Origin: Haloterrigena salifodinae
GTDB lineage: Archaea > Halobacteriota > Halobacteria > Halobacteriales > Natrialbaceae
NCBI RefSeq assembly: GCF_003977755.1
Contig: NZ_RQWN01000001.1
Coordinates: 1,194,995-1,258,994, forward strand
DNA: 64,000 bases
Reading direction: 5' to 3'
Under the pieces are notes generated by a model. It worked only from the letters and a program-made list of their open reading frames with translations, was not told where the DNA came from and searched no databases. This document shows positions 1 to 64,000 of the stretch, in pieces (the first letter of the stretch is position 1; each line of letters opens with the position of its first letter). The position numbers were made by a program, and so were the translations under genes.

Positions 1-255
1 CACACGCACGACGAAGCCGATTGGTCCTGGTCGGCGCCCTCGAGCGAGGACGACGGCCCGGCGATCGGTGAGAACGAAGTGAAACAGGTCGCCGCGTGGA
101 CGATGGAAACGTGCCGAAACGAGGGAATGTCGGCCCGCGAAACCGCCAAGTACGTGCCGTACAGCCACGCTACCGTCTCGAACTGGTGGAAAGAGATCGA
201 CGAAGGCGGCGAGAAGCGAGACTGGGTTGACACCGTCGAGCGGGTGATCGCATGA
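1..255 (+). CDS. Helix-turn-helix protein, 5' truncated by the window edge
   Basis: The reading frame is open from base 1 to the TGA at 253-255 and gives 84 residues with no start visible, so the N-terminus lies outside the window. The C-terminal half (a glutamate-rich linker, then SARETAKY, then SHATVSNWWKEI) has the spacing and polarity of a helix-turn-helix with its recognition helix at HATVSNWW, as in small DNA-binding proteins of haloarchaeal viruses and plasmids. The acidic N-terminal part is unstructured-looking. The role is unknown; a regulator of the integrated element is the simplest guess. The real frame follows from codon use and from its acidic composition. Confidence 0.6.
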   Translation, partial: HTHDEADWSWSAPSSEDDGPAIGENEVKQVAAWTMETCRNEGMSARETAKYVPYSHATVSNWWKEIDEGGEKRDWVDTVERVIA

Positions 256-490
256 CGGCGCCGGGGTGTAAAGGTGTAAAGCGCAACCGACCCCCCTTTA
301 GTGAAGCCCATAGCCCACCGCGCTCGCTCCCTGTCGGGAGCGAGGCAATCGCGATGGGCGCGGTCGCTCTGCCAGCAGCGGAGGAGTATATATATCGACG
401 CGCGGGGCGCATACGAAACACTCAGAAATATGATGTTTCCGAATGGCGATTTCGAAAAAATCGCGCCGCGCGTGAGAGGAGGCGATCGCC
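256..490. promoter_or_regulatory. Intergenic region with a TATA-like promoter and ribosome binding site
   Basis: No convincing gene lies here. A run of alternating T and A at about 386-396 (tatatatat) resembles an archaeal TATA box for the plus-strand gene at 491. A GAGAGGAGG ribosome binding site at about 475-483 stands directly before the GTG at 491 and supports that start. One inverted copy of a 13-mer that recurs in the element lies at 306-318. Confidence 0.45.
306..318 (-). repeat. Element-specific 13-mer, copy 1 (inverted)
   Basis: On the minus strand this reads gtgggctatgggc. Identical 13-mers occur on the plus strand at 1605-1617 and 6075-6087. Flanking bases differ, so only the core is shared. 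Function is unknown. Confidence 0.45.
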
Positions 491-874
491 GTGAATCGAT
501 CGAAGCGTGCGAATCACTTCGGAACGGCCTGCGAGAAACGGATGGCGAAGAAGCGGCGATTCGAACTTGAGCGAGCCAGCTGGCATGACGCCAGGTTCGG
601 GAACGAAACTCCCGTCGAGATTAAGAGTACGATGCTTGAGCACTCGGACGGCCAGCCGGGGAACTTCAAGGTCTATCGTGAGTACCACGAGAAGCTACGC
701 CGCGCCGACGGCTGGTACTGTTTTGTCGTCTACCGACCGCATGGGCGGTCAGGCTGCACGATCGTCAGGGACAAGATGGTCAAGGCGACGAATCTACCGC
801 TGCTCCGCTGGCACGGCGGTGGCGACCATCGTGGCACCGAACAAGCGAAAATCGCGATCGCCGATATTTTCTGA
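491..874 (+). CDS. PD-(D/E)xK-like nuclease of haloarchaeal mobile elements
   Basis: A 127-aa protein starting at GTG 491, directly behind a strong GGAGG site. It contains Glu15 in ACEKR, Asp33, and the PVEIK segment at 41-45 (Glu43-x-Lys45). This is the order expected for the Holliday-junction-resolvase/restriction-endonuclease-like fold. The GWYCFVV strand (74-80) and a late WHGGGDHR segment follow. Small proteins of this kind are common in haloarchaeal viruses and plasmids. Nuclease activity is inferred from the motif and has not been shown. The gene at 5549-6022 is a diverged relative, with the same order of an ACE(K/Q) segment, VE(I/A)KS, HE(K/R)L and GWY. The substrate is unknown; branched DNA or unmodified foreign DNA are both possible. 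Confidence 0.6.
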   Translation: MNRSKRANHFGTACEKRMAKKRRFELERASWHDARFGNETPVEIKSTMLEHSDGQPGNFKVYREYHEKLRRADGWYCFVVYRPHGRSGCTIVRDKMVKATNLPLLRWHGGGDHRGTEQAKIAIADIF

Positions 875-981
875 GCAGAGCAGTAGAGGTTACACGGTTT
901 ATTTATTTAAAATCGGCTGTGAAATACTCATTCAGTATAGAGAACTAGCCTATTACTAAGTTCTGTGTCTAATGCTTGGTC

Positions 982-1092
982 TCAAAGCCCTAGAAGTCTT
1001 CCTATATTGAATATATCGTAAAGAAAAGCGGTTGCAAGTCCAATAGCGGCACCGACAATGACTTTCCGTATCGTTTCCATCATCCTATCCAT
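982..1092 (-). CDS. Short membrane peptide, 36 aa
   Basis: An ATG at 1090-1092 opens a 36-codon frame ending at TGA 982-984. The peptide begins with a charged MDRMMETIRK segment and continues into an apolar stretch (VIVGAAIGLATAFLYDIF) long enough for one membrane helix. It lies in an otherwise empty 330-base AT-rich stretch and points the same way as the genes at 1204-3269. Single-helix microproteins are frequent in archaeal viruses and proviruses, but no family is recognised here. An ORF this short could arise by chance; the amphipathic-then-apolar layout argues against it. Confidence 0.4.
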   Translation of the reverse strand: MDRMMETIRKVIVGAAIGLATAFLYDIFNIGRLLGL

Positions 1093-1203
1093 TAATACTC
1101 ACATATTATGGTCCTAACGATAAGTTCGGATGTCTTCGTAACGAATCGTCTAACTCTAATTCAGACGAAAGACCTGATAAAGAAACCGTATCACCAACTA
1201 CTG

Positions 1204-1494
1204 CTATAGTTCTCCTTTTGTCGATACCGATACCGAGGTTTCGATGTCGAAGCGAACAGCTCGAGTACTCAGTGTCTCGGCGATCTCCCGGCGCTGCTCG
1301 CAGGTGAGATCCTCACGCTCGAGGACGTCCCGAGCTGCGGAGACGAGCGAGTCGACGTCTTCGCAGGCGAACGCGACCGCGTTGCTCCGGTTACAGTCGT
1401 AGAACCGAGCGGCTTTCTGAATCGCGTCGAATCGCCATTCGTTCCCGTCGTCGGTCCGGATGCGAACCGATCCGGGCGTCTCGTTGTGAGACAT
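1204..1494 (-). CDS. Small haloarchaeal protein, DUF7692-like
   Basis: About 96 aa from ATG 1492-1494; a GTG at 1504-1506 would add four residues and has AGGAA upstream, so the start is open. The protein reads SVRIRTDDGNEWRFDAI, then FYDCNRSNAVAFAC, then a helical region with REIAETLSTRAVRF. This layout matches a widespread haloarchaeal family of about 100 aa that I recall as DUF7692; the name is from memory. It looks like a ribbon-helix or small DNA-binding fold, but no function is established. A perfect 12-bp inverted repeat at 1620-1657 lies upstream of it and could be its operator. Confidence 0.55.
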   Translation of the reverse strand: MSHNETPGSVRIRTDDGNEWRFDAIQKAARFYDCNRSNAVAFACEDVDSLVSAARDVLEREDLTCEQRREIAETLSTRAVRFDIETSVSVSTKGEL

Positions 1495-1604
1495 GCCCGT
1501 GAACACAACCCGCTATTCCTAGTTTTTTCGGTTCACTCGAGCGGTCCCAGTTTATAAAGAGGGATCAGTCCCGGCGTGATCGCTGTGAAGACCAAGACGA
1601 TCTC

Positions 1605-1617
1605 GTGGGCTATGGGC
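1605..1617 (+). repeat. Element-specific 13-mer, copy 2
   Basis: gtgggctatgggc, identical to the cores at 306-318 (inverted) and 6075-6087. It ends two bases before the inverted repeat at 1620-1657, so both may belong to one regulatory site. Confidence 0.45.
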
Positions 1618-1619
1618 CG

Positions 1620-1657
1620 AATATGAACACGGACGGTACTCGGTTCGTGTTCATATT
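1620..1657. promoter_or_regulatory. Perfect 12-bp inverted repeat, candidate operator
   Basis: The arms aatatgaacacg (1620-1631) and cgtgttcatatt (1646-1657) are exact reverse complements, separated by 14 bases. The repeat lies about 115 bases upstream of the minus-strand gene at 1204-1494 and about 95 bases downstream of the gene ending at 1753. It has no T-run, so a protein-binding site is more likely than a terminator, although a transcribed hairpin is also possible. Confidence 0.5.
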
Positions 1658-1752
1658 GGGGAAACCGCTCTTCGCGACGTGCAACCAGAGGGGAAGAGAT
1701 CAAGGTAACTGAAATCTATATCTCGCTCTTGACTGTTTATATCAACTACACA

Positions 1753-2235
1753 TCAGTTCGACCCATCATCTGTTAATTTCCTTGAGAAGTCAATTCCTAC
1801 ACCTCCAAATTGGGGTGATCCGATAAAGAAATACTTTATATTTGACACCAATTTTTTCAATTTCCCATCAGTAGAATGCCGCCATGCACGGTCAAAATTC
1901 CGTTCGATCCTATTTATTGTCCAACTTATTTGATGAAGTTCATCAACAGTTGGCCTGTCTATGCCATACGTTCGAGTTATATCAGTGAAATCTTCTATTC
2001 TCTCCATCTCTGATTTCCACGCAACACGATTATTATTTATCAACCTCCATTTGAATATATCTAGGTCATTTTGGAAGTACTCTAGTTCATCTTCCAGGTG
2101 TTCCATAGACAGATCTTTTAATCGATCATACGAATATTGATCCTCCAGAGCCTGTAGGAAGCCATCTATGAATTCTTGTGTACTCGGATCACTATCAAAT
2201 TTCAGTGCTTCAGTTATTCTAGGATTCGATGTCAT
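1753..2235 (-). CDS. Hypothetical protein of AT-rich cargo module, 160 aa
   Basis: A 160-aa frame from ATG at 2233-2235. Its AT content is much higher than in the surrounding core genes, a sign of recent transfer. The sequence is strongly helical and rich in Asp, Glu, Trp and aromatic residues (for example DELEYFQNDLDIFKWRL), with no signal peptide, membrane segment or cysteine motif. I recognise no family. It lies downstream of and parallel to the DUF6602-like nuclease gene (2442-3269), with 206 bases between them, so the two may act together as nuclease and partner. An immunity or toxin function is only a guess. Confidence 0.55.
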   Translation of the reverse strand: MTSNPRITEALKFDSDPSTQEFIDGFLQALEDQYSYDRLKDLSMEHLEDELEYFQNDLDIFKWRLINNNRVAWKSEMERIEDFTDITRTYGIDRPTVDELHQISWTINRIERNFDRAWRHSTDGKLKKLVSNIKYFFIGSPQFGGVGIDFSRKLTDDGSN

Positions 2236-2441
2236 AAGACAAGAATATAGCTAAAGTTGAATATATTCTTCTATCGCTTTTCGCCTATCTTTCCAGTGCA
2301 GCCTTCCTCAATTTTGGATTATCTGCTAAGCCGGGTCACTGTGGGAATGAGTGAGACTGTTCTATTCGAACTGGCAAATCGCACCGCTCACGGTAAGTCC
2401 AGAGAGAAGACCTCAAGAGACACACTATAATCTATCGAAGG

Positions 2442-3269
2442 CTACTCTTCATTTTCTTCTGTTAGGTCTTCTAATTCCATGAACCGCTCATTCTGAAGCA
2501 TTTGTAGAAGTGGATTCACGGTCACCAAGGAGGGAGGGTGAGGAATTGAAACACTGATATATGTCAAAAGCCAAAATAAACCATTCCTGGCGAGAACAGA
2601 ACCCTTATTTTCACTTTTAGTATACATAAACAGTGGGTTCTCAAGGGTTTCAGTGAATGGTAGCTTAGGGTGAGCAATAATCATATCTTCTTCTACAAGA
2701 AGGACTAGGTCCCAGGCCTCTAGGTTTTCTTCAAGGATTTCCACCATCGTCTCCTCATTTACATTTGAAGAATCGTCATATACTAAGCACTTTAGTTGAT
2801 GGTTCACAGTCATATTCCCACCAATAGTCACACCAAAACTACCTTCTCTCTCTATTTGCTGCAGCTTACCCGTTTTCTCTAAATCATTCCTTAGTGCAGT
2901 CGTTGTTAATCTACTTTTCACTTCGCAAATAAATGCGACTCCATGATATGGAACCCATGTCATTCCTTGCGATTGGAAAACAATTTGTGGTGTCGCTTGT
3001 GGAAAGGTTGCAACTACATCAATTTCATTTTGTGCGGGGGTGAATAATTCGAAGCAATCTAAATTATCATCAATAACGGCAGTACGTGTTCGAATATCAT
3101 ATGCTCCACCAACATAGTCCGTCAAGAGATTCGCTAATGCCTGTTCATATGCTTCACCTTTCGTATTTTGATTATAGGATTGTGATCGATATTCCCTCCA
3201 CTGGGTTCGTAACTTCTGCCGAAGACCAGTTAATAAGTCAGAGATGATTTCTTCTGATTCAGGTGGCAT
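2442..3269 (-). CDS. DUF6602-like PD-(D/E)xK nuclease-fold protein
   Basis: A 275-aa protein from ATG at 3267-3269. It shows the layout of DUF6602-type proteins: KGEAYEQAL (37-45) with a helix glutamate, then NEID (81-84) giving Asp84, then ICEVKS (114-119) giving Glu116-x-Lys118. These together form the PD-(D/E)xK active-site pattern. The C-terminal third is not recognised and ends in an acidic tail. Such proteins are found in bacterial and archaeal mobile and defence-associated regions; the substrate is not known. The gene is AT-rich relative to its neighbours and faces the same way as the 160-aa protein gene below it. A defence nuclease is a reasonable hypothesis but not shown. Confidence 0.6.
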   Translation of the reverse strand: MPPESEEIISDLLTGLRQKLRTQWREYRSQSYNQNTKGEAYEQALANLLTDYVGGAYDIRTRTAVIDDNLDCFELFTPAQNEIDVVATFPQATPQIVFQSQGMTWVPYHGVAFICEVKSRLTTTALRNDLEKTGKLQQIEREGSFGVTIGGNMTVNHQLKCLVYDDSSNVNEETMVEILEENLEAWDLVLLVEEDMIIAHPKLPFTETLENPLFMYTKSENKGSVLARNGLFWLLTYISVSIPHPPSLVTVNPLLQMLQNERFMELEDLTEENEE

Positions 3270-3631
3270 ACACTTTCTCTAAACTGGAGAATAATGGAAG
3301 TGTCGACTAGAAGATACGCCTTTGCTTAATAGAATCAAATGCCAAGACTCGTCCGATAGGTTGACCCCTGCTTCATGTGCTTCAACTGGAGATCTACGTG
3401 CGGAGGTAGGGGCAGGCCGCTGTAATTTTTCGGCACTGTCCCCTTGGGGACACCCGCCAAGGGGGCTTTCGCGCGAAGCGCGAAACGACCCCGTAGCGTT
3501 GCGGTGCGATCGCGGCGCCGACCCCACCCTCGAAGGGCCGAGTACAACAGAAATTGTGAAAACCAGCTGCTAACGAAACTCTGGTTGTCTAAATGAAGTG
3601 AAGGGGTAGCGTTGCCACTATGCGGGCCGGT
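3270..3631. other. Intergenic region with competing GC-rich hairpins
   Basis: No convincing gene in 362 bases. Two compact perfect hairpins lie close together: tgtcccc-tt-ggggaca at 3437-3452 and tttcgcgc-gaa-gcgcgaaa at 3467-3485. The cccttgg at 3441-3447 can instead pair with ccaaggg at 3457-3463, so alternative folds exclude each other. The region lies downstream of the DUF7845 operon, where on the minus strand the second hairpin is followed by GAAAAAT. Terminator, replication-origin stem-loop and structured RNA are all possible. Confidence 0.4.
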
Positions 3632-5260
3632 TCAGCGATCGGCGACGGCGCCGACGAATCCGGTTTCCGTTCCGCCGCCGGGCGTCTTCCAGGTCACCTC
3701 GGCGCTGCGGAGAACCGTCGGATCGTTCCCTGACTTCGACCACTTCTCGAGGGCCTCGGCGGCGATCGTACCGACGTTCTCGAAGCTATCGGCCTTCAGC
3801 CGCGAGAGGATCGTATCGATTCGCATCCGTCGCGGCTCGCCCTGGTCGTCGAACTCGAGGTCGGCGCCGTTCTCGGCAAGCCACTGCTGGAACGGCGACG
3901 ATTCGGCGACGTGATCGGCCAGACCCATGAGGTGCTGCATCCGATCGGCGTAGCTCTCGATCGCGTACTCGGCCGACTCGACGAGCGCCCGCAGTTCCTC
4001 GCGATACTTCCGAGCGCGAAACGAGACGTCGCCCTGGTCGAGTTTGAGGACATCGCCGAGATCTTCGATCGCCCGGTAGATCGTCGCGGGATGCTTGCCC
4101 AGTTGGTCGGCGAGGCCGTCGACCGTCGCACCGCCATCGGTCGCAACCTGCTCGGTGACATCGCGAGCGGTCTCGCCCATGTCCCGAAGCGTCGTCATCA
4201 ACAGGTGGTCGCTCTTCGCCTCGAGGCGCGGGGTCGGATCTTCATAGAGTTCGACCAGGTCGTCTCGAGCAATGGCGCCGAAATGATCGTCGGCGACGTA
4301 GACGCCACTCCCGTCGGGACCGAGCGGGATATCTTCCCAGTGGAGCGCGTTCAGTAGCGTCTCCTCGATCTGCTCGGTCACCTCGTGACGATCGGCCCAC
4401 GCCCATGCGTCACCGTCGTTCATCGACTTGTTCACCAGCACCTCCACCTTCGGGTGGTAGGACGGGTGATCTTTCGAGACCGCGTCCGGATCGGCCAACT
4501 GGTAGATCTCGAACTTCCGGCCGTAGGTGTGGCCCGGCAACAGTTTGCTCGCCGACGCCGGGTTCAGAAACAGCCGGTTCTGGTGATTGACTACCTCCTC
4601 GTTGTCGATATGGAGTTCCGCTTTCACTCCCTCGAGGTCGGAGAGATAGTGGGCCACCTTCTGGAGGACACCGGCCGACGAGAGCTTTTCCGCCCACTCG
4701 CGACGGATCCGCACGTAGCGCTCGTACGCCCACATACGGCTCGCCGAGTGCGGGTCCGTCCGAAAGTACTCGGGATGGATTCGCTCCTCTGCGTGCTCGA
4801 ACACGGCCGCGTAGAACTCCGGTAGCAACTCGAGACCGCGCTCGAGTTCGATATTGCTGGTGTGGAACTCGACATCGACACCGTCGACGGCGCCGACCTG
4901 ATTCTCCCACGGGAGCTGTATCGGGTCACCACTCTCCCAGTGGCGCATGTCTGGGAACCGCGGGGAGATGTTGTACGACGCCTTCCGTTCGCCGCGACCA
5001 CGGCCCACGATATCCCATTCGTACAGTCGCTCCGCGTTGATCCCGTCCGACAGTCGCGGCGCGAAGCCGGACTTGCTGTAGCTGATCTTCAGGTGCCACG
5101 GTTCCCCGTCGATCTCGGTATCGATCTCGAGGTAGCCCTCGAAGGGCGGCCCGAGCATCACCGACGAGAGGGCGTCGTAGGGACCGCGACCCCAGTCGGG
5201 CCACTTCCAGCGGCCCTCGATCTCGTGAGGTGTCGTCTCGACTTGCGACACCCTACTCAC
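3632..5260 (-). CDS. DUF7845-type protein of haloarchaeal integrated elements
   Basis: A 542-aa protein, last gene of a five-gene overlapping operon; its start at 5260 overlaps the stop of the gene at 5253-5552. The N-terminal part (TPHEIEGRWKWPDWG near the start, ISPRFPDMRHWESGD near 100) matches a family I recall as DUF7845, which recurs in haloarchaeal plasmids and integrated elements. A winged-helix-like segment sits near residues 365-395 (ATVDGLADQLGKHPATIYRA). The C-terminal part is helical with Trp and Arg-rich stretches. A role in replication or maintenance of the element is plausible from the context and the DNA-binding segment, but no enzymatic motif is visible. It is not a typical integrase: no R...HxxR...Y set was found. 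Confidence 0.6.
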   Translation of the reverse strand: MSRVSQVETTPHEIEGRWKWPDWGRGPYDALSSVMLGPPFEGYLEIDTEIDGEPWHLKISYSKSGFAPRLSDGINAERLYEWDIVGRGRGERKASYNISPRFPDMRHWESGDPIQLPWENQVGAVDGVDVEFHTSNIELERGLELLPEFYAAVFEHAEERIHPEYFRTDPHSASRMWAYERYVRIRREWAEKLSSAGVLQKVAHYLSDLEGVKAELHIDNEEVVNHQNRLFLNPASASKLLPGHTYGRKFEIYQLADPDAVSKDHPSYHPKVEVLVNKSMNDGDAWAWADRHEVTEQIEETLLNALHWEDIPLGPDGSGVYVADDHFGAIARDDLVELYEDPTPRLEAKSDHLLMTTLRDMGETARDVTEQVATDGGATVDGLADQLGKHPATIYRAIEDLGDVLKLDQGDVSFRARKYREELRALVESAEYAIESYADRMQHLMGLADHVAESSPFQQWLAENGADLEFDDQGEPRRMRIDTILSRLKADSFENVGTIAAEALEKWSKSGNDPTVLRSAEVTWKTPGGGTETGFVGAVADR

Positions 5261-5552
5261 CTCGTTCTCGCTCGAGGAGGCCAGTCAGGACCGCGATCGG
5301 ATTCCACCACGTCGCACCGCCACAGCGGTAACAGACGTGCTTGAACGACGTGCAGTCGGTCGCCTCGAGGGAAGTTGGATCAACCTGCGGATGCTGATCG
5401 ATCTCCTCGAGACGGGCGCGCTTGACGCGCGTCCGCCCACAGCCCACGCAAATCGCATCGACTGGGATTCCGACCTGTCCCGCGGCCGCGCTCGCCAGCT
5501 CCGCCGCAAGATCGCGTCCATCGCGATCACCGCGATCGGCATCAGTACTCAC
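5253..5552 (-). CDS. Small zinc-finger protein of the element operon
   Basis: 99 aa, with CVGC at 35-38 and CYRC at 74-77, a spacing that fits one zinc-binding ribbon; a further Cys67 lies between them. The N-terminal 30 residues are acidic and alanine-rich. The start overlaps the stop of the upstream nuclease-like gene by four bases (ATGA type), and the end overlaps the start of the DUF7845 gene by eight bases, which indicates translational coupling. The likely role is nucleic-acid or protein binding within the element. No named family is recognised. Confidence 0.55.
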   Translation of the reverse strand: MSTDADRGDRDGRDLAAELASAAAGQVGIPVDAICVGCGRTRVKRARLEEIDQHPQVDPTSLEATDCTSFKHVCYRCGGATWWNPIAVLTGLLERERGE

Positions 5553-6022
5553 GCCGACTCACCTCCAGGAGCGCGGAGGTCTTCGAAGACGGCCGACCAC
5601 GAGACCTGGCGGTACTGCTCGGCGCTGCGGCCGCCGTTCCCGCAGTCCCACCAGTTCCCGTCGATAATTCGGTCAACGGTCTCGGCTCGGGTTAGCGCCA
5701 TCCGCAGGATCTCGTCCGACTCGCGCTCGAGGACGACGAGAACGTACCAGCCGTCAACGTCGACGAGACGCTCGTGGTTCTCCCGACGGATCCACCAGCG
5801 CCCTGCACGGCCGTCGTAGGTCTCGTAACAGGACTTCGCTTCGACGACGTCGCCGACCGTCGCGATCGTGCCGGCTAGGTTACCGACGACGTCCGCAACG
5901 AACTCGAGGTCGTACCACTCAGCACGGTCATCGTCGACGCGCTCGAGAGGCCACTGTTCACAGGCCGCACACTCGACGTCGTGACCGCGTTCGCGGTTTT
6001 TCGCAACGGCCACGCTACTCAC
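5549..6022 (-). CDS. Diverged PD-(D/E)xK-like protein of the element operon
   Basis: 157 aa from GTG 6020-6022. The segment VGDVVEAKS (56-64) supplies Glu61-x-Lys63, preceded by ECAACEQ and followed by ENHERL and DGWYVLVV. This is the same order as in the protein at 491-874, so the two share ancestry. It differs by a longer C-terminal region with WWDCGNGG and by lacking the WHGGGDHR tail. The gene start overlaps the stop of the 42-aa gene upstream. Nuclease function is inferred only; the aspartate expected between the first Glu and ExK is not clear (Asp58 may serve). Confidence 0.55.
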   Translation of the reverse strand: MSSVAVAKNRERGHDVECAACEQWPLERVDDDRAEWYDLEFVADVVGNLAGTIATVGDVVEAKSCYETYDGRAGRWWIRRENHERLVDVDGWYVLVVLERESDEILRMALTRAETVDRIIDGNWWDCGNGGRSAEQYRQVSWSAVFEDLRAPGGESA

Positions 6023-6143
6023 CTCGGCTCTCGAGCGCGCGGCACACCTGCTCGTCGGTCGCTTGATGGGCCGGGTGGGCTATGGGCGTCCGACTGTCGA
6101 CATCGTACAGCCGACTCGCCGGGATGAACAGGGGCTTACGCAT
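6015..6143 (-). CDS. 42-aa protein of the element operon
   Basis: ATG at 6141-6143 and TAG at 6015-6017. The start overlaps the stop of the DUF7563-like gene by eight bases, and the end overlaps the GTG start of the nuclease-like gene. It therefore fills the space between two operon members exactly, which is the main evidence that it is real. The peptide (MRKPLFIPASRLYDVDSR at the start, then ATDEQVCRALESRGE) is mixed polar with no membrane segment. The function is unknown. Confidence 0.5.
   Translation of the reverse strand: MRKPLFIPASRLYDVDSRTPIAHPAHQATDEQVCRALESRGE
6075..6087 (+). repeat. Element-specific 13-mer, copy 3
   Basis: gtgggctatgggc, identical to the copies at 1605-1617 and 306-318 (inverted). 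This copy lies inside the 42-aa coding frame, where the minus strand encodes PIAH, so part of the identity could be coding constraint. Confidence 0.4.
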
Positions 6144-6375
6144 CGGGTTCACCCCCGTGTCGACCGAGCGACGTCTCCGGGTCCGGGATCGCGACGTCTT
6201 CGCCAGCGGCGGAGCCGCGGCTCAGTCGCGCATAGGTATCACACTCTCCGCAGCGATGGGCTCGATTGCGGTTGTCACCGAAAACGCGGCAGAACCGATC
6301 GGAAACGTGGGCGCCACAGTGACGACAGACTGAATCGTCGACCGACGGCCACGGCGCGATCGTCACGCCGACCAC
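6136..6375 (-). CDS. DUF7563-like zinc-ribbon protein
   Basis: 79 aa from a GTG at 6373-6375; an internal GTG three codons later is an alternative. CRHC (17-20), then RVFGDNRN, then CGEC (42-45), then ARLSRGSAAG match a compact haloarchaeal family I recall as DUF7563, in which two CxxC knuckles bind zinc and the tail is basic. It is the first gene of a five-gene operon (6375 down to 3632) whose members all overlap by a few bases. It is probably a regulator or assembly factor of the element; no experimental role is known to me. Confidence 0.6.
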   Translation of the reverse strand: MVGVTIAPWPSVDDSVCRHCGAHVSDRFCRVFGDNRNRAHRCGECDTYARLSRGSAAGEDVAIPDPETSLGRHGGEPDA

Positions 6376-6543
6376 CCCCGGTTTCCTTCGATGAAACCGC
6401 AGGACGGCGCGGACGCGAATCCCGCACCGGCAATCACTCGATTTTCAGGGGTGGTTTCTACGCTCGAAACGCACCTGCATAATTCTGAGTGAGTCGCTAC
6501 AGCAGCGACTAACCGGATAACTCGAAACGTTACAAAATCTTGA
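6376..6543. promoter_or_regulatory. Operon leader between the tRNA and the element genes
   Basis: The region between tRNA-Ala and the minus-strand operon. A 7-bp perfect inverted repeat agtcgct-acagc-agcgact lies at 6492-6510. A TATA-like stretch on the minus strand (TTTCGAGTTATCC, about 6512-6526) could drive the operon. The tRNA 3' end is followed on the minus strand by GATTTTGTAAC, a possible termination region. Any attachment core would be in the 3' half of the tRNA, but the second copy lies outside the window. Confidence 0.4.
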
Positions 6544-6615
6544 TGGACTCGCCGGGATTTGAACCCGGGGCCTCTTCCTTGCGAAGGAAGCGATCTGCCA
6601 CTGATCTACGAGCCC
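6544..6615 (-). tRNA. tRNA-Ala (anticodon CGC)
   Basis: 72 bases fold as a full cloverleaf. The acceptor stem GGGCTCG pairs with CGAGTCC (one G-U), with discriminator A. The D arm contains TAGATCAGTGG. The anticodon stem CTTCC/GGAAG encloses loop TTCGCAA, giving anticodon CGC. The T arm is CCGGG-TTCAAAT-CCCGG. CCA is not encoded, as usual in archaea. A TATA-like element lies about 25 bases upstream on the minus strand (about 6639-6648). The 3' end faces the accessory genes at lower coordinates, the usual orientation for element insertion at a tRNA 3' end. Confidence 0.93.
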
Positions 6616-6702
6616 TCGACCCTTTCTAACTGGGGTTTCTATTTGTAGCTTGTGTTTCGGAGACGGAGCGCCAGTCGTCCGCACGCTCGAGTCACCACAC
6701 GA

Positions 6703-7059
6703 TCACCGCTCGAGTACACCACGAACGTCCTGTATGCCCAGTACCGCCAACACGCCGGCGGCTAGCAGGAGGACGAGCGCGACGGTCACCATTCCGGCCG
6801 CCGAGAACGTCAACGCGAAGTGCCCCGCGAAGGCCGCCCAGAGAAACCAGATCCCGGCCCATCGCCGAACGCGGACGAACGCGCTCGCGGTCACGACGCC
6901 GGCGTAGGCTAGCAGGGCCGCGGTCCGAGAGAGCGAGGCGGTCCCCTCGAGGAGTAGTCGGCCTGCAAAGAGGAGGATGACGACGGCGATAGCTGCCCAC
7001 GTGAGGTTGAGCTCCCGTTCGGCGACGTCGATCGCCCGCTGGACCTGAGTCGGTGCCAT
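6703..7059 (-). CDS. Four-helix membrane protein, unknown
   Basis: 118 aa from ATG 7057-7059. A short polar N-terminus (MAPTQVQRAIDVAERELN) is followed by four apolar segments at roughly 19-37, 46-62, 67-85 and 89-109, joined by arginine-rich loops that suit a cytoplasmic position. No catalytic or binding motif is visible. It is the first ordinary chromosomal gene after the tRNA and is followed on the same strand by the rhomboid gene, 66 bases further right in coordinates and so upstream in transcription. Function unknown. Confidence 0.65.
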   Translation of the reverse strand: MAPTQVQRAIDVAERELNLTWAAIAVVILLFAGRLLLEGTASLSRTAALLAYAGVVTASAFVRVRRWAGIWFLWAAFAGHFALTFSAAGMVTVALVLLLAAGVLAVLGIQDVRGVLER

Positions 7060-7125
7060 ACGTTCCGTACGAACAGATCAGAAAAATACCTTATCTCTCG
7101 ATGGTCGACTCGCGGCCGTCGCGTC

Positions 7126-7818
7126 TTAGAGCCGCGCGGACCCCGACCGCGATGGGGTGCCGACGTTGAGGACTCGAGCGCGGCCGGCCGCCAGGCCGAG
7201 CAACAGGCCGGTGAAGTGTGCGAGCAGGGCGACCCCCGGCGAGGCGGTGGCCATCGTGACGGCGATCGCGAGCCCGAGGAACACCAGCGCCGATAGCCAC
7301 GCGGGGACCTCGACGAACGAGGCCAGGCTGGCCGACAGCCGGTTCGAGGCGATCAGGTAGCCCAGCAGGGCGAAGACCGCGCCGCTGGCGCCGAGCACAC
7401 CGCCCGTCGCGGGAACCGGGGTCACCAACGCCGCGACGTTCGTGAGGAGGATCTGGGCGACGCCGGCGACGGCGCCCGTCACCGCGAAAAACACGTGGAA
7501 TCGGAGCCGCGTCGTCGCGCGTGCGACCGGCCAGCCGAAGACGATCAACGCGAGGCTGTTCGAGACCAGATGGCCGACGCCGCCGTGGGCGTAGACGCTC
7601 GTCACGACCGTCCACGGGTTCGTCGACAGCGGCGGCGCCAGGACGAACAGACCGGCCATCAGCCCGACGCTGAGCAGCGCCGCCACCTGCTGGAGGAGGA
7701 AGACGACGACGAAGACGGCGAGCAGATCGACGATCGGACTGCTCGAGTCGTCGACCGACGACTCGGCGTCGGTCCCCGACCGCATCCCGATCCCCGATCG
7801 TGACGAACGATCTGCCAT
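7126..7818 (-). CDS. Rhomboid-family intramembrane serine protease
   Basis: 230 aa from ATG 7816-7818; upstream in-frame starts exist but give a basic, uncharacteristic extension. The protein has six or more apolar helices and the rhomboid signature: HGGVGHLVSN (78-87) for the oxyanion region, GASG (143-146) with catalytic Ser145, and LAHFTG with catalytic His201 in a later helix. Rhomboids cut membrane proteins within or next to their transmembrane segments. The acidic, serine-rich N-terminal 28 residues are probably cytoplasmic and disordered. The substrate is not apparent from the neighbours. Confidence 0.88.
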   Translation of the reverse strand: MADRSSRSGIGMRSGTDAESSVDDSSSPIVDLLAVFVVVFLLQQVAALLSVGLMAGLFVLAPPLSTNPWTVVTSVYAHGGVGHLVSNSLALIVFGWPVARATTRLRFHVFFAVTGAVAGVAQILLTNVAALVTPVPATGGVLGASGAVFALLGYLIASNRLSASLASFVEVPAWLSALVFLGLAIAVTMATASPGVALLAHFTGLLLGLAAGRARVLNVGTPSRSGSARL

Positions 7819-8019
7819 GGGTACTAGTGGAACGGCGCGCCTCAAAAGTGTCCGCGTCGACACTGACGGCACTGGAGTGCCTACAGAGCGTGTCGATGGG
7901 AAATTCGGAGACGGGAATCATACTGGTACCGACACGTGGCCGCTCTCAATGCTCGTGACGGCCGCGTCGCTATCGAACGATAATAAACGGTGAAAATCGC
8001 AACCGCAACCGCGATCGCC
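7819..8019. other. Intergenic region, no gene seen
   Basis: About 200 bases between the rhomboid gene start and the uS10 stop, both on the minus strand. It should contain the promoter of the rhomboid gene; no clear TATA box stands out. No gene seen. Confidence 0.4.
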
Positions 8020-8328
8020 TCAGTCTTCGAGGACGATCTCGATCGAGACGTCGTTCGGCACCTGGATGCGCATGAGCTGACGGAGTGCGCGTTCGTCGGC
8101 GTCCAGGTCGATCAGGCGCTTGTGGACGCGCATCTCCCAGTGCTCCCACGTCGCGGTGCCCTCGCCGTCAGGCGACTTCCGGGTCGGGACCTCGAGGGTC
8201 TTCGTCGGCAGCGGGATCGGACCACTGAGGTTGACGCCGGTGTTGTTCGCAATCTCGCGGACGTCGTCACAGATGTCATCTAAGTCGTCTGGACTCGTGC
8301 CCGCGAGTCGAACGCGTGCCTGCTGCAT
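8020..8328 (-). CDS. rpsJ: 30S ribosomal protein uS10
   Basis: 102 aa, full length for archaeal S10. Diagnostic parts are [20 protein letters not shown] at the start, [22 protein letters not shown] (split here by the flexible loop region) and [20 protein letters not shown]. The protein binds 16S rRNA in the small-subunit head. The start at 8328 directly follows the stop of the EF-1A gene, so both form one transcription unit, a conserved archaeal order. Confidence 0.95.
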
Positions 8329-9591
8329 TTATTTCTCGTGGACTTCGAGGACCTTCCCGGCCGCGATGGTCTGACCCATGTCGCGGATGGCGAAGCTCCC
8401 GAGTTCGGGAATCTCGCTGGACGGCTCGATGCTGAGGGGCTTTTGCGGTCGGATGGTGACCACAGCAGCGTCGCCCGACTGGATGAAGTCGGGGTTCTCC
8501 TCGGCAACCTCGCCGCTCGAGGGGTCCATCTTCTTGTCGATGGACTCGATCGTACAGGCGACCTGCGCCGTGTGGGCGTGGAAGACCGGCGTGTAGCCGG
8601 CCGTGATCACGGACGGGTGCTGCATGACGACGACCTGGGCCTGGAACGTCTCGGCGACGCTCGGCGGGTCGTCGGCGGGGCCACAGACGTCACCGCGTCG
8701 GATGTCGTCCTTACCGATGCCGCGGACGTTGAATCCGACGTTGTCACCGGGCTCTGCTTTGGGCACCTCTTCGTGGTGCATCTCGATCGTCTTCACTTCG
8801 CCGCCCACGTCGCTGGGCTGGAAGGAGACGTTGTCGCCGGTGTTCAGGAGACCGGTCTCGATACGTCCGACGGGGACGGTACCGATACCCGAGATCGTGT
8901 AAACGTCCTGAATCGGGAGTCGAAGCGGCGCGTCCGTCGGCGGCTCCGGCTCCGGCAGGTCGTTGAGTGCCTCGAGCAGGATTTCACCGTCGTACCACGG
9001 CGTGTTGTCCGAGCGCTCGGCGATGTTGTCGCCCTCGAACGCCGAAATCGGGATGAACGAGGCGTCGTCGGTGTTGAACTGGACCTGCTTGAGCAGCTGG
9101 GTCACTTCCTCGACAACGTCGTTGTACGTCGACTCCTCGTAGTCGACGATGTCCATCTTGTTGATGCCGACGATGAGCTCGTCGATACCGAGGGTACGAG
9201 CCAGGAAGACGTGCTCCTGGGTCTGGGGCGCGACACCGTCGTCAGCGGCGACGACGAGGACGGCGTTGTCCGCCTGGGATGCGCCCGTGATCATGTTCTT
9301 CACGAAGTCACGGTGGCCCGGACAGTCGACGATGGTGAAGTCGTACTCGTCCGTGGAGAACTCCTGGTGGGCGATGTCGATGGTGACACCGCGCTCTCGC
9401 TCTTCGGCGAGGTTGTCCATGACGTAGGCGAACTCGAAGCCGCCCTTGCCCTTCTCCTCAGCCTCTTCTCGGTGCTGTTCGATGACGTGCTCGGGTACGC
9501 TCCCCGTCTCGTAGAGGAGTCGTCCCACGAGCGTACTCTTCCCGTGGTCAACGTGGCCGATAATGGCCAGGTTCTGGTGTTGGTCGCTCAT
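8329..9591 (-). CDS. tuf: Translation elongation factor EF-1 alpha
   Basis: 420 aa, full length. It delivers aminoacyl-tRNA to the ribosome as a GTPase. The G1 motif GHVDHGKST is at 12-20, G3 DCPGH near 90, G4 NKMD near 146, and the effector region contains [11 protein letters not shown]. The C-terminal beta-barrel domains include the conserved [21 protein letters not shown] region. A minus-strand TATA-like element (ccgatataag) lies at about 9616-9625, giving a start site close to the ATG and hence a nearly leaderless message; a second TTTTAA stands at about 9645-9652. Confidence 0.97.
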
Positions 9592-10145
9592 TGTTGTAGC
9601 TCACGCGCAGAGGCGCTTATATCGGTCTCTTTGGCTCGTTGCGGTTAAAACCATTTCGAAAGCGTATTCAGCCGAACCCGACGCCCTCTTGCGGTTTGCT
9701 GAGCGTTCACACGGACCGAAAGGTCCGGCGTGGCGACCCCCACACGGCAGACGGCGGCGCGGTCGACGCCGCTCGAGCAGTCGATTTCGATAGTCGAACT
9801 ACCCCGTTCGATCGTTCCGGACGGCCCTCCGCCGTTCCGTACCGTTAGACGCTGCTCTGGGAAAGCCAACCACAGGCTTGGACAGTGGTGGCTGACGACT
9901 ACAGAGGATAGTCCTATCACCCGTGCTGATCCACTCGAGCGTGTGGAGCAGTACTCGAGGCTCGCCACCGTGTTGACAACTGCGGGACAAGACGCGCGAC
10001 TTCGTAGATGCCGCACACGCAGCTGTAAGAGCCGTCAAACCGATCCGTTCGACGGGGTCTCGAGAAGTACTTGTGTGGAAAGCCCCCTCGATTCGATCGA
10101 TCAAACACTACGTGCAAAACGGGAACAAAGAGCGAAGGCGTCGAC
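9592..10145. other. 554-base intergenic region, promoter of tuf and otherwise no gene
   Basis: The left edge contains TATA-like elements for the EF-1A gene (9616-9625 and about 9645-9652, minus strand). Open frames across the rest are arginine- and serine-rich with no acidic haloarchaeal composition, so they are not believable genes. No tRNA fold, repeat or obvious hairpin-T-run terminator was seen. A non-coding RNA cannot be excluded. Confidence 0.45.
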
Positions 10146-10535
10146 TTAGAGGTGGTCCTTACCGGGATTCGAGGAGCCCCAGTCGCCGCGGCCGCCCTCC
10201 GTGCGGTCGACGCCCATGATCGATTCGGCCTGGTCGGGACCGCCGAGTTGCTCGCGGGCGTCGGGCACGCGGACGGTGACCTCGTCGATTTCGGGCCACT
10301 TGATGAGTTCGGCCTCGATGTTGCCCGTCGTGACGTCGCTGACCGAACAGCCCTTGCAGCCGCCGCCGAGCTCGATGATGACCTCGCCGGTCTCGGAGTT
10401 GACCTCCCGGACGGCGCTGGTTCCGCCATGCATCTGGATGATCGGCATCTCCCGGCTGAGCCAGGTCTCGACGCGCTCTCGGAGCGACGGCTCGCCGTCG
10501 GCTTCGGCGTCGGATACCGCGTCGGAATCAGTCAT
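10146..10535 (-). CDS. NifU-like iron-sulfur scaffold domain protein
   Basis: 129 aa from ATG 10533-10535. The core is an NifU C-terminal domain: PIIQMHGGTSAVREV, then GGGCKGCSVSD, where the CxxC pair binds a labile Fe-S cluster, then IEAELIKWPEIDEVTV. An acidic N-terminal extension of about 25 residues and a Gly-rich tail are halophile additions. Likely role: Fe-S cluster assembly or transfer. It stands alone; no suf or isc genes flank it. Confidence 0.88.
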   Translation of the reverse strand: MTDSDAVSDAEADGEPSLRERVETWLSREMPIIQMHGGTSAVREVNSETGEVIIELGGGCKGCSVSDVTTGNIEAELIKWPEIDEVTVRVPDAREQLGGPDQAESIMGVDRTEGGRGDWGSSNPGKDHL

Positions 10536-10628
10536 TAGTCGGTCTAACACGCGAGCGCTGAATAAGGTTTTGACGCGTGTTAGCTACTATCAGGATCGTT
10601 CCTGACGGTTTCGGGGCGGCGCGCTCGG

Positions 10629-12041
10629 TCACCGATCGTCGTCACGACGGCGGATCCACTCGAGGGCGGCCGCGCCGCCGGCGAGTCCGACCCCGGCGCC
10701 GAGTCCGCCGAAGCCGGGAATCTGATCGCTGAAGGCGCCGTTCGACCCGCCATCGGTGTCGTCGCCGCCCCTCTCGAAGTCGCTCCCGAGCCCGGTCGGG
10801 AACGTGTACAGCGCGCCGTCGATGTCCGTGGCGGGAATCCGCGACGTGCTGCTCGCGACGACCGTCGCGCCGTCGTTGGCGACGCGCGCCGTCCAGAGCG
10901 CCGCCTCGTCGGTCGCCCGCCAGTGGGCGAGTTCCTCGGGAGCGGCGGGGTCGCCGACGTCGTGGATCTTGATGCCCCCCTGATACCACGCCGAGTAGAG
11001 GCGGCCGTCGCGCAACTCGAAGTTGTGCGCGGTCGTCCACTCGCCGCCTCGGCGGGACGCGTCGTCGCTTTCGGGCGGCTCAATCGACGCCAGCGGGTCC
11101 GGCGCCGTCGGATCGGTGACGTCGTAGAGGTCGATCCCGCCCGGCCCGTTCGGCGGCGCCGGGTCGTCGGTCGTCCAGGACTCGCGACCGACCGCGAGGA
11201 GGTCGCCGGCGTCGCCGACCGCCGCGTAGTGGTCGTTACCCGGCAGGCCGTAGACTGCCTCGCTTCCCCCGTAGCTGCGATCGTCGCCGACGTCGGGGTC
11301 GCGCACGTGCGAGACGTACTCCGGGGCGCTCGGATCGCTGACGTCCACCAGATAGGTGCCGGCGTCCCAGAACGGGAGGAACGCGAGGTCGTCGCGGACG
11401 GTGACGTCGTGGAGATAGTGGGCGTACCAGTAGACGTCTTCCCACTCGGGCTCGTGATCGAGGAGCGACCAGCGACCGACCTCCTCGGTGTCGTCGTCGC
11501 TCGTGTCGTAGATGACGAGCGCGGTATCGTCGGGACCGTTGGCAACGACGTACAGCAGTTCGTCCGCGAAAAAGCAGTTGTGGATGTGGAACCCGGTCTC
11601 GTAGCGGTCGACGACCGCGGGGTCAGCAGGGTCGCTGACGTCGTAGAGTTCGAACCCGTTGAACTCGCCGAACCCCTTATCCGCCGGTCCGACGACCGCG
11701 AGTCGGTCGCCGTCGACTTTGACGTCGAAAATCCGCGTAAACCCCCGGCCGTCAACCTCGAGCTGATTTCGTTCGGCGAGCGGCTCCGGCGCGGTCGGAT
11801 CGCCGAGGTCGACGGTCGCGAACCCGTACGTAGTGGCGAGGTACGCCGTCTCGCCGTCGTCGTCGACGACCACTTCGGCGGGGTCGCCGCCGGATAGCTC
11901 GAGCTGCCCGAGCGGTTCGAACGAGTCGGGGGCCTCCTGACTGGCGCGCGACGTCGCTGCGGCCGAACCGGCGGCCGCTCCCGGGACGGTCAGGACGGCG
12001 CCGGCGGCCCCGCCCGCCCGGAGGAATGCTCTCCGCTGCAT
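10629..12041 (-). CDS. Secreted LVIVD-repeat beta-propeller protein with PGF-CTERM-like tail
   Basis: 470 aa. A Tat signal (MQRRAFLRAGGAAGA) starts the protein. The body is a series of repeats around G/D-x-LYDVSDPxxP (for example at about 140, 225 and 300), the LVIVD signature, which predicts a beta-propeller outside the cell. The C-terminus runs DQIPGFGGLGAGVGLAGG, then an apolar stretch, then arginine residues. This is the layout of PGF-CTERM sorting signals cut by archaeosortase and lipid-anchored to the S-layer side. Function of the propeller is unknown; similar proteins are often annotated as choice-of-anchor or LVIVD proteins. Confidence 0.82.
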   Translation of the reverse strand: MQRRAFLRAGGAAGAVLTVPGAAAGSAAATSRASQEAPDSFEPLGQLELSGGDPAEVVVDDDGETAYLATTYGFATVDLGDPTAPEPLAERNQLEVDGRGFTRIFDVKVDGDRLAVVGPADKGFGEFNGFELYDVSDPADPAVVDRYETGFHIHNCFFADELLYVVANGPDDTALVIYDTSDDDTEEVGRWSLLDHEPEWEDVYWYAHYLHDVTVRDDLAFLPFWDAGTYLVDVSDPSAPEYVSHVRDPDVGDDRSYGGSEAVYGLPGNDHYAAVGDAGDLLAVGRESWTTDDPAPPNGPGGIDLYDVTDPTAPDPLASIEPPESDDASRRGGEWTTAHNFELRDGRLYSAWYQGGIKIHDVGDPAAPEELAHWRATDEAALWTARVANDGATVVASSTSRIPATDIDGALYTFPTGLGSDFERGGDDTDGGSNGAFSDQIPGFGGLGAGVGLAGGAAALEWIRRRDDDR

Positions 12042-12173
12042 ACGTCATCAACCGTCGCTCGCGTCAAAAGTACGTGGAAAGCGGACGCAAGGGTCGGTAC
12101 CGTCGTCGACGCGTCGGAAGCGAGATCGGATCGGAGCCCGCTCCAGAGCCGCCGTCGGTTCGAGAACCGACCG

Positions 12174-13145
12174 TCAGAGCTGCTTACGGTCGCCCGTACC
12201 GCCGGTCAGCGCGCTGGCGAGGGCGCCCTCGAGGACGACGTCGTCGCCCATATTGGTGACCGTGATCTCGGGAACGTTGGTCATCACCATCTCGGCGACG
12301 CGCTCGCGGATGGGGTCGACGACCAGTTCCTCATTGTGGAGGGCGACGGCGCCGCCGAAGGAGACGACGATCGGGGCGAAGGAGTGGATCACGTTCGTCA
12401 CGCCGATCGCGTTCCAGTGGGCGAGTTGCTCGATGGTGTAGTCGGCCAGTTCGTCCTCGCCGGCCAGTTCGAAGATGTCCTTGGCCGTGAAATCTGGACC
12501 CTCGAGGGGAAGGGTAGTCGAGATCGTCGGATCGTCCTCGGCGAGCAGCCGAGCGAAGTCGGGGATCGCGTTCCCCGAGCAGTAGGCCTCCCAGTGGCCG
12601 TCGCGGCCGCAACCGCAGGTCAGCCGACCCTGCGGATCGACGACGCAGTGGCCGACCTCGCCGGCGTTGCCGTCCCAGCCGCTCATGATCTCGCCGTCGC
12701 AGCAGACGCCGGCGCCGACCCCCGAGGAGATCGTGATGTAGACCATGTCGTCGGGGTTGCGATCGGCGTGGAACCGCTCGCCGATGACGCCCGCGTTGGT
12801 GTCGTTGTGGAGGTACACCTCGTTGCTGTCGATCAGCTTCGAGATCGGTCCCGTCAGCGGGATGCGATCGATCGAGTCCGGCAGGTTCGCCGGATCGATG
12901 ACCGCCCCTTCCGCGAGGTCGAACGGACCGATGGAGCCGATCCCCGCCGCGACGATTTCCGTGGGTGCGATACCGGCGTCGCCACACGCTTCGCGAAGCG
13001 TCCGCAAAACGCCTTCCGTGACGTCGATCCCCGTCGGGCCACGCGGTGTGGATCGTCGGCTCACACCGATCGTCGTCCCGTCGTCCTCGGCGACGACGGC
13101 ACGGACGTTCGTCGCGCCGAGATCGACGCCCGCATAGTAGTCCAT
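12174..13145 (-). CDS. ROK-family sugar kinase, probable glucokinase
   Basis: 323 aa. The N-terminal GVDLGATNVRAVV (7-19) is the ATP phosphate-binding motif. The ROK zinc knuckle is CGCGRDGHWEAYCSG near 178-192, preceded by GNAGEVGHCVVD (with the zinc-coordinating His). The HNDTNAG motif near 113-119 contains the catalytic Asp. Later GAVALHNEELV completes the domain. Phosphorylation of glucose with ATP is the best prediction; haloarchaea often use such kinases in glucose entry to metabolism, but ROK specificity cannot be read from the sequence with certainty. No transport genes flank it. Confidence 0.88.
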   Translation of the reverse strand: MDYYAGVDLGATNVRAVVAEDDGTTIGVSRRSTPRGPTGIDVTEGVLRTLREACGDAGIAPTEIVAAGIGSIGPFDLAEGAVIDPANLPDSIDRIPLTGPISKLIDSNEVYLHNDTNAGVIGERFHADRNPDDMVYITISSGVGAGVCCDGEIMSGWDGNAGEVGHCVVDPQGRLTCGCGRDGHWEAYCSGNAIPDFARLLAEDDPTISTTLPLEGPDFTAKDIFELAGEDELADYTIEQLAHWNAIGVTNVIHSFAPIVVSFGGAVALHNEELVVDPIRERVAEMVMTNVPEITVTNMGDDVVLEGALASALTGGTGDRKQL

Positions 13146-13291
13146 GCTATCCTAGGGACAATCGCGCCCGTACTTAACTACTCAGATTATACTCGCCGAC
13201 GAGTATTGTTTCCAATACGTTACGCCCGCGCTGTTCCGTGATCGCGGTCACCGGGGACAGTTGTATGCTATGTGATGACGTACATCGGGGT

Positions 13292-13756
13292 ATGGCCACA
13301 GAGGAGACAACCAACGAGACCGAGACCGAGTCCGAGTCCGCCCCCGACCCGACCGACAGCGAGTCCGAGCCCGCTCCGGATCTGGCCGAGGCCGAGCGGC
13401 GCGCAGTCCACGAGGTCGAACTCGGCCTCGAGTGGTTCCAGCGCGCTCAGGGCCAGTTGCTCGCGTTCCACCACGCGACGGGCCACGGAATGGACCACCT
13501 CCGGGAGGCCGAACGGCTCCTCAGGGAGAGCGGTCGCGACGACCTCGCCGATAATGTCCGGGACGAACTGTTACCTCACGGCGTCGTCGACGACGACCGC
13601 TGGTCGTACGACGTCGTCGAGAACTACCAGCGAACGCTGCTGGCCGAAGCGCGCAGACTCGAGGGACGGGTCCGACGGGAACTGACCGGTGGCCGGCGAC
13701 ACGTGGCGGAGCGACGGCAGGAACGAGCGTGGAAAGAGCGGTCCAACGAGCGGTAG
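13292..13756 (+). CDS. Conserved-looking haloarchaeal protein, 154 aa
   Basis: Starts at ATG 13292; an upstream ATG would add 18 unlikely residues including two Cys. The N-terminal 35 residues are a Glu/Ser/Thr-rich acidic linker. The remainder is helical (VHEVELGLEWFQRAQGQLL, then HHATGHGMDHLREAERLLRE, then LLPHGVVDDDRWSYDVVENYQ) and ends in a basic tail. A helical bundle with conserved His and Trp is suggested. No family assigned; it looks cytoplasmic. Confidence 0.65.
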   Translation: MATEETTNETETESESAPDPTDSESEPAPDLAEAERRAVHEVELGLEWFQRAQGQLLAFHHATGHGMDHLREAERLLRESGRDDLADNVRDELLPHGVVDDDRWSYDVVENYQRTLLAEARRLEGRVRRELTGGRRHVAERRQERAWKERSNER

Positions 13757-13884
13757 GTCCGTCCGTCGTCCGCGTCACCGTCGCGCGATCGCAGCGGTTC
13801 GGTACTGGCGACCCGGAACTGAGTCCAGTACCGATCGATTCGATACCCGCCGCTAGCGCGACAAGCGGACGATGCGAGGATGGC

Positions 13885-14349
13885 TCAGTTGCCGTGATCG
13901 TCGTTCCGGACGAAGGTGACGGGACACGGCGCCGACAGCATGACCTCCTGGGCCGTCGATCCGAACACCGCCTTCCCGGTCGGCGACCGGCGACGGCCCC
14001 CGACGACGACGCGGTCGGCGTCCGTGCTGGTCGCGAGATCGACGATCGTCGGGCCGTGTTCGCCGACCGCACCGCGGGTCTCGTAGTCGACGCCGTACTC
14101 CTCGAGGGTCTCCTGTAGGTCGAGGACCGTCGAGTGGCGGCGGGCGACGTCGTCGGGGTCGATCTCCGTCTGCTCTCGGTCGAACTCGAGTCGGGAGAGG
14201 ACGTCGTCGTACTCGCCTTTCGTGAAGACGTGGGCGAGTACGACGGTCGCGTCAGCGGGTTCGGCAACTTCGACGACCGCTTCGGCCAGTTCGTCAATTC
14301 GTTCGGCGTCTCCCGGTCCGACGGCGAGTAGCACTGTTTCTAACGTCAT
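13885..14349 (-). CDS. Universal stress protein UspA family
   Basis: 154 aa from ATG 14347-14349. MTLETVLLAVGPGDAERI starts a Rossmann-like UspA domain; the ATP-loop region is VVGGRRRSPTGKAVFGSTAQEV, close to G-x2-G-x9-G(S/T). The family binds ATP or acts in stress physiology. An open frame extends far upstream through the antisense of the SDR gene at 14452-15192, but the domain starts here and the promoter gap supports the short form. Confidence 0.85.
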   Translation of the reverse strand: MTLETVLLAVGPGDAERIDELAEAVVEVAEPADATVVLAHVFTKGEYDDVLSRLEFDREQTEIDPDDVARRHSTVLDLQETLEEYGVDYETRGAVGEHGPTIVDLATSTDADRVVVGGRRRSPTGKAVFGSTAQEVMLSAPCPVTFVRNDDHGN

Positions 14350-14451
14350 ACCGCTATCTCTCTCGGGGAGCACCGTAAATCCACTTCTACCGCGGCCCCC
14401 CGCAAGCCCCGTTCCGGGCGTTTTTTCCACGCCGTCGCCGACGGGAGCGAC

Positions 14452-15192
14452 ATGGACGGACCAGATCTCTCGGACCGGACGGTACTCGTGACGGGCAGCG
14501 CGCGCGGCGTCGGTCGCGAACTCCTGCTTTCGACGGCCGACCGCGGCGCGAAGACGGCCGTTCACTACCACATGAGCGCCGACGCGGCCCGCGAGGTGGC
14601 CGCCGAAGCCGAGGAGCGCGGCGCCCCCGAGACCATGACGGTCCAGGGCGACGTCACCGATCCCGAGAGCGTCGACGGCCTCTTTTCGGCCGTCGAAGCG
14701 GAGCTCGGGAGCGTCGACGTTCTCGTCAACAACGTCGGTGACTTCGCGCCCGCCCACTGGGCCGACATCGAGTTCGAGACCTGGAATCGCGTCCTCGAGA
14801 CCAACCTCAACGGGACCTACCTCTGTTCGAAACGCGCGCTCCCCGCGATGTGCGAGGGCGACTACGGCCGGATCGTCAACATCGGCTACGCCTCGAGCGG
14901 GAAGGGCCTCGTGAGCCCGAAGAACTTCCCGTACTTCGTCGCGAAGGCCGGCGTTCTGATGTTCACCCGAATGCTCGCCGCGGACACGCAGAACGACCCC
15001 GTCACCGTCAACGCGATCTCGCCGTACGTCGTCGAGAACTCCGACGAGTTCCCCGACGAACTCCCGCAGGACCGGCCCGCGAACTTCGAGGACCTGATCG
15101 CGCCGCTGTACTTCTTCCTTGACCCGGACAGCGAGTACATCAGCGGCGAAAATATCGAAGTCGACGGCGGCTGGCTGCCCGAACGAGTATAA
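14452..15192 (+). CDS. SDR-family oxidoreductase
   Basis: 246 aa. TGSARGVGRE (17-26) is the TGxxxGxG nucleotide-binding motif and NNVGDFA (about 95-101) the NNAG-like motif. The active site has Ser in ASSGKG and Tyr-x3-Lys in YFVAK. The C-terminal GENIEVDGGW is typical of classical SDRs such as FabG. NAD(P)H-dependent reduction of a carbonyl is expected, but the substrate is not predictable from context. The start codon is supported by the motif position. Confidence 0.88.
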   Translation: MDGPDLSDRTVLVTGSARGVGRELLLSTADRGAKTAVHYHMSADAAREVAAEAEERGAPETMTVQGDVTDPESVDGLFSAVEAELGSVDVLVNNVGDFAPAHWADIEFETWNRVLETNLNGTYLCSKRALPAMCEGDYGRIVNIGYASSGKGLVSPKNFPYFVAKAGVLMFTRMLAADTQNDPVTVNAISPYVVENSDEFPDELPQDRPANFEDLIAPLYFFLDPDSEYISGENIEVDGGWLPERV

Positions 15193-15258
15193 CGGGCTAC
15201 CTAGCAGCACAATCCATCATTCAGAAAACATATTAAGAGCGTCAATGGTATCTATTAT

Positions 15259-15663
15259 ATGAGCAAGCGGTTAATTGAGATAGCGGTAAGTAGCGCAGTT
15301 ATTTTTCTGGCTGGGGTTATTCTCTGGCCGCCGAGTGAGACTAGCTGGCAGTGGTGGACGGTACTATCTGCGGGGCCGGAAATGGGTCTGTTAATTCTCG
15401 TAGTGGTGATTGGAGTCTCTACGGCAACTGGCCTCGGGCTGTCGACGGTCGGTGGCGTCCGGCCATCTAATTTACTTACCGGCGGTATTCTGGCGTTTAT
15501 CATCGGCATGGCACTGATAAGTGTCAGCATTTCGCCGGACAGTCCATCACATTTCCTTCTGTACGGGTTTATCCTTGTACTCGTATTTCTCGGAGCCGCG
15601 ATCGGATACGCAATTAGCTCCACGGGCGACTCACAGTCGAATAACCGGACTGAATCCGTTTAG
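15259..15663 (+). CDS. Small four-helix membrane protein, unknown
   Basis: 134 aa with apolar segments at about 8-23, 42-62, 71-92 and 98-119 and a short polar C-terminus (TGDSQSNNRTESV). A TATA-like catattaaga at about 15228-15237 lies roughly 25 bases upstream of the ATG, fitting a leaderless transcript. GC content is lower than that of the neighbours, and the protein is not acidic, so it may have been acquired. No family recognised. Confidence 0.65.
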   Translation: MSKRLIEIAVSSAVIFLAGVILWPPSETSWQWWTVLSAGPEMGLLILVVVIGVSTATGLGLSTVGGVRPSNLLTGGILAFIIGMALISVSISPDSPSHFLLYGFILVLVFLGAAIGYAISSTGDSQSNNRTESV

Positions 15664-15735
15664 TGACATCAGCGGCGGTCGCACCGAACGGAAGGTCGCG
15701 TCACAGTTATGGGACCCCTCGTGTTCGAATCGTGT

Positions 15736-16203
15736 ATGCGAGTCGCAGTCGCCGGCACGTTCGGGCCGCTCCACGACGGACACCGGAACCTGTTCGAGCA
15801 CGCGCTTCGGTTCGGCGAGGACGGCGTCGTCGTCGCCCTAACGAGCGACGATCTGGCGGTCGAGACGCGCCACGAGCCCCGAGAGATCCCCGTGTTCGAC
15901 GAGCGCGTGGCGGCGGTGACCGACGCCGTCGCCGAACTCAATACGTGGAGCCGCGAGGTCGAGTTCCGGGAACTGACGAGCGAGTACGACATCGCCGAGG
16001 ACGACCCCTCGATCGACGCGCTGGTTGTCTCCCCCGAGACGGCGCCCGAACTCGAGGCGATCAACGACCGGCGCCGCCGCCGCGACCTCGAGCCCATCTC
16101 GGGGATCGTCGCCCCCTACGTCCTCGCCGCCGACGGCGAGCGAATCTCCTCGACGCGGATCGTGAAAGGGGAAACCGACGAACACGGGGCCGTCCTCGAG
16201 TGA
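15736..16203 (+). CDS. coaD: Phosphopantetheine adenylyltransferase, archaeal type
   Basis: 155 aa from ATG 15736; a start at 15709 would add nine residues before the first beta strand. GTFGPLHDGH (7-16) contains the HxGH nucleotidyltransferase motif, and ISSTRI (about 136-141) is the second ATP-binding motif. The enzyme joins 4'-phosphopantetheine and ATP to dephospho-CoA in coenzyme A synthesis. Length and motifs fit the archaeal PPAT family of about 150-160 aa. Confidence 0.88.
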   Translation: MRVAVAGTFGPLHDGHRNLFEHALRFGEDGVVVALTSDDLAVETRHEPREIPVFDERVAAVTDAVAELNTWSREVEFRELTSEYDIAEDDPSIDALVVSPETAPELEAINDRRRRRDLEPISGIVAPYVLAADGERISSTRIVKGETDEHGAVLE

Positions 16204-16263
16204 GAGCCAGGACCGTTTGGTGGTCGGGCTTCGGTCCCATTTCGGTTGCGTTCGCGTCGCCGC

Positions 16264-17061
16264 TCAGATAAGCGTCAGCGGCACCATGACGAGCGCGCCG
16301 ACGACGAGGCCGGCGGCCAGTTCCGGCTTGCCGCCTCGCGGAAGCTCCCGACCGACGTCGAGCGCCTCGGGGACGAACTCCGTGAGCACGAGATAGATCA
16401 TCGCGCCGGCCGCGAATCCGAAGCCGTAGGGGAGAAATTCCCGGGCGTAGCGGACGAAGCCGAACGCCAGCACCGCCCCGATCGGCTGGGGGAGACTCGA
16501 GAAGACGGCCCACCAGACGAGCTTCCAGTTCGCGACGCCCATCGCCGACAGCGGGATTGAGATCGCCGTCCCCTCGGGGACGTTGTGGATCGAGATCGCG
16601 ACGGTCATGAAGATCGCCAGTAGCGGGACCGTAAACCCGAGAAGTCGGATGCCGCCCTCGAGGCCAAGGTCGGCGAAGGAGACGCCGATCGCGACGCCCT
16701 CGGGGAAGCTGTGGACGGTCAGCACGCCGAGGATGAGCACGAGCTTCTTGAAATCGGCCTCCTCGTACTCGTGGGGATCAATGTCGATGTCTAGCAACAC
16801 GTCGTGGGCGACGATCACGAGCGCGACGCCGGCGGTCATCCCGACGGCGATCTCGAGGGGCGTCCCCTCGGCCAGCCCCTCCTCGACGAGGCCGAAGGTC
16901 GACGCCGAGAGCATGATCCCAGAGGCAAGCCCCCAGAGAACGACGTTCCGACGGTCGCTGATCGAATCGAACAGGAGGAAGGGGACGGCGCCGAGCCCGG
17001 TCGCCAGCGCCGTCACGAGGCCGGCGACGAACACCAGCACGAAATTCTCGAGAAGCGCCAT
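16264..17061 (-). CDS. ZIP-family divalent metal transporter
   Basis: 265 aa with about eight membrane helices. HSFPEGVAIG (near 118-127) and HNVPEGTAIS (near 162-171) are the paired histidine/glutamate metal-site motifs of ZIP transporters in helices 4 and 5. A His/Asp/Glu-rich loop (DIDIDPHEYEEADF) in the middle could bind metal. Import of zinc or another divalent metal into the cytoplasm is expected. No metal-dependent repressor gene is adjacent. Confidence 0.88.
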   Translation of the reverse strand: MALLENFVLVFVAGLVTALATGLGAVPFLLFDSISDRRNVVLWGLASGIMLSASTFGLVEEGLAEGTPLEIAVGMTAGVALVIVAHDVLLDIDIDPHEYEEADFKKLVLILGVLTVHSFPEGVAIGVSFADLGLEGGIRLLGFTVPLLAIFMTVAISIHNVPEGTAISIPLSAMGVANWKLVWWAVFSSLPQPIGAVLAFGFVRYAREFLPYGFGFAAGAMIYLVLTEFVPEALDVGRELPRGGKPELAAGLVVGALVMVPLTLI

Positions 17062-17245
17062 CTACACAGAAAATCAGAGGGTGGCCGGAAAGAGCCAGCG
17101 GTCGATCGTCTCCGGGACGGCGGGCGGCCGCCGGCGGCGACGGCGCGCTCGAGTGTCACGATGACTATATTGCGGGTCGCTGACAACGCCTACCGGATGA
17201 CGTGATGGGATCGGCCAGCGAGCGGGTCGCTCCGGGAGGGCGGCG

Positions 17246-17443
17246 ATGAGCGGGTCCCGCCGCATCGCGGCGTGGATAACCGACAACGCCGCGGTCGTCC
17301 TCGTCGCGGCGCTGCTGCTCACGGTCGTTCTCGGAGCCGGACTGCCCCACCTTGAGGAAGACGGCGACGGCATGCCAGGATTCGGCGTCACGGTTGCGAT
17401 CGCCACCCTGCTCTCGATCGCACTGCTCTGGAGTCGGAACTGA
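17246..17443 (+). CDS. 65-aa membrane protein
   Basis: ATG 17246 follows a GGAGGG site at about 17235. Two apolar segments (about 14-34 and 45-62) flank a short acidic loop (HLEEDGDGMPG). No family known. It could be a real small membrane protein; the ribosome binding site and hydrophobicity pattern support it. Confidence 0.55.
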   Translation: MSGSRRIAAWITDNAAVVLVAALLLTVVLGAGLPHLEEDGDGMPGFGVTVAIATLLSIALLWSRN

Positions 17444-17558
17444 ACGCCCGGCTCACCGGGAGCTAACGGCGTTTCGATGCATCGACGAGCGGTCGACGGA
17501 CGACGATCCGTCACCGGTCGAAATCGGACTCGCTTTTTCCGCGAAAACGGACGGAGCG

Positions 17559-18800
17559 CTACAGGAACTGACCGAGTTTGAGGTGCTGTTTCGCGAAGCG
17601 AGCGAGCAGCGGCGCGTCGTCGATATCGAACAGCTTCGCGAGGGCGAGAATGTTTCCGTTGTTCGCCGCCGCGAGCGTCTCCTCGTCGAGCCGGTGGAGG
17701 TCGTTCATGAACTGATCGTAGCGCTCGTTCGGCGCGAGGTAGAGCAGTTGAGTCATCAGCAGTCGCTTGCGCTGGTTGGGCGCGACGTCTCGGTGCCAGA
17801 GCGTGTCGTACACCTCGAGGTTCTCGGCGGTCGGCTCGAGACCGTGTTTGAGACAGCTGTCGACGGCGACGGCGGCGACGCGACCGGACTGCATGCACTT
17901 GTTGATCCCCTCGCCCCACAGCGGGTCGACCGTCGGGACGGTGTCACCGATGGCCAGGAACCGGTCGGTGTGCATCCGCTCCGGCAGCTGGAGGTGGGCC
18001 GAGCCTCGGTGTTGTTTCCCCTCGAGTCGCGTCGCGTTCGCAAACCGGGGGTCCGTCTCGAGCCAGTGCTCGAGGTAGTCGTCGACCGTGTGGCCGTCCT
18101 TGGCGAACCGGCTGTGGTGCTCGTTCTGGAGGTAACAGAGTCCGACCTTAGCGGTGTCCTCACCGGTGTGGAAGACCCACGAGTAGCCGCCGGGGGCGAT
18201 CTCGTGGTCCAGCCGGAGCATCATCGCGTCGGAGAGGTCGGCGAACCCGGGACGGTCGATGTCGATCCCCTCGAACTCATACTCGATGCCAATCGCGTGG
18301 TTCTCCCGTTTCAGGTCGACGACGTCGAGTTTCTTCGCCAGCGGTGCGGACGGTCCCGTCGCGTCGATGACGACGTCGCCGTAGACCTCCTCGTCGCCGT
18401 TGTACCGAACGCCGACGATCTCGCCGTTCTCCATGATCGGGGCGGTGACGCGGGCGTCGAACAGATACTCCGCGCCGCCGTCGCGACCGTCCTCGACGAG
18501 GTAGCGCTTGAAGTCGGCGAACTCCAGAACCGCGCCGGGCTGTTCCTGGACGTAGTGATCGGTCGGCGACTCGAGGACGACGTTGTCGGTGTACTGCATG
18601 ACGACGTCGTCCGGGATTCCGAAGGAGGCCATCATCGACGGGAACGTTCCCGCGGTCGACTTGTTGCTCTGGCGCGGGAACTCGTCTTCCGACTCGGTCT
18701 CGAGGACCACGACGTCGTAGCCCCTGGCAACGAGGTCACGTGCGCACTGTCCCCCGGCCGGACCGGCACCAGCGATGACCACATCGTAGCGGTTGTTCAT
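17559..18800 (-). CDS. Geranylgeranyl reductase-family flavoprotein
   Basis: 413 aa from ATG 18798-18800. The FAD-binding GAGPAGG motif is at about 11-17, the second motif is ATGPSAPLAKK near 180, and the third is FLAIGDTVPTVDPLWGEGI near 300. This pattern matches the digeranylgeranylglycerophospholipid reductase family, which saturates the isoprenoid chains of archaeal membrane lipids. Other members reduce different isoprenoids, such as menaquinone side chains, so the exact substrate is not proven. A second family member elsewhere in the genome is likely. Confidence 0.82.
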   Translation of the reverse strand: MNNRYDVVIAGAGPAGGQCARDLVARGYDVVVLETESEDEFPRQSNKSTAGTFPSMMASFGIPDDVVMQYTDNVVLESPTDHYVQEQPGAVLEFADFKRYLVEDGRDGGAEYLFDARVTAPIMENGEIVGVRYNGDEEVYGDVVIDATGPSAPLAKKLDVVDLKRENHAIGIEYEFEGIDIDRPGFADLSDAMMLRLDHEIAPGGYSWVFHTGEDTAKVGLCYLQNEHHSRFAKDGHTVDDYLEHWLETDPRFANATRLEGKQHRGSAHLQLPERMHTDRFLAIGDTVPTVDPLWGEGINKCMQSGRVAAVAVDSCLKHGLEPTAENLEVYDTLWHRDVAPNQRKRLLMTQLLYLAPNERYDQFMNDLHRLDEETLAAANNGNILALAKLFDIDDAPLLARFAKQHLKLGQFL

Positions 18801-18963
18801 ACCGCCGAAACTATTTCGAAGCCACATTAGTTTATTCAGTTGCGGTGGAGTGTCCGTCCCCAGACAACGAATTTCGAAGGCGGGGGAAGAGACGCCACAG
18901 CGCTGATTCAGCCGCCTTCTGGACCTCTCGAGCGGGACGACGCGCTCGGTCGGTCGACGACCG

Positions 18964-19380
18964 TCAGCGAACGATCGTCACCGGAACGGGCGATCGGCGG
19001 GCGATCCGTTCCGCGACGCTCCCGAGCAGGACCCGCGAGATTCCCGACCGGCCGTGACTGCCGACGACGATCCGGTCAACCCCGCGGTCGGTCGCGTACT
19101 CGAGGACGGCGGCCGCGGGCTGCCCGGTCAAAAGCTCCGTCTCGATCTCACAGTCTCGCCCGGCCGCGGTCTCCCGAGACCTTTCGAACAGTGCGGTCGC
19201 CTGCTCCCGGCGCTGTTCGCGGATCCCGTCCGCGCCGATGTGGGCGGCCTCGCCGTAGCCGCTCTCGTTCGGATCGACGACGTGGACGACGACGATCTCC
19301 TCGTCGGCGTGGTTCTCGAGCGCGTATTCGAGGGCCGCCCGACCGGGAGCTGACTCGTCGAGGGCGACCAGGAACGTCAT
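18964..19380 (-). CDS. Universal stress protein UspA family
   Basis: 138 aa from ATG 19378-19380. MTFLVALDESAPGR opens the domain; VVGSHGRSGISRVLLGS is the ATP-binding G-x2-G-x9-G-S signature near the C-terminus, and the end (RSPVPVTIVR) is typical. Likely an ATP-binding stress protein. It is a stand-alone gene; the start was chosen over an upstream frame because the first beta strand begins here. Confidence 0.88.
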   Translation of the reverse strand: MTFLVALDESAPGRAALEYALENHADEEIVVVHVVDPNESGYGEAAHIGADGIREQRREQATALFERSRETAAGRDCEIETELLTGQPAAAVLEYATDRGVDRIVVGSHGRSGISRVLLGSVAERIARRSPVPVTIVR

Positions 19381-19768
19381 AGCTGGCGATTCGACCCGCA
19401 TCCACTTGGAGGTGCCACACCGTTCACAGCCACTGCAGCGGCGTCCCGAACCCAGTCGGTCGTTGACGCCCCGATAGCGCTACCGAAACGTCCGCATACG
19501 GACGACAATTTGTCGTTACTCGAGTCGCGGCGTTCGCGGTCGATCGCGGAGCGACGGCTCGCAGCGGCGCGCAAAACCGCAGCCGGGAATCGGCTCGCGG
19601 CGACGCCTCGAGCGAACCGAACGGATGGCTGCACGGGCCGACCGAAAGCCGACTCGCGCGGAACCGCCGACCGAGGACGCGCGTCCGTTTCGGCTCGTTC
19701 GGCGGTGCTTGCAAAGCCAACGGATGCAATAAGGGGACCGGTACCCGTAGGCTTGTGAAGACCTCCCA
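19381..19768. other. 388-base intergenic region with promoter of the NrfD-like gene
   Basis: No believable gene. Open frames are arginine-rich and lack acidic composition. A TATA-like tgcaataag at about 19724-19732 lies about 37 bases before the ATG at 19769. No repeat or hairpin of note was seen. Confidence 0.4.
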
Positions 19769-21115
19769 ATGAGTACGAAAACGCCGCGGAAGGCCGACAT
19801 CCTGCGCCCCATACAGAACACCTCGACGAAATACTTCGCGCTGGTCGCCGTCGCCGGACTGGCGTTTACCCTGTTCCTGCTGGGCTGGTTCTACCAGCTC
19901 TGGGAGGGGATGGTCGTCACCGGCCTCGCGGACTGGGGATCGGGCGGCGGCGTCACGTGGGGCGTCTACATCGGCGCGTTCATCTGGTGGGTCGGGATCG
20001 CACACGGCGGGATCATCCTCTCGGCCGCCGTCCGGCTGCTTGGGATGGAGCGCTACATGCCGGTCGCTCGCCTCGCCGAGCTCCTGACGATCGCCGGCCT
20101 CTCGGCGGCCGGCTTCTACATCATCGTTCACATGGGCCGTCCGGACCGGATGGTCACGAGCGTGCTGGGCCACTACCACATCACGATTCACAACTCGCCG
20201 CTGGTGTGGGACGTGACCGTCATCACCGCCTACCTCGTGTTGACGGCGACATACCTGTCGCTGACGCTGCGCTATGACATCAGCCGCCTGCGCGACCAGC
20301 TGCCGGATCGGTTCGGGCCGATCTACCGGTTCATGACGATCGGCTACACCGAGAAGGAAGACGAGATCATCGAGCGGATGGTCTGGTGGCTCGCACTGGC
20401 GATCATCATCATGGCGCCGCTCCTGCTCCACGGCGGCGTCATTCCGTGGCTGTTCGCGGTGATCCCGACGATGCCGGGCTGGTTCGGGGCCGTTCAGGGG
20501 CCGCAGTTCCTCACGATCGCCCTGACGTCGGCGATCAGCGGCGTGATCCTGCTGTCCTACGCCTTCCGCTGGGCCTACGACTGGGATCACATCATCACCG
20601 ACGACATCTTTCGCGGCCTGCTGCTGTGGCTCGGCTTCTTCTGTCTGCTCTTCCTCTGGCTACAGCTCCAGCAGCTCACGACCGGTCTGTTCACGGCACC
20701 CGTGGACGTGACCCACGCCGCAGAGGGACGGATTCACCAGCCACTCTATGTGCTCGCGATGGGGCTCGTCGCCACGACGCTCGCGTTCATCTTCGCACAG
20801 ACGATCCGACCGGCGCTGTTCACCAAGAAGCGGGCCGTCGTCTCCGGCCTCGCGGTGCTCACCGGCACGCTGATCGAGAAGATCCTGTTCGTCGTCGAGG
20901 GATTCCTGCACCCGACGCTGGACATCTACGGCGCAGTGCCCGGCGAGTACTTCCCGAGCCTCATCGAGATCGCGTCGCTCGTCGGCACGGTCGGGATGGT
21001 GACCCTGTTCTTCCTCACGGTGGCCAAACTGTTCCCGGTCGTCGAGCTCCACGCGATCGAACACCTTCAGGAGAAACAGGCGCCCCAGGAGGAACCGGTG
21101 ATTCACGACGACTGA
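19769..21115 (+). CDS. NrfD/PsrC-type quinone-site membrane subunit, orphan
   Basis: 448 aa with about ten membrane helices. GVYIGAFIWWVGIAHGGI (about 66-83) is a characteristic NrfD segment, followed by MERYMPVARLAELLTIAGL. Such subunits anchor molybdopterin oxidoreductases or alternative complex III and exchange electrons with quinones. No Fe-S ferredoxin subunit and no catalytic subunit is encoded on either side (neighbours are UspA and a DUF7557-like gene), so partners must be elsewhere or the protein works alone. The C-terminal 30 residues are polar and cytoplasmic-looking. Confidence 0.82.
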   Translation: MSTKTPRKADILRPIQNTSTKYFALVAVAGLAFTLFLLGWFYQLWEGMVVTGLADWGSGGGVTWGVYIGAFIWWVGIAHGGIILSAAVRLLGMERYMPVARLAELLTIAGLSAAGFYIIVHMGRPDRMVTSVLGHYHITIHNSPLVWDVTVITAYLVLTATYLSLTLRYDISRLRDQLPDRFGPIYRFMTIGYTEKEDEIIERMVWWLALAIIIMAPLLLHGGVIPWLFAVIPTMPGWFGAVQGPQFLTIALTSAISGVILLSYAFRWAYDWDHIITDDIFRGLLLWLGFFCLLFLWLQLQQLTTGLFTAPVDVTHAAEGRIHQPLYVLAMGLVATTLAFIFAQTIRPALFTKKRAVVSGLAVLTGTLIEKILFVVEGFLHPTLDIYGAVPGEYFPSLIEIASLVGTVGMVTLFFLTVAKLFPVVELHAIEHLQEKQAPQEEPVIHDD

Positions 21116-21225
21116 CAGCCAGCCCGTTATCGTCCCTAGTGAACGGAGTCACGCCTCGACGATCGTTTCGCCGTCGGGTTCCGATCGAACGAGAAGGCCG
21201 GATACTCGAGGCCGGTCGCCGACCG

Positions 21226-21375
21226 TCACTCGGAGTAGCCTTCCTGCAGGAACGCGCCCTCGGTCTCGTAGATCGAGAGGAGCTCCTCGAGGAACTCCTC
21301 GTAGGATTCGCCCTCTTCGCAGTGGCTGTCGATCCGTTCTTTCATGTCGTCGCTGAGTTCGATGGTGTGAGTCAT
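21226..21375 (-). CDS. Short DUF7557-like protein, 49 aa
   Basis: ATG at 21373-21375, TGA at 21226-21228. The sequence MTHTIELSDDMKERIDSH, then EEFLEELLSIYETEGAFLQ, then GYSE reads as a ribbon-helix-helix-like or DUF7557-type haloarchaeal peptide; the family name is from memory. The beta strand at the N-terminus followed by two helices would suit an antitoxin-like or regulatory small protein, but no toxin gene accompanies it. It is too short for many gene finders, yet its composition is very typical of a real haloarchaeal gene. Confidence 0.7.
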   Translation of the reverse strand: MTHTIELSDDMKERIDSHCEEGESYEEFLEELLSIYETEGAFLQEGYSE

Positions 21376-21534
21376 AGCTGGACGGAAGCGGACGCTCCGA
21401 CCGTATCGTCGTCATCAGCCGTCAAATAGTCCAGGGGCGCGTTTGCAGCGCAACCAGTCGCGTGACGGCCGATCGGCGCGGGGCTGGCACGGGACGGCCT
21501 GACAGTTAACCCGGTCGTCGTGATAGCGCCGGGT

Positions 21535-21774
21535 ATGACAGCGACACTGACCGACGACGAGGTTGGCAAGACAGTTGTCGACGCCGAAGGCAAGGAGCTC
21601 GGTATCGTCGCGAAAGTCGAGAACGGTCGCGCCTCCGTCGATCCGAACCCGTCGATCGCGGAGCAGTTGCTCGCCTCGCTGGGCGTCGAGGGCGAGGACA
21701 ACGAGGACTACGTCGTCACCGAGGACATGCTCGATTCCGTCGGCGAGGAGATCGTGCTGCGGGGCAACCTCTGA
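21535..21774 (+). CDS. PRC-barrel-like small protein
   Basis: 79 aa from ATG 21535; an upstream ATG in frame adds only five residues. The sequence TATLTDDEVGKTVVDAEGKE, then IVAKVENGRASVDP is the pattern of haloarchaeal PRC-barrel proteins, a small beta-barrel that mediates RNA or protein contacts. It ends with YVVTEDMLDSVGEEIVLRG. Function unknown. The intergenic region to the left likely holds its promoter. Confidence 0.8.
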   Translation: MTATLTDDEVGKTVVDAEGKELGIVAKVENGRASVDPNPSIAEQLLASLGVEGEDNEDYVVTEDMLDSVGEEIVLRGNL

Positions 21775-21808
21775 GGCGTCGGACAGCCACCCGGAAGACC
21801 GTCCGCGG

Positions 21809-22588
21809 TTACTGCTCGAACGACTGTTCGCGCCAGGTCGTCCAGTCGTAGAGCCGCTCGAGTTCGCCGCCCTGCTGGCGGATAGCGACGGCGGTGTCGA
21901 ACAGGAAGGCGGCGACCAGCGTCGTGCCGACGATCCAGACCGCGTCGATCAGCGCCCCGTACCCCGACAGGTAGCCGGCCACGAGATCGACGGAGACGAC
22001 GGCGGCGAGACAGAGGATCGCCGGCAGCAGGTGGCGCGTCAGCGCCGCGAGCGTCGTCCCCTCGTGGACCCGGACCGTCCGGACGGCGTAGAGCACGGCC
22101 CACGCCGAGGTGACGATCCAGCCAACGGCGATCACCGGGTGCGTCCAGTCGCTCCCCAGGAGGAAGGTTCCCCACCAGGCGGCGACGAAGACCGCGACGA
22201 CGGCGTAGTCGGCCCATGCGGGGACCAGTCGCGACCGCCCCTCCCTGGGCCGCTCGGCGTGGTACATCGCTCGGATCGCCAGCGCGAGAAAGAGGATGAA
22301 GAACAGCACCGCACCCTCGGCGAACAGGGAGAGCGAGTCGGCCTCGAGCATCACCGTCGCGATGTCGGCGACGGAGTACACGATCGCGGCGCCGATCGCG
22401 GCGAAGAGGTACCACTGCGCTTCGCGGACGTCGGCGACGAGGACGTCGCGGACGAAGACGGACGTGTAGTACAGCAGGACGAGTGCGGCGACGCCGACCG
22501 CGAGGGAGGCGAACAGCTGCCCGATCGCGACCGTCGCTTCCGGATCGCTGGCGTCGAACGCGAGTAGCGGTGCCGGGACGGACATCAT
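21809..22588 (-). CDS. Seven-helix membrane protein, unknown
   Basis: 259 aa from ATG at 22586-22588 (a second Met follows). About seven apolar segments are visible, with a conserved-looking acidic/aromatic first loop (VREAQWYLF) and a central ERPREGRSRLVPAWADY segment. The seventh ends in the tail LERLYDWTTWREQSFEQ. It is too short of known motifs to call a rhodopsin: no lysine in the last helix was found. Function unknown. Confidence 0.6.
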   Translation of the reverse strand: MMSVPAPLLAFDASDPEATVAIGQLFASLAVGVAALVLLYYTSVFVRDVLVADVREAQWYLFAAIGAAIVYSVADIATVMLEADSLSLFAEGAVLFFILFLALAIRAMYHAERPREGRSRLVPAWADYAVVAVFVAAWWGTFLLGSDWTHPVIAVGWIVTSAWAVLYAVRTVRVHEGTTLAALTRHLLPAILCLAAVVSVDLVAGYLSGYGALIDAVWIVGTTLVAAFLFDTAVAIRQQGGELERLYDWTTWREQSFEQ

Positions 22589-22781
22589 CGGGCGAGTGTT
22601 GCTCGGGGTTCCTGTAAAAGCCCACCCTCAGTTACCGTGGGTCGGGAACACGACGAGACGCCTCTCGAGTTAGCGTCGCGGCGGTTGCCGAACTAGAGCA
22701 TCTATGGACGGCGAGAGCGATCGTGTGATAGGAAGAAGGGATGGTCGCTCGAGTCGATGCTGTGCTGCTGAGCGGTCCCGG

Positions 22782-23879
22782 TCACGGGTTCTCGTCGTAG
22801 AGGTCGCGAGCGGGTTCGCCCTCGACGTGGATTTCGGCGAGGGCGCCCTTGCGAGTGGCGCGGGTCAGCGCGTGGTCGACGATTTTGACCGGTCCGGGAA
22901 CGGGGAACTCCATCTCGCCAGCGGTCGTCGTGCCGGGAGCGACCGGGGCCGTCTCGATGTTGCGGTCGGGGTCGGTCAGGAGGTCTCCGTCGCGGTAGTA
23001 GCGGCTCCAGACGTTGCCGATCGGGTGGACGGCGCTGGTGAGGTTAGGACCGCCGTTGGCGAAGTACACCCGGGCAGTCTCGCCGGTTTGAGCCTGCATC
23101 GCCTCGCCGCCGTCCTCGGTGAGGCCGTAGGCCTGGCCGTTGAAGACGACGTAGGTGGGCTGTTCGGCGAGCATGGCGTCGAAGTCGAAGGCGTGGTGGC
23201 CCTCTTCGCCGACGTCGCCGTCGGTGTAGATCTCGTGCTGGCCGAGGTAGTACTCGCGGTCGACCTCCGGGAGGCCCTCCGTGGGCTCGACGAGGATTGC
23301 ACCGAACATGCCGCTGCTGATGTGGTAGTCCATGTTCGGGATCGCGCAGTGGTAGATGAACACCCCCGGGTAGTCGGCGGTGAAGCTGATCTCGGCGGGA
23401 TCGTCGCCGGGGCTGACCATCGTCGCCTCGGCGCCCCCACCCGGCCCGTAGACAGCGTGGAAGTCCATGTTGTGTTGAGCCGTGTTCAGCTCCTCGGGCA
23501 CTTCGAAGGTGAGGGTGACGCGGTCGCCCTCGCGGACCCGAATCATCGGCCCCGGAACCTGGCCCTCGAAGGTCATGTACTCGAAGGTGACCCCAGGTTC
23601 GATCTCGGCGACCAGCCGCTTGGTGTGGATGGTCACGTCGTGTTCCCGGGGCTCGGTCCAGTCGACCGGCGCGGGGATATCGGTCGGATCGCAGGCGATC
23701 CGGTCGATGTCGACAGCCTTCGCCGCCGACAGTCCCTCCTCGCCGCCCGCCAGCTCCGTCTCGTTCGCCGCGCTGTCCGCCTGGGGCCGGTCGCCGCCGA
23801 GGCAGCCAGCCACCGCGATGGTGCCGGCCGCGCCCAGCGCCGCCATGAACTGTCGTCGGTTCGCTGCTGTCGTTGTCAT
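22782..23879 (-). CDS. nirK: Copper-containing nitrite reductase, lipoprotein
   Basis: 365 aa. A Tat signal with RRQFMAALG and a lipobox (VAGC, Cys26) anchor the protein outside the membrane. Two cupredoxin domains carry the copper ligands: type 1 His136, Cys178, His186, Met191; type 2 His141, His177 and His285; catalytic Asp139 in NMDFH. Cys178 and His186 are eight residues apart, as in AniA-type (class II) enzymes, and TYVVFNG and GPNLTSAVHPIG also resemble that class. Reduction of nitrite to nitric oxide is expected. No nor or nos gene is adjacent. A TATTTAA on the minus strand at 23984-23991 may be its TATA box, giving a leader of about 80 bases. Confidence 0.9.
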   Translation of the reverse strand: MTTTAANRRQFMAALGAAGTIAVAGCLGGDRPQADSAANETELAGGEEGLSAAKAVDIDRIACDPTDIPAPVDWTEPREHDVTIHTKRLVAEIEPGVTFEYMTFEGQVPGPMIRVREGDRVTLTFEVPEELNTAQHNMDFHAVYGPGGGAEATMVSPGDDPAEISFTADYPGVFIYHCAIPNMDYHISSGMFGAILVEPTEGLPEVDREYYLGQHEIYTDGDVGEEGHHAFDFDAMLAEQPTYVVFNGQAYGLTEDGGEAMQAQTGETARVYFANGGPNLTSAVHPIGNVWSRYYRDGDLLTDPDRNIETAPVAPGTTTAGEMEFPVPGPVKIVDHALTRATRKGALAEIHVEGEPARDLYDENP

Positions 23880-24089
23880 TGGCCTTCACCTCATCTCTAC
23901 CTACGAGTGGACATACGGTCAATACCTGCGATGATTCTCGAGTGATAGTAATCTCAACGGCCGATCCCTCGATACAGTGGATGGTTAAATACGCCCGAAC
24001 AATGATCGGCTCCCCAGTACGATTCAACTCGTCGCCGCGGCTCGAAACCGATCGTCAGAACGAACACGACGCCGGCCGATGGATGGGGT
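23880..24089. promoter_or_regulatory. Divergent promoter region between nirK and the aminotransferase gene
   Basis: 210 bases separate two genes read outward. The AT-rich core ggttaaatacg at about 23981-23991 can serve as a TATA box on either strand, with about 80-100 bases to each start codon. Nitrite reductase genes are usually induced by oxygen limitation; no specific regulator site was recognised. Confidence 0.4.
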
Positions 24090-25217
24090 ATGGACCCCAT
24101 CGAGTTGCGCGAGACGATGCCGGCCCTCGAGTCCGGCGCGTATTTCAACTGGGGTGCGGGCGGCCCGAGCCCGCGCCGCGTCGTCGAGGCGGCCGAATCG
24201 GCTCTCGAGTCCCACGAGTTCGAAGCCCCGACGAACGAGGGGCAGTACCCCGCGGCGTTCGACGCCTACGATGAGGCGCGAGACGCGATCGCGGACCTGC
24301 TTGGCTCGGCGCCGGCCGAGATCGCGCTCACGGAGAGCACGACCGACGGGATCAACCGCGTCGCGGGCGCGCTCGACTGGGACGGCGGCGATACCGTCGT
24401 CCGAACCGACCTCGAGCACGCCGCCGGCGTGCTCCCGTGGCAGCGCCTCGAGCGCGAGCGAGGGGTCGACGTTCAGGTTCTCGAAACCGAGCGCGGACGG
24501 CTTGCTCTCGAGGACGTGAAGGCGGCGGCCGAGGACGCGACGCTGTTCTGCGTGAGTTCGCTCACCTGGACCCACGGTACCCGACTGCCGGTGTCCGAGA
24601 TCGTCGATATCGCCCACGGCGCCGGCGCGCTGGTCCTCGTCGACGCCGTGCAGGCGCCCGGCCAATCGCCGGTCGATGTCCGCGAATGGGGCGCCGACTT
24701 CGTCGTCGCCGCGGGCCACAAGTGGCTCGTCAGTCCTTTCGGCTCCGGGTTCATGTACGTCCGCGACGGCGTCGCGAGCGAGCACGACCTCGTTCCCGCC
24801 GCGATCGGGTACCGCAGCGTCGTCGACCCGGACGCCACGGACTACGAGTACGCGCCGGGTGCCGGACGGTTCGAAGTCGGCACGGCGAGCCCCGCGCCGC
24901 ACGCGGGGCTGGCGGAGTCGATCCGGGCGCTCGAGGAGATCGGTCTCGGCACGATCGAATCGCGGATCGAACGGCTCACGGACTGGCTCAAGGACGGCGT
25001 CTCGGACGACCGGCTACTGAGTCCGCGCGGCTTCGAGTCCGGACTGGTCACGATCGACGTCGACGACCCCGAAGCGACCGTCGAGCGGCTCTCGGAAGAC
25101 GGAATCGTCGTCAGGTCGCTTCCCACCCCCGACGCGATCCGAGCGTCGGTCCACGCGTTCAACACCTGCGAGGATGTCGATCAGTTGCTCGAGGCGCTCG
25201 TGACGGCGTACCCGTGA
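24090..25217 (+). CDS. Class V aminotransferase, cysteine desulfurase-like
   Basis: 375 aa. The PLP lysine lies in AAGHKWLVSPFG near 208-220. The Asp that pairs with the cofactor is in LVDAVQAPGQ (about 183), and the EGQYP and ESTTDGINR regions fit the phosphate-binding segment. The C-terminal domain ends in a small helix. There is no conserved cysteine loop typical of IscS/SufS, so the family could be an isopenicillin-N epimerase-like or cysteine-lyase-like enzyme. The true substrate is not evident. Confidence 0.82.
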   Translation: MDPIELRETMPALESGAYFNWGAGGPSPRRVVEAAESALESHEFEAPTNEGQYPAAFDAYDEARDAIADLLGSAPAEIALTESTTDGINRVAGALDWDGGDTVVRTDLEHAAGVLPWQRLERERGVDVQVLETERGRLALEDVKAAAEDATLFCVSSLTWTHGTRLPVSEIVDIAHGAGALVLVDAVQAPGQSPVDVREWGADFVVAAGHKWLVSPFGSGFMYVRDGVASEHDLVPAAIGYRSVVDPDATDYEYAPGAGRFEVGTASPAPHAGLAESIRALEEIGLGTIESRIERLTDWLKDGVSDDRLLSPRGFESGLVTIDVDDPEATVERLSEDGIVVRSLPTPDAIRASVHAFNTCEDVDQLLEALVTAYP

Positions 25218-25296
25218 CTCAGTCAGAGACGTCGATTGCTCCTGGTGGCCGGTAACGGTATCGTGGTTGTAAGTTCTTCCGTAACGTCGATAGCGT

Positions 25297-26130
25297 ATGT
25301 TCGAACGGATCCTCGTTCCGACTGATGGGAGTGGCCCGGCGAACGCGGCCCTCGAGTTCGCCGGCGAAATCGCCGGCAGAGAGCAGATAACCGCCCACGT
25401 CTTGCACGTCGTCGATTCGGACACGAAGACGGATGACGCTGATGAGTTGCTCGACGAGAGTCGCGAGTGGATTACCAACATCGACGCGACCGTCATCGAC
25501 GAGAGACGAACCGGCGAACCGCAGAACGCGATCCTCGAGTACGCCGCGGACAACGGGATCGACGCGATCGTGATGGGGACCCACGGACGTCGCGGAATCG
25601 GCCGACTGCTGGTTGGCAGCGTGACCGAATCGGTCGTTCGTAACGCCGACGTGCCCGTCCTCGTCGTTCGAGGCGCATCCGAGGTCAGACGGCGCTATCC
25701 GTTCGAGACGATCCTGGTTCCAAGCGACGGGAGCGTCCACGCCGAGGCAGCACTCGAGCGCGCGCTGGCGCTCGCTGAACACCACGACGCGACCGTCCAC
25801 GTCCTCTCGGTCGTCGACGTGACGCCGGCGGGCATCGAGGAGCGCGCCGATCTTCGGCTCGAGCGACTCGAGAGCTACGCCAACAGGGTCGTCGACGACG
25901 CCGTCGCGGCGGCCGAAGAGGCGGGCATCGATGCGGTGAGCGCGGTGGAATACGGGTCGACGGACCAGCGGATTCGGTCCTACGCGGACGAGGTCGACGC
26001 CGACCTGGTCGTGATGGGGACACACGGACGAAGCGGACTCGATCGGTTGCTGCTCGGCAGCGCAACGGAACGGATGTTGCGGACGGCGACGACCCCTGTG
26101 CTGACGGTGCGTGCATCGGCTGACAACTGA
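25297..26130 (+). CDS. Tandem UspA-domain stress protein
   Basis: 277 aa with two UspA domains. The first begins MFERILVPTDGSGPA and has GTHGRRGIGRLLVGSVTES; the second begins FETILVPSDGSVHA and has GTHGRSGLDRLLLGSATER. Each carries the G-x2-G-x9-G(S/T) ATP-binding motif. Tandem forms are common in haloarchaea. The start at 25297 is directly preceded by the first beta strand. A stress-response or ATP-sensing role is likely. Confidence 0.9.
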   Translation: MFERILVPTDGSGPANAALEFAGEIAGREQITAHVLHVVDSDTKTDDADELLDESREWITNIDATVIDERRTGEPQNAILEYAADNGIDAIVMGTHGRRGIGRLLVGSVTESVVRNADVPVLVVRGASEVRRRYPFETILVPSDGSVHAEAALERALALAEHHDATVHVLSVVDVTPAGIEERADLRLERLESYANRVVDDAVAAAEEAGIDAVSAVEYGSTDQRIRSYADEVDADLVVMGTHGRSGLDRLLLGSATERMLRTATTPVLTVRASADN

Positions 26131-26249
26131 GCGAGCACGCGGCGAGCGTATCGGCGCCGTCGCCGGGGACTCGCTGGCTCTTTCGGGGGTCGTGACGATC
26201 GGTCAGACGATCGAACGGCGGCGCTGCGATGCGGTCGGTACCGTCGCCG

Positions 26250-26750
26250 TCACTCCTCAGCGTCGTCGCTCGAGTGCGCCGCGGCCTCGAGCATCGTCTC
26301 TCGCTCGTCGAAGTACGCCGGGGCGTCGCGGTCGGCCTCGAACTCGAGGAGGCGGGAGAGTGCGTCCTCGCCGTCGTCGACGTCCTCGGCCAACTCTTCT
26401 GCGAGGTCCGTGTAGGCGCCGGCCAGCGTCTGGAAAGCTTCCATTCGTGTCTGTTTGGCCTCGAGTAGCAGTTGTTTCTCCTTGACGTCGTTCTCGAGTT
26501 CCTCGAAGGCGTCGAGGTCTAACTCGTCGCCGGGACCGTCCGGCGTCGACGGGGCGTCGGTCCCCGTCGTCGCCGTCCCGTGGTCTTCGAGTTGCCCGCG
26601 GAGTTCGGCCATGTCCTCGTCGATCTCGGCGAGCAAGTCGTCGGCCTCGGAGCGCATGGTCTCGACGCGCCCGGAAAGCAGCCCCGCCTGCGTGTGGCAG
26701 TAGTCGACGAGGTCGTCGACCGCCAAACCGGGGTCGGTGTCGTCGCTCAT
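26250..26750 (-). CDS. Acidic coiled-coil protein
   Basis: 166 aa. Two long amphipathic helices (residues about 20-58 and 78-135) are joined by a Thr/Pro/Gly-rich linker (TATTGTDAPSTPDGPGDE). The heptad pattern suggests an antiparallel coiled coil. It has no cysteine, membrane segment or known domain. The gene faces left, away from uvrA, and could be a cytoplasmic structural or adaptor protein. Confidence 0.6.
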   Translation of the reverse strand: MSDDTDPGLAVDDLVDYCHTQAGLLSGRVETMRSEADDLLAEIDEDMAELRGQLEDHGTATTGTDAPSTPDGPGDELDLDAFEELENDVKEKQLLLEAKQTRMEAFQTLAGAYTDLAEELAEDVDDGEDALSRLLEFEADRDAPAYFDERETMLEAAAHSSDDAEE

Positions 26751-26965
26751 GACTTTCCGTTGGAGAGTCCGACCGAAGTCACTTTGGACTGGGGGCTCGG
26801 ATCGTCACGAGGTCGCGGCGACGGGAGCGTTCGAGCAGGCTAGCTGCTAGCAAATCCCACGCTATCGGGCTTTCAGACCCGTTAAGTCCTTCCGGCCACT
26901 GACTCCATCACAGTGAATCGAGCAGCGAGTCGCGCAATTATGCAGTCACCGATCACCACGAAATT
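26751..26965. promoter_or_regulatory. Intergenic region with uvrA promoter
   Basis: gcaattatgcag at about 26934-26945 lies roughly 25 bases before the ATG at 26966 and can act as TATA box for a leaderless uvrA transcript. No gene seen here. Confidence 0.4.
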
Positions 26966-29929
26966 ATGAGCAAGGACTACATCGAGGTGCGGGGCGCGGA
27001 GGAACACAACCTCAAGGACCTCGACGTCACCATTCCGCGCGAGGAGTTCACCGTCGTCACCGGCCTGTCGGGGTCGGGCAAGTCCTCGCTGGCGTTCGAG
27101 ACGATCTACGCCGAGGGCCAGCGGCGGTACATCGAGAGCCTCTCGGCGTACGCCCGGAACTTCCTCGGGCAGATGGACAAGCCGCAGGTCGAGACCGTCG
27201 AAGGCCTCTCCCCGGCGATCTCGATCGACCAGAAAAACGCCGCGAACAACCCGCGATCGACAGTAGGGACCGTCACGGAACTCCACGACTATCTCCGTCT
27301 CCTCTACGCCCGCGTCGGCACCCCTCATTGTCCCGAATGCGGCCGCGAAGTCGGCGAACAGTCGGCCCAGAACATGGTCGAGCGCATCCTCGAGCTCCCC
27401 GAGGGCACGAAGGTCAAGCTGGCGGCGCCGGTCGTCCGCGACCAGAAGGGCGCCTTCGAGGACCTCTTCGAGGAACTCGTCTCGGAGGGGTACGCCCGCA
27501 TCGAGATCGACGGCGAGGAACACGACCTCACGCTGGACGATCCCGATCTGGACGAGAACTTCGACCACACCGTCGACGTCATCGTCGATCGCGTGAAGGT
27601 CTCCGCGGCGGACCGCCCGCGCATCATCGACAGCGTCGAAACCGCGCTCGACGAGGCTGAGGGGGTCCTGAAGGTCATCCTGCCGGACGCGCCGAAGGAC
27701 GTCGCGAGCGATCTGGGCGACGCGGCCCGCCGAACGGGCGCCCTGGGCGACGAGACCGAGGAGGACGACCGCTTCGTCGTCGAGTTCTCGAAGGACCTCG
27801 CCTGTACTCACTGCGGGATCGACGTCCCCGAGATCGAGACCCGCTCTTTCTCGTTCAACTCGCCCCACGGCGCCTGTCCCGAGTGTGAAGGGCTGGGCGA
27901 GACCAAGGAGGTCGACGAGGGTCTCGTCGTGCAGGACGAGTCCAAGCCGCTCAAGCACGTCTTCGAGGCCTGGAGCTACAACCGGTCGTACTACCGAACC
28001 CGCCTCGACGCCGTCGCCGAGCACTTCGGCGTCTCGCTGTCGACGCCGTTCGAGGAGTTAGACGAGGACGTCCAGCAGGCGTTCCTCTACGGCACCGACG
28101 GCGAGGTCGTGTTCAAGCGAAGCACGAAAAACGGCACCCGCCGGAAGCGCAAGCGCTTCGAGGGCGTCATTCCGAACCTCGAGCGCCGGTACGTCGAGAC
28201 CGACTCTGACTCGACGCGAGACCACATCGAGGACTACATGTCCGCGACGGAGTGTCCGGCCTGTGACGGCACACGACTGAAGGCCGCGAGTCGGGCCGTG
28301 CTCGTCGACGGGACGGCGATCACCGAGATCAACGCAATGAGCATCGGCGACGCCTTAGAACACTTCGAATCGATGGAGGCCGACCTCACCGAGCGCGAGA
28401 AGGTCATCGCCGAGGAGATCTTAAAGGAGATCCGCGCGCGACTCGGCTTTATGTGCGAGGTCGGGCTGGACTACCTCACGCTCGACCGGGAGGCCGCGAC
28501 GCTGTCGGGCGGGGAGAGCCAGCGCATCCGCCTCGCCACGCAGATCGGCTCCGGCCTCGTCGGCGTCCTCTACGTGTTAGACGAGCCCTCGATCGGGCTC
28601 CACCAGCGGGACAACGACCGCCTGCTCGACACCTTAGAGGAACTTCGAGACCTCGGAAACACCCTCATCGTCGTCGAACACGACGAGGAGACGATGCGCC
28701 GGGCGGACCAGGTCATCGACATGGGCCCCGGTCCGGGCAAGCGCGGCGGCGAGGTCGTCGCCAACGGCCCCGTCGAGGAGGTCAAGGCGACCGAGGGCTC
28801 CGTGACGGGCGAGTACCTCTCCGGCCGCCGGCAGATTCCGGTCCCCGACGAACGCCGCGATGCGGACGGCGCGCTGACGATTCGGGGCGCCCGCCAGCAC
28901 AACTTAGACGACGTGGACGTCGACATTCCGCTTGGCAACTTCACGGCGATCACGGGCGTCTCCGGCTCCGGGAAGTCGACGCTCATGCACGAAGTGCTCT
29001 ACAAGGGGCTGGCCCGCGAGATGAACGACAACACGTCGGTCATCCCGGGCGACCACGACGCCCTCGAGGGCCTCGAGGAGATCGAGACCGTGCGGCTGAT
29101 CGACCAGTCGCCGATCGGCCGTACGCCCCGCTCGAACCCGGCGACGTACACCAACGTCTTCGACTACATCCGCAAGCTGTTCGCTCAGACGAAGCTGGCG
29201 AAACAGCGCGGCTACGAGAAGGGACGGTTCTCCTTCAACGTCAAGGGCGGCCGCTGCGAGGAGTGTGGCGGACAGGGTACGGTGAAGATCGAGATGAACT
29301 TCCTCTCCGACGTGTACGTCCCCTGTGAAGAGTGCGACGGCGCCCGCTACAACGACGCTACGCTCGACGTCACCTACAAGGGCAAGACCATCGCCGACGT
29401 CCTCGAGATGGAAGTCGAGGAGGCCTACGAGTTCTTCGAGTCCTCGAGCCAGATCCGGCGGCGCCTGAAGCTGCTGAAGGACGTCGGCCTCGACTACATG
29501 AAGCTCGGCCAACCCTCCACGACGCTGTCGGGCGGCGAGGCCCAGCGGATTAAGCTCGCCGAAGAGTTGGGGAAGAAGGACACGGGCGAGACGCTCTACC
29601 TGCTCGACGAGCCCACCACCGGACTCCACAGCGAGGACGAGCGCAAGCTCATCGACGTGCTCCACCGGCTGACCGACAACGGCAACACCGTCGTCGTCAT
29701 CGAGCACGAACTCGACCTCGTCAAGAACGCCGACCACATCATCGATCTCGGCCCCGAGGGCGGCGAGAACGGCGGCGAGATCGTCGCGACGGGAACGCCG
29801 GAGGAGGTTGCGCGACTCGACGACTCCCACACCGGTCGCTACCTGCGCGATCTGCTCCCGAAGGTCGACATCGAGGGGCCCCGCGGCGAGCGCGTCGAAC
29901 CCGTGACGGCGCCGATGGACGACGACTGA
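26966..29929 (+). CDS. uvrA: Excinuclease ABC subunit A
   Basis: 987 aa, full length. The two Walker A motifs are GLSGSGKSS (33-41) and GVSGSGKST near residue 665. ABC signatures LSGGESQRIRLA and LSGGEAQRIKLA are both intact. Zinc modules are CTHC (with CPEC) and CEEC-x19-CEEC. UvrA dimers find bulky DNA lesions and load UvrB in nucleotide excision repair. The C-terminal tail is acidic and halophile-specific. Confidence 0.97.
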   Translation: MSKDYIEVRGAEEHNLKDLDVTIPREEFTVVTGLSGSGKSSLAFETIYAEGQRRYIESLSAYARNFLGQMDKPQVETVEGLSPAISIDQKNAANNPRSTVGTVTELHDYLRLLYARVGTPHCPECGREVGEQSAQNMVERILELPEGTKVKLAAPVVRDQKGAFEDLFEELVSEGYARIEIDGEEHDLTLDDPDLDENFDHTVDVIVDRVKVSAADRPRIIDSVETALDEAEGVLKVILPDAPKDVASDLGDAARRTGALGDETEEDDRFVVEFSKDLACTHCGIDVPEIETRSFSFNSPHGACPECEGLGETKEVDEGLVVQDESKPLKHVFEAWSYNRSYYRTRLDAVAEHFGVSLSTPFEELDEDVQQAFLYGTDGEVVFKRSTKNGTRRKRKRFEGVIPNLERRYVETDSDSTRDHIEDYMSATECPACDGTRLKAASRAVLVDGTAITEINAMSIGDALEHFESMEADLTEREKVIAEEILKEIRARLGFMCEVGLDYLTLDREAATLSGGESQRIRLATQIGSGLVGVLYVLDEPSIGLHQRDNDRLLDTLEELRDLGNTLIVVEHDEETMRRADQVIDMGPGPGKRGGEVVANGPVEEVKATEGSVTGEYLSGRRQIPVPDERRDADGALTIRGARQHNLDDVDVDIPLGNFTAITGVSGSGKSTLMHEVLYKGLAREMNDNTSVIPGDHDALEGLEEIETVRLIDQSPIGRTPRSNPATYTNVFDYIRKLFAQTKLAKQRGYEKGRFSFNVKGGRCEECGGQGTVKIEMNFLSDVYVPCEECDGARYNDATLDVTYKGKTIADVLEMEVEEAYEFFESSSQIRRRLKLLKDVGLDYMKLGQPSTTLSGGEAQRIKLAEELGKKDTGETLYLLDEPTTGLHSEDERKLIDVLHRLTDNGNTVVVIEHELDLVKNADHIIDLGPEGGENGGEIVATGTPEEVARLDDSHTGRYLRDLLPKVDIEGPRGERVEPVTAPMDDD

Positions 29930-30046
29930 TCGCGGTTCGACGACCGTTTTCTCCGTTCTCCGTTCTCCTCGTTTGGCTTCCGTCCCGCCGGTTCCGACGA
30001 CGGCGATCCGAACGGGTAATGACGGCCGCCGACGAATCCCTCGCCC

Positions 30047-30466
30047 GTGAACACCCGAAAGGCCGTCCTCCGCCGCGGGCTCGCGGGCGGCGGCGTCGCG
30101 ACGCTCCTGTTGGCCGCCGCCTTCGTCGCCGCGCTCGGCGTCCCGACGACGCCCTCGAGGCTCGGCATCGTCGCGTGGCTGCTCGCCGTCGGCGGCGGCA
30201 TGCTCGTCGCCGGCCGCCGGGAGCGGGTCTCGCTCGGAACGACGACTCTCGAGTGGCCTCGCGTCGCCGCCGTCGCGATCGCCCTGCTGGCCGTCGGCTG
30301 GGCCGCGATCAGCGTCGCGAGCCTCCTCCGGGGCGACGGCATCACCGGACTCGGGCCGATTGAGGGCGTGCTCACCGCCGGGCTCGTGGGCTACTTCGCG
30401 TGGTTCGCCCGCGAGTGCTGGGTCGGCGGCAGCGTGATCGAGGCCGAAACGTTCGTCGTCGACTGA
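30047..30466 (+). CDS. Four-helix membrane protein, unknown
   Basis: 139 aa from GTG 30047. Apolar segments lie at about 12-32, 38-54, 71-91 and 107-124, with positive residues in the first loops (RREGRVS type) suggesting a cytoplasmic N-terminus. Signal-like N-terminus MNTRKAVLRRGLAGGG is charged and could be cleaved. It lies 117 bases after uvrA. No family known. Confidence 0.6.
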   Translation: MNTRKAVLRRGLAGGGVATLLLAAAFVAALGVPTTPSRLGIVAWLLAVGGGMLVAGRRERVSLGTTTLEWPRVAAVAIALLAVGWAAISVASLLRGDGITGLGPIEGVLTAGLVGYFAWFARECWVGGSVIEAETFVVD

Positions 30467-30602
30467 ATCGGCGACGGGACTCCCGTCGCCGATTTGCGCA
30501 CACCGACGAAATCGAGAAAGTCGTATTCGTACGTATCAGGACCTGTATAACCGTTCAACGTCCGGCCCCGAACTTTTGGTTACGGAGTTGGTACGATGTC
30601 AC

Positions 30603-31196
30603 GTGAGTCGAGCCGTCCGGCCGGCGACGCGCGACGACGTCTGGACGATCCACCAGACGGCCCGCGAGAGTTGGCACGCCGCCTACGACGAGATCCTCGG
30701 CTCCGACCGTGTCGACGAGGTCGTCGACGACTGGTACGCGATCGGCGACCTCGAGTCGTCGATCGACGGCGCGAGCAAGCGGGCCGACGTGGCCTTCCTC
30801 GTCGCCGAGTCGGCCGACGACGGCGCTCGAGCGAACTCGGCCGACGACCGCGCAGACCGCATCGGCGAGTTCGACCGCGAGTGTGACGGGTTCGCCCACG
30901 CCGTCCCGTGGCCCGAGGACCCGGCGGTCGGCTACCTCGCGCGCCTGTACGTCACTCCCGAGATCTGGGGTGAGGGGACCGGGACGCAGTTGTTAACGCA
31001 ACTCGAGGCCGACCTCGAGGACGCGTTCGACCGCCTGCGACTGGCCGTCCTCGCTGCCAACGACGTCGGGATCGCGTTTTACGAATCCGCGGGGTTCGAA
31101 CGCGTCGCGACCCGGGAAAACGATCTGGCCGCCGGCCTCAAGGAGTACGTCTACGAGCGACCGATCGCGAGCGCGGATGAGAGAGATAGCGGCTGA
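30603..31196 (+). CDS. GNAT-family N-acetyltransferase
   Basis: 197 aa from GTG 30603; an upstream TTG would add nine unlikely residues. VRPATRDDVWTIHQTARESW begins the GNAT fold (split in view), the acetyl-CoA loop is VTPEIWGEGTGTQLL, and the C-terminal AANDVGIAFYESAGFERV is typical of the RimI-like group. A TATA-like tgtataacc at about 30544-30552 lies upstream. Acetyl transfer to an amine or protein N-terminus is expected; the acceptor is unknown. Confidence 0.85.
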   Translation: MSRAVRPATRDDVWTIHQTARESWHAAYDEILGSDRVDEVVDDWYAIGDLESSIDGASKRADVAFLVAESADDGARANSADDRADRIGEFDRECDGFAHAVPWPEDPAVGYLARLYVTPEIWGEGTGTQLLTQLEADLEDAFDRLRLAVLAANDVGIAFYESAGFERVATRENDLAAGLKEYVYERPIASADERDSG

Positions 31197-31472
31197 CGAG
31201 CGACGCTCCTCGAGTCGAACGCGATATCGGCGGTTTGCAGAGCGGTGAGTCTCGAGTACGCTGCTCACGGGCGCGAAGCACCCGTCTGCTCACGGCGACC
31301 CTGGCGGCGTTCGCATGGGATGTGGGACCGCCGGTCCCGCACGACTCGCGAAGACCTCACACGGCTTCGGAGCACGGTTCCCGATACGCTCACCGGGATA
31401 GAGTGTGCGCCGCCGCACGCGGTTCGATCAGGCTGGAAAATCAGACGACACCACTCGCGCGATAGCCGATCG
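31197..31472. other. Intergenic region, no gene seen
   Basis: 276 bases between two convergent genes. A short hairpin gggac-cgccg-gtccc lies near 31325-31339. No coding frame of haloarchaeal composition was seen. Confidence 0.35.
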
Positions 31473-32771
31473 TTACAGCGTCTTGTCGGCTTCGTCGTCG
31501 TCCACGACCTCGATCCCGCGGTTGTTGACCGCCATCGGATCGAGACCGACCTCCTGGAGGAAGTTCTTGTACTCGCGTTCGCACTGCTCGGCGTCCTTCT
31601 GCTTGTCGCTGGCGCGGTCGCAGAGTTCGATCAGGTTCTCGGGGACGTCGTTCTGGTAGACGATCCAGTGGTTGATCAGGTCGCTGAGCCGGCGGATGGG
31701 GCTAGTGAAGTGGCCGTAGATCTCGAAGTTCAGCGCGTGGTGGCCGCCGAACGGGTCGTTCATGTACTTCGCGCGGGGCATCACCTTCATCACCGCCCAC
31801 TGGATCTTGTCGAGTTGGCGGCCGGGCGCCTCCTCAAGCGTCGCGTTGACGGCCTTCCGGGGGTCGTCCCACGTGCTGCCGGGGATCGAGACGCCGTCCA
31901 AGTCCTGAATCTCCCGGAGGGCTTCGGACCACTCGTCGGGGCTCGGCTGCGGGTGGACGCGGTACATCGCCTCGACGCCGCGGTTCCACATGAGCTCGTG
32001 CGTGACGGCTTTGTTGGCCTTCAGCATGCACTCCTCGATGATGGTGTGGGCTCGGTCGCGGGCGGGGTTCAGGACGAGCGAGCCGTCCTCCTTGCGCTGT
32101 TCGTGCATCTGATTCGCGACCTCGTAGACCAGTGTGTTCTCCTCGTGGAGGTCGGCGTCGGGATCCTCGAGTCGATTTTCGGCCTGCGAATAGGTCAGGC
32201 GCTCGTCGGACTGGATGACCGACTTATAGATCTCGATGTTCTCGTAGGAGAGGTTCTCCTTGTCGAGGTGCATCTCGACGGTGTGGGCGAGTCGGTCCTC
32301 GTTGGCGACCAACGAACAGACCGTCTCGGCGAGCACCGGCGGCAGCATGTGGACCGTGTAGCCGGGTAGGTAGACCGTGTTGCCCCGTTCGACGGCCTCG
32401 TCCCACATCGCCGTGTCGGGATTGACGTAGTGGGTGACGTCGGCGATGTGGACCCAGAGGACGTATTCGTCGTCGCGCTCCTCGATCGAGAGCGCGTCGT
32501 CGAAGTCTTGGGCGTCGATCGGGTCCGTCGTCCAGGTCGTCAGATCTCGCAGATCCTTCCGTTCGTCGATCTCGTCGCTGATCTCGGCCGTCACGCCCTC
32601 AGTTCGGGCTTCGGCCTCCTCGAGGACCTCGGCGGGGAACTCGTCGCGGAGTTCGAACTTCTCGAAGAGTTCCTCGCGTTTATTCTCGAGGTGGCGCGCG
32701 AGGTCCTCCGAGACTTCGACCGGGCCCTGGGCCTCGGCCGTCCCGGCCTCGGCCTGTGCGTCGTTACTCAT
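31473..32771 (-). CDS. RNase R/II-type exoribonuclease, catalytic domain only
   Basis: 432 aa. The RNB domain is recognisable by PIDAQDFDDALSIE (about 83-96) with the catalytic aspartates, HIADVTHYV, GNTVYLPGYTVHMLPP and HFTSPIRRLSDLI near residue 365. The protein lacks the cold-shock and S1 RNA-binding domains that surround RNB in bacterial RNase R, as is known for haloarchaeal RNase R homologues. It degrades RNA 3' to 5'. An acidic, Gln/Ala-rich N-terminal segment is halophile-specific. Confidence 0.9.
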   Translation of the reverse strand: MSNDAQAEAGTAEAQGPVEVSEDLARHLENKREELFEKFELRDEFPAEVLEEAEARTEGVTAEISDEIDERKDLRDLTTWTTDPIDAQDFDDALSIEERDDEYVLWVHIADVTHYVNPDTAMWDEAVERGNTVYLPGYTVHMLPPVLAETVCSLVANEDRLAHTVEMHLDKENLSYENIEIYKSVIQSDERLTYSQAENRLEDPDADLHEENTLVYEVANQMHEQRKEDGSLVLNPARDRAHTIIEECMLKANKAVTHELMWNRGVEAMYRVHPQPSPDEWSEALREIQDLDGVSIPGSTWDDPRKAVNATLEEAPGRQLDKIQWAVMKVMPRAKYMNDPFGGHHALNFEIYGHFTSPIRRLSDLINHWIVYQNDVPENLIELCDRASDKQKDAEQCEREYKNFLQEVGLDPMAVNNRGIEVVDDDEADKTL

Positions 32772-32890
32772 ATCGGAGCCTACGGACGTGAAGGTGAAAG
32801 TCGTGTCGGGATGGGCAGGCGACCGCTGGAGCGGCCGGAGCCCGAATTGGCGCCGCTCGATGGAAGCTTCGAACTCGACGCGGTTCGCCG

Positions 32891-33184
32891 TCAGGACTCC
32901 TCCTCGAGCGTCCCGTAGCGCTCCTCGACGGTCTCGAGGTAGTCGGCGAGAAAGGCGTCCCGATCCGTTTCGCCGGCCCCATTCTCGACGAGCAGGGCCT
33001 CGAGTTCGTCCCGCGGATAGTGACAGAGGTCGTCATGGCAGGATTTGCACAGGTGTTCGAACTCCTTGTCCTCGCGATCCCAGCGATCGCCGTGTTTGTC
33101 GTACTCGCGCGCCATCGACCGGGTGACCTGGTCGCCGCAGGCGAGACACGTGACCGTCTCAGTGCGCGTCCGGGAGGGCCACAT
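32891..33184 (-). CDS. Zinc-finger protein, DUF7562-like
   Basis: 97 aa. MWPSRTRTETVTCLACGD with CLAC (13-16) and LCKSCHDDLC (CxxC with further His/Cys) give one zinc site. The central KHGDRWDREDKEFEHL and the C-terminal ETVEERYGTLEEE are typical of a haloarchaeal family I recall as DUF7562. The function is unknown; a nucleic-acid-binding role is plausible. The name is from memory. Confidence 0.65.
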   Translation of the reverse strand: MWPSRTRTETVTCLACGDQVTRSMAREYDKHGDRWDREDKEFEHLCKSCHDDLCHYPRDELEALLVENGAGETDRDAFLADYLETVEERYGTLEEES

Positions 33185-33306
33185 AGCTAACCGGACACCG
33201 TGCTAGTACTTAGCGATTGTCACACCCCTAATCGCCGGCGACTCTCAGGGCCTCCGATCGGTCGCCGAACGGGCCTTTTATCTCTCGCTCGGCCGTTGGA
33301 CCGGGT

Positions 33307-33786
33307 ATGCAGGTCAAGTCCAGACACCATCTCCGCAGCGACGCCGTCTCGGACGTCGAGACGGCCCTCGAGGAGCAACTCGGCGTCTCGCCCGAGGGCG
33401 ACGCCTACGAGCGCGTCGAGTTCGAGGACACCGACTGGGAGGTCGTCCTCATCGACGGGGAGCCACAGGTTGCGTACTTCGACGAGGAACCGTTCCTGAC
33501 CGTCAGAGGCGCTAATGCCTACGAACCCGAGAGGCGCCTGGTCACGGTCGACGCCGGCGCGATCTCGTTCGTCAGCGACGGCGCGGACGTGATGCGACCG
33601 GGGATCACGGAGGCCACCGACGACATCTCGCCCGACGATCTGGTCGTCATCGCCGAGGAGTCCCACGGAAAGGTGCTGGCGGTCGGCCGCGCTCGCGTCG
33701 ACGGCGAGGATATGGCCGGCAACGAGGGGAAGGTCATCGATTCGCTGCACCACGTCGGCGACGACCTCTACGAGTTCTCCGGCTAA
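33307..33786 (+). CDS. PUA-domain RNA-binding protein
   Basis: 159 aa. The N-terminal part (MQVKSRHHLRSDAVSDVETA) is the pre-PUA segment of the MCT-1/Tma20-like archaeal proteins. The PUA core is LVTVDAGAISFVSDGADVMRPGI and then VVIAEESHGKVLAVGRA. Such proteins bind RNA and, in archaea and eukaryotes, are linked to translation and rRNA maturation. Length and architecture match the archaeal stand-alone form. It is followed by a strong hairpin at 33913-33953. Confidence 0.88.
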   Translation: MQVKSRHHLRSDAVSDVETALEEQLGVSPEGDAYERVEFEDTDWEVVLIDGEPQVAYFDEEPFLTVRGANAYEPERRLVTVDAGAISFVSDGADVMRPGITEATDDISPDDLVVIAEESHGKVLAVGRARVDGEDMAGNEGKVIDSLHHVGDDLYEFSG

Positions 33787-33912
33787 CGGCTCCAGAAACT
33801 GTTCTTCGCGGCGCTGTGTGGCTCTCGGTTTCGGTGCCGCACCGCGGTGACTCGACAGGTACGCTGATTAATCGCAGTGACCCCAGCATTCACGAACGGA
33901 GTGAGTGATTCA

Positions 33913-33953
33913 CCGCCGGAGCGGGGCTTCGCCCCGCGACGGCGGCCTTTTTT
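33913..33953 (+). terminator. Strong hairpin with T-run after the PUA gene
   Basis: The stem is ccgccg-ga-gcgggg, the loop cttcg, the return ccccgc-ga-cggcgg, with 12 paired bases and symmetric ga bulges, then CC and six T (33948-33953). This is a much stronger hairpin-T-run than usual in archaea. It lies 127 bases after the stop at 33786. A second T6 follows shortly after (around 33962-33968). Confidence 0.6.
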
Positions 33954-34064
33954 CATCGACGTTTTTTGGTGGGGTTCGACTGAGCGAGCGCAGTGAGCGA
34001 GGGAGGACCTCATTAAAAAAGGTCGGTGGCAACCGTTACGGTCCTTCCGCTGGTGCGGTGTGGT

Positions 34065-35198
34065 ATGACACGACTCCCCGATTCGGATCGCGAGCGGATC
34101 GCCGCCCTGTTCGACCGCCACCTCGAGGTCGGGCTCCACCACGGCGCGCAACTGGCCGTCTACGTCGACGGCGAGCGGGTGCTCGACCTCGCGGGCGGCC
34201 GCGAGGGGCCCGACGGCGGCCGCGAGACCCCCGAGACGCGACACGTGCTGTTCTCGTGTACGAAGCCCTACGCCGCCGTGACGCTGCACACGCTGGTCGA
34301 CGAGGGGGAACTCGCGTACGACGACCGAGTGGTCGACCACTGGCCGGAGTTCGCCGACGAGGGGACCGAAAAGGCCGAGATCACCGTCCGACAGGTCCTC
34401 AGCCACACCGCGGGGCTCAACCGGGGCGAGATCGACGACCGGCCCGATCTCTGGACCGACTGGGAGGCCGCAGTCGCGCAGCTCGAAGCGATGGAGCCAA
34501 ACTTCCCGCCGGGCGAGACGCCGGCCTACCACGCGCTCACGTTCGGGTGGCTGGTCGGTGAACTCGTCCGTCGGGTGTCCGGCTCGCCGATCGAGGAGGC
34601 TGTCGAGGAGCGCGTGTTCGACCCTCTCGAGATGGACGACACCGGGATCGGCCTCCGGGAGGACGAGGACGACGACGTGGCGACGCTGGTCGGCTTCGAT
34701 GCGTTCGACCGCTGTCGGGACCCCGGCGAGGGGCTCGGGGACAACACCGAGGTCGCGGCGCCGTTCAACGCCGAGAAGATCCACCACGCCGTGATCCCGG
34801 CGGCCAACGGGATCGGAACCGCCGGCGACATGGCACGCTTCTACGCCTGCCTCGCCAACGGGGGCGAACTCGAGGGCACCCGGATCCTCTCCGCGGAGAC
34901 CGTCGAACGGATGACGGCCCTCGAGGCCGAGACCGATGCGGACGGCACGCTCGGCCGGGAGGGCCGGTTCGCGCTCGGCTTCTGGAAGGGCGGGACGACG
35001 GTCGCCCCATACGGGACGCTCTCGCCGGAGCGCGTCTTCGGCCATGCGGGACTCGGCAGTAGCGTCGGCTGGGCCGACCCCGAGGAGAACGTCGGCTTCT
35101 CGTACGTCACGAACGGGGTTCGGGACGGTTCCTACGAGCACGTCGCCCGGGTCAACGCGCTCGCGGACGCGGTTCGACTAGCGATACGGTCGGACTGA
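34065..35198 (+). CDS. Serine hydrolase of the beta-lactamase/esterase (class C-like) fold
   Basis: 377 aa from ATG 34065. The SxxK motif is SCTK (near 64-67, in LFSCTKPYAAVTL). The conserved Tyr is in TPAYHALTFGWLVGELV near 155. The third motif HAGLGSSVGWADP replaces KTG, as in EstB-like esterases. The family includes esterases and penicillin-binding-protein relatives. Ester hydrolysis in the cytoplasm is more likely than resistance; no secretion signal is present. Confidence 0.85.
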   Translation: MTRLPDSDRERIAALFDRHLEVGLHHGAQLAVYVDGERVLDLAGGREGPDGGRETPETRHVLFSCTKPYAAVTLHTLVDEGELAYDDRVVDHWPEFADEGTEKAEITVRQVLSHTAGLNRGEIDDRPDLWTDWEAAVAQLEAMEPNFPPGETPAYHALTFGWLVGELVRRVSGSPIEEAVEERVFDPLEMDDTGIGLREDEDDDVATLVGFDAFDRCRDPGEGLGDNTEVAAPFNAEKIHHAVIPAANGIGTAGDMARFYACLANGGELEGTRILSAETVERMTALEAETDADGTLGREGRFALGFWKGGTTVAPYGTLSPERVFGHAGLGSSVGWADPEENVGFSYVTNGVRDGSYEHVARVNALADAVRLAIRSD

Positions 35199-35212
35199 GG
35201 CCGTCGGTCGGC

Positions 35213-35356
35213 CTAGTTCACCAGATTGTAGAAGGCATCGCTGAACGTGACCAGCAGGATCCCCGCCACGATGATCAGCGTCAGGAAGGTGAAGAACACG
35301 ATCGCAGCCTGCCGACCGGTCAGTCCTTCCCCCTCGAGGAATTCGTTCAGTTCCAT
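35213..35356 (-). CDS. 47-aa single-helix membrane protein
   Basis: ATG at 35354-35356, TAG at 35213-35215. The peptide MELNEFLEGEGLTGRQ is polar, followed by one strongly apolar helix (AAIVFFTFLTLIIVAGILL) and a short tail. It is convergent with the serine hydrolase and upstream of moeA. It was missed by length filters but has a good codon pattern and a plausible N-in membrane topology. Function unknown. Confidence 0.5.
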   Translation of the reverse strand: MELNEFLEGEGLTGRQAAIVFFTFLTLIIVAGILLVTFSDAFYNLVN

Positions 35357-35411
35357 GACTGTGCGTACGATCGTCACGGTAAAAAACTGTATCGAGACGA
35401 GATGAGGCGAC

Positions 35412-36737
35412 TTACGTGTTCGGCTCCCAGTCCTGCACGGCGACGGTCTCGCCCGCCGGGATCCCCTCGCGGTCGTCGTCGACGACCACCCAGCCGTCGG
35501 CTAGCGCGACGCTCGAAAGCACGCCGGAGCCGCTCGCTCTGGTCGGCGTCGCCGCGTACCGCGGCTCGTCGGCCGCGAGATCGGCGGCATCCTCGCGGTC
35601 CTCGAGTCGGACCCGCGCGAAGGTCCGCGTTCCGGGCTCGCTGGGGATCTTGCGCTCGAGGCGAGCGAGGGTCGACGGGTGTGGGTCGGGCTCGGTCCCC
35701 TCGAGCCAGCGCATCACGGGTCGGAGGAACTGGACGGCGTTGACGATACAGGCGACGGGATAGCCCGGCAGCGCGAGGACGGGGGTCTCTTCGACGACCC
35801 CGAGACAGACGGGGTGGCCGGGTTTGAGGCCGACGCCGTGGACGAGTACCTCGCCCAGTTCGTCGATCACCTCGGGGAGGAGATCGCGTTCGCCGACGGA
35901 CGAGCCGCCGGTGGTGACGATCACGTCCTTCGTCAGATCGCGCTGGATCGCCACGCGAAGCGACTCGAACTCGTCGGTGACGACGTCGCGGTAGGTCGCG
36001 CGGCCCCCCCAGCGGTTCGCGAGCCGCGAGACGGTGAGCCCGTTGGTCTCGATCACCTCGCCCGGCCCCGGATCGGCCTCGACGAGTTCCTCGCCGGTCG
36101 GGATCACGCCGACCGTCGGGGGCTCGGCGACCGCGACGCGGGCGTAGCCCGCCGACCGCAGCAGGCCCAGATCCGACGGCCGCAGCCGGTGGCCGGCGTC
36201 GTAGAGGTGCTGGTCCGCCTCGACGTCCTCGCCGACCGGCGCGACGTTCTCGCTCTCGGCGACCGCGTCCTCGATCTCGACCTCGCCGGCCGACTCGAGT
36301 TCGGTCACGCGCTCGATCATGACGACGGCGTCGGCGCCCTCCGGAAGGGCGCTGCCGGTGTGGACGCGGGCGGCGGTGTCAGGCCTGACCTCGGCGTCGG
36401 CGCCGACGCCCTCGGCGATCCGCAGCACTTCGGGCGAGCGGTCGCTGGCACCGAACGTGTCCGCGGCGCGGACGGCGTAGCCGTCCATCGCGGCCCGCTC
36501 ATAGTGGGGCACGCTCCGAGCCGAGGCGACGGGAGCGGCCAGCACACGGCCGTCCGCGCGCTCGACCTCGAGCCGTTCGGTTCCCGTCAGCGGCGAGAGT
36601 CCGTCGCCGTCGTCGCCGTCCGCAGCGGCCGCGTCGCCGGCTCCCGCGACGGCCTCCCTGAGTATCCGTCGCGCCTCGTCGACCGGCGTCCGTTCCTTGA
36701 ACCCGGCCCGCTTGCGCTCGCTGTCGGCTCCGTCCAT
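35412..36737 (-). CDS. moeA: Molybdopterin molybdenumtransferase MoeA
   Basis: 441 aa. Hallmarks are the RSVPHYERAAMDGYAVRAAD (about 70-89) Mo-binding region, HTGSALPEGADAVVMIE, VGVIPTGEELVE and GGSSVGERDLL with KPGHPVCLG following. MoeA inserts molybdate into molybdopterin to give the cofactor of nitrate reductase-type enzymes. The C-terminal domain is present. An acidic N-terminal insertion (residues about 25-45) is typical for halophiles. Fits the NrfD-like subunit in spirit, though no partner gene is adjacent. Confidence 0.92.
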   Translation of the reverse strand: MDGADSERKRAGFKERTPVDEARRILREAVAGAGDAAAADGDDGDGLSPLTGTERLEVERADGRVLAAPVASARSVPHYERAAMDGYAVRAADTFGASDRSPEVLRIAEGVGADAEVRPDTAARVHTGSALPEGADAVVMIERVTELESAGEVEIEDAVAESENVAPVGEDVEADQHLYDAGHRLRPSDLGLLRSAGYARVAVAEPPTVGVIPTGEELVEADPGPGEVIETNGLTVSRLANRWGGRATYRDVVTDEFESLRVAIQRDLTKDVIVTTGGSSVGERDLLPEVIDELGEVLVHGVGLKPGHPVCLGVVEETPVLALPGYPVACIVNAVQFLRPVMRWLEGTEPDPHPSTLARLERKIPSEPGTRTFARVRLEDREDAADLAADEPRYAATPTRASGSGVLSSVALADGWVVVDDDREGIPAGETVAVQDWEPNT

Positions 36738-36893
36738 ACCTGCACTCGGGTCGCCGGGCGCCTAAAACGTGGGGGACCGCCCCCGTCGACGGACCCCGCG
36801 ATCGGCCGCGTCCCGCGTCGGTCGCAGCGCCGTCCGACAGTCGAATCGGCCGCTACCGCGGCCTTTTTCGTATCGGCGTTCGAACCTGTAGCC

Positions 36894-37256
36894 ATGTCAG
36901 CGCTTCGCGCCGCACTGCAGGATCTCTCGGAAGACGTCTTCTTCGATCTGCTCGAGAGTGAGGACGCCTACCTGCTCGTCCTCGACGTTCCGGGCGTCTC
37001 CGCCGACTCCCTCGAGGTGGCGGTCGACGACGGCCGGCTCTCCATCGAGGCCCACCGCGAGAAGGACCCCGCGGGCGACTACCAGTACCTCGAGGAGAAC
37101 CGCTCGCTCTTTCTCGATATCGAGCTTCCCCTCCCCGCCGATGCGATCGGCACGGAGACGGAAGCGATCGTCGAACGCGGCGTCCTCGAGTTGACCCTTC
37201 CCAAAACATCGGCGACGGGCGAGACGACGATCGACGTCGTTGAGGAAGACTCCTAA
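36894..37256 (+). CDS. Hsp20/alpha-crystallin family small heat-shock protein
   Basis: 120 aa from ATG 36894. The protein starts with a helical segment (SALRAALQDLSEDVFFDLLES), then the alpha-crystallin beta-sandwich: YLLVLDVPGVSADSLEVAVDDGRLSIEA (strand split here), SLFLDIELPLPADAI and VERGVLELTLPK, the I/V-x-I/V-like anchor at the end being IDVV. It acts as an ATP-independent chaperone. It stands shortly before the ABC1 kinase gene, same direction. Confidence 0.85.
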   Translation: MSALRAALQDLSEDVFFDLLESEDAYLLVLDVPGVSADSLEVAVDDGRLSIEAHREKDPAGDYQYLEENRSLFLDIELPLPADAIGTETEAIVERGVLELTLPKTSATGETTIDVVEEDS

Positions 37257-37272
37257 CCTGAGGTGACACAGA

Positions 37273-39027
37273 CTGGGCTCCCTCCGTGCGTACAAGCGGT
37301 TCGTCCTCGTCGCGTGGCAGTTCCTCCCGCTGTTGCTCGCCTACGCCCGTGACCGCCGCCGATTCCTGCTATTCGGGCGGCCGCGATCGGTCGACGCCGA
37401 GACCCACCGCCACCGGGCGGAGGTCCTCCTCGAGTCGCTGCTGACCCTCGGACCGACGTTCATCAAACTCGGCCAACTACTCTCGACCCGGCCCGACGTG
37501 CTCCCGCCGGCGTACATCGACGTCCTCGCGGCGCTGCAAGACGAGGTGCCGCCGGCCGACTGGGCCGACGCGAAACGAGTCCTCGAGGCAGAGATCGGCC
37601 CCGTCGACGAGAACTTCGTCGAGTTCGAGACCGAGGCGATCAGCGGCGCGAGCCTCGGGCAGGTGTATCACGCGCGGGTCGATCCCGAGGCCGTCGACGC
37701 CGTCGGGACGGCGGACCCGACGGCCGAATCGGGGGATACTCGAGCGGACGGCGCCGGAGGACCCGACTCCGCCGGCCGCGAGGTCGCGGTGAAGATCCGG
37801 CGGCCGGACATCGAGGAACTGGTCAACGCGGACCTGCGGGTGATCAAGTGGTCGCTGCCGATCCTGCTGTACTTCGTCGACGAATCCCGAGCCTTTTCCC
37901 TGCGGAACCTCGCCGACGAGTTCTCGAAGACGATCCGCGAGGAGATGGACTACGAGCGCGAGGCCGAAATGCTCCGGGAGATCCGGACTAACTTCGCGGG
38001 CGACGACCGGTTCGTCATCCCCGATGTGATCGAGAGCCACTCCGGTCGGCGCGTGCTCACGATGGAGTACATCCAGGGGACGAAGATCAACGATCTCGGG
38101 GAACTCGAGCGCAAGGGGATCGACCGCACGCGACTCGCGGAGAACTTGGAACGGGCGTACCTGCAGATGATCATGGACGACGGGGTCTTCCACGCTGATC
38201 CGCACCCTGGGAACCTCGCGGTGACCGACGACGGTCGGATCGTCTTCTACGACTTCGGGATGTCGGGCCGGGTCGACTCGTTCGTCCAGGAGAAGATCAT
38301 CGACTTCTACGTCGCCGTTGCCAATCAGGACATCGACGGCATCCTCGACGCGCTGATCGAAATCGGCACCTTGAGCCCCGACGCCGACCGGGGCGTGATG
38401 GCCGAGGTGATGGAGATCGCCATCCAGGACGCCCGCGGCGAGGACGTCGAACAGTATCGGGTCAACCAGATCGTCGGCCAGATCGAGGACTCGATCTACG
38501 TCTTCCCGTTCCGACTCCCCAAGAACCTCGCGCTGGTCTTGCGGGTCGCGACCGTCGTCGAGGGGGTCTGCGTCACCCTCGATCCCGACTTCGACTTCAT
38601 CTCGGTCGCGACCGACTACCTCACCGAGGAGGGGTACCGCGAGGAATCGATTCGGCAGTACGCCCGGGAGACCGGCGAGAATATCCGCAGAACCGGCGAG
38701 TCGCTGACCCGACTCGCGCCCAAAGCCGAGCGCGCCCTCGACCGACTCGATCGGGACGACCTCTACGTCCGCATCGGCCTCGAGGACGAGGAGAATGTCT
38801 TCGACACGTTCGCGAAACGGCTGATCTACGGCATGTTGCTCACGATGTCGCTGTTCTCGATGGGCGTCCTCTACGCGCTCGAGGCGCCCCGAGCGTCGAT
38901 CGTCGCAGCCGTCTTCTCGCTGGTCGTGACGGTCCTGCTCTACCGCTCGTTCCGTGAACCGAAAGGGATCGGCGCCAAACCGCAGTTCACGCGACAGAGC
39001 ATGCGCCAGCGCCGCGGCGAGGAGTAG
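37273..39027 (+). CDS. ABC1/UbiB-family atypical protein kinase
   Basis: The first canonical start in frame is TTG 37333, giving 564 aa, but the frame is open from a stop at 37264 and the peptide upstream (LGSLRAYKRFVLVAWQFLP from CTG 37273) matches the expected N-terminal helix of the family, so the true start is uncertain and may be CTG. Core motifs are GPTFIKLGQLLSTRPDVLP (KxGQ), EISGASLGQVYHARV (AAS-like region, split), HADPHPGNLAV (catalytic) and YDFGMSG (metal). UbiB kinases act in isoprenoid quinone metabolism; C-terminal membrane helices are present. Confidence 0.85.
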   Translation: MGSLRAYKRFVLVAWQFLPLLLAYARDRRRFLLFGRPRSVDAETHRHRAEVLLESLLTLGPTFIKLGQLLSTRPDVLPPAYIDVLAALQDEVPPADWADAKRVLEAEIGPVDENFVEFETEAISGASLGQVYHARVDPEAVDAVGTADPTAESGDTRADGAGGPDSAGREVAVKIRRPDIEELVNADLRVIKWSLPILLYFVDESRAFSLRNLADEFSKTIREEMDYEREAEMLREIRTNFAGDDRFVIPDVIESHSGRRVLTMEYIQGTKINDLGELERKGIDRTRLAENLERAYLQMIMDDGVFHADPHPGNLAVTDDGRIVFYDFGMSGRVDSFVQEKIIDFYVAVANQDIDGILDALIEIGTLSPDADRGVMAEVMEIAIQDARGEDVEQYRVNQIVGQIEDSIYVFPFRLPKNLALVLRVATVVEGVCVTLDPDFDFISVATDYLTEEGYREESIRQYARETGENIRRTGESLTRLAPKAERALDRLDRDDLYVRIGLEDEENVFDTFAKRLIYGMLLTMSLFSMGVLYALEAPRASIVAAVFSLVVTVLLYRSFREPKGIGAKPQFTRQSMRQRRGEE

Positions 39028-39069
39028 GCAGGGTCAAACGTTCTTTTCACTGGCGCTCGAGTGTCCGGT

Positions 39070-40152
39070 ATGGACTACGAGCGAATCGCCGACCTGTCGG
39101 TGACGATCGACGACGTCGCGGCCGAGCGCCTCGAGCGCGAGACCTCGAGCGAGTTCACGCGCGTCACGACCGAATTCGCGCTGTCGGGACCGGGACCGGA
39201 CGGCGAACCGGTCGTCGGCCGCGGCGAGGACGTCACCTACGAGACCGCGGATCACGACGCGCTGGCCGAGTCGGGGCTGCCCGACCTCGTCGGCGAGTGG
39301 ACGATCGACTCGTTTTCGTCGCGCCTCGAGTCGGTCGACCTCTTTCCCGCCGGCGCGCCGGACCGCGACGTGTTCCGCAGCTACCGGCGCTGGGGGCTCG
39401 AGAGCGCAGCGCTGGATCTCGCCTTGCGGCAGGCCGACACCGACGTCGCGAGCGCGCTCGATCGATCGCTCGATCCCGTCCGGTTCGTCGCCAGCACCCG
39501 GCTGGGCGAGCCGCCGACGACCGATCGCCTCGAGGCCCTGCGCGAACGGGTTCCGGGCCTCGAGTTCAAACTGGATCCGATCCCGGCGTGGGACGACGAC
39601 CTCGTGGCGGCGATCGACGACGCCGTCGGGGCCGACGCGATCCGCATTCTCGACCTTAAGGGCCAGTACGAGGGAACCGACGTCGACGCCCCCGCCGATC
39701 CCGACCTGTACGAGCGGGTGCTCGAGGACTTCCCCGACGCGGTGGTCGAGGACCCCGCCCTGACCGCTCGGACACGGCCGCTGTTCGAGGACGCCGACGT
39801 TCGCGTGCGGGTATCGTGGGACGCCCCGATCCACGGCCTGGCGGACGTCGAGGCGCTCCCGTGGGACCCCGACTGGCTCAACATCAAGCCCTCCCGGTTC
39901 GGCTCGCTCGAGTCGCTGCTCGAGACGCTGGCCTACTGCGAGGCGAACGAGATCCGGCTGTACGGCGGCGGCCAGTTCGAACTCGGCGTCGGGCGGGGGC
40001 AGATACAGACCCTCGCCGCGCTGTACTACCCCGACGGACCGAACGACGTCGCGCCGCGGGCCTACAACGATCCGACCGTCGGGGACGGGCTTCCGGCGAG
40101 TCCGCTCGAGCCGTCGACCGACCCCCGCGGGTTCCGCTGGGACGGGACGTAA
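39070..40152 (+). CDS. Enolase-superfamily protein (mandelate racemase-like)
   Basis: 360 aa from ATG 39070. The barrel carries FKLDPIP with a catalytic Lys candidate, ILDLKGQYEG with metal Asp, VVEDPAL with metal Glu, VSWDAPIHG with metal Asp, NIKPSRFGS with a second Lys, and LYGGGQFELGVGRG. Members abstract a proton next to a carboxylate. It could act as o-succinylbenzoate synthase in menaquinone synthesis or as an unknown enzyme; context does not decide. An N-terminal capping domain is present though short. Confidence 0.7.
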   Translation: MDYERIADLSVTIDDVAAERLERETSSEFTRVTTEFALSGPGPDGEPVVGRGEDVTYETADHDALAESGLPDLVGEWTIDSFSSRLESVDLFPAGAPDRDVFRSYRRWGLESAALDLALRQADTDVASALDRSLDPVRFVASTRLGEPPTTDRLEALRERVPGLEFKLDPIPAWDDDLVAAIDDAVGADAIRILDLKGQYEGTDVDAPADPDLYERVLEDFPDAVVEDPALTARTRPLFEDADVRVRVSWDAPIHGLADVEALPWDPDWLNIKPSRFGSLESLLETLAYCEANEIRLYGGGQFELGVGRGQIQTLAALYYPDGPNDVAPRAYNDPTVGDGLPASPLEPSTDPRGFRWDGT

Positions 40153-40260
40153 GCAACGACTCGAGACGGGTTCGGTTCCACGTCGTTGGGTTCGAATCGC
40201 GGGGCGGGCCGGCGTCGACCTCGCGAGCCGCGTCCGCCGTGTCACCGACTGACTCGGTGC

Positions 40261-40309
40261 CAGCGGCCATTCCAAACGGTTTATGCACGTCGATTGATTA
40301 CGCCGGGAC
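40261..40309 (+). promoter_or_regulatory. Promoter of the aIF5A-agmatinase operon
   Basis: A TTTATG box at about 40280-40285 lies roughly 25 bases before the ATG at 40310, so transcription should start within a few bases of the start codon and yield a leaderless mRNA. No Shine-Dalgarno sequence is present, which fits. Confidence 0.45.
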
Positions 40310-40684
40310 ATGGCGAAACAGCAGACCGAAGTTCGCGACCTCCAGGAAGGAAGCTACGTGATGATCGAGGACACGCCATGTAAGATCAACGCCTACTCGA
40401 CGGCCAAGCCGGGCAAACACGGCAGCGCCAAGGCTCGCGTCGAGGCCGAGGGCGTCTTCGACGGCAAGAAGCGATCGCTCTCCCAGCCGGTCGACGCGAA
40501 GATCTGGGTTCCGATCATCGAGCGCAAACAGGGGCAGGTCGTCTCCGTCGACGGCGACGACATGCAGGTCATGGACCTCGAAACGTACGAGACGATCACG
40601 ATGCGCGTCCCCGACGACATCGACGTCTCCCCCGACGAGAACATCGAATACCTCGAGATGGAAGAACAGCGAAAGATCATCTGA
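40310..40684 (+). CDS. Translation factor aIF5A
   Basis: 124 aa, full length. The hypusine loop is [11 protein letters not shown] (33-43); Lys36 in GKHG is the residue modified to deoxyhypusine or hypusine. The C-terminal OB-fold follows. aIF5A promotes elongation at difficult sequences and is essential. The stop shares its last base with the ATG of the agmatinase gene (TGATG), so the two form an operon linking the substrate protein with the enzyme of its modification chemistry. Confidence 0.95.
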
Positions 40685-41532
40685 TGTTTCCCGGGGCGAC
40701 CGACGACGGCGAGGGGAGCCACACGGCGGACGACGCCGACCGTGACGGCGCGAACTTCGTGGTCGTCGGTGCGCCCCTGGACGTATCGACGACCTTTCAA
40801 CCGGGGACCCGATTCGGTCCCCGACGGATCCGATCGTTTGCCGAACCGTTCGACGACTACGACCACCGGACGGACCAGTACTTCTCCGAACTCGGCGTCG
40901 AAGACCACGGCGACATCCGCGCGTGGGACAACGCGAAGGAGTACCTCGAGTACCTCGAGGGGACGCTCCGCGGTGTCGTCTGGGACGACGCCGTCCCGCT
41001 GATGCTGGGCGGGGAACACACCGTCTCGCTGGCGGGCGTCCGCGCCGTCGAACCCGAGGCGGTCGTCGTGCTCGACGCCCACCTCGATCTCTACGAGGCC
41101 TACGACGGCAACGAACTCTCCCACGCCTCCGTCACGCGACGGATCCTCGAGGAGTCCGCGGTCGAGGACGTGTTCGTCCTCGGTGCCCGCACCGGTAGCG
41201 AAACGGAGTGGGAGCGGGCCCGAGCGCCGGACGTGACGGTCGTCCCGCCGGAAGACGTCGCCGACTGGCCGCTCGCGGACCGACTCGACGGGCGCGACGT
41301 CTACCTGAGCGTCGATATCGACGCCGCCGATCCCGCCTACGCGCCGGGGACCGGCACTAGGGAGCCGTTCGGTCTCGAGTCCCGCGAGCTGCGCGATGTC
41401 GTCCGCGAGGTCGCGCCGTACGCGGACGGCTTCGACGTCGTCGAAGTCAACGACCGCGACGAGGGACAGACCGCGGCGCTCGCCGGCAAGCTCGTCCGGG
41501 AGTTCGCGTTCGCACGCGCCGACGGCCGGTAG
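40684..41532 (+). CDS. speB: Agmatinase
   Basis: 282 aa. Ureohydrolase manganese-site motifs are GGEHTVS (about 118-124), DAHLDLYEAY and SVDIDAADPAYAPGTG. The enzyme hydrolyses agmatine to putrescine and urea. In haloarchaea agmatine, not spermidine, is used by deoxyhypusine synthase, and an agmatinase-type enzyme converts the aIF5A-bound intermediate to deoxyhypusine, as shown in Haloferax. Co-transcription with aIF5A strongly supports that role here. Confidence 0.9.
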   Translation: MFPGATDDGEGSHTADDADRDGANFVVVGAPLDVSTTFQPGTRFGPRRIRSFAEPFDDYDHRTDQYFSELGVEDHGDIRAWDNAKEYLEYLEGTLRGVVWDDAVPLMLGGEHTVSLAGVRAVEPEAVVVLDAHLDLYEAYDGNELSHASVTRRILEESAVEDVFVLGARTGSETEWERARAPDVTVVPPEDVADWPLADRLDGRDVYLSVDIDAADPAYAPGTGTREPFGLESRELRDVVREVAPYADGFDVVEVNDRDEGQTAALAGKLVREFAFARADGR

Positions 41533-41667
41533 GAACACCGATCCGGCAGTCCATAGCATTTAACGGATTCCTACCGTTCCGAGTGCTGTTTTTGGAGCGA
41601 GAATATGCGTTGTATTACGATGGAAGTTACCTACTAACGTAGTATCCGGCTCGGGTTACGTTCGTCC

Positions 41668-42447
41668 ATGACACGAGAGTATTCGAGACGCGACTGGCTT
41701 CGAAAGGCCTCCGTCGCCGGTATCGCAGTGGGCGGGAGTGCGATCGGCCTCTCGGGAACCGGGAGTGCACGGCCCGCGCTGGTCGACCCCGACGACGTCG
41801 GACTAACCGCTGACTGCGCCGACGACGATCGAGCGGTCTTCTGTGCGACCAACGACGGCCGCCGCCCCGCCTTCCTCGAGTGGCAGCACCGGCCCCTCGA
41901 ACCGGGGATCGAGTTCATCGACTGTCGGACCATCCGCGTCGTCGGGACGTTCGTCGAGGTCGTCACCGAGGTGACGTTCCTCACGGAGGCCGGGTTGATC
42001 GGTAACGACTTCCTCTACTTCGGCTCCGTCGACGGCGTCCGCGTCATCGATATCACCGAGCACGAGCGGGGGCCGGCGGACGGAATCATCGGAACCGCCG
42101 AAGCGTTCGAGGAGGGGGCGACCGTCCCGGGCGCCGGCGATGTCGTCGCCTCGAATCCGGAGTACGACGCCTGTCAGGAGGAGTACTTCGGCGAGATCGT
42201 CGTCGAGGGGACGGAGTCGGCGACGGACGACGAGTCGGCAACGGCCGCGGCCACGACCGACGATCGGAACCGGCTGGTAGTTCCGCCGTCGTCGACGCGG
42301 TGCTTCTCGGTGGCGGTCGACGACGACCCCGTCGCGGTCGACCTCTTCTACGACGGCGAGCGCGTCGATACGGCCGTCAGCGCGACCGACGAACCGTGTC
42401 CGGGTCGACCCGGACGCGGTCGCCGCATCCGCCGCTGGTTCCGATAG
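41668..42447 (+). CDS. Tat-exported protein of unknown function
   Basis: 259 aa. MTREYSRRDWLRKASVAGIAVGG is a clear Tat signal (RRDWLRK, then an apolar segment; split in view). The mature part has four or more Cys (ADCADD, CATND, DCRTIR, ACQEEYF, CFSVAV, PCPGRP) that could form disulfides outside the cell, and a Thr/Ala/Asp linker. It ends in basic RRIRRWFR. A structural or binding role on the surface is likely; no catalytic motif is seen. Confidence 0.65.
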   Translation: MTREYSRRDWLRKASVAGIAVGGSAIGLSGTGSARPALVDPDDVGLTADCADDDRAVFCATNDGRRPAFLEWQHRPLEPGIEFIDCRTIRVVGTFVEVVTEVTFLTEAGLIGNDFLYFGSVDGVRVIDITEHERGPADGIIGTAEAFEEGATVPGAGDVVASNPEYDACQEEYFGEIVVEGTESATDDESATAAATTDDRNRLVVPPSSTRCFSVAVDDDPVAVDLFYDGERVDTAVSATDEPCPGRPGRGRRIRRWFR

Positions 42448-42623
42448 CGTCATCGACCGATGGCGCCGATTTCTGGCCTGTTGCCTTGCAGATGCACCGG
42501 ACACATTGATTAGCGGAATTGGTGGAGGTATCCGCTGGTAATGGTGCCTCGTGCTCGCGGAGTCGTAATCGAACCGATACGTGGGATCGAATCACTCCGA
42601 TACCGCGCAGACGAGGTGAGTTC
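42448..42623. other. Intergenic region with cox ribosome binding site
   Basis: 176 bases before the cytochrome oxidase gene. A GAGGTGAG site directly precedes the ATG at 42624, so this message has a Shine-Dalgarno leader. No other gene seen. Confidence 0.4.
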
Positions 42624-45083
42624 ATGAGCGATCTTCCGCCGCGGACGACCGTCAAACGGTGGCTGGTGACGACCAACCACAAGGATATCGGCGTCCTCTA
42701 TCTGGCGACGGCGCTGTTTTTCCTCCTGCTCGGCGGGGTGCTCGCACTCCTGTTCCGTCTACACCTGTGGGTCCCCGGCGGGACGGGGCTGCTCGAGAAC
42801 AACGAGTTCAATCAGGCGGTTACCAACCACGGACTGTTGATGGTCTTCTGGTTCCTCTCGCCGTTCGCCGCCGGCTTCGCGAACTACTTCGTCCCGCTAC
42901 AGATCGGTGCGAAGGATCTAGCGTTCCCGCGACTAAACGCGCTGAGTTACTGGTTCTATCTCTTCTCGGGAATCCTTCTCGCCGTCGCGTTCTTCCAAGA
43001 GCGGGCGTTCGCCGGCGGCTGGTACATGTACGCGCCGTTGAACGTGCCGATGTACCACCCCGCGCTGCAGGCGACGACCGGCGGAAACGCGACGATCCTC
43101 GGATTGATGCTGTTCGTGATGTCGATCACGCTCGGGTCGGTGAACTTCCTTACGACGATCCACCGCTCGCGCGCGGAGGGGCTGGGGCTGTGGAACATGC
43201 CGCTGTTCACCTGGTCGTGGCTGCTGACGATCTGGATGATGCTGTTCGCGTTCGCGGCGCTGCTGGCCGCGCTGCTGTTGCTCGCGAGCGATCGACTCCT
43301 TCTGACTCAGTACTTCGCGACTGACGAGGGCTCGAGTCTGTTATGGGCGCACCTGTTCTGGTTCTTCGGACACCCGGAGGTGTACATCGTCTTCTTCCCG
43401 GCGTTGGGAATCATGTTCGAGACGTTCCAGACCTTTACGGGGAGGCGGCTGGTCGGCCGCAAGTGGGTCATCATCGCGATGGTCCTGGTCGCGGTCCAGT
43501 CGTTCCTCGTCTGGGCCCATCACATGTTCCTGACGACGATCAACCTCGAGATCAAGACGCTGTTCATGGCGACGACCATCGGGATCTCGCTGCCGTTCGA
43601 CCTGATGATCTTCTCGCTGATCTACACGATGGTCAAGGGTCGAGTTCGGTTCACTACCCCCTTCTTGTTCAGCCTCGGGGCGCTCGTCCTCTTTATCCTC
43701 GGCGGCATCACCGGAGTCTTCCTCGGCGCCGTCGTGCTTGACTACGAGTTCCGCGGCACCTACTGGGTCGTCGCGCACTTTCACTACGTGATGGTCTCGG
43801 GGGTAACCGCGCTGGTCGGCGGCCTCTACTACTGGTGGCCGAAGATAACCGGAAAGATGTACTCCGAGACCCTCGGCAAGCTCAACTTCGCGGTCTACTT
43901 CGTCGGCTTCAACCTGCTGTACTTCCCGATGTTCCTCGCCTGGGAGACGCCCCGCCGCGTCTTCCACTACGGCGAGGCGATCCACATCTATCACCAGGCG
44001 GCGACCGTCGGCGCGTTCGTCTTCGGCGCGTCGTTCCTGATCACGTTCTTCACGCTCGGGAAGAGCCTGCTCACGGGTCCCGACGCACCCGATAACCCCT
44101 GGGAGTACTCCCGGACCGCCGAGTGGGCGACCACGTCGCCCCCGCCGCTGGATAACTGGGACGGGCGGCCGAGCTACGCCAGCGGTCGCCTCGAGTTCGT
44201 CGACGACACGGCGGCGACGACCGACGGCGGCGTGACGACCGCGGTGGAGAGCCAGGCGGAACACGCCGATCACGCCAGCATCTGGCCAGTCGGGATCGGC
44301 TTCGGGACCTTCGTGTTCTTCCTCGGGCTGACCGGGTTGACGCCGTACACGGTCGAATTCGCGCGGGGGACCGGCGAGATCAGCCAGGAAATCGTCGGAA
44401 CGAGCGCCGAGCAGACCATCATCTACCCGATCCTGACGCTCCTCGGCGTCGGCATCCTCGGCTACACGCTCTTCGAGTACGGCCGCGAGGAATTCAATGC
44501 GCCGGAGATGGCGATCGCCAGCCGCTGGCCGTTCGAAGGGGTCGGCACCACGAAACTCGGCGTCTGGTTCTTCCTGGCCTCCGACGTCGTCGTCTTCGGT
44601 GCCGCCATCGGGAGCTACGTCTTCGCGCGACTCCACGCCGGCTGGGGGTCCTGGGGCACCGTCCCGCCGTCGGCGACGGTCGGCCTCTTCAACACGTACG
44701 TCCTGTTGACCTCGAGTTTCACCGTGATCCTGGCGCTGGTCTTCGCCGAGCGCGGGAACAAGCGGGGGCTGCTCGGCGCGATGGGGGCGACGCTGGTGCT
44801 CGGGCTGACGTTCCTCGGGGTCAAGGGCTGGGAGTGGACCCAGGAGTTCGCCCACGGCATCTACTGGTTTACCGACCTCCACTACTCGACGTACTTCGTC
44901 ACGACCGGGCTGCACGCGCTCCACGTCATCCTCGGGATGCTGATCGCCGCGTTCATGCTGTATCGGACCGTCACGGTCGACGCCTATTTGAGCGACCACC
45001 GACCGGTGGAGTTCTTCGGGCTCTACTGGCACTTCGTCGACATCGTCTGGGTGATCCTCTTCCCGCTGTTCTACCTGATGTAG
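42624..45083 (+). CDS. Cytochrome c oxidase-type subunit I fused to subunit III
   Basis: 819 aa. The first part is subunit I: TNHKDIGVLY, NHGLLMVFWFLSPF with a heme-ligand His, GHPEVYIVFFP with the Cu-binding His and cross-linked Tyr, HHMF and HFHYVMVSG. After residue about 560 an alternative set of helices with GVWFFLASDVVVFGA, ALHVILGML and YWHFVDIVWVILFPLFYL is the subunit III part. Fusions of CoxA and CoxC are known in haloarchaea. No coxB gene for the CuA or cupredoxin subunit is adjacent, so the electron entry partner is missing from the locus. It pumps protons while reducing oxygen. Confidence 0.9.
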   Translation: MSDLPPRTTVKRWLVTTNHKDIGVLYLATALFFLLLGGVLALLFRLHLWVPGGTGLLENNEFNQAVTNHGLLMVFWFLSPFAAGFANYFVPLQIGAKDLAFPRLNALSYWFYLFSGILLAVAFFQERAFAGGWYMYAPLNVPMYHPALQATTGGNATILGLMLFVMSITLGSVNFLTTIHRSRAEGLGLWNMPLFTWSWLLTIWMMLFAFAALLAALLLLASDRLLLTQYFATDEGSSLLWAHLFWFFGHPEVYIVFFPALGIMFETFQTFTGRRLVGRKWVIIAMVLVAVQSFLVWAHHMFLTTINLEIKTLFMATTIGISLPFDLMIFSLIYTMVKGRVRFTTPFLFSLGALVLFILGGITGVFLGAVVLDYEFRGTYWVVAHFHYVMVSGVTALVGGLYYWWPKITGKMYSETLGKLNFAVYFVGFNLLYFPMFLAWETPRRVFHYGEAIHIYHQAATVGAFVFGASFLITFFTLGKSLLTGPDAPDNPWEYSRTAEWATTSPPPLDNWDGRPSYASGRLEFVDDTAATTDGGVTTAVESQAEHADHASIWPVGIGFGTFVFFLGLTGLTPYTVEFARGTGEISQEIVGTSAEQTIIYPILTLLGVGILGYTLFEYGREEFNAPEMAIASRWPFEGVGTTKLGVWFFLASDVVVFGAAIGSYVFARLHAGWGSWGTVPPSATVGLFNTYVLLTSSFTVILALVFAERGNKRGLLGAMGATLVLGLTFLGVKGWEWTQEFAHGIYWFTDLHYSTYFVTTGLHALHVILGMLIAAFMLYRTVTVDAYLSDHRPVEFFGLYWHFVDIVWVILFPLFYLM

Positions 45084-45186
45084 CGCCCGTTTCCTGCGGT
45101 CTCATTTCTGTCGTACTCGTTACTGAGTACGAGTCGACGACCGGGAACCAGCCGGATACAAGGCGACCGCTGCCGAACGGCCGATC

Positions 45187-45954
45187 ATGAACCTCTCGAC
45201 GGTCGTCGACCGACTCGACGAGGAGCTGCGAATCGCCGACTACGCCGACCTCGACGCCAGCGCGAACGGCATGCAGATCGGGCCGGACGAGGCCGAGATT
45301 GAGCGCGTCGCCGTCGCCGTCGACGGCGTCCGCGAGACGTTCGATCGCGCGATCGAGGCCGACGCGGACCTGCTGGTCGTCCACCACGGGCTCTCGTGGG
45401 GCGGCTTCGAGCGCGTGACGGGGCGGACCTACGACCGGATCGCCCCTTTGATCGAGAACGACCTCGCGCTGTACGTCGCTCACCTCCCGCTGGACGGCCA
45501 CCAGGAGCTGGGCAACGCCGCCGGCGTCGCCGACGTGCTCGACCTCGAGGAACGAACACCGTTCGGCGAACTCGGCCCCGAGTACATCGGCCAGCGCGGG
45601 ACGGCGGCCGAGCCGTACGCGCCCGAAGAGCTACAGGGTCGACTCGAGCGCGAACTCGAGACCGACGGCCAGCCCGTCCAACACCTCGCGTTCGGCCCCG
45701 ACGAGATCGAGGACGTGGCGATCGTCACCGGCAGCGGGGTTGACTGGCTCGACGAGGCTGTCGACGCCGGCGCCGACGCGCTGGTAACGGGCGAAGGGAA
45801 GCAGAAGGCCTACCACGAGGCGCAGGAGGCGGGCATCCACGTCTTCCTCGCGGGCCACTACGCGACGGAGACCTTCGGCGTCCGGTCGCTGCAGGAGTTG
45901 GTCGAGGACTGGGGTCTCGAGACGACGTATCTCGAGGTTCCGACCGGGCTCTGA
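45187..45954 (+). CDS. Nif3-like dinuclear metal centre protein
   Basis: 255 aa. HHGLSWGGFERV (66-77) has the first metal histidines, AHLPLDGHQELGN the third and fourth, and GHYATETFGVRSLQ the C-terminal site. The family forms hexamers and is often annotated as GTP cyclohydrolase I type 2 or Nif3-like hydrolase; the biochemical role is not established. Length and motif order fit the archaeal form. Confidence 0.88.
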   Translation: MNLSTVVDRLDEELRIADYADLDASANGMQIGPDEAEIERVAVAVDGVRETFDRAIEADADLLVVHHGLSWGGFERVTGRTYDRIAPLIENDLALYVAHLPLDGHQELGNAAGVADVLDLEERTPFGELGPEYIGQRGTAAEPYAPEELQGRLERELETDGQPVQHLAFGPDEIEDVAIVTGSGVDWLDEAVDAGADALVTGEGKQKAYHEAQEAGIHVFLAGHYATETFGVRSLQELVEDWGLETTYLEVPTGL

Positions 45955-46093
45955 CGGCCAGCACTGGCCGGCGAGCGGTCGTTTCGAACCCGTCGGAATC
46001 GATTCGTGAGTCGACTATCTGTTCTGCGACTCGGCAGCGGCGAACACGGTCCGCGGAGTCAGGTTTTTCCTCGAGCGGGTAGTATTCGAGCAT

Positions 46094-46378
46094 ATGAGCG
46101 TTCATATTAGAGAGTTCTTTTCCGAACCGAGCGGATGGGGCGCTGCGCGGATATCCCTCGGGAGTTCGCTCGCGTTCTTCGGGCTCTATGCGTACTTCGA
46201 ACTCCTGTACGACAGCGGTTCGCTCCCGCTGCTGGTCATGGGTGCTGCGATGGGTCTGTCAGGTATTGCAGAACTGCTGCCGAAGAACCGACGGCGATCC
46301 GCGATCGTCCTGCGGGTAACGGCGATCGCGATACTTGTCGCACTGATCGCGACAGCGCTCAGTTCGCTGGTATCGTAA
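46094..46378 (+). CDS. Small membrane protein, 94 aa
   Basis: ATG 46094. Three apolar segments (about 19-38, 44-60 and 72-92) with the first preceded by a polar, aromatic segment (HIREFFSEPSGWG). The second loop (PKNRRRSA) is basic. No family recognised. Shorter than most transport proteins; probably part of a larger complex or unknown. Confidence 0.55.
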   Translation: MSVHIREFFSEPSGWGAARISLGSSLAFFGLYAYFELLYDSGSLPLLVMGAAMGLSGIAELLPKNRRRSAIVLRVTAIAILVALIATALSSLVS

Positions 46379-46496
46379 TGGTCGACCGGGTCGTCCGGCA
46401 GATGCGTTGCAGCAGTATCTCTCACGGGAGTGACGAAGGGCAGGCGGATCGAACCGAACCGCGGCGTTCAAACCGCTGGCTCGCGGATGCGGGGAC

Positions 46497-47570
46497 ATGA
46501 GCGACGAGCACGACCACGGGAGCGACGACGGCGACAGCGAGGCGGACGGAGAGGGCCACCACGAGCCCGAGCGGGAGACGTTTTCGCACGATCCGGTCGG
46601 CCACGCCGAGGTCCGGGCGGGAATGACCGTCGGCGAACTCGCCGATCAGTACGGGAACGCCGGCGTCGGCGCTGCGGACCTCCACAAGGCCGTCGACGTG
46701 ACCGAGTCGATGTTCGACGACGACGTGACGGTCTTCTTCGGCCTTGCGGGCGCGATGGTCCCCACGGGAATGCGACGCATCGTCGCCGACCTCATCCGCG
46801 AGGGCCACATCGACGTCCTCGTGACGACCGGCGCGAACCTCACCCACGACGCCATCGAGGCCATCGGCGGGAAACACCACCACGGCGAGGTCCACGCCGA
46901 GGGGAAGACCGAGCGCGAACACGACGAGACGCTGCGCGACGAGGGCGTCGACCGCATCTACAACGTCTACCTCCCCCAGGAGTTCTTCGCCGACTTCGAG
47001 AGCCACCTCCGCGAGGAGGTCTTCCCCGTCCTCGAGGAAGAGTGCGAGGAAGAGGGCGCGGTCTCGATTCAGCGACTCACCGAGGAGTTGGGGCGAGCGA
47101 ACGCCGCGGTCAACGAGCGCGACGACGTCGACGAAGGGCCCGGGATCGCCGCCGCGGCCTACGAAAACGACGTGCCGATCTACTGTCCCGCAGTCCAGGA
47201 CTCCGTGCTCGGACTCCAGGCATGGATGTACTCCCAGACGGGCGCGTTCACGCTGGACGCGCTGGCGGATATGACGCCGCTGACCGACATCGCCTTCCAC
47301 GCCGAGGAAGCCGGCGCCTTCGTCGTCGGCGGCGGCGTCCCGAAGAACTTCACCCTCCAGACGATGCTTGTCGCCCCCGACGCCTACGACTACGCCGTCC
47401 AGTTGACCATGGACCCTAAACAGACCGGCGGCCTCTCCGGCGCCACCTTAGACGAGGCCCGCTCGTGGGGCAAACTCGAGAAGGACGCCGACAACGTCTC
47501 CGTCTACGCCGACGCGACGATCACCTTCCCGCTAGTGGTGGCCGCAGCCCTCGATCGACTCGAGAACTAG
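46497..47570 (+). CDS. dys: Deoxyhypusine synthase
   Basis: 357 aa. The NAD-binding and active-site parts TGANLTHDAIEAIGG (about 111-125), FGLAGAMVPTGM and GGGVPKNFTLQTML (278-291) are intact; Lys283 is the active-site lysine. It transfers an aminobutyl-type group from agmatine or spermidine to the aIF5A lysine. The N-terminal 30 residues are an acidic, His-rich halophile extension. aIF5A and agmatinase are encoded 6 kb upstream on the same strand. Confidence 0.93.
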   Translation: MSDEHDHGSDDGDSEADGEGHHEPERETFSHDPVGHAEVRAGMTVGELADQYGNAGVGAADLHKAVDVTESMFDDDVTVFFGLAGAMVPTGMRRIVADLIREGHIDVLVTTGANLTHDAIEAIGGKHHHGEVHAEGKTEREHDETLRDEGVDRIYNVYLPQEFFADFESHLREEVFPVLEEECEEEGAVSIQRLTEELGRANAAVNERDDVDEGPGIAAAAYENDVPIYCPAVQDSVLGLQAWMYSQTGAFTLDALADMTPLTDIAFHAEEAGAFVVGGGVPKNFTLQTMLVAPDAYDYAVQLTMDPKQTGGLSGATLDEARSWGKLEKDADNVSVYADATITFPLVVAAALDRLEN

Positions 47571-47765
47571 TCGGACAGCGCTCGAGAAGCGAGCGAGGAT
47601 TTATCGACCGTGCACACGCAACGCAAGCACGTCACTGACTGGATACCATTTCGGCGTTACGACTAGCAGTCGAAGAGGCCGTTTAGAAGTCGATTTGTTG
47701 CGTATTCAGGTAGAATTCGCAGCGTTTCTCCGAGAGATTGGAAGAACGCCTGCTGACGTAATCGG
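47571..47765. other. Intergenic region, no gene seen
   Basis: 195 bases between two convergent genes. It includes AT-richer sequence with no clear T-run terminator and no coding frame of haloarchaeal type. Confidence 0.35.
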
Positions 47766-48020
47766 TTACTCGTCGATCTTGATCTGGACTTCTTCCGCAG
47801 TCATATACTTGTAGATGGCGTACGCAGCGTTACCGATACCGAGCGTCCACCAAAGCGTGAGAACGGCGACGACGACGTGCATCCCGCCGCTTCCCCACGA
47901 CTTCTTCTTCATCAGAGTGCTTCGTTCACCCTGGTTTTTGATCTTGTATCCTTGCGTTATGAAATCGTCTATGACTTTCTCCATATCTCTCTGGTCATCA
48001 ACTCGACGTATTCGTGCCAT
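47766..48020 (-). CDS. Small membrane-anchored protein, 84 aa
   Basis: ATG at 48018-48020. MARIRRVDDQRDMEKVIDDF and QGYKIKNQGERSTLMKKKSW are followed by an apolar segment at about 47-66 (HVVVAVLTLWWTLGIGNAAY) and the tail YKYMTAEEVQIKIDE. The pattern resembles a common haloarchaeal family with an N-terminal cytoplasmic domain and one or two helices, but I do not recall a name. A frame with four more residues starts at 48032. Confidence 0.65.
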   Translation of the reverse strand: MARIRRVDDQRDMEKVIDDFITQGYKIKNQGERSTLMKKKSWGSGGMHVVVAVLTLWWTLGIGNAAYAIYKYMTAEEVQIKIDE

Positions 48021-48301
48021 ACGGGTGTCCAAAACAGGCTACTTGTAAAAATGTAATGGCCAAGAGAAAAGTTATCTGTCGGGCCTCTGGCCGTGCGTTT
48101 ATTCCACATATTATATCTGAAAGTACATTCCCGTTAATAGATATTATATGGTATCGTTTTGACTAATAATGCACCTGATTTGTTTCTGGTACGCAATTAC
48201 GATAATCCACTTCCGAGCAGACGACATACAATTTCTCGTTACTCTGCTGGGAAGACTGTGCGATCGAATCACGTCTGTGTAGTCCACATTCCGGTGATCA
48301 C
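48021..48301. other. AT-rich intergenic region
   Basis: 281 bases with AT-rich runs (for example ttattccacatattatatc and agatattatatgg) that could hold TATA boxes for either flanking gene. A 36-codon frame from 48055 is present but not convincing. Confidence 0.35.
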
Positions 48302-49228
48302 CTAGTTCTCTCGATTCGAGAGCGGCTGGAACGAGTAGGTTTCCCCATGCTCGAGGTAGTCCACCCGGTCCTCGAGCCCCGCTTTCCGGATCGCCTGCTT
48401 GAAGTTCGAGAGCGGCGACCGGAACACCTCGTAGTCGTTGTAGTGGATCGGAATCGCGGTGTCGGCGTCGATCAGATCGACCGCCTCGACGCCCTGGGCG
48501 GCGTCCATCGTCAGGAGCACGCCCAGAATTCGCGTTCCGCCCAGATGGAGCAGCGCGAGGTCGATGTCGGGGTAGCGCTCGGGAATCTCCTCGAGCGCGT
48601 CGTAGACCAGGGTATCGCCCGAGACGTAGAGCCGCATCAGCGGCGGATCGTCCGGACTCGCCGCCGCGTCGGCGGGCCGGAACTCGAGCGTGCTCCCCAT
48701 CACCGGCGGCAGTCCCTTCGAGACGACCGGCGGGCCGTGGCGGCCGGGCATCGCGGTGATCGTCAGTTCGGCCTCGCCCTTGCGGATCCGGAACTCGTCC
48801 CACGTCTCGAGGGCGTGGGTCTCGCGAAAGCCCTTGTCGGCCAGTTCGGACGCCGCGTGCGGGGTCGTGACGATCGGGAGGTCCGAATCGAGTTTCGCCT
48901 CGGCGACGCGGTCGAAGTGATCGCCGTGGTAGTGCGAGAGGAGGACGAAGTCGATCGGCGGCAGGTCCTCGATCTCGAGGGCGGGATCGGTTCGCCGTCG
49001 CGATTTGATCCCGTAGCCAAGATGGACGTGATCGCCGCTGTGGAGGAAGTTCGGGTCTGTGAGGATTGTGAAGCCGGCGTACTCGATGATGACGGTCGCG
49101 GTTCCGACGAAGAAGATCGACCCCTGCTCGAGGTCGGCGTCGTCGGTCTCCGCGGTCGGCAACTCGAGGTCGGCGGCGTGGTCGAGACTCGTGGCCGGGC
49201 CTCCACCGCGCCCGCTTTTCAATCCCAT
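48302..49228 (-). CDS. Metallo-beta-lactamase-fold hydrolase
   Basis: 308 aa. SIFFVGTATVIIEYAGFTIL begins the fold, HYHGDHFD (98-105) is the metal-binding HxHxDH motif, and GRHGPP, SGDTLVYD and PIHYNDYEVF add further ligands. The architecture matches UlaG-like or L-ascorbate lactonase/NAPE-PLD-like members. The lactonase or phosphodiesterase substrate is unknown. N-terminal 30 residues are polar and disordered. Confidence 0.85.
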   Translation of the reverse strand: MGLKSGRGGGPATSLDHAADLELPTAETDDADLEQGSIFFVGTATVIIEYAGFTILTDPNFLHSGDHVHLGYGIKSRRRTDPALEIEDLPPIDFVLLSHYHGDHFDRVAEAKLDSDLPIVTTPHAASELADKGFRETHALETWDEFRIRKGEAELTITAMPGRHGPPVVSKGLPPVMGSTLEFRPADAAASPDDPPLMRLYVSGDTLVYDALEEIPERYPDIDLALLHLGGTRILGVLLTMDAAQGVEAVDLIDADTAIPIHYNDYEVFRSPLSNFKQAIRKAGLEDRVDYLEHGETYSFQPLSNREN

Positions 49229-49344
49229 TCGGAACGCGCGGGACTGACACGGCGCGTGATACGAATTACTGGAGGCGGTGATTCAGCGATCCCGGCCGCA
49301 TATTCACGGCCCAGCCTCAACCCGCTGGGCGACCTCCGACGCGT

Positions 49345-50508
49345 ATGACCGATCCCCTCGAGTACGAGGTCGCCGTCATCGGCGGCGGTCCCGCCGGGCT
49401 GACGACGGCAATTTACACCACGCGACTTGGCCACCGCACGGCCGTCTTCGAGAAGGAGGGCGGCCGCCACGCGGCGGTCTCCCACGTCCACAACCTGCTG
49501 GGCGTCTCCGAGAACGTCTCCGGCGAGCAGCTGTCGACCCACGCCGTCGACCAGCTCGAGCACTACGGTGGCGACTTCTTTCCGGACGCGGTCGAGTCCG
49601 TCGCCCGGTTGAATTCCGGCGACGGCGGTGACGACGGCGCCGACAGCACGGACGTCGCTGTCGCTGACGCCGGCGGACCGCGCTTTCGGCTCGAGTCCTC
49701 CCACGCGACCGTCGACGCCCGGCGAGTCGTCTTCGCGACCGGCTTCCGGGATCGGAGTCCGGACGTCCCGGAACTCGAGCGCTTCACGGGCCGAGGGTTG
49801 CACTACTGTCTGCACTGCGATGCCTACTCGCTGGGCGACGGCTCCGTGTTCGTCCTCGGACACGGGGAGCACGCGGCCCGCGTCGCAATGACGATGCTCA
49901 ACTTCACCGCCGACGTCGATCTCCTGCTCGACGACCGCGAGCCCGAGTGGGACGAGGAGACCGACGCGCAGCTCCAGGCCCACCCGGTCGACGTGATCGA
50001 CACGGCCGTCGTCTCCGCCTACGGCGACGAGACGATTCCCGACGACGAGCCGCCGTGGCTCGGCGGCTTCGAGCTCGCTGATGGGACCGAACGGGGCTAT
50101 CTGGGTGGCTTCGCGATGTACGGCTCCACCTACAACGTCGATCTGGCCGCGGACCTCGGCTGCGACCTACGCGAGGACGGCGCTATCGCGGTCGACGAGA
50201 ACCGGGAGGCCAGCGTCGACGGCGTCTACGCCGTCGGCGACGTCACCCACGGCCAGAACCAGACCACAATCGCCATCGGCGACGGCGCCTACGCGGGGCT
50301 GGCGATCCACAAGGACCTCCGGCCGTTTCCGAAGTCCGTAGACGAACTCGAGGCCCTCGAGGGAGACGGCGGCAGCGACCGAGAGGTCGAGGAACGGCTC
50401 GTGGACGCGGTGCCGGGCAGCGCGGCGGATCTGCGCGCCCAGATGCGACGCGTTCGAGACCTCGAGACGCATCCGGGGCTGCGCGGGCCGTCGCCCGGTC
50501 GGGAGTGA
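49345..50508 (+). CDS. Thioredoxin-reductase-like flavoprotein
   Basis: 387 aa. GGGPAGLTTAIYT (12-24) binds FAD, CLHCDAY is a CxxC redox pair (near 155), GHGEHAARV replaces the usual GGGDSA NADPH motif, and GVYAVGDVTHGQNQT binds FAD again. The atypical NAD(P)H loop means the electron donor could differ. It acts in thiol or disulfide exchange, possibly with a thioredoxin or with other proteins. The C-terminal 70 residues are an extension not present in TrxB. Confidence 0.8.
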   Translation: MTDPLEYEVAVIGGGPAGLTTAIYTTRLGHRTAVFEKEGGRHAAVSHVHNLLGVSENVSGEQLSTHAVDQLEHYGGDFFPDAVESVARLNSGDGGDDGADSTDVAVADAGGPRFRLESSHATVDARRVVFATGFRDRSPDVPELERFTGRGLHYCLHCDAYSLGDGSVFVLGHGEHAARVAMTMLNFTADVDLLLDDREPEWDEETDAQLQAHPVDVIDTAVVSAYGDETIPDDEPPWLGGFELADGTERGYLGGFAMYGSTYNVDLAADLGCDLREDGAIAVDENREASVDGVYAVGDVTHGQNQTTIAIGDGAYAGLAIHKDLRPFPKSVDELEALEGDGGSDREVEERLVDAVPGSAADLRAQMRRVRDLETHPGLRGPSPGRE

Positions 50509-50754
50509 CTGGTCTCGTTCGGGACCGGGGCTCGAGCAGAAGTCTATCGGCAAGCGTCCCGCTATCGTGGCAACGGGGAATCGCCACGCCCTCCCCAGCC
50601 GATTCGCTCACTCCCTCTGGTCGCTCGCTCATCCCTCGCAAGAAGTCGGCGACTGGCCTCACTATCGCTCGGCCGGTCGCCAGCGCGCGCCAGGTACCCA
50701 GTCTAGCCCACTGTGAGACGCCGCTACCGAGTAGTCGTTCACATCGCCCCTCCC
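50509..50754. other. Intergenic region, no gene seen
   Basis: 246 bases between convergent genes. Short inverted stretches are present but no clear T-run terminator. No coding frame of haloarchaeal composition. Confidence 0.35.
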
Positions 50755-51153
50755 TCAATACGTCCGGTAGCTCGCCGATGCCACCTCGATTCGGACGAGC
50801 GTGTTCTCGGCGTAGGCCGCGGGCTCCGCGTCGTACTTCGCGTTGATCTGGTGCCGCGCCGCGGCCGTCTCCGCGCAGTCGTCGACGACCGTGGCGGTGC
50901 CGAGCAGCGACACCATCCAGTGGGTCTGGCCCGCCTCGTCTTTCTGAATCGATAGCGAGACACGCGGGTTTTTCCGGATGTTCGCCAGCTTACGCCCCGT
51001 CGTGACGATCTCGACGATCTCCATCTCGGGGACGTACCGGTACCAGACCGGAGCGACGTGCGGTCGTTCCTCGACGCAGGTGCCCAGATGGGCCATCACC
51101 GGTTCGCTCTCGAGCAACCGTTCGGCTTCTTCGGGGACGGTCGACACGGTCAT
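50755..51153 (-). CDS. Pyridoxamine 5'-phosphate oxidase-like flavin-binding protein
   Basis: 132 aa. HLGTCVEERPHVAPVWYRYV (split-barrel core), TGRKLANIRKNPRVSLSIQKD and VSLLGTATVVDD are typical of the split beta-barrel family that binds FMN or F420. The protein may reduce or oxidise a small cofactor or act as a stress protein. It stands divergently to the gvpA gene with about 200 bases between them. Confidence 0.8.
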   Translation of the reverse strand: MTVSTVPEEAERLLESEPVMAHLGTCVEERPHVAPVWYRYVPEMEIVEIVTTGRKLANIRKNPRVSLSIQKDEAGQTHWMVSLLGTATVVDDCAETAAARHQINAKYDAEPAAYAENTLVRIEVASASYRTY

Positions 51154-51352
51154 GTCGCCGACGGGAAGGAAGAAAAGCGGGCGCCATGACGGTGCCGGGA
51201 CACAACGGCACGGTCGCTACGGAACGCGGGATTCGGTTTATCGGTCGTTTCCACCGGCGAGCGGCGCGCTCCGCTGCGGTGCCGACCGTCGGCTTGCCGA
51301 TGCAGTCCGAGTAATGAATTGGTCGCCAGTCTGAGTGTGGGAGTGAGGGACA
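51154..51352. promoter_or_regulatory. Divergent intergenic region upstream of gvpA
   Basis: 199 bases. A ggagtgaggg at about 51338-51347, six bases before the ATG of gvpA, is Shine-Dalgarno-like. No TATA box is unambiguous; AT-richer sequence lies around 51310-51325. Confidence 0.4.
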
Positions 51353-51640
51353 ATGGCATCACCACAACGACGACCCGACTCCTCGAGTCTCGCAGAGGTA
51401 CTGGATCGCATCCTCGACAAGGGCGTCGTCATCGACGTCTGGGCGCGCGTCTCGGTCGTCGGGATCGAACTCCTGACGGTCGAGGCCCGCGTCGTCGTCG
51501 CGAGCGTCGACACCTTCCTGCACTACGCGGAGGAGATCGCCAAAATTGAGCAGGCGACGGCCGAGGGCAATATGGAGGATCTCGAGGAGCTCGAGATCGA
51601 GCCGCGGGCGGAGTCGTCGCCCGAGTCGGCGGCCCAGTAG
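51353..51640 (+). CDS. gvpA: Gas vesicle major structural protein GvpA, solitary gene
   Basis: 95 aa. [40 protein letters not shown] and [18 protein letters not shown] are the two-helix, two-strand GvpA signature; the core is nearly complete from residue 10 to 68. The C-terminal 25 residues are acidic and variable. GvpA polymers form the gas vesicle wall, but vesicles need many accessory gvp genes, and none is found in this window: the neighbours are a flavin-binding protein and a glycosyltransferase. The gene may use distant gvp genes or serve another purpose. Confidence 0.9.
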
Positions 51641-51697
51641 CACGACGATTTTTCCGGAGCGCCATCGCGACATCCCCGCCTGCCCGCCGGCGGCCGT

Positions 51698-52405
51698 TCA
51701 GTAGTCGGCTCGGAGTCGTCCGACGTCGAGTCGGAGATAGTGCCACAGCGTCCCCGTCAGTCCGCAATCGGCGATCCGGCGACCCGAACTCTCGACTAAC
51801 ACCGCGGGACAGTAGCCCGTCGGATACCGGCGGCCGAGCAGCCGGCTGAACGCCGTGTCCTCGTTGGGGACCTCCGGGAACCCGCCGACGTCGTCGAACG
51901 CCCGCCGGTGGACGACGCAGTTGAACCCTGGGAGGATGGGCCACTCGAGGTGCGAGAAGACGCGGTTGATCGTCGCTGCCATCAGCATCGCCCGGCGCGG
52001 GCCGGTGATCCGACAGTAGGAACTGCCGGCCGCCAGCCCGTTCGCCTCGAGGTAGCCGAGCAGTTCGGTGAGGTAGTTGGCTCGCAGTTTCGTGTCGGCG
52101 TCGACGAATGCCAGCCACTCGCCGTCGGCGTGGGCCGCACCGAGGTTGCGGGCCGCCGCGATGCTCCTGCCGCCCTCGTCGAGGACGGTCGCGCCGTACT
52201 CGCGGGCGATCGCCGGCGTCGTGTCGCTCGAGTCGCCGTCGACGACGATCACCTCGATCGCGTACTCCGTGTCGAGTCCGGCGATGCTCGCGAGCGCGCC
52301 GCGGAGGTAGTCGGCCTCGTTGCGCGCCGGGATCACGAAGCTCACGTCCGGTCGGCCGTCGGGTCCGTCGCCGCGGTGCACCCGGGTCGTGTCACCCTCG
52401 TCCAT
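51698..52405 (-). CDS. Family 2 glycosyltransferase
   Basis: About 235 aa from ATG 52403-52405; an in-frame upstream start at 52507 would add 34 Ser/Thr-rich residues. VSFVIPARNEADYL opens the GT-A fold, VIVVDGDSSDTT binds nucleotide, and FVDADTKL is the DxD motif that holds metal and UDP or other sugar nucleotide. The EDTAFSRLLGRRYPTG segment supplies the ED catalytic region. Transfer of a sugar to a lipid or protein glycan is expected. It is the upstream neighbour of gvpA in transcription direction reversed. Confidence 0.85.
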   Translation of the reverse strand: MDEGDTTRVHRGDGPDGRPDVSFVIPARNEADYLRGALASIAGLDTEYAIEVIVVDGDSSDTTPAIAREYGATVLDEGGRSIAAARNLGAAHADGEWLAFVDADTKLRANYLTELLGYLEANGLAAGSSYCRITGPRRAMLMAATINRVFSHLEWPILPGFNCVVHRRAFDDVGGFPEVPNEDTAFSRLLGRRYPTGYCPAVLVESSGRRIADCGLTGTLWHYLRLDVGRLRADY

Positions 52406-52659
52406 CGAGATCTGATTCTCTCTCACCGACCGGCATAACGTCTCGGCGCTCGATTGCACCGATGACGTAGTATGGGTTCGAGACGGAGCGGAAATCATGG
52501 TAGACACTCACTACCAAACATATTATCTATCATGAACTTTTATTACCTCGGAGGCGCTACGGGTGAGTACAGATGTCGGTCGTACACGTAGCAGCGTAAA
52601 CTCGCCTCTCTTTCGACAAGTTCCCGTACCGTTCGACGACCTCACTACACCCGACCGAC

Positions 52660-52881
52660 ATGAGCACACAACGCCTGCAGACCCGATCTGAGCCAGAACC
52701 GCAGCCAAACCACATCGACGCGCGACCCCGTCCGGCCTCGAGCGAGCGAGCCGACTCGCGGACGGCCGTCGAGCGCTCGCCGCAAACGTTCTCCCACCGG
52801 AACACGGCCCAGCTCCAGAATCTGATGGACGAGTTCAACACTGCCTTCGCGGCGACGGGCGATTCCGCGAGCAGGTCGTAG
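52660..52881 (+). CDS. Possible small protein, 73 aa
   Basis: ATG 52660. The sequence is Ser/Arg/Glu-rich with no membrane segment and ends NLMDEFNTAFAATGDSASRS. It lies downstream of an AT-rich stretch (52508-52560). Codon use is not clearly haloarchaeal, and no family is known, so it may be spurious. Confidence 0.3.
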   Translation: MSTQRLQTRSEPEPQPNHIDARPRPASSERADSRTAVERSPQTFSHRNTAQLQNLMDEFNTAFAATGDSASRS

Positions 52882-53004
52882 ACTGCGACTGCGTTTCTCG
52901 GCGCGATCCAAACCGTCTTAGGAGCCGCAGTGGTAGCCTCGAGTGGCCGATGACGATTCACTCGCTCCGAGCCGGACTCGGCACCCGGTCGTGACGAGCC
53001 CTAT

Positions 53005-53032
53005 GAGTGCCGAGGCCATCGATTTACAGGTA
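53005..53032 (+). repeat. 28-bp intergenic repeat, copy R1
   Basis: gagtgccgaggccatcgatt followed by tacaggta. Copies R2 at 53488-53515 and R3 at 54426-54449 differ at few positions. It lies in noncoding DNA, although ATG at 53004-53006 opens a short 18-codon frame starting with MSAEAIDLQV. Confidence 0.6.
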
Positions 53033-53139
53033 ACATGTCTCATCTTTCACGGTATCTAAGACATTCCGAGAAGTCACAGGTAGGCGGGGAGAGGAATCAG
53101 TAAACCGGGGCATGTCACGGGTGCCTGTCACCTCAAGAT

Positions 53140-53289
53140 TCAGGAGTTATCTCGAGAGCGCAACTGCTGCGGTTCATCGAGGTGGTATCCGCCACCACCT
53201 CCATCGCCATCGTCGTCTGGACTACTACATCCAGCAAGCACAACCGTTGTGGCGACCACAGACGTTGTGAGAAATCGCCTCCGTTCCAT
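53140..53289 (-). CDS. Truncated-looking Tat lipoprotein, 49 aa
   Basis: ATG at 53287-53289 and TGA at 53140-53142. MERRRFLTTSVVATTVVLAG is a Tat-type signal with a lipobox (LAGC, Cys21), followed by SSPDDDGDGGGGG and a short polar end (YHLDEPQQLRSRDNS). That is a complete export and anchoring signal with almost no mature domain. It could be a true short surface lipopeptide, or the surviving 5' end of a decayed lipoprotein gene. It was below length cut-offs of standard gene calling. Confidence 0.45.
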   Translation of the reverse strand: MERRRFLTTSVVATTVVLAGCSSPDDDGDGGGGGYHLDEPQQLRSRDNS

Positions 53290-53732
53290 GAATGATGGTT
53301 GGTAACGTGGGACAATAAGTGTGTGGAGGGAGACGGGGTATTTTTCTACCCAAAATGTGGTCAGCTGCTATCTGTCACTCGACTCCTGAACCGAGATGGA
53401 CTTGTCTGGAGTAGATCCGAGTAGATCAACCTCGATTTCTATGCGCAGAGGTTCTAATACAGTGACACTCGTAAGTCGTTCCTGTTCGAATGCCGAGGCC
53501 ACTGATTTACAGGTACTAGTCAGCCCTCGAGACACCGCTGCAGTGACGCGACCGTCCCGAACTCGGTCCCGTCGAAACCGGTTCCGTGGCCACGTCGTCG
53601 ACCGTCGTTCAGTTCGTGCTGGTAACGCTCTCGATCCGAGCGGACCGCGCTGTCGTCCCGGAGGAGGAGCTCGTTATAGTGGGTGCAACTGCCGAGCGAT
53701 TCCTTTTGCTCTCAGTCGAGTAACTCGCATCG
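53290..53732. other. 443-base intergenic region with repeat R2
   Basis: No convincing gene; the plus-strand open frame (53396-53803) is Arg/Ser-rich and overlaps the gene at 53733. It contains repeat copy R2. Promoter for the gene at 53733 is likely near its right edge. Confidence 0.4.
53488..53515 (+). repeat. 28-bp intergenic repeat, copy R2
   Basis: gaatgccgaggccactgatt followed by tacaggta. It is preceded by cctgttc, which also precedes R3. Confidence 0.6.
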
Positions 53733-54266
53733 ATGCTCGACGACGACGTTCGACCGATGATGTCTCACCGGCTTCGACGGCAGATGGGACCCACGATCGA
53801 TAGAGTCGCGAAACGGTTCGGCCAGCCGGAGTACCGCGTCTGGCCAAAAGGATACGTCGCGACGGTCTCGGTTCCGATCGCGGAGGTAGAGACGAAGCTA
53901 CACGATGAGGGCTTCACCTGGGACCCGTTGAGCCTGTACCACTACACGCTGGTCGGCAACAAATCGGACGGGAGCTGGACGTACCGATCGTCCCGGCTCG
54001 CCAATCGACAACTCCACGTCGTCCTCTTCGAGCGGCGCCGCGGTCGGACCGACGTCTACGCACACGCCGAATACAGTTGGCTTCGTCATCCGCTCAAACA
54101 CGCCGAAGAGAAAGCGATTCGGCGATCGGACGGCGCTGCGACGATGCAGCGGGTGCTCGAGGCGTGGGACGTCGATTACACCCGCGAGTCGATCGTCACA
54201 CGGACGGTGCGACATACCCTGGCACGGCTTCGTGACGAACTCCTGCAACGGAGCGGCCGGTCGTAG
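53733..54266 (+). CDS. Hypothetical basic protein, 177 aa
   Basis: MLDDDVRPMMSHRLRRQMGP starts a helical protein with YRVWPKGYVATVSVPIAEVE, WTYRSSRLANRQLHVVLFER and HAEYSWLRHPLKHAEEKAIR (parts shown). It is unusually basic and Trp/Tyr/His-rich for a haloarchaeal protein. The start at 53733 could be at a later Met (53760). No family was recognised. Flanking intergenic repeats (R2 to R4) suggest it lies in a transferred or rearranged segment. Confidence 0.55.
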   Translation: MLDDDVRPMMSHRLRRQMGPTIDRVAKRFGQPEYRVWPKGYVATVSVPIAEVETKLHDEGFTWDPLSLYHYTLVGNKSDGSWTYRSSRLANRQLHVVLFERRRGRTDVYAHAEYSWLRHPLKHAEEKAIRRSDGAATMQRVLEAWDVDYTRESIVTRTVRHTLARLRDELLQRSGRS

Positions 54267-54425
54267 AACCGCTGGTGCGGTTTTCGGCGTCGCGTGCCGT
54301 GTCGAACTCGTCGAGTCGGGTATCGAGGAGAAATCGCTGAAACAGGCGAATGGATTCGATATCCCCACCAACTCCCGGAGTTCTAGTCCCTTTTAAGCTA
54401 ATCCAGCGGTACGCCGTACCTGTTC

Positions 54426-54449
54426 GAGTGCCGGGGCCTTCGATTTACA
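54426..54449 (+). repeat. Intergenic repeat, copy R3 (24 bp)
   Basis: gagtgccggggccttcgatt followed by taca; preceded by cctgttc as in R2. Confidence 0.55.
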
Positions 54450-54509
54450 TATCCCCTTCCTTGATCCGAAAAGGTACTCGAGAGAGCTGGACGTAAGAGA
54501 TCGCAACAG

Positions 54510-54522
54510 GAGTGCCGAGGTC
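54510..54522 (+). repeat. Intergenic repeat, partial copy R4
   Basis: gagtgccgaggtc, identical to the R1 start except for its last bases. It may be chance or a decayed copy. Confidence 0.35.
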
Positions 54523-54655
54523 TGCATCACTTACGAAGGGATGGTATCGTTACTGAACAGATGCATAGCGGAGCATCCACAACCAGTGTGAGACATTCGA
54601 TCGCCGGTCGGAATCAGACGGATTGATCGTCGGTGTCCAAGGCACGACCGTGGCC

Positions 54656-56437
54656 CTATCTGCCGTCGGGCAGCCCCAACTCGAGGACGTAGTACCGCTC
54701 GTCCTCGTCGCGGAGCGTGGCGACGACGCGGTGCTCCCGATCGAAGTTGGCCGCCGCTTCCTGGTGGACGAACAGGTACCTGATTCGATCGTTCGATTCG
54801 ACCCGCGTCTCCTCGACCGGCTCGATCGACCGATCGGAGTAGAACACCAGCGAGTGAAACCCGCCGGCCCGCGTGGATTCGGGGACGACGAAGATCGTCG
54901 CGTCCGGGGGAATCTGGTGGTCGATCAGCGTCCCCGCGGCCTCCTGTTGCTCGTCCAACGCCGAGCCGCCCATTTCGACCGGTGCGGCGGTCGTGGACAC
55001 GAGCAGGAGCGCGAGGGCTACGAACGCGACGGTCCGGAGCCGCGAGACGTCGACGTCGCGCCACCGCCGCCGCAGCGTCGCGTCGAGCGGCCGCTCGGCG
55101 ATAACCGCGATCGCAGCGGCGACGAGGACGAGTGCGAACGCGACGCCGCCGGGAACGTGATCCTGCAGTCGGTACTGGACGAGCGAGGTCACGTCGAGTC
55201 GAAACGTAAAGACCAGCGCGAGGACGCAGCCCGTGACGACGCCGCCGACCGCGAGTGAACGGTCGATCGATCGGGGCGACGCGACCAGCGAGACCGAGCG
55301 ACCGACCAGCAGCCCCGCCGGAACGTACAGTGGCAGGATGTACCAGGCCTGGTTCCCGGTGACCGAAAAGAAGGTGAAGACGCTCGCGGCCCACCACAGC
55401 AGGAACGTCGTATCGCGCAGCGGTTGCGAGCGCCCCTCAGTAACCCGAACACGAACCGCGACGACGGCGACGACGCCGACCGCCGGGAGCAGAAAGTACA
55501 GCCACGGATCGAAGTACGAGGGAAGGTGTCGGAAGTACGGATAGGACATGAAGCCGAACGTCGTTTCGTGATACGGTGGGAACGAGCCGCTCGCCCGAGC
55601 GATCACGTGCTTGAAAACGAGTTCCTCGAGGAACAGGCCACCGTGACGGCGCCAGGCGAGGATCGGCCACGGCAACGCCAGTGCGAGCGTTACCGCCGCA
55701 CCGATCGCCGCCTCTCGCGAGAGGAGCCGTCGACGCCCGAGCAGATCGAAGGGGACCAGCCCGAGGAGCGCCAGCGGGTACGTGCCGGCCGCCAGTCCTT
55801 TGACGAGGAGTGCGCCCGCCGCCGGGAACCCCGCGTACGCGAGGTATCGTCGATCGTCGGCGACGCCCTTCCAGACGAGGTAGACGAACAGGGTGCCGAA
55901 GAACACGAGCGGGATATCGGTTCCGCCGTTCCGACCGCCGTTCATCCCCGCGAACACCTGCGGCGTCGTCAGCCAGACCAGCCCGGCCACGAATCCCGCC
56001 CTGCGGTCGAAGAGGTCCCGACCGAAAACGTAGGTGAGCACGCCGGTCGCGATCGCGAACGTCGCCGACGGAAAGCGGGCGCCGAACGCGGTGGCACCGA
56101 AGACGCGCATCGAGATCGCCTGCAGCCAGAACGCACCCGGGGGCTTCTGCAGGAAGAGCATCTCGGCGACGACGGCCCCGTCGGCGGCCCAGTCGACGCG
56201 AGGGACGACCCACGACCCGCCGCGGCTCAGCCGCCGCGCGATCGACGCGTAGATCGCTTCGTCGAAGGACTGGAGCGTCGACCCGCCAAGGTCGACGTAG
56301 TAGATGTACGCGCCGGCGGCGAGGAGGACGGCGATCGGGGTTCGGTCCCGATCGGTCGGGCGGAGGGTTCTGACCGAGTCGATCAGCATCGATGCGGCGA
56401 TTCGAGGTCCGGTACGCACTCGAGACGATATCCTCAT
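54656..56437 (-). CDS. Family 39-like membrane glycosyltransferase
   Basis: 593 aa with about 11 membrane helices and a C-terminal periplasm-facing domain. SFDEAIYASIARRLSRGG has the acidic first-loop motif (D-E) of ArnT/PMT-type enzymes, and MLFLQKPPGAFWLQA the KPP motif. Such transferases use a lipid-linked sugar donor and act on the outer side of the membrane. The C-terminal 130 residues are polar and probably extracellular. Its context of other glycosyltransferases suggests S-layer or surface glycan work. Confidence 0.82.
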   Translation of the reverse strand: MRISSRVRTGPRIAASMLIDSVRTLRPTDRDRTPIAVLLAAGAYIYYVDLGGSTLQSFDEAIYASIARRLSRGGSWVVPRVDWAADGAVVAEMLFLQKPPGAFWLQAISMRVFGATAFGARFPSATFAIATGVLTYVFGRDLFDRRAGFVAGLVWLTTPQVFAGMNGGRNGGTDIPLVFFGTLFVYLVWKGVADDRRYLAYAGFPAAGALLVKGLAAGTYPLALLGLVPFDLLGRRRLLSREAAIGAAVTLALALPWPILAWRRHGGLFLEELVFKHVIARASGSFPPYHETTFGFMSYPYFRHLPSYFDPWLYFLLPAVGVVAVVAVRVRVTEGRSQPLRDTTFLLWWAASVFTFFSVTGNQAWYILPLYVPAGLLVGRSVSLVASPRSIDRSLAVGGVVTGCVLALVFTFRLDVTSLVQYRLQDHVPGGVAFALVLVAAAIAVIAERPLDATLRRRWRDVDVSRLRTVAFVALALLLVSTTAAPVEMGGSALDEQQEAAGTLIDHQIPPDATIFVVPESTRAGGFHSLVFYSDRSIEPVEETRVESNDRIRYLFVHQEAAANFDREHRVVATLRDEDERYYVLELGLPDGR

Positions 56438-56733
56438 TCGCCGATAACCGCGATCCGATCGAAAAGATCCTGTCCCTGCCTATTCTCGGTCGTATCCTAT
56501 GCTATTGGTTCTATTCAACTAATTCAGTAATCGACGCGGAGTGAAGAAAACGGTACGAAGCGATTCGGTCCCGAGTACTCGATCATCCCAACGAACGCGC
56601 TCGAAGACGCCGTGGATGCCCTCTCCTCCCTGCAGAACATCTTCGAGACGCAAGAGAGTCCGAAGCTGCGGTGTCTTCTGGAGCAGCCCTGCCGAACTCG
56701 AGTCGGTCCCAACCCCGACGCATCCGAATCCAC
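56438..56733. other. Intergenic region, no gene seen
   Basis: 296 bases between two minus-strand genes. Open frames are Arg/Ser-rich and unconvincing. The upstream promoter for the gene at 54656-56437 should lie near 56440-56520, where the sequence is AT-richer. Confidence 0.35.
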
Positions 56734-58038
56734 TCACCGACTGCCAGTGAACCGCCGCCAGCCGAAGACGACTCCCTCCGCACAGAGCCACAGGACCCCG
56801 AAGGCGATGCCGACGACGTGCAGTATCTGCGGGAGGTGCATCCACGTCGGGAAGACGTACTGGGCCATGGCCTCCCACTCGCGAATCGTCGCCGTGATGG
56901 CGCCGGGTTCGTCCTCGACCGCGGTCAGTTCGCTCCCCGGCGGGACGTCCGACTGTTCGCCGGCGCCGATGCGATCGGCTTCGTACGCCAGCGGAATGAC
57001 CGTCCCGTCGGGATCGCCGAACTGCCAGACGATCTCGCCGTCGGGATCGACCTCGAGCACGCGGTTGTTTCGGGAGTCGGTGATGAGCGTGTTGCCGTTG
57101 GGCAGTCGGTCGGCGTCTCGAGGCCACTGGAGGGGATCGGTCGCGGGACCGGTGTAGCGCCAGATGCGTTCCTCGGACTCGACGTCGAGTTCGACGATGC
57201 GGCCGTTCTCGCTGTCGGCGACGACCATCGTCCCCTGATCTTCGATGCGGTGGGGGTTGTGCTGTTTGTCCAATACGTCGTGGTTTCCGGGCTCGCCGAT
57301 GACGTCGACCACCTCGTCGGTCTCCGGATCGACCTCGATGATCACGTCGAAGTTGCGGATGCTCAGCTGGAAGTTGCCGTTCTCGAGGCGGTCGATGTCG
57401 TTCATGTGGGTCCAGTCGTCGTGTTCACCCGCTTTTTCGGGGCCGCCGTACTCCTCGTAGAACGGCGTGCCGGGCGTCAGGTGGTCTTCGGCGTGCCACT
57501 CCCAGGTGATCTCGCCGTCGTGGTCGACGGTGAACGCGCGATCGTTCCCCATATCGACGATCGCCGTCTCGCCGTTCTCGAGTCGCTCGACGTCGTGGAC
57601 CTCGTGCCAGGCGATGAACTCGTCGTACCAGTCGTACTCCCAGACGACCTCGCCCGACTCCTTGTCGATCTCGACGACGCGATTGCGGACGCAGTGGCCG
57701 TCTTTCTCCTCGTACTCGAGGTATTCCTCGTCGCAGTCTTCGGCGAGCCGCTTGACGGCGACGGCTGCCAGCACCGTCCCCTCGTCGAGCTGTTCGACCC
57801 CGAACACTCTCGATTCCGGTACCGACCACTCCCAGGCGACCTCACCGTCGGGCGTCAGTTCGACGATCCGGCCGGTCTCGTCGTACGAATGGACGCCGAC
57901 GAGCGTGTTCCCGGGATACCGCCCGTCGTCGTTGACGACTCTGTGTTCGCGTTCGATAACGACCGCCTGGACCCCGAGCGATGCGATCAGAAGGGCGATA
58001 ACTACGGCGGCGACGGTGACGCGGGTTCGCTGGTTCAT
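56734..58038 (-). CDS. Arylsulfotransferase-like membrane-anchored propeller
   Basis: 434 aa. One N-terminal membrane helix (about 8-28) is followed by a beta-propeller with repeated WEW/WEYD blades and conserved His in WHEVHDVERLENG and WTHMNDIDRLENG, and a C-terminal helix (about 400-425). The pattern matches arylsulfotransferase (ASST) proteins; the mature domain faces outside. Bacterial ASST transfers sulfate between phenols. The real substrate in archaea is unknown; sulfated glycans of S-layer proteins are one candidate, as the neighbour is a glycosyltransferase. Confidence 0.82.
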   Translation of the reverse strand: MNQRTRVTVAAVVIALLIASLGVQAVVIEREHRVVNDDGRYPGNTLVGVHSYDETGRIVELTPDGEVAWEWSVPESRVFGVEQLDEGTVLAAVAVKRLAEDCDEEYLEYEEKDGHCVRNRVVEIDKESGEVVWEYDWYDEFIAWHEVHDVERLENGETAIVDMGNDRAFTVDHDGEITWEWHAEDHLTPGTPFYEEYGGPEKAGEHDDWTHMNDIDRLENGNFQLSIRNFDVIIEVDPETDEVVDVIGEPGNHDVLDKQHNPHRIEDQGTMVVADSENGRIVELDVESEERIWRYTGPATDPLQWPRDADRLPNGNTLITDSRNNRVLEVDPDGEIVWQFGDPDGTVIPLAYEADRIGAGEQSDVPPGSELTAVEDEPGAITATIREWEAMAQYVFPTWMHLPQILHVVGIAFGVLWLCAEGVVFGWRRFTGSR

Positions 58039-58267
58039 ACGATTCGATCCACGGAGGGAGTCGTACGGAACTGTACAGTGAAGAGACTCTTAGCGCTAAT
58101 CGGCGTCTCCGTTGGAAGTCAGGATTTCTATGACGTCGGAGCGGCGAGGGCGTTCGAATACGATCGTCCACCGGCGACGATCCTCGACCAGTGACTCGCG
58201 ACGATCGATCTACACGCCTGCAACGTGATCCGACCGGTCTCGACGACCCGATCGCGGCGGGCTCTTG

Positions 58268-58660
58268 CTGGATTCGGCCATCGTCATCGTCGGTGCGATG
58301 GTGATCGCGCCCTTTGCGGGGTCGACGCTCTCCGCGAGCGCCGGCGCCGTCATCAGCGACCGCGAAATAGTCGTCGACAGTGCTACGTCGCAGGTAACGG
58401 GGCTCGTCGGCGCGGTCGTGATGAGTGTGTTCCTCTAACAGACCAGGTTCGTGCCGTCGACGCTGGACATCGGTCTCGTCGGGCAGGTGAGCGGGTTCGC
58501 CACGCCGAACCTCCTGACGCTCGTCATCGTCATCGCCATTGCGGCCGGGTTCGCCGGGGCGCTCGCGCTCGCGACCGACCTCCCCGTCTCCCTCGCCGGC
58601 GTCGCCGTCGCCGCGGCGATCGGCGACGACGAGCAGGCCGATCCACAGGAGCGCCGCGAC
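58268..58660 (+). pseudogene. Decayed DUF389 membrane protein gene
   Basis: The frame from 58268 reads LDSAIVIVGAMVIAPFAG, then STLSASAGAVISDREIVVDS and so on, then TAA at 58436-58438, then continues TRFVPSTLDIGLVGQVSGF and a further membrane helix (LTLVIVIAIAAGFAGALALA). These are consecutive parts of the DUF389 family of haloarchaeal membrane proteins, interrupted by a stop. The homology ends near 58616. The 5' part and most of the C-terminal part are missing, so it is a pseudogene fragment. Confidence 0.72.
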
Positions 58661-58696
58661 CTCGACGAACGGCGGCCACCAGCGTTCGGCGTCCAT
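58619..58696 (-). pseudogene. Possible 5' fragment of a membrane protein gene
   Basis: ATG at 58694-58696 on the minus strand reads MDAERWWPPFVEVAALLWIG then LLVVADRR, one helix of a plausible membrane protein. The frame becomes Arg/Gly/Asp-rich noise after about 26 codons, exactly where the antisense DUF389 fragment begins. So two broken gene ends seem joined here. The fragment is short and could be chance. Confidence 0.35.
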
Positions 58697-58826
58697 CTAC
58701 CGGCACGTAGGACACCGCGAGTCAAAACGGGACGTCCGCTCGAGCACGGTCATCGGTGCCCTCGCGTTCAGTGAAATCGTTCGCCGCCGAGAGACCGGTT
58801 CGCGAGGTGTGCTCGGGTAGAGGAGA

Positions 58827-59393
58827 CTAGCGGTTATCCGTGCGCAGAAACTGCGCGACGCCGGGTGCTCCGTCGACGATCCAGAGCAAGAATACCAGCA
58901 GATACGGTATCGAGTAGATGGCGAGAAAGACGAGGTGCTCTCCGGTCAGCATCTCGCCCGAGAGTTCGCCGAAGATCGCAGTGACGCGTCCGATCAGCGT
59001 CACCTCGGAGTCGTACGGCGGCAGCGTAACGACCGGCCAGAGGAGCCGATCGCTCGGCGACACGCCGAGTTTCGGAACCGCCAGAATCGCGTCGCCGAGG
59101 AGGTGCGACCAATAGCCTACGGTGAACGCGATGCCGATATCGCGGCGTCCAGACGCCGTCGCCCCGAGGACGAGCAACCCGATCGGGATGGCGACGAGTA
59201 TGGAGTGTGCAACCGAATACCCCTGCGGAAAGAGATGGAGACCCCACGAGAGCGTTTTGTCCACGAGATCCGGGAGCTGCGTGCCGAACAGGAGAGCCAG
59301 AACGACGATCGGACCGTTCGGCGGCTCGCGCGTCACGAACCGGTGGCCGAGGGAGTACAGGACGTAGCCGAATGCCGCGTGTCCCCATGGCAT
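58827..59393 (-). CDS. Metal-dependent hydrolase-like membrane protein (DUF457/YdjM-like)
   Basis: 188 aa from ATG 59391-59393. MPWGHAAFGYVLYSLGHRFV begins the fold; LPDLVDKTLSW, HSILVAIPIGL and YWSHLLGDAIL supply His and Asp residues of a metal site embedded in about five membrane helices. The family is usually annotated as metal-dependent hydrolase or LexA-binding inner membrane protein; its role is unclear. A minus-strand TTAAATATT at about 59511-59519 may be its TATA box. Confidence 0.8.
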   Translation of the reverse strand: MPWGHAAFGYVLYSLGHRFVTREPPNGPIVVLALLFGTQLPDLVDKTLSWGLHLFPQGYSVAHSILVAIPIGLLVLGATASGRRDIGIAFTVGYWSHLLGDAILAVPKLGVSPSDRLLWPVVTLPPYDSEVTLIGRVTAIFGELSGEMLTGEHLVFLAIYSIPYLLVFLLWIVDGAPGVAQFLRTDNR

Positions 59394-59851
59394 CACGACG
59401 GCATCACCAACGTCATCAGATCGAGCTCGATCTTCACGTATTGATGATAGAGGCGCCGATTGAAATTCTTTACCGACAGCCGACGGTCCGTCAGAACAAC
59501 GACACCAGGAGAATATTTAAGCCACAAATTAAACTGATAGATGGCTGCGACTCCCAGTACGGCGAAACCACCCTGCCATCCCACTCGGACGGTTCCTGTC
59601 GACAGCTGCCGAAACACGATCGGGGGAAGACGGCTCCGTACCGACCGTACGGACCGAGTCAATGTGTTCGAACTGCACGGAACGATCGAACGGGGACGGT
59701 ATCCGTCGAGCGGTTTCGTCGAAACGAAGCTGACTATTGGATTCTCGCCCCGTCGAGAGCGCGTTCGTCGATCGACGAAAGTTCAATCGAAAGAATATGA
59801 GTTATCCGTTCGGAGTACAGCGGTCGAAACGGGTACCTACCGAAACCAACC
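59394..59851. other. 458-base region, AT-rich part with promoter signals
   Basis: No gene was accepted. A minus-strand frame of 89 residues (59393-59662) has one membrane-like helix and ends on the hydrolase start, but its N-terminal part is unlike haloarchaeal protein and it was not called. The AT-rich core gaatatttaagccacaaatt (59511-59530) can be a TATA box on either strand. On the plus strand an AT-rich agaatatg lies at about 59790 before the mqo-like gene. Confidence 0.4.
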
Positions 59852-61192
59852 ATGTCTGGCAAATATGACCTCGTTATCGTCGGCGGTGGGATCAGCGGTG
59901 CGTCGCTTCTATACACCACCGCGAAATTCTCGGACGTCGACTCCATCGCACTGATCGAGAAAGAACGGGAGATCGCCGCGATCAATACGAACCACACGAA
60001 CAACTCCCAGACGCTCCACTTCGGCGATATCGAGACCAACTACACCCTCGAGAAGGCCGAAGAAGTCAAAGAAGGGGCAGAGCTCCTCGCGGGCTATCTC
60101 GAGAACCACGACGACGACCGCGAGATGCACGACAAGCGCAGCAAGATGGTGCTGGGCGTCGGCAAGGCGGAAGTCGCGGAACTCGAGCAGCGCTACGAGG
60201 GCGAGGGGTTCGGCGACCTCTTCCCAAAACTCCAGATGATCGAGCGCGAGGAGATCGCCGACTACGAGCCGAAGGTCGTGGAGGGTCGGGACCCCTCGAA
60301 GGAGATGCGCGCGTTACAGACGCCGGACGGCTACGTCGTCGACTACGGTGCGGTGACACAGTCGTTGGTCCGACAGGTCAAGGACGAATCCAACGTCGAC
60401 GTCTTCACCGGGACGAAAGTCGAGGACATCACGCCGACGCTCGACGGCTACACGATCGAGACGACCGACGGCCGGTTCGACTGTGAGGCCACCGTCGTCG
60501 CCGCCGGCTCGCACAGCCTCCAGATCGCCAAGGAACTCGGCTACGGCGAGGGCAAAGTGTTGCTCCCCATCGCGGGCAGTTTCTTCCTCGCGGACGATCT
60601 GCTCAACGGGAAGGTCTACACACTCCAGATGAAGAAGCTCCCCTTCGCCGCGGTCCACGGCGACGCGGACGTCCACGACGACTCTCTCACGCGGTTCGGC
60701 CCGACCGCGAAGCTCGTCCCGACCCTCGAGCGCGGTCGCATCTCGACCGTAAAGGACTTCCTCGACGTGTTCGGGCTGAACGCGGCGGCGTTCCTCAGTT
60801 ACGCGAACATCCTGTCCGACCGGATCCTCCTGCCGTACGTCCTCCGGAATCTCGTCTACGACGTCCCCGAGGTCGGCCCGCGACAGTTCCTCCCGCACGT
60901 CCAGAAGGTCGTCCCGAGCGTCGAACTCGAGGACATCGAGCGCGCGAAGGGGTACGGCGGCGTTCGGCCGCAGATCGTCGACACGACCAAGAAATCCCTC
61001 GACATGGGCGAGGCGAAGATCGTCGGCGACGACATCATCTTCAACATCACGCCGTCGCCGGGCGCCTCGACCTGTCTGAAAAACGCCGTGCAGGACACCC
61101 GGCAGGTCCTCGAGTTCCTCGACGGCGACTACGAGTTCGACGAGGAGGCGTTCCGCGCGGAGACGATCGACAACTTCCCGCGCGCGAACTGA
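59852..61192 (+). CDS. Malate:quinone oxidoreductase-like FAD enzyme
   Basis: 446 aa. LVIVGGGISGASLLYT (7-22) binds FAD, NTNHTNNSQTLHFGDIETNY (45-64) is a characteristic MQO segment, and NITPSPGASTCLKNAVQD (near 395) closes the active site. The family oxidises malate with quinone as acceptor at the membrane; some related haloarchaeal enzymes act on other hydroxy acids. The start ATG follows an AT-rich promoter. No membrane helix is present, as expected for a peripheral protein. Confidence 0.85.
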   Translation: MSGKYDLVIVGGGISGASLLYTTAKFSDVDSIALIEKEREIAAINTNHTNNSQTLHFGDIETNYTLEKAEEVKEGAELLAGYLENHDDDREMHDKRSKMVLGVGKAEVAELEQRYEGEGFGDLFPKLQMIEREEIADYEPKVVEGRDPSKEMRALQTPDGYVVDYGAVTQSLVRQVKDESNVDVFTGTKVEDITPTLDGYTIETTDGRFDCEATVVAAGSHSLQIAKELGYGEGKVLLPIAGSFFLADDLLNGKVYTLQMKKLPFAAVHGDADVHDDSLTRFGPTAKLVPTLERGRISTVKDFLDVFGLNAAAFLSYANILSDRILLPYVLRNLVYDVPEVGPRQFLPHVQKVVPSVELEDIERAKGYGGVRPQIVDTTKKSLDMGEAKIVGDDIIFNITPSPGASTCLKNAVQDTRQVLEFLDGDYEFDEEAFRAETIDNFPRAN

Positions 61193-61315
61193 CGACGGCG
61201 ATCGCCGTCGTTCGGACCTCGTTTTCGACCCCGTCCGCGATTTCGCACTCGAGGCGTAGCCAGACCGAGTCGCCGCGTCACCGACCTCCCGTGTCGCGTG
61301 ACTGCCCGGCGGACG

Positions 61316-62848
61316 TCAGTCCCACCAGTACGACGGCGTGAGCACGACCAGCACGGTGAGGATCTCGAGCCGACCGATCCACATGAGAAACACCATATAG
61401 AGCTTCGCGGCGTCCGAGAACGGCAGGAAGCTGTTCATCGGCCCGACGATACCGAACCCTGGACCGACGTTCCCCAGCGTGGCGACCGTCGCACTCATCA
61501 CCTCGAAGGCGGTCAGGTTCTCCTCGATCCGATGGGTGTCGAAGTAGATGAGGATCGTCGAGACGGCGAACAGGATCAGAAACAGCAGCGTGAAGGCGAG
61601 CAGCCCGTGGATCGTTTCCTCGTCGATGACCTCGTCGGAGACGCGGATCGGGACCACCGCGTTGGGGTGGACGTCGGTGAGTAGTTCGCGGCGGACGACC
61701 CGCTGGATGACGTACCAGCGGACGATCTTGATCGAGCCCGCGGCGGAGCCGACGGAGCCGCCGAGGAACATCGCGAACAGGAGGACGGTCTGGGTCGGCT
61801 CGCTCCACGTGTTGAAGTCCATGCTGGCGTAGCCGGTCGTCGTGATGAACGCCAGCGACTGGAACAGCGCGTGGCGGGTCGACGCCTCGAGGTTGCCGGG
61901 GATGGTGCCGACGAACTCGGGAGGCTCCGCCAGTCCGAGGCCGGTCACCAGAAAAACGGTTAGGATCGCCCCGACGAGCCCGACCGTCCCGACGTACGAG
62001 CGAAACTCCGAGTTCTCGAACAGCCGGTCCGAGCGGCCGTTGAACGCGTGCCAGAAGAGCGCGAAGTTGGTGCCGGCGATCAGCATGAACGGCATCACCG
62101 CCCACTGGACGGCGGGGCTGAACGCCTCGACGCTGCGCGCTTCGGGCGAGAAGCCTCCGGTTGGCATCGTCGTGAGCGCGTGAGCGACGGCGTTGTAGAG
62201 GTCCATGTTCGGGGCGAGTCCGCCCGCGTGGAGGGCGTAGTAGAGGCCGACGGCCAGGACGGTGAAGCCGATGTAGATCCGCCACAGCGCACGCGCGGTC
62301 TCCCTGATTCCGGGCGTGAGTCGCTCGAGGCTGAAGCCGGGGGCTTCCTCTTCCATCAGTTGCGCGCCGCCGACCGATAGCTGCGGGAGGATCGCGACCA
62401 TCAGGACGATGATCCCCATCCCGCCGAGCCACTGGGTCAGCTGGCGCCACATGAGGATCGATCGGGAGTGGCGCTCGACGGAAATCTCACCGAGGACGGT
62501 CGACCCCGTCGTCGTGAACCCGGACATCGACTCGAAGAGCGCGTTCGCGGGGGAGGCGATCGTCCCCTGACCGGCGACGAGATAGGGGAGCATGCCGATC
62601 AGCGGGACGGCGAGCCACGTCAGCGCGACGAAGAGAAAGCCCTCGCGCCGTCCGAGTTTCGGCTCCGAATGGAGTTCCTCGAGACCAAGGCCGACGGCGA
62701 GCGCGACGAGGATCGTGACGACGAACGGGAGGGCGGACTCCCCGTAGATGACCGCGATCGCCAGCGGCAGAAACAACGGGACTGTCGTGTACTTCAGGAC
62801 GGTACCGACGAGACTCACCGAAACGCGGTAGTCGACGTGGAGATCCAT
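61316..62848 (-). CDS. trkH: TrkH-family potassium uptake protein
   Basis: 510 aa. Four P-loop-type pore repeats are seen: MSGFTTTGSTVL, LTTMPTGGFSPEA, AFITTTGYASMDFN and LGNVGPGFGIV. Their glycine-containing filter segments line the K+ pore. About eight membrane helices plus the pore loops fit TrkH. In salt-in halophiles K+ import is vital. A TrkA partner gene is not adjacent. Confidence 0.92.
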   Translation of the reverse strand: MDLHVDYRVSVSLVGTVLKYTTVPLFLPLAIAVIYGESALPFVVTILVALAVGLGLEELHSEPKLGRREGFLFVALTWLAVPLIGMLPYLVAGQGTIASPANALFESMSGFTTTGSTVLGEISVERHSRSILMWRQLTQWLGGMGIIVLMVAILPQLSVGGAQLMEEEAPGFSLERLTPGIRETARALWRIYIGFTVLAVGLYYALHAGGLAPNMDLYNAVAHALTTMPTGGFSPEARSVEAFSPAVQWAVMPFMLIAGTNFALFWHAFNGRSDRLFENSEFRSYVGTVGLVGAILTVFLVTGLGLAEPPEFVGTIPGNLEASTRHALFQSLAFITTTGYASMDFNTWSEPTQTVLLFAMFLGGSVGSAAGSIKIVRWYVIQRVVRRELLTDVHPNAVVPIRVSDEVIDEETIHGLLAFTLLFLILFAVSTILIYFDTHRIEENLTAFEVMSATVATLGNVGPGFGIVGPMNSFLPFSDAAKLYMVFLMWIGRLEILTVLVVLTPSYWWD

Positions 62849-63013
62849 CGTTACTGAGTGTGGGACTGGGTTTCGGGTACGCTACCGCAAATCGACGGTG
62901 TGCGAGGAGTCGTCAGAGACCCGTCGCTCGTCGAGTCGCGCCGCTGGCGGTCGAGACGCGTTCCGGGTCGGCGTTCGATGCGTCCACGCGGGACCGCAGA
63001 CCCGCGGCGATTA
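62849..63013. other. Intergenic region, no gene seen
   Basis: 165 bases between trkH and the 40-aa gene. It probably contains the trkH promoter. No other feature seen. Confidence 0.35.
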
Positions 63014-63136
63014 CTACGCCTCGCACAGGGACTCCCGGAACTGGTCGAGACAGGCGTAGCTGGCGCCGCAGTCCTCGCAGATCCACTCGTCGGACACCGT
63101 GTGATCGCCGATCTCTCGAGGCCACTCCGCGCTCAT
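63014..63136 (-). CDS. 40-aa Cys-rich microprotein
   Basis: ATG at 63134-63136, TAG at 63014-63016. Sequence parts are MSAEWPREIGDHTVSDEW, then ICEDCGASYACLDQFRES and LCEA. CEDC and two further Cys can hold one zinc ion. The composition is acidic and typical of halophile proteins. Many such zinc microproteins of 40-60 aa exist in haloarchaea and some regulate biofilm or motility; no homologue is named here. It is too short for common gene callers. Confidence 0.55.
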   Translation of the reverse strand: MSAEWPREIGDHTVSDEWICEDCGASYACLDQFRESLCEA

Positions 63137-63179
63137 GGTCGACGCTCCCACGGGCGGCCCCGTAAGCGTACCGCCGCCG

Positions 63180-63977
63180 TCACTCGAGCGAGAATCCGGC
63201 GTCCGACAGCGAGTCGGCGTTCGTCCAGTACTCCGCGATAGTCTTCTCGGCCCACGACCGGACCGCCTCGTCGTCGGTGTCGATCGACGCCCGCAGGACG
63301 CCCTGCTCGTCGCGCAAGAGCAGGTAGACGACGTCGTCGAGGAGCATCACCGCGAGCGGAACCGACCCGTCGCGGACCCTGATCGCCGTCCCGTCGGTCG
63401 CTAGCAGCGCCTCGAGTCGGTCCCGGAGCGCCGCGTCGTCGACGAGGGCCTCGATCGCGCTTCGGGAGAAGACGCCCCGAAACGTCTGCTCACTCGTTTC
63501 CGCCCGGTCCTGGACGAGCGATAGCGTCTGTTCATTGAAGGCGTGGGAGACCGTCCGAACGTCGTCGGCGCCCTCAAGCAACTCGAGCAGCCGCGACAGC
63601 GGCGCGTTCGGTCGGGTCTGGCTGGGCGTGGTGATCGTCGCGTCGGCTAGCCGTCGGAGGTCGAAGGTCAATTCCGTACGCGGCAGGTAGTCGACGACCT
63701 CGCGGAGTCGCCGTTCGGTCTCGATGATCCGCTGGAGGTCGGTGATCCCCGACGCGACGAGTCGGCCCGTCGCCGTCGCGACGTACTCGCTGCCTTCGCG
63801 GCGGATCCACGACCGCTCCCGAAAATCGCCGAGAATGCGCCCCAGCGTCGCCTGCGAGGCCCCGGTCGCCGCGGCCAGTTCGTTGCGGGTGTGGCCCTCC
63901 TCGGCGAGGGACTCGAGCACCTCGACACGGTTGGCCGAGAGCGCGAGGAACTCGATCTCCTCGAGTGCCGATTCCAT
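63180..63977 (-). CDS. HTH transcriptional regulator with FilR1-like sensor domain
   Basis: 265 aa. The N-terminal winged helix (IEFLALSANRVEVLESLAEE, then HTRNELAAATGASQATLGRI) has a typical ArsR/MarR-type recognition helix at GASQATLGRIL. The rest resembles the methanogen FilR1/haloarchaeal regulator output domain (DGTAIRVRDGSVPLAVMLLD, then RASIDTDDEAVRSWAEKTI). The signal ligand and targets are unknown. It is upstream of the 40-aa microprotein gene, same strand, with 43 bases between them, so the two may be co-transcribed. Confidence 0.85.
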   Translation of the reverse strand: MESALEEIEFLALSANRVEVLESLAEEGHTRNELAAATGASQATLGRILGDFRERSWIRREGSEYVATATGRLVASGITDLQRIIETERRLREVVDYLPRTELTFDLRRLADATITTPSQTRPNAPLSRLLELLEGADDVRTVSHAFNEQTLSLVQDRAETSEQTFRGVFSRSAIEALVDDAALRDRLEALLATDGTAIRVRDGSVPLAVMLLDDVVYLLLRDEQGVLRASIDTDDEAVRSWAEKTIAEYWTNADSLSDAGFSLE

Positions 63978-64000
63978 ACGCTCCGTTCGACACCCTTTGG

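Follow-up and report, generated by a model that had tools for sequence, protein, structure and literature searches.

We believe that the short repeats around the gene at 53733-54266 are very probably attachment sites of integrative elements that target the gene for the box C/D guide RNA sR-tMet. On that reading the window (the whole 64,000-nucleotide stretch of Haloterrigena salifodinae DNA that was analysed) would hold a decayed tandem of such elements, with the 53733-54266 gene as cargo. In the mechanism that we propose, haloarchaeal integrative elements with tyrosine integrases would enter the chromosome at the 3' terminus of the sR-tMet gene, and every element would bring with it the last 13 bases of that gene (the core). 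Because the element supplies these bases, insertion should keep the RNA gene whole on the left side and add a further core on the right side. If elements inserted next to one another again and again, and integrases and other genes were then lost, tandem units bounded by cores would result. The window would contain one such tandem, made up of a 0.48-kb geneless unit and a 0.94-kb unit with a 177-aa gene, ahead of a mobile glycosyltransferase block; we call it decayed because copies 2-4 carry mismatches and no integrase lies near. Recombination by an integrase at this core, the crossover point and the order of events are what we infer from the sequence comparisons given below.

The sR-tMet gene and copies of its 3' end

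The predicted sR-tMet gene, our proposed insertion target (attB), occupies 52945..53017 on the plus strand. It matches RF02163 with 66.3 bits (E 3.9e-12) against a gathering cut-off of 50, which makes it a member of that family, and it is the single match above the cut-off in the window's genome. RF02163 was matched in 124 of the 125 family genomes (123 of them above the cut-off), with a second match in three genomes, every one below the cut-off. For counts at the sRNA locus, 83 of 91 loci fitted the sRNA pattern, a few genomes being present twice; the eight without the pattern include L066 and L081, both matched by Infernal. The RNA gene stays whole: 81 of the 83 sRNA loci preserve GAGTGCCGAGG exactly. 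Its guide is complementary, without mismatch, to GCACTCATAGGG at G000:C1:281456-281467 of the window's genome, which by our reading by eye lies in an intron-containing tRNA-Met gene. ARAGORN with bacterial settings did not call this tRNA-Met candidate, and on the window it called one tRNA, away from the repeat site. For this guide, the N-plus-five rule points to the wobble C, C34 of tRNA-Met. In PMC4033218, sR-tMet is given as the Cm34 guide in haloarchaea, after Joardar et al. 2011.

The 13-base core GAGTGCCGAGGCC equals, by sequence comparison, the last 13 bases of the sR-tMet gene. Copy 1 (53005..53017) is exact and includes the guide end GAGTG, box D CCGA and terminal stem GGCC (boxes assigned by eye). 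Copies 2 (53488..53500), 3 (54426..54438, followed by ttcGATTTACA) and 4 (54510..54522, the partial copy) have one mismatch each. All four lie on the plus strand, at the positions reported by the sequence-only reading, which also correctly saw cctgttcg ahead of two of them (those at 53488 and 54426). The copies are thus direct repeats of the 3' terminus of an RNA gene, as is characteristic of a site-specific integrative element. The pattern GARTGCCGRGGCCNNNGATTTACA, allowing three mismatches, has three matches in the window, where 0.01 would be expected. A genome-wide count, which that reading had proposed as a check, gave three copies of the 24-base form at the same tolerance in the whole 4.96-Mb genome, all at this single locus and in one direction, and the reversed-pattern control gave zero. 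The 13-base core alone, allowing two mismatches, gave 7 matches against 4.24 expected, which is not above chance (15 of 100 shuffles reach 7). For this reason the partial copy at 54510 rests on comparison with genome G072, where a block 94.7% identical to the window starts at 54510 and an exact core is aligned with copy 4. RNA folding of the four copies (43-46-nt stretches, RNA parameters) gave z values of 1.01, -0.45, 0.69 and 1.65, none stronger than shuffles in what is a weak test.

These observations bear on several of the explanations offered earlier. That the copies are MITE ends or CRISPR repeats has a negligible chance of being right: short repeats do flank a gene, but their spacing is irregular (483, 938 and 84 bp from core to core, in line with the earlier judgement that this is not a CRISPR array), their orientation is direct and they are confined to a single locus. 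No terminal inverted repeats of the MITE type were seen around the copies, which are neither dispersed nor found in more than one direction, and those on the sRNA's contig all stand behind one RNA gene, so the suggestion of MITE ends finds no support. The same is true of the suggestion that they are remnants of a repeated gene start, given that a predicted box C/D RNA gene has copy 1 as its 3' end, though ATGAGTGCC does resemble a start.

Strand bias and homology boundaries at the core

The sequence-only reading took a lack of further copies and of conservation in relatives to count against a repeat family, but we find the repeat (at most two mismatches) in 68 of the 125 family genomes, with 91 matches. 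These comprise 46 at the sRNA 3' end, 31 downstream on the same strand at 0.48-90 kb, one upstream at 118 kb on the same strand and 13 on other contigs. Thus 77 of the 78 matches on the sRNA's contig lie on the sRNA's strand, either at its 3' end or within 100 kb downstream, while the opposite strand of that contig has none in the 125 family genomes. Of the 14 off-contig or upstream matches, 12 carry one or two mismatches. Extra cores in 62 oriented loci (781 kb) show the same bias, with 31 forward against 0 reverse for exact cores and 12 against 0 for cores with one mismatch; those with two mismatches number 25 forward against 47 reverse and are therefore chance overall. This count is a strand comparison and not a survey, because part of the loci (L044-L063) were selected for carrying the repeat.

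The pattern extends beyond the family. Among 391 genomes in a class-wide sample, 55 contain it at one mismatch or fewer. Of these 55, 15 are not members of the family, and the sRNA stands directly before the core in 6 of 10 loci fetched from outside-family genomes (judged by eye). A search of a genome-contig collection returned 10 matches. Seven are haloarchaeal, with the RNA gene's end in front in six (it is absent in L007), and three are bacterial and look like chance.

The core also coincides with breaks in homology. Alignment of the left flank with five same-genus genomes ends between 53017 and 53043, which is at the core or no more than 26 bases beyond it: at 53017 (G027), 53018 (G023 and G024), 53028 (G025) and 53043 (G026). 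Alignment of the right flank restarts at about 58258 in G026 and at 58813 in G025. The same-genus comparison thus outlines a variable island from the RNA gene to the conserved right flank, at 53018..58250, with an approximate right edge. On its left is a GT2 glycosyltransferase gene (51698..52507, minus strand; PF00535), which 38 of 55 loci carry on that side of the sRNA. On its right, sequence matches identify an FAD-dependent oxidoreductase gene (59852..61192, plus strand), seen within the fetched DNA in 12 of 55 loci at 0.34-8.6 kb from the sRNA, a distance of 6.84 kb in the window. Two genomes of another comparison within one genus, G018 and G019, align through the core and 12 bases more, after which G018 has about 1.5 kb of extra DNA before the alignment resumes; this DNA contains a 94% relative of a G027 gene with a choloylglycine-hydrolase family match. 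Occupied and less occupied sites therefore differ at the core, as seen both in this pair and in the same-genus homology ends. Judged from these alignments, the core marks a homology boundary, and the feature extends beyond its earlier description to take in the RNA gene at copy 1 and variable DNA to about 58250.

Units, arms and integrases

Unit 1 (53018..53487; 483 bp core to core) contains no ORF of 100 aa or more. It matches G027 with 87% identity (397 bp) and G078 with 78% (410 bp), each match beginning at a core. In this unit, as in others, one end alone is common to relatives. Unit 2 (53501..54425; 938 bp core to core) has inverted arms, ACAGGTAC and GTACCTGT, and holds the 177-aa gene (53733..54266, plus strand). 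The protein matches phrog_6788, of unknown function, and gave no Pfam or NCBIfam match. At E 1e-10 it has relatives in 89 of 125 family genomes. Just two of these, in G062 and G031, are close (74% and 78%); a core of the same hot spot stands 1.3 and 1.5 kb to their left, and no core was found to their right within the DNA fetched. We take this gene to be probable hot-spot cargo.

Beyond unit 2 lies a mobile block (54510..56497) with a PMT_2 glycosyltransferase gene (54656-56437, minus strand; PF13231). It is 94.7-95.2% identical in G027, G072 and G094, and thus found in four genomes of three genera including the window's, while the flanks common to the window and G072/G094 are about 70-80% identical against about 95% for the block. 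By these identities, the block is a recent transfer. It begins at a core in two of the four genomes, and none is visible at its right end. The core does not account for all changes in the island.

Wider comparison points to cores at both ends of some units. Among 31 units of 0.3-5.5 kb, three kinds of module occur whole in another genus at a different array position (L047/L062, 87.5% identity; L046/L053, 92.4%; L104/L194, 85.6%), with cores within 2 bp of both ends, some of these bounding cores carrying one or two mismatches; the comparison accepted two two-mismatch cores (L047 4813 and L052 4219). The L047/L062 module is the sole plus-strand homology found between its two loci. Two further pairs, L007/L207 and L049/L050, were kept outside the three modules because they represent the same DNA and one genus, respectively. 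Most of the 31 units have no core-to-core partner. Module cargo is varied and includes an FAD oxidase, a MIP channel, an acetyltransferase, a DHH protein, a methyltransferase with a regulator, and a PQQ propeller. Phage_integrase is absent among the 25 listed of the 54 families that match the 53 small-unit ORFs, and one of these ORFs matches a transposase among the families listed.

One explanation for such exchange is that modules are swapped by homologous recombination between conserved flanks, the cores being mere fossils of old insertions. No core is visible at the end of the glycosyltransferase block, which has about 95% identity in four genomes, and left flanks are conserved in many genomes, as this explanation would predict. 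We nevertheless consider it unlikely, given that loci have modules in common that are delimited by a core at either end, although the positions differ and no neighbours are shared, and that flank identity is 70-80% as against 95% for the block.

An alternative that we take more seriously, while favouring decay of whole elements, is that the units are live cassettes. In that case, integrases of larger elements would act in trans, and a unit would be excised as a one-core circle and inserted behind the RNA gene or another core in the manner of an integron. The three modules that are complete, bounded by cores and placed at another array position in another genus would fit, as would the isolated homology of L047 and L062 and a varied cargo whose 25 listed families do not include Phage_integrase. 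Against this, no circles were seen, most of the 31 units have no core-to-core partner, some ends depend on cores with one or two mismatches, and decayed larger elements that moved together with a neighbour could produce the same picture.

The arms that flank the cores are what we would expect of attachment sites. In the window, the right arm after copy 1 is atcgatttacaggtaa (53018..53033, plus strand), which is GATTTAC-like, and the left arm of copy 2 (53470..53487, plus strand) is of the gtaagtcgttcctgttc type, also seen in several relatives. DNA right of the sRNA core is of several kinds, the GATTTAC-like arm occurring at 33 of 83 sRNA loci, and this right arm, GATTTAC/GGTACC-like, could be either an element arm or native flank. 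We also observed GATTTAC followed by GGTACC-like sequence after the core in several other haloarchaeal families (L202, L203, L205 and L208). For each of 43 units, the right arm of one end was compared with the left arm of the other. Inverted matching averaged 6.14 for own pairs versus 5.27 for swapped pairs (sd 0.19), the own-pair value being reached by 1 of 20000 shuffles, and direct matching 5.93 versus 5.10 (sd 0.16), reached by none of 20000; the 43 units are not all independent because L049 nearly duplicates L050. Cores with one mismatch in L060, L132, L114, L127 and L100 were left out as likely chance, the two-mismatch copy L047 4813 was added, and seven long elements were paired by hand. 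Many single units show no clear arm match. Among the clear pairs, ATCATACGTATGAT stands at either end of a 90-kb stretch of G008, and in G011 TATGGATAGA is paired with its complement. Matching of own arms is to be expected if both ends derive from one attP.

Given these results, we regard it as very unlikely that the copies are regulator binding sites or functional duplicates of the end of the RNA gene. The copies are indeed short, intergenic and conserved in sequence, but only copy 1 is joined to the remainder of the RNA gene, neighbouring genes vary between genomes, homology breaks at the core and arms match within units. Of the three guesses in the sequence-only reading, binding sites nevertheless came nearest, in that the copies appear to act as sites for an integrase; the part that we disfavour is a regulator as their partner.

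Tyrosine integrases do adjoin cores in relatives. The integrase gene beside a core in G083 matches PF00589 (E 3.2e-26). Its nearest NCBIfam model is the archaeal XerA (XerA_Arch, 207.9 bits versus a cut-off of 220), and with the integron-integrase model TIGR02249 it scores 69.9, below the cut-off of 265. It is preceded by a 168-aa gene without Pfam match, whose product may be a candidate accessory factor of recombination. Separately, we note that this gene (L047 2854-3360, minus strand, and relatives) immediately precedes the integrase in many genomes and that a shortened 74-aa form adjoins cores in G022 and G102.

Relatives of the G083 integrase at E 1e-40 or better are present in 18 of 125 family genomes. 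Thirteen lie downstream of the sRNA on the same contig within 95 kb (that of G024, at 64 kb, counts as downstream only if its contig is circular), one (G049) is about 275 kb off and four are on another contig. In nine of these 18 genomes, a core lies no more than about 160 bp from the start of the pair formed by the integrase and its 168-aa partner (G083, G017, G004, G024, G008, G050, G113, G062 and G015, the cores of G004 and G113 having one mismatch); in the other nine, no core of one mismatch or fewer was found within about 160 bp. The window's genome has no relative of this integrase at E 1e-40, and no integrase was found near the window's repeats, the nearest Phage_integrase match being partial, below cut-off and 61 kb off. 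In G008, G017, G024, G050 and G083, cores are 43-95 kb apart with the integrase at the far end, an arrangement that suggests large integrated elements behind the RNA gene in these five genomes.

Searches for mobile forms covered viral and plasmid collections, which contain little such DNA, and yielded neither an excised circle nor a free attP, nor any sign of a recombination event. Viral contigs gave no match to a 21-base pattern, and plasmids gave one weak unrelated match to a 56-base site query. Two 16-base patterns matched 6 and 4 viral contigs, whose surroundings are unlike the arms and which we take as chance. Among phage records, 16 have an integrase match, with 23-28% identity among the 15 listed. 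A separate observation is an integrase at 67% identity on the 114-kb Natrinema salinisoli plasmid NZ_CP084471, where the sole core in the 11 kb around it has two mismatches.

Relation to known integrative systems

The arrangement that we propose resembles archaeal tyrosine-integrase elements at tRNA genes, in which the element has the 3' end of the RNA gene and restores the gene on insertion, the integrase gene adjoins the site (here in nine of the 18 genomes with the integrase) and arms flank it. It differs in having a box C/D guide-RNA gene, and not a tRNA gene, as its target. The portion of PMC8371274 that we consulted names tRNA genes as the main targets of archaeal integrases, and the words sRNA, snoRNA, 7S RNA and non-coding RNA are absent from that text. 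Our searches of the open-access literature brought up nothing that described insertion at a box C/D RNA gene. We therefore file insertion at the 3' end of an RNA gene as known for archaeal integrases at tRNA genes, and the box C/D target as apparently new within the open-access literature.

The window's units have att-like sites on both sides and no integrase inside, as do CIMEs. In bacteria, according to the sections of PMC5704250 consulted, tandem accretion of decayed elements is known, and CIMEs keep their att sites after loss of integrase and transfer genes and may stand in tandem behind one gene. The units described here are, in contrast, archaeal and 0.3-5.5 kb long, and some are common from core to core to different genera.

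Integrons and CALINs offer another parallel, with a unidirectional row of sites, small modules, varied cargo and often no integrase nearby. They differ from the present system, whose integrase is nearest archaeal XerA and far under the integron-integrase cut-off, whose sites have no strong fold (by a weak test) and whose anchor is an RNA gene. Archaeal integrons have been described in PMC9668308, in the available text of which 'halobact' and 'haloarchae' do not occur. We advance only tentatively, as short of probable, the idea of an integron-like haloarchaeal system in which sR-tMet would be the fixed entry, its last 13 bases the common recombination site and XerA-like integrases the enzymes acting in trans. 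Modules of one or two genes, without an integrase of their own, might then be captured unidirectionally and exchanged between genera.

If our preferred explanation of integrative elements at the sR-tMet gene is true, a methylation-guide RNA gene joins the known targets of archaeal integrases. A 13-base tag would then delimit gene modules, its longer pattern being present in 68 of 125 family genomes and 55 of 391 class-wide. The finding also makes testable the capture of small cassettes in archaea by a route other than integron attC sites.
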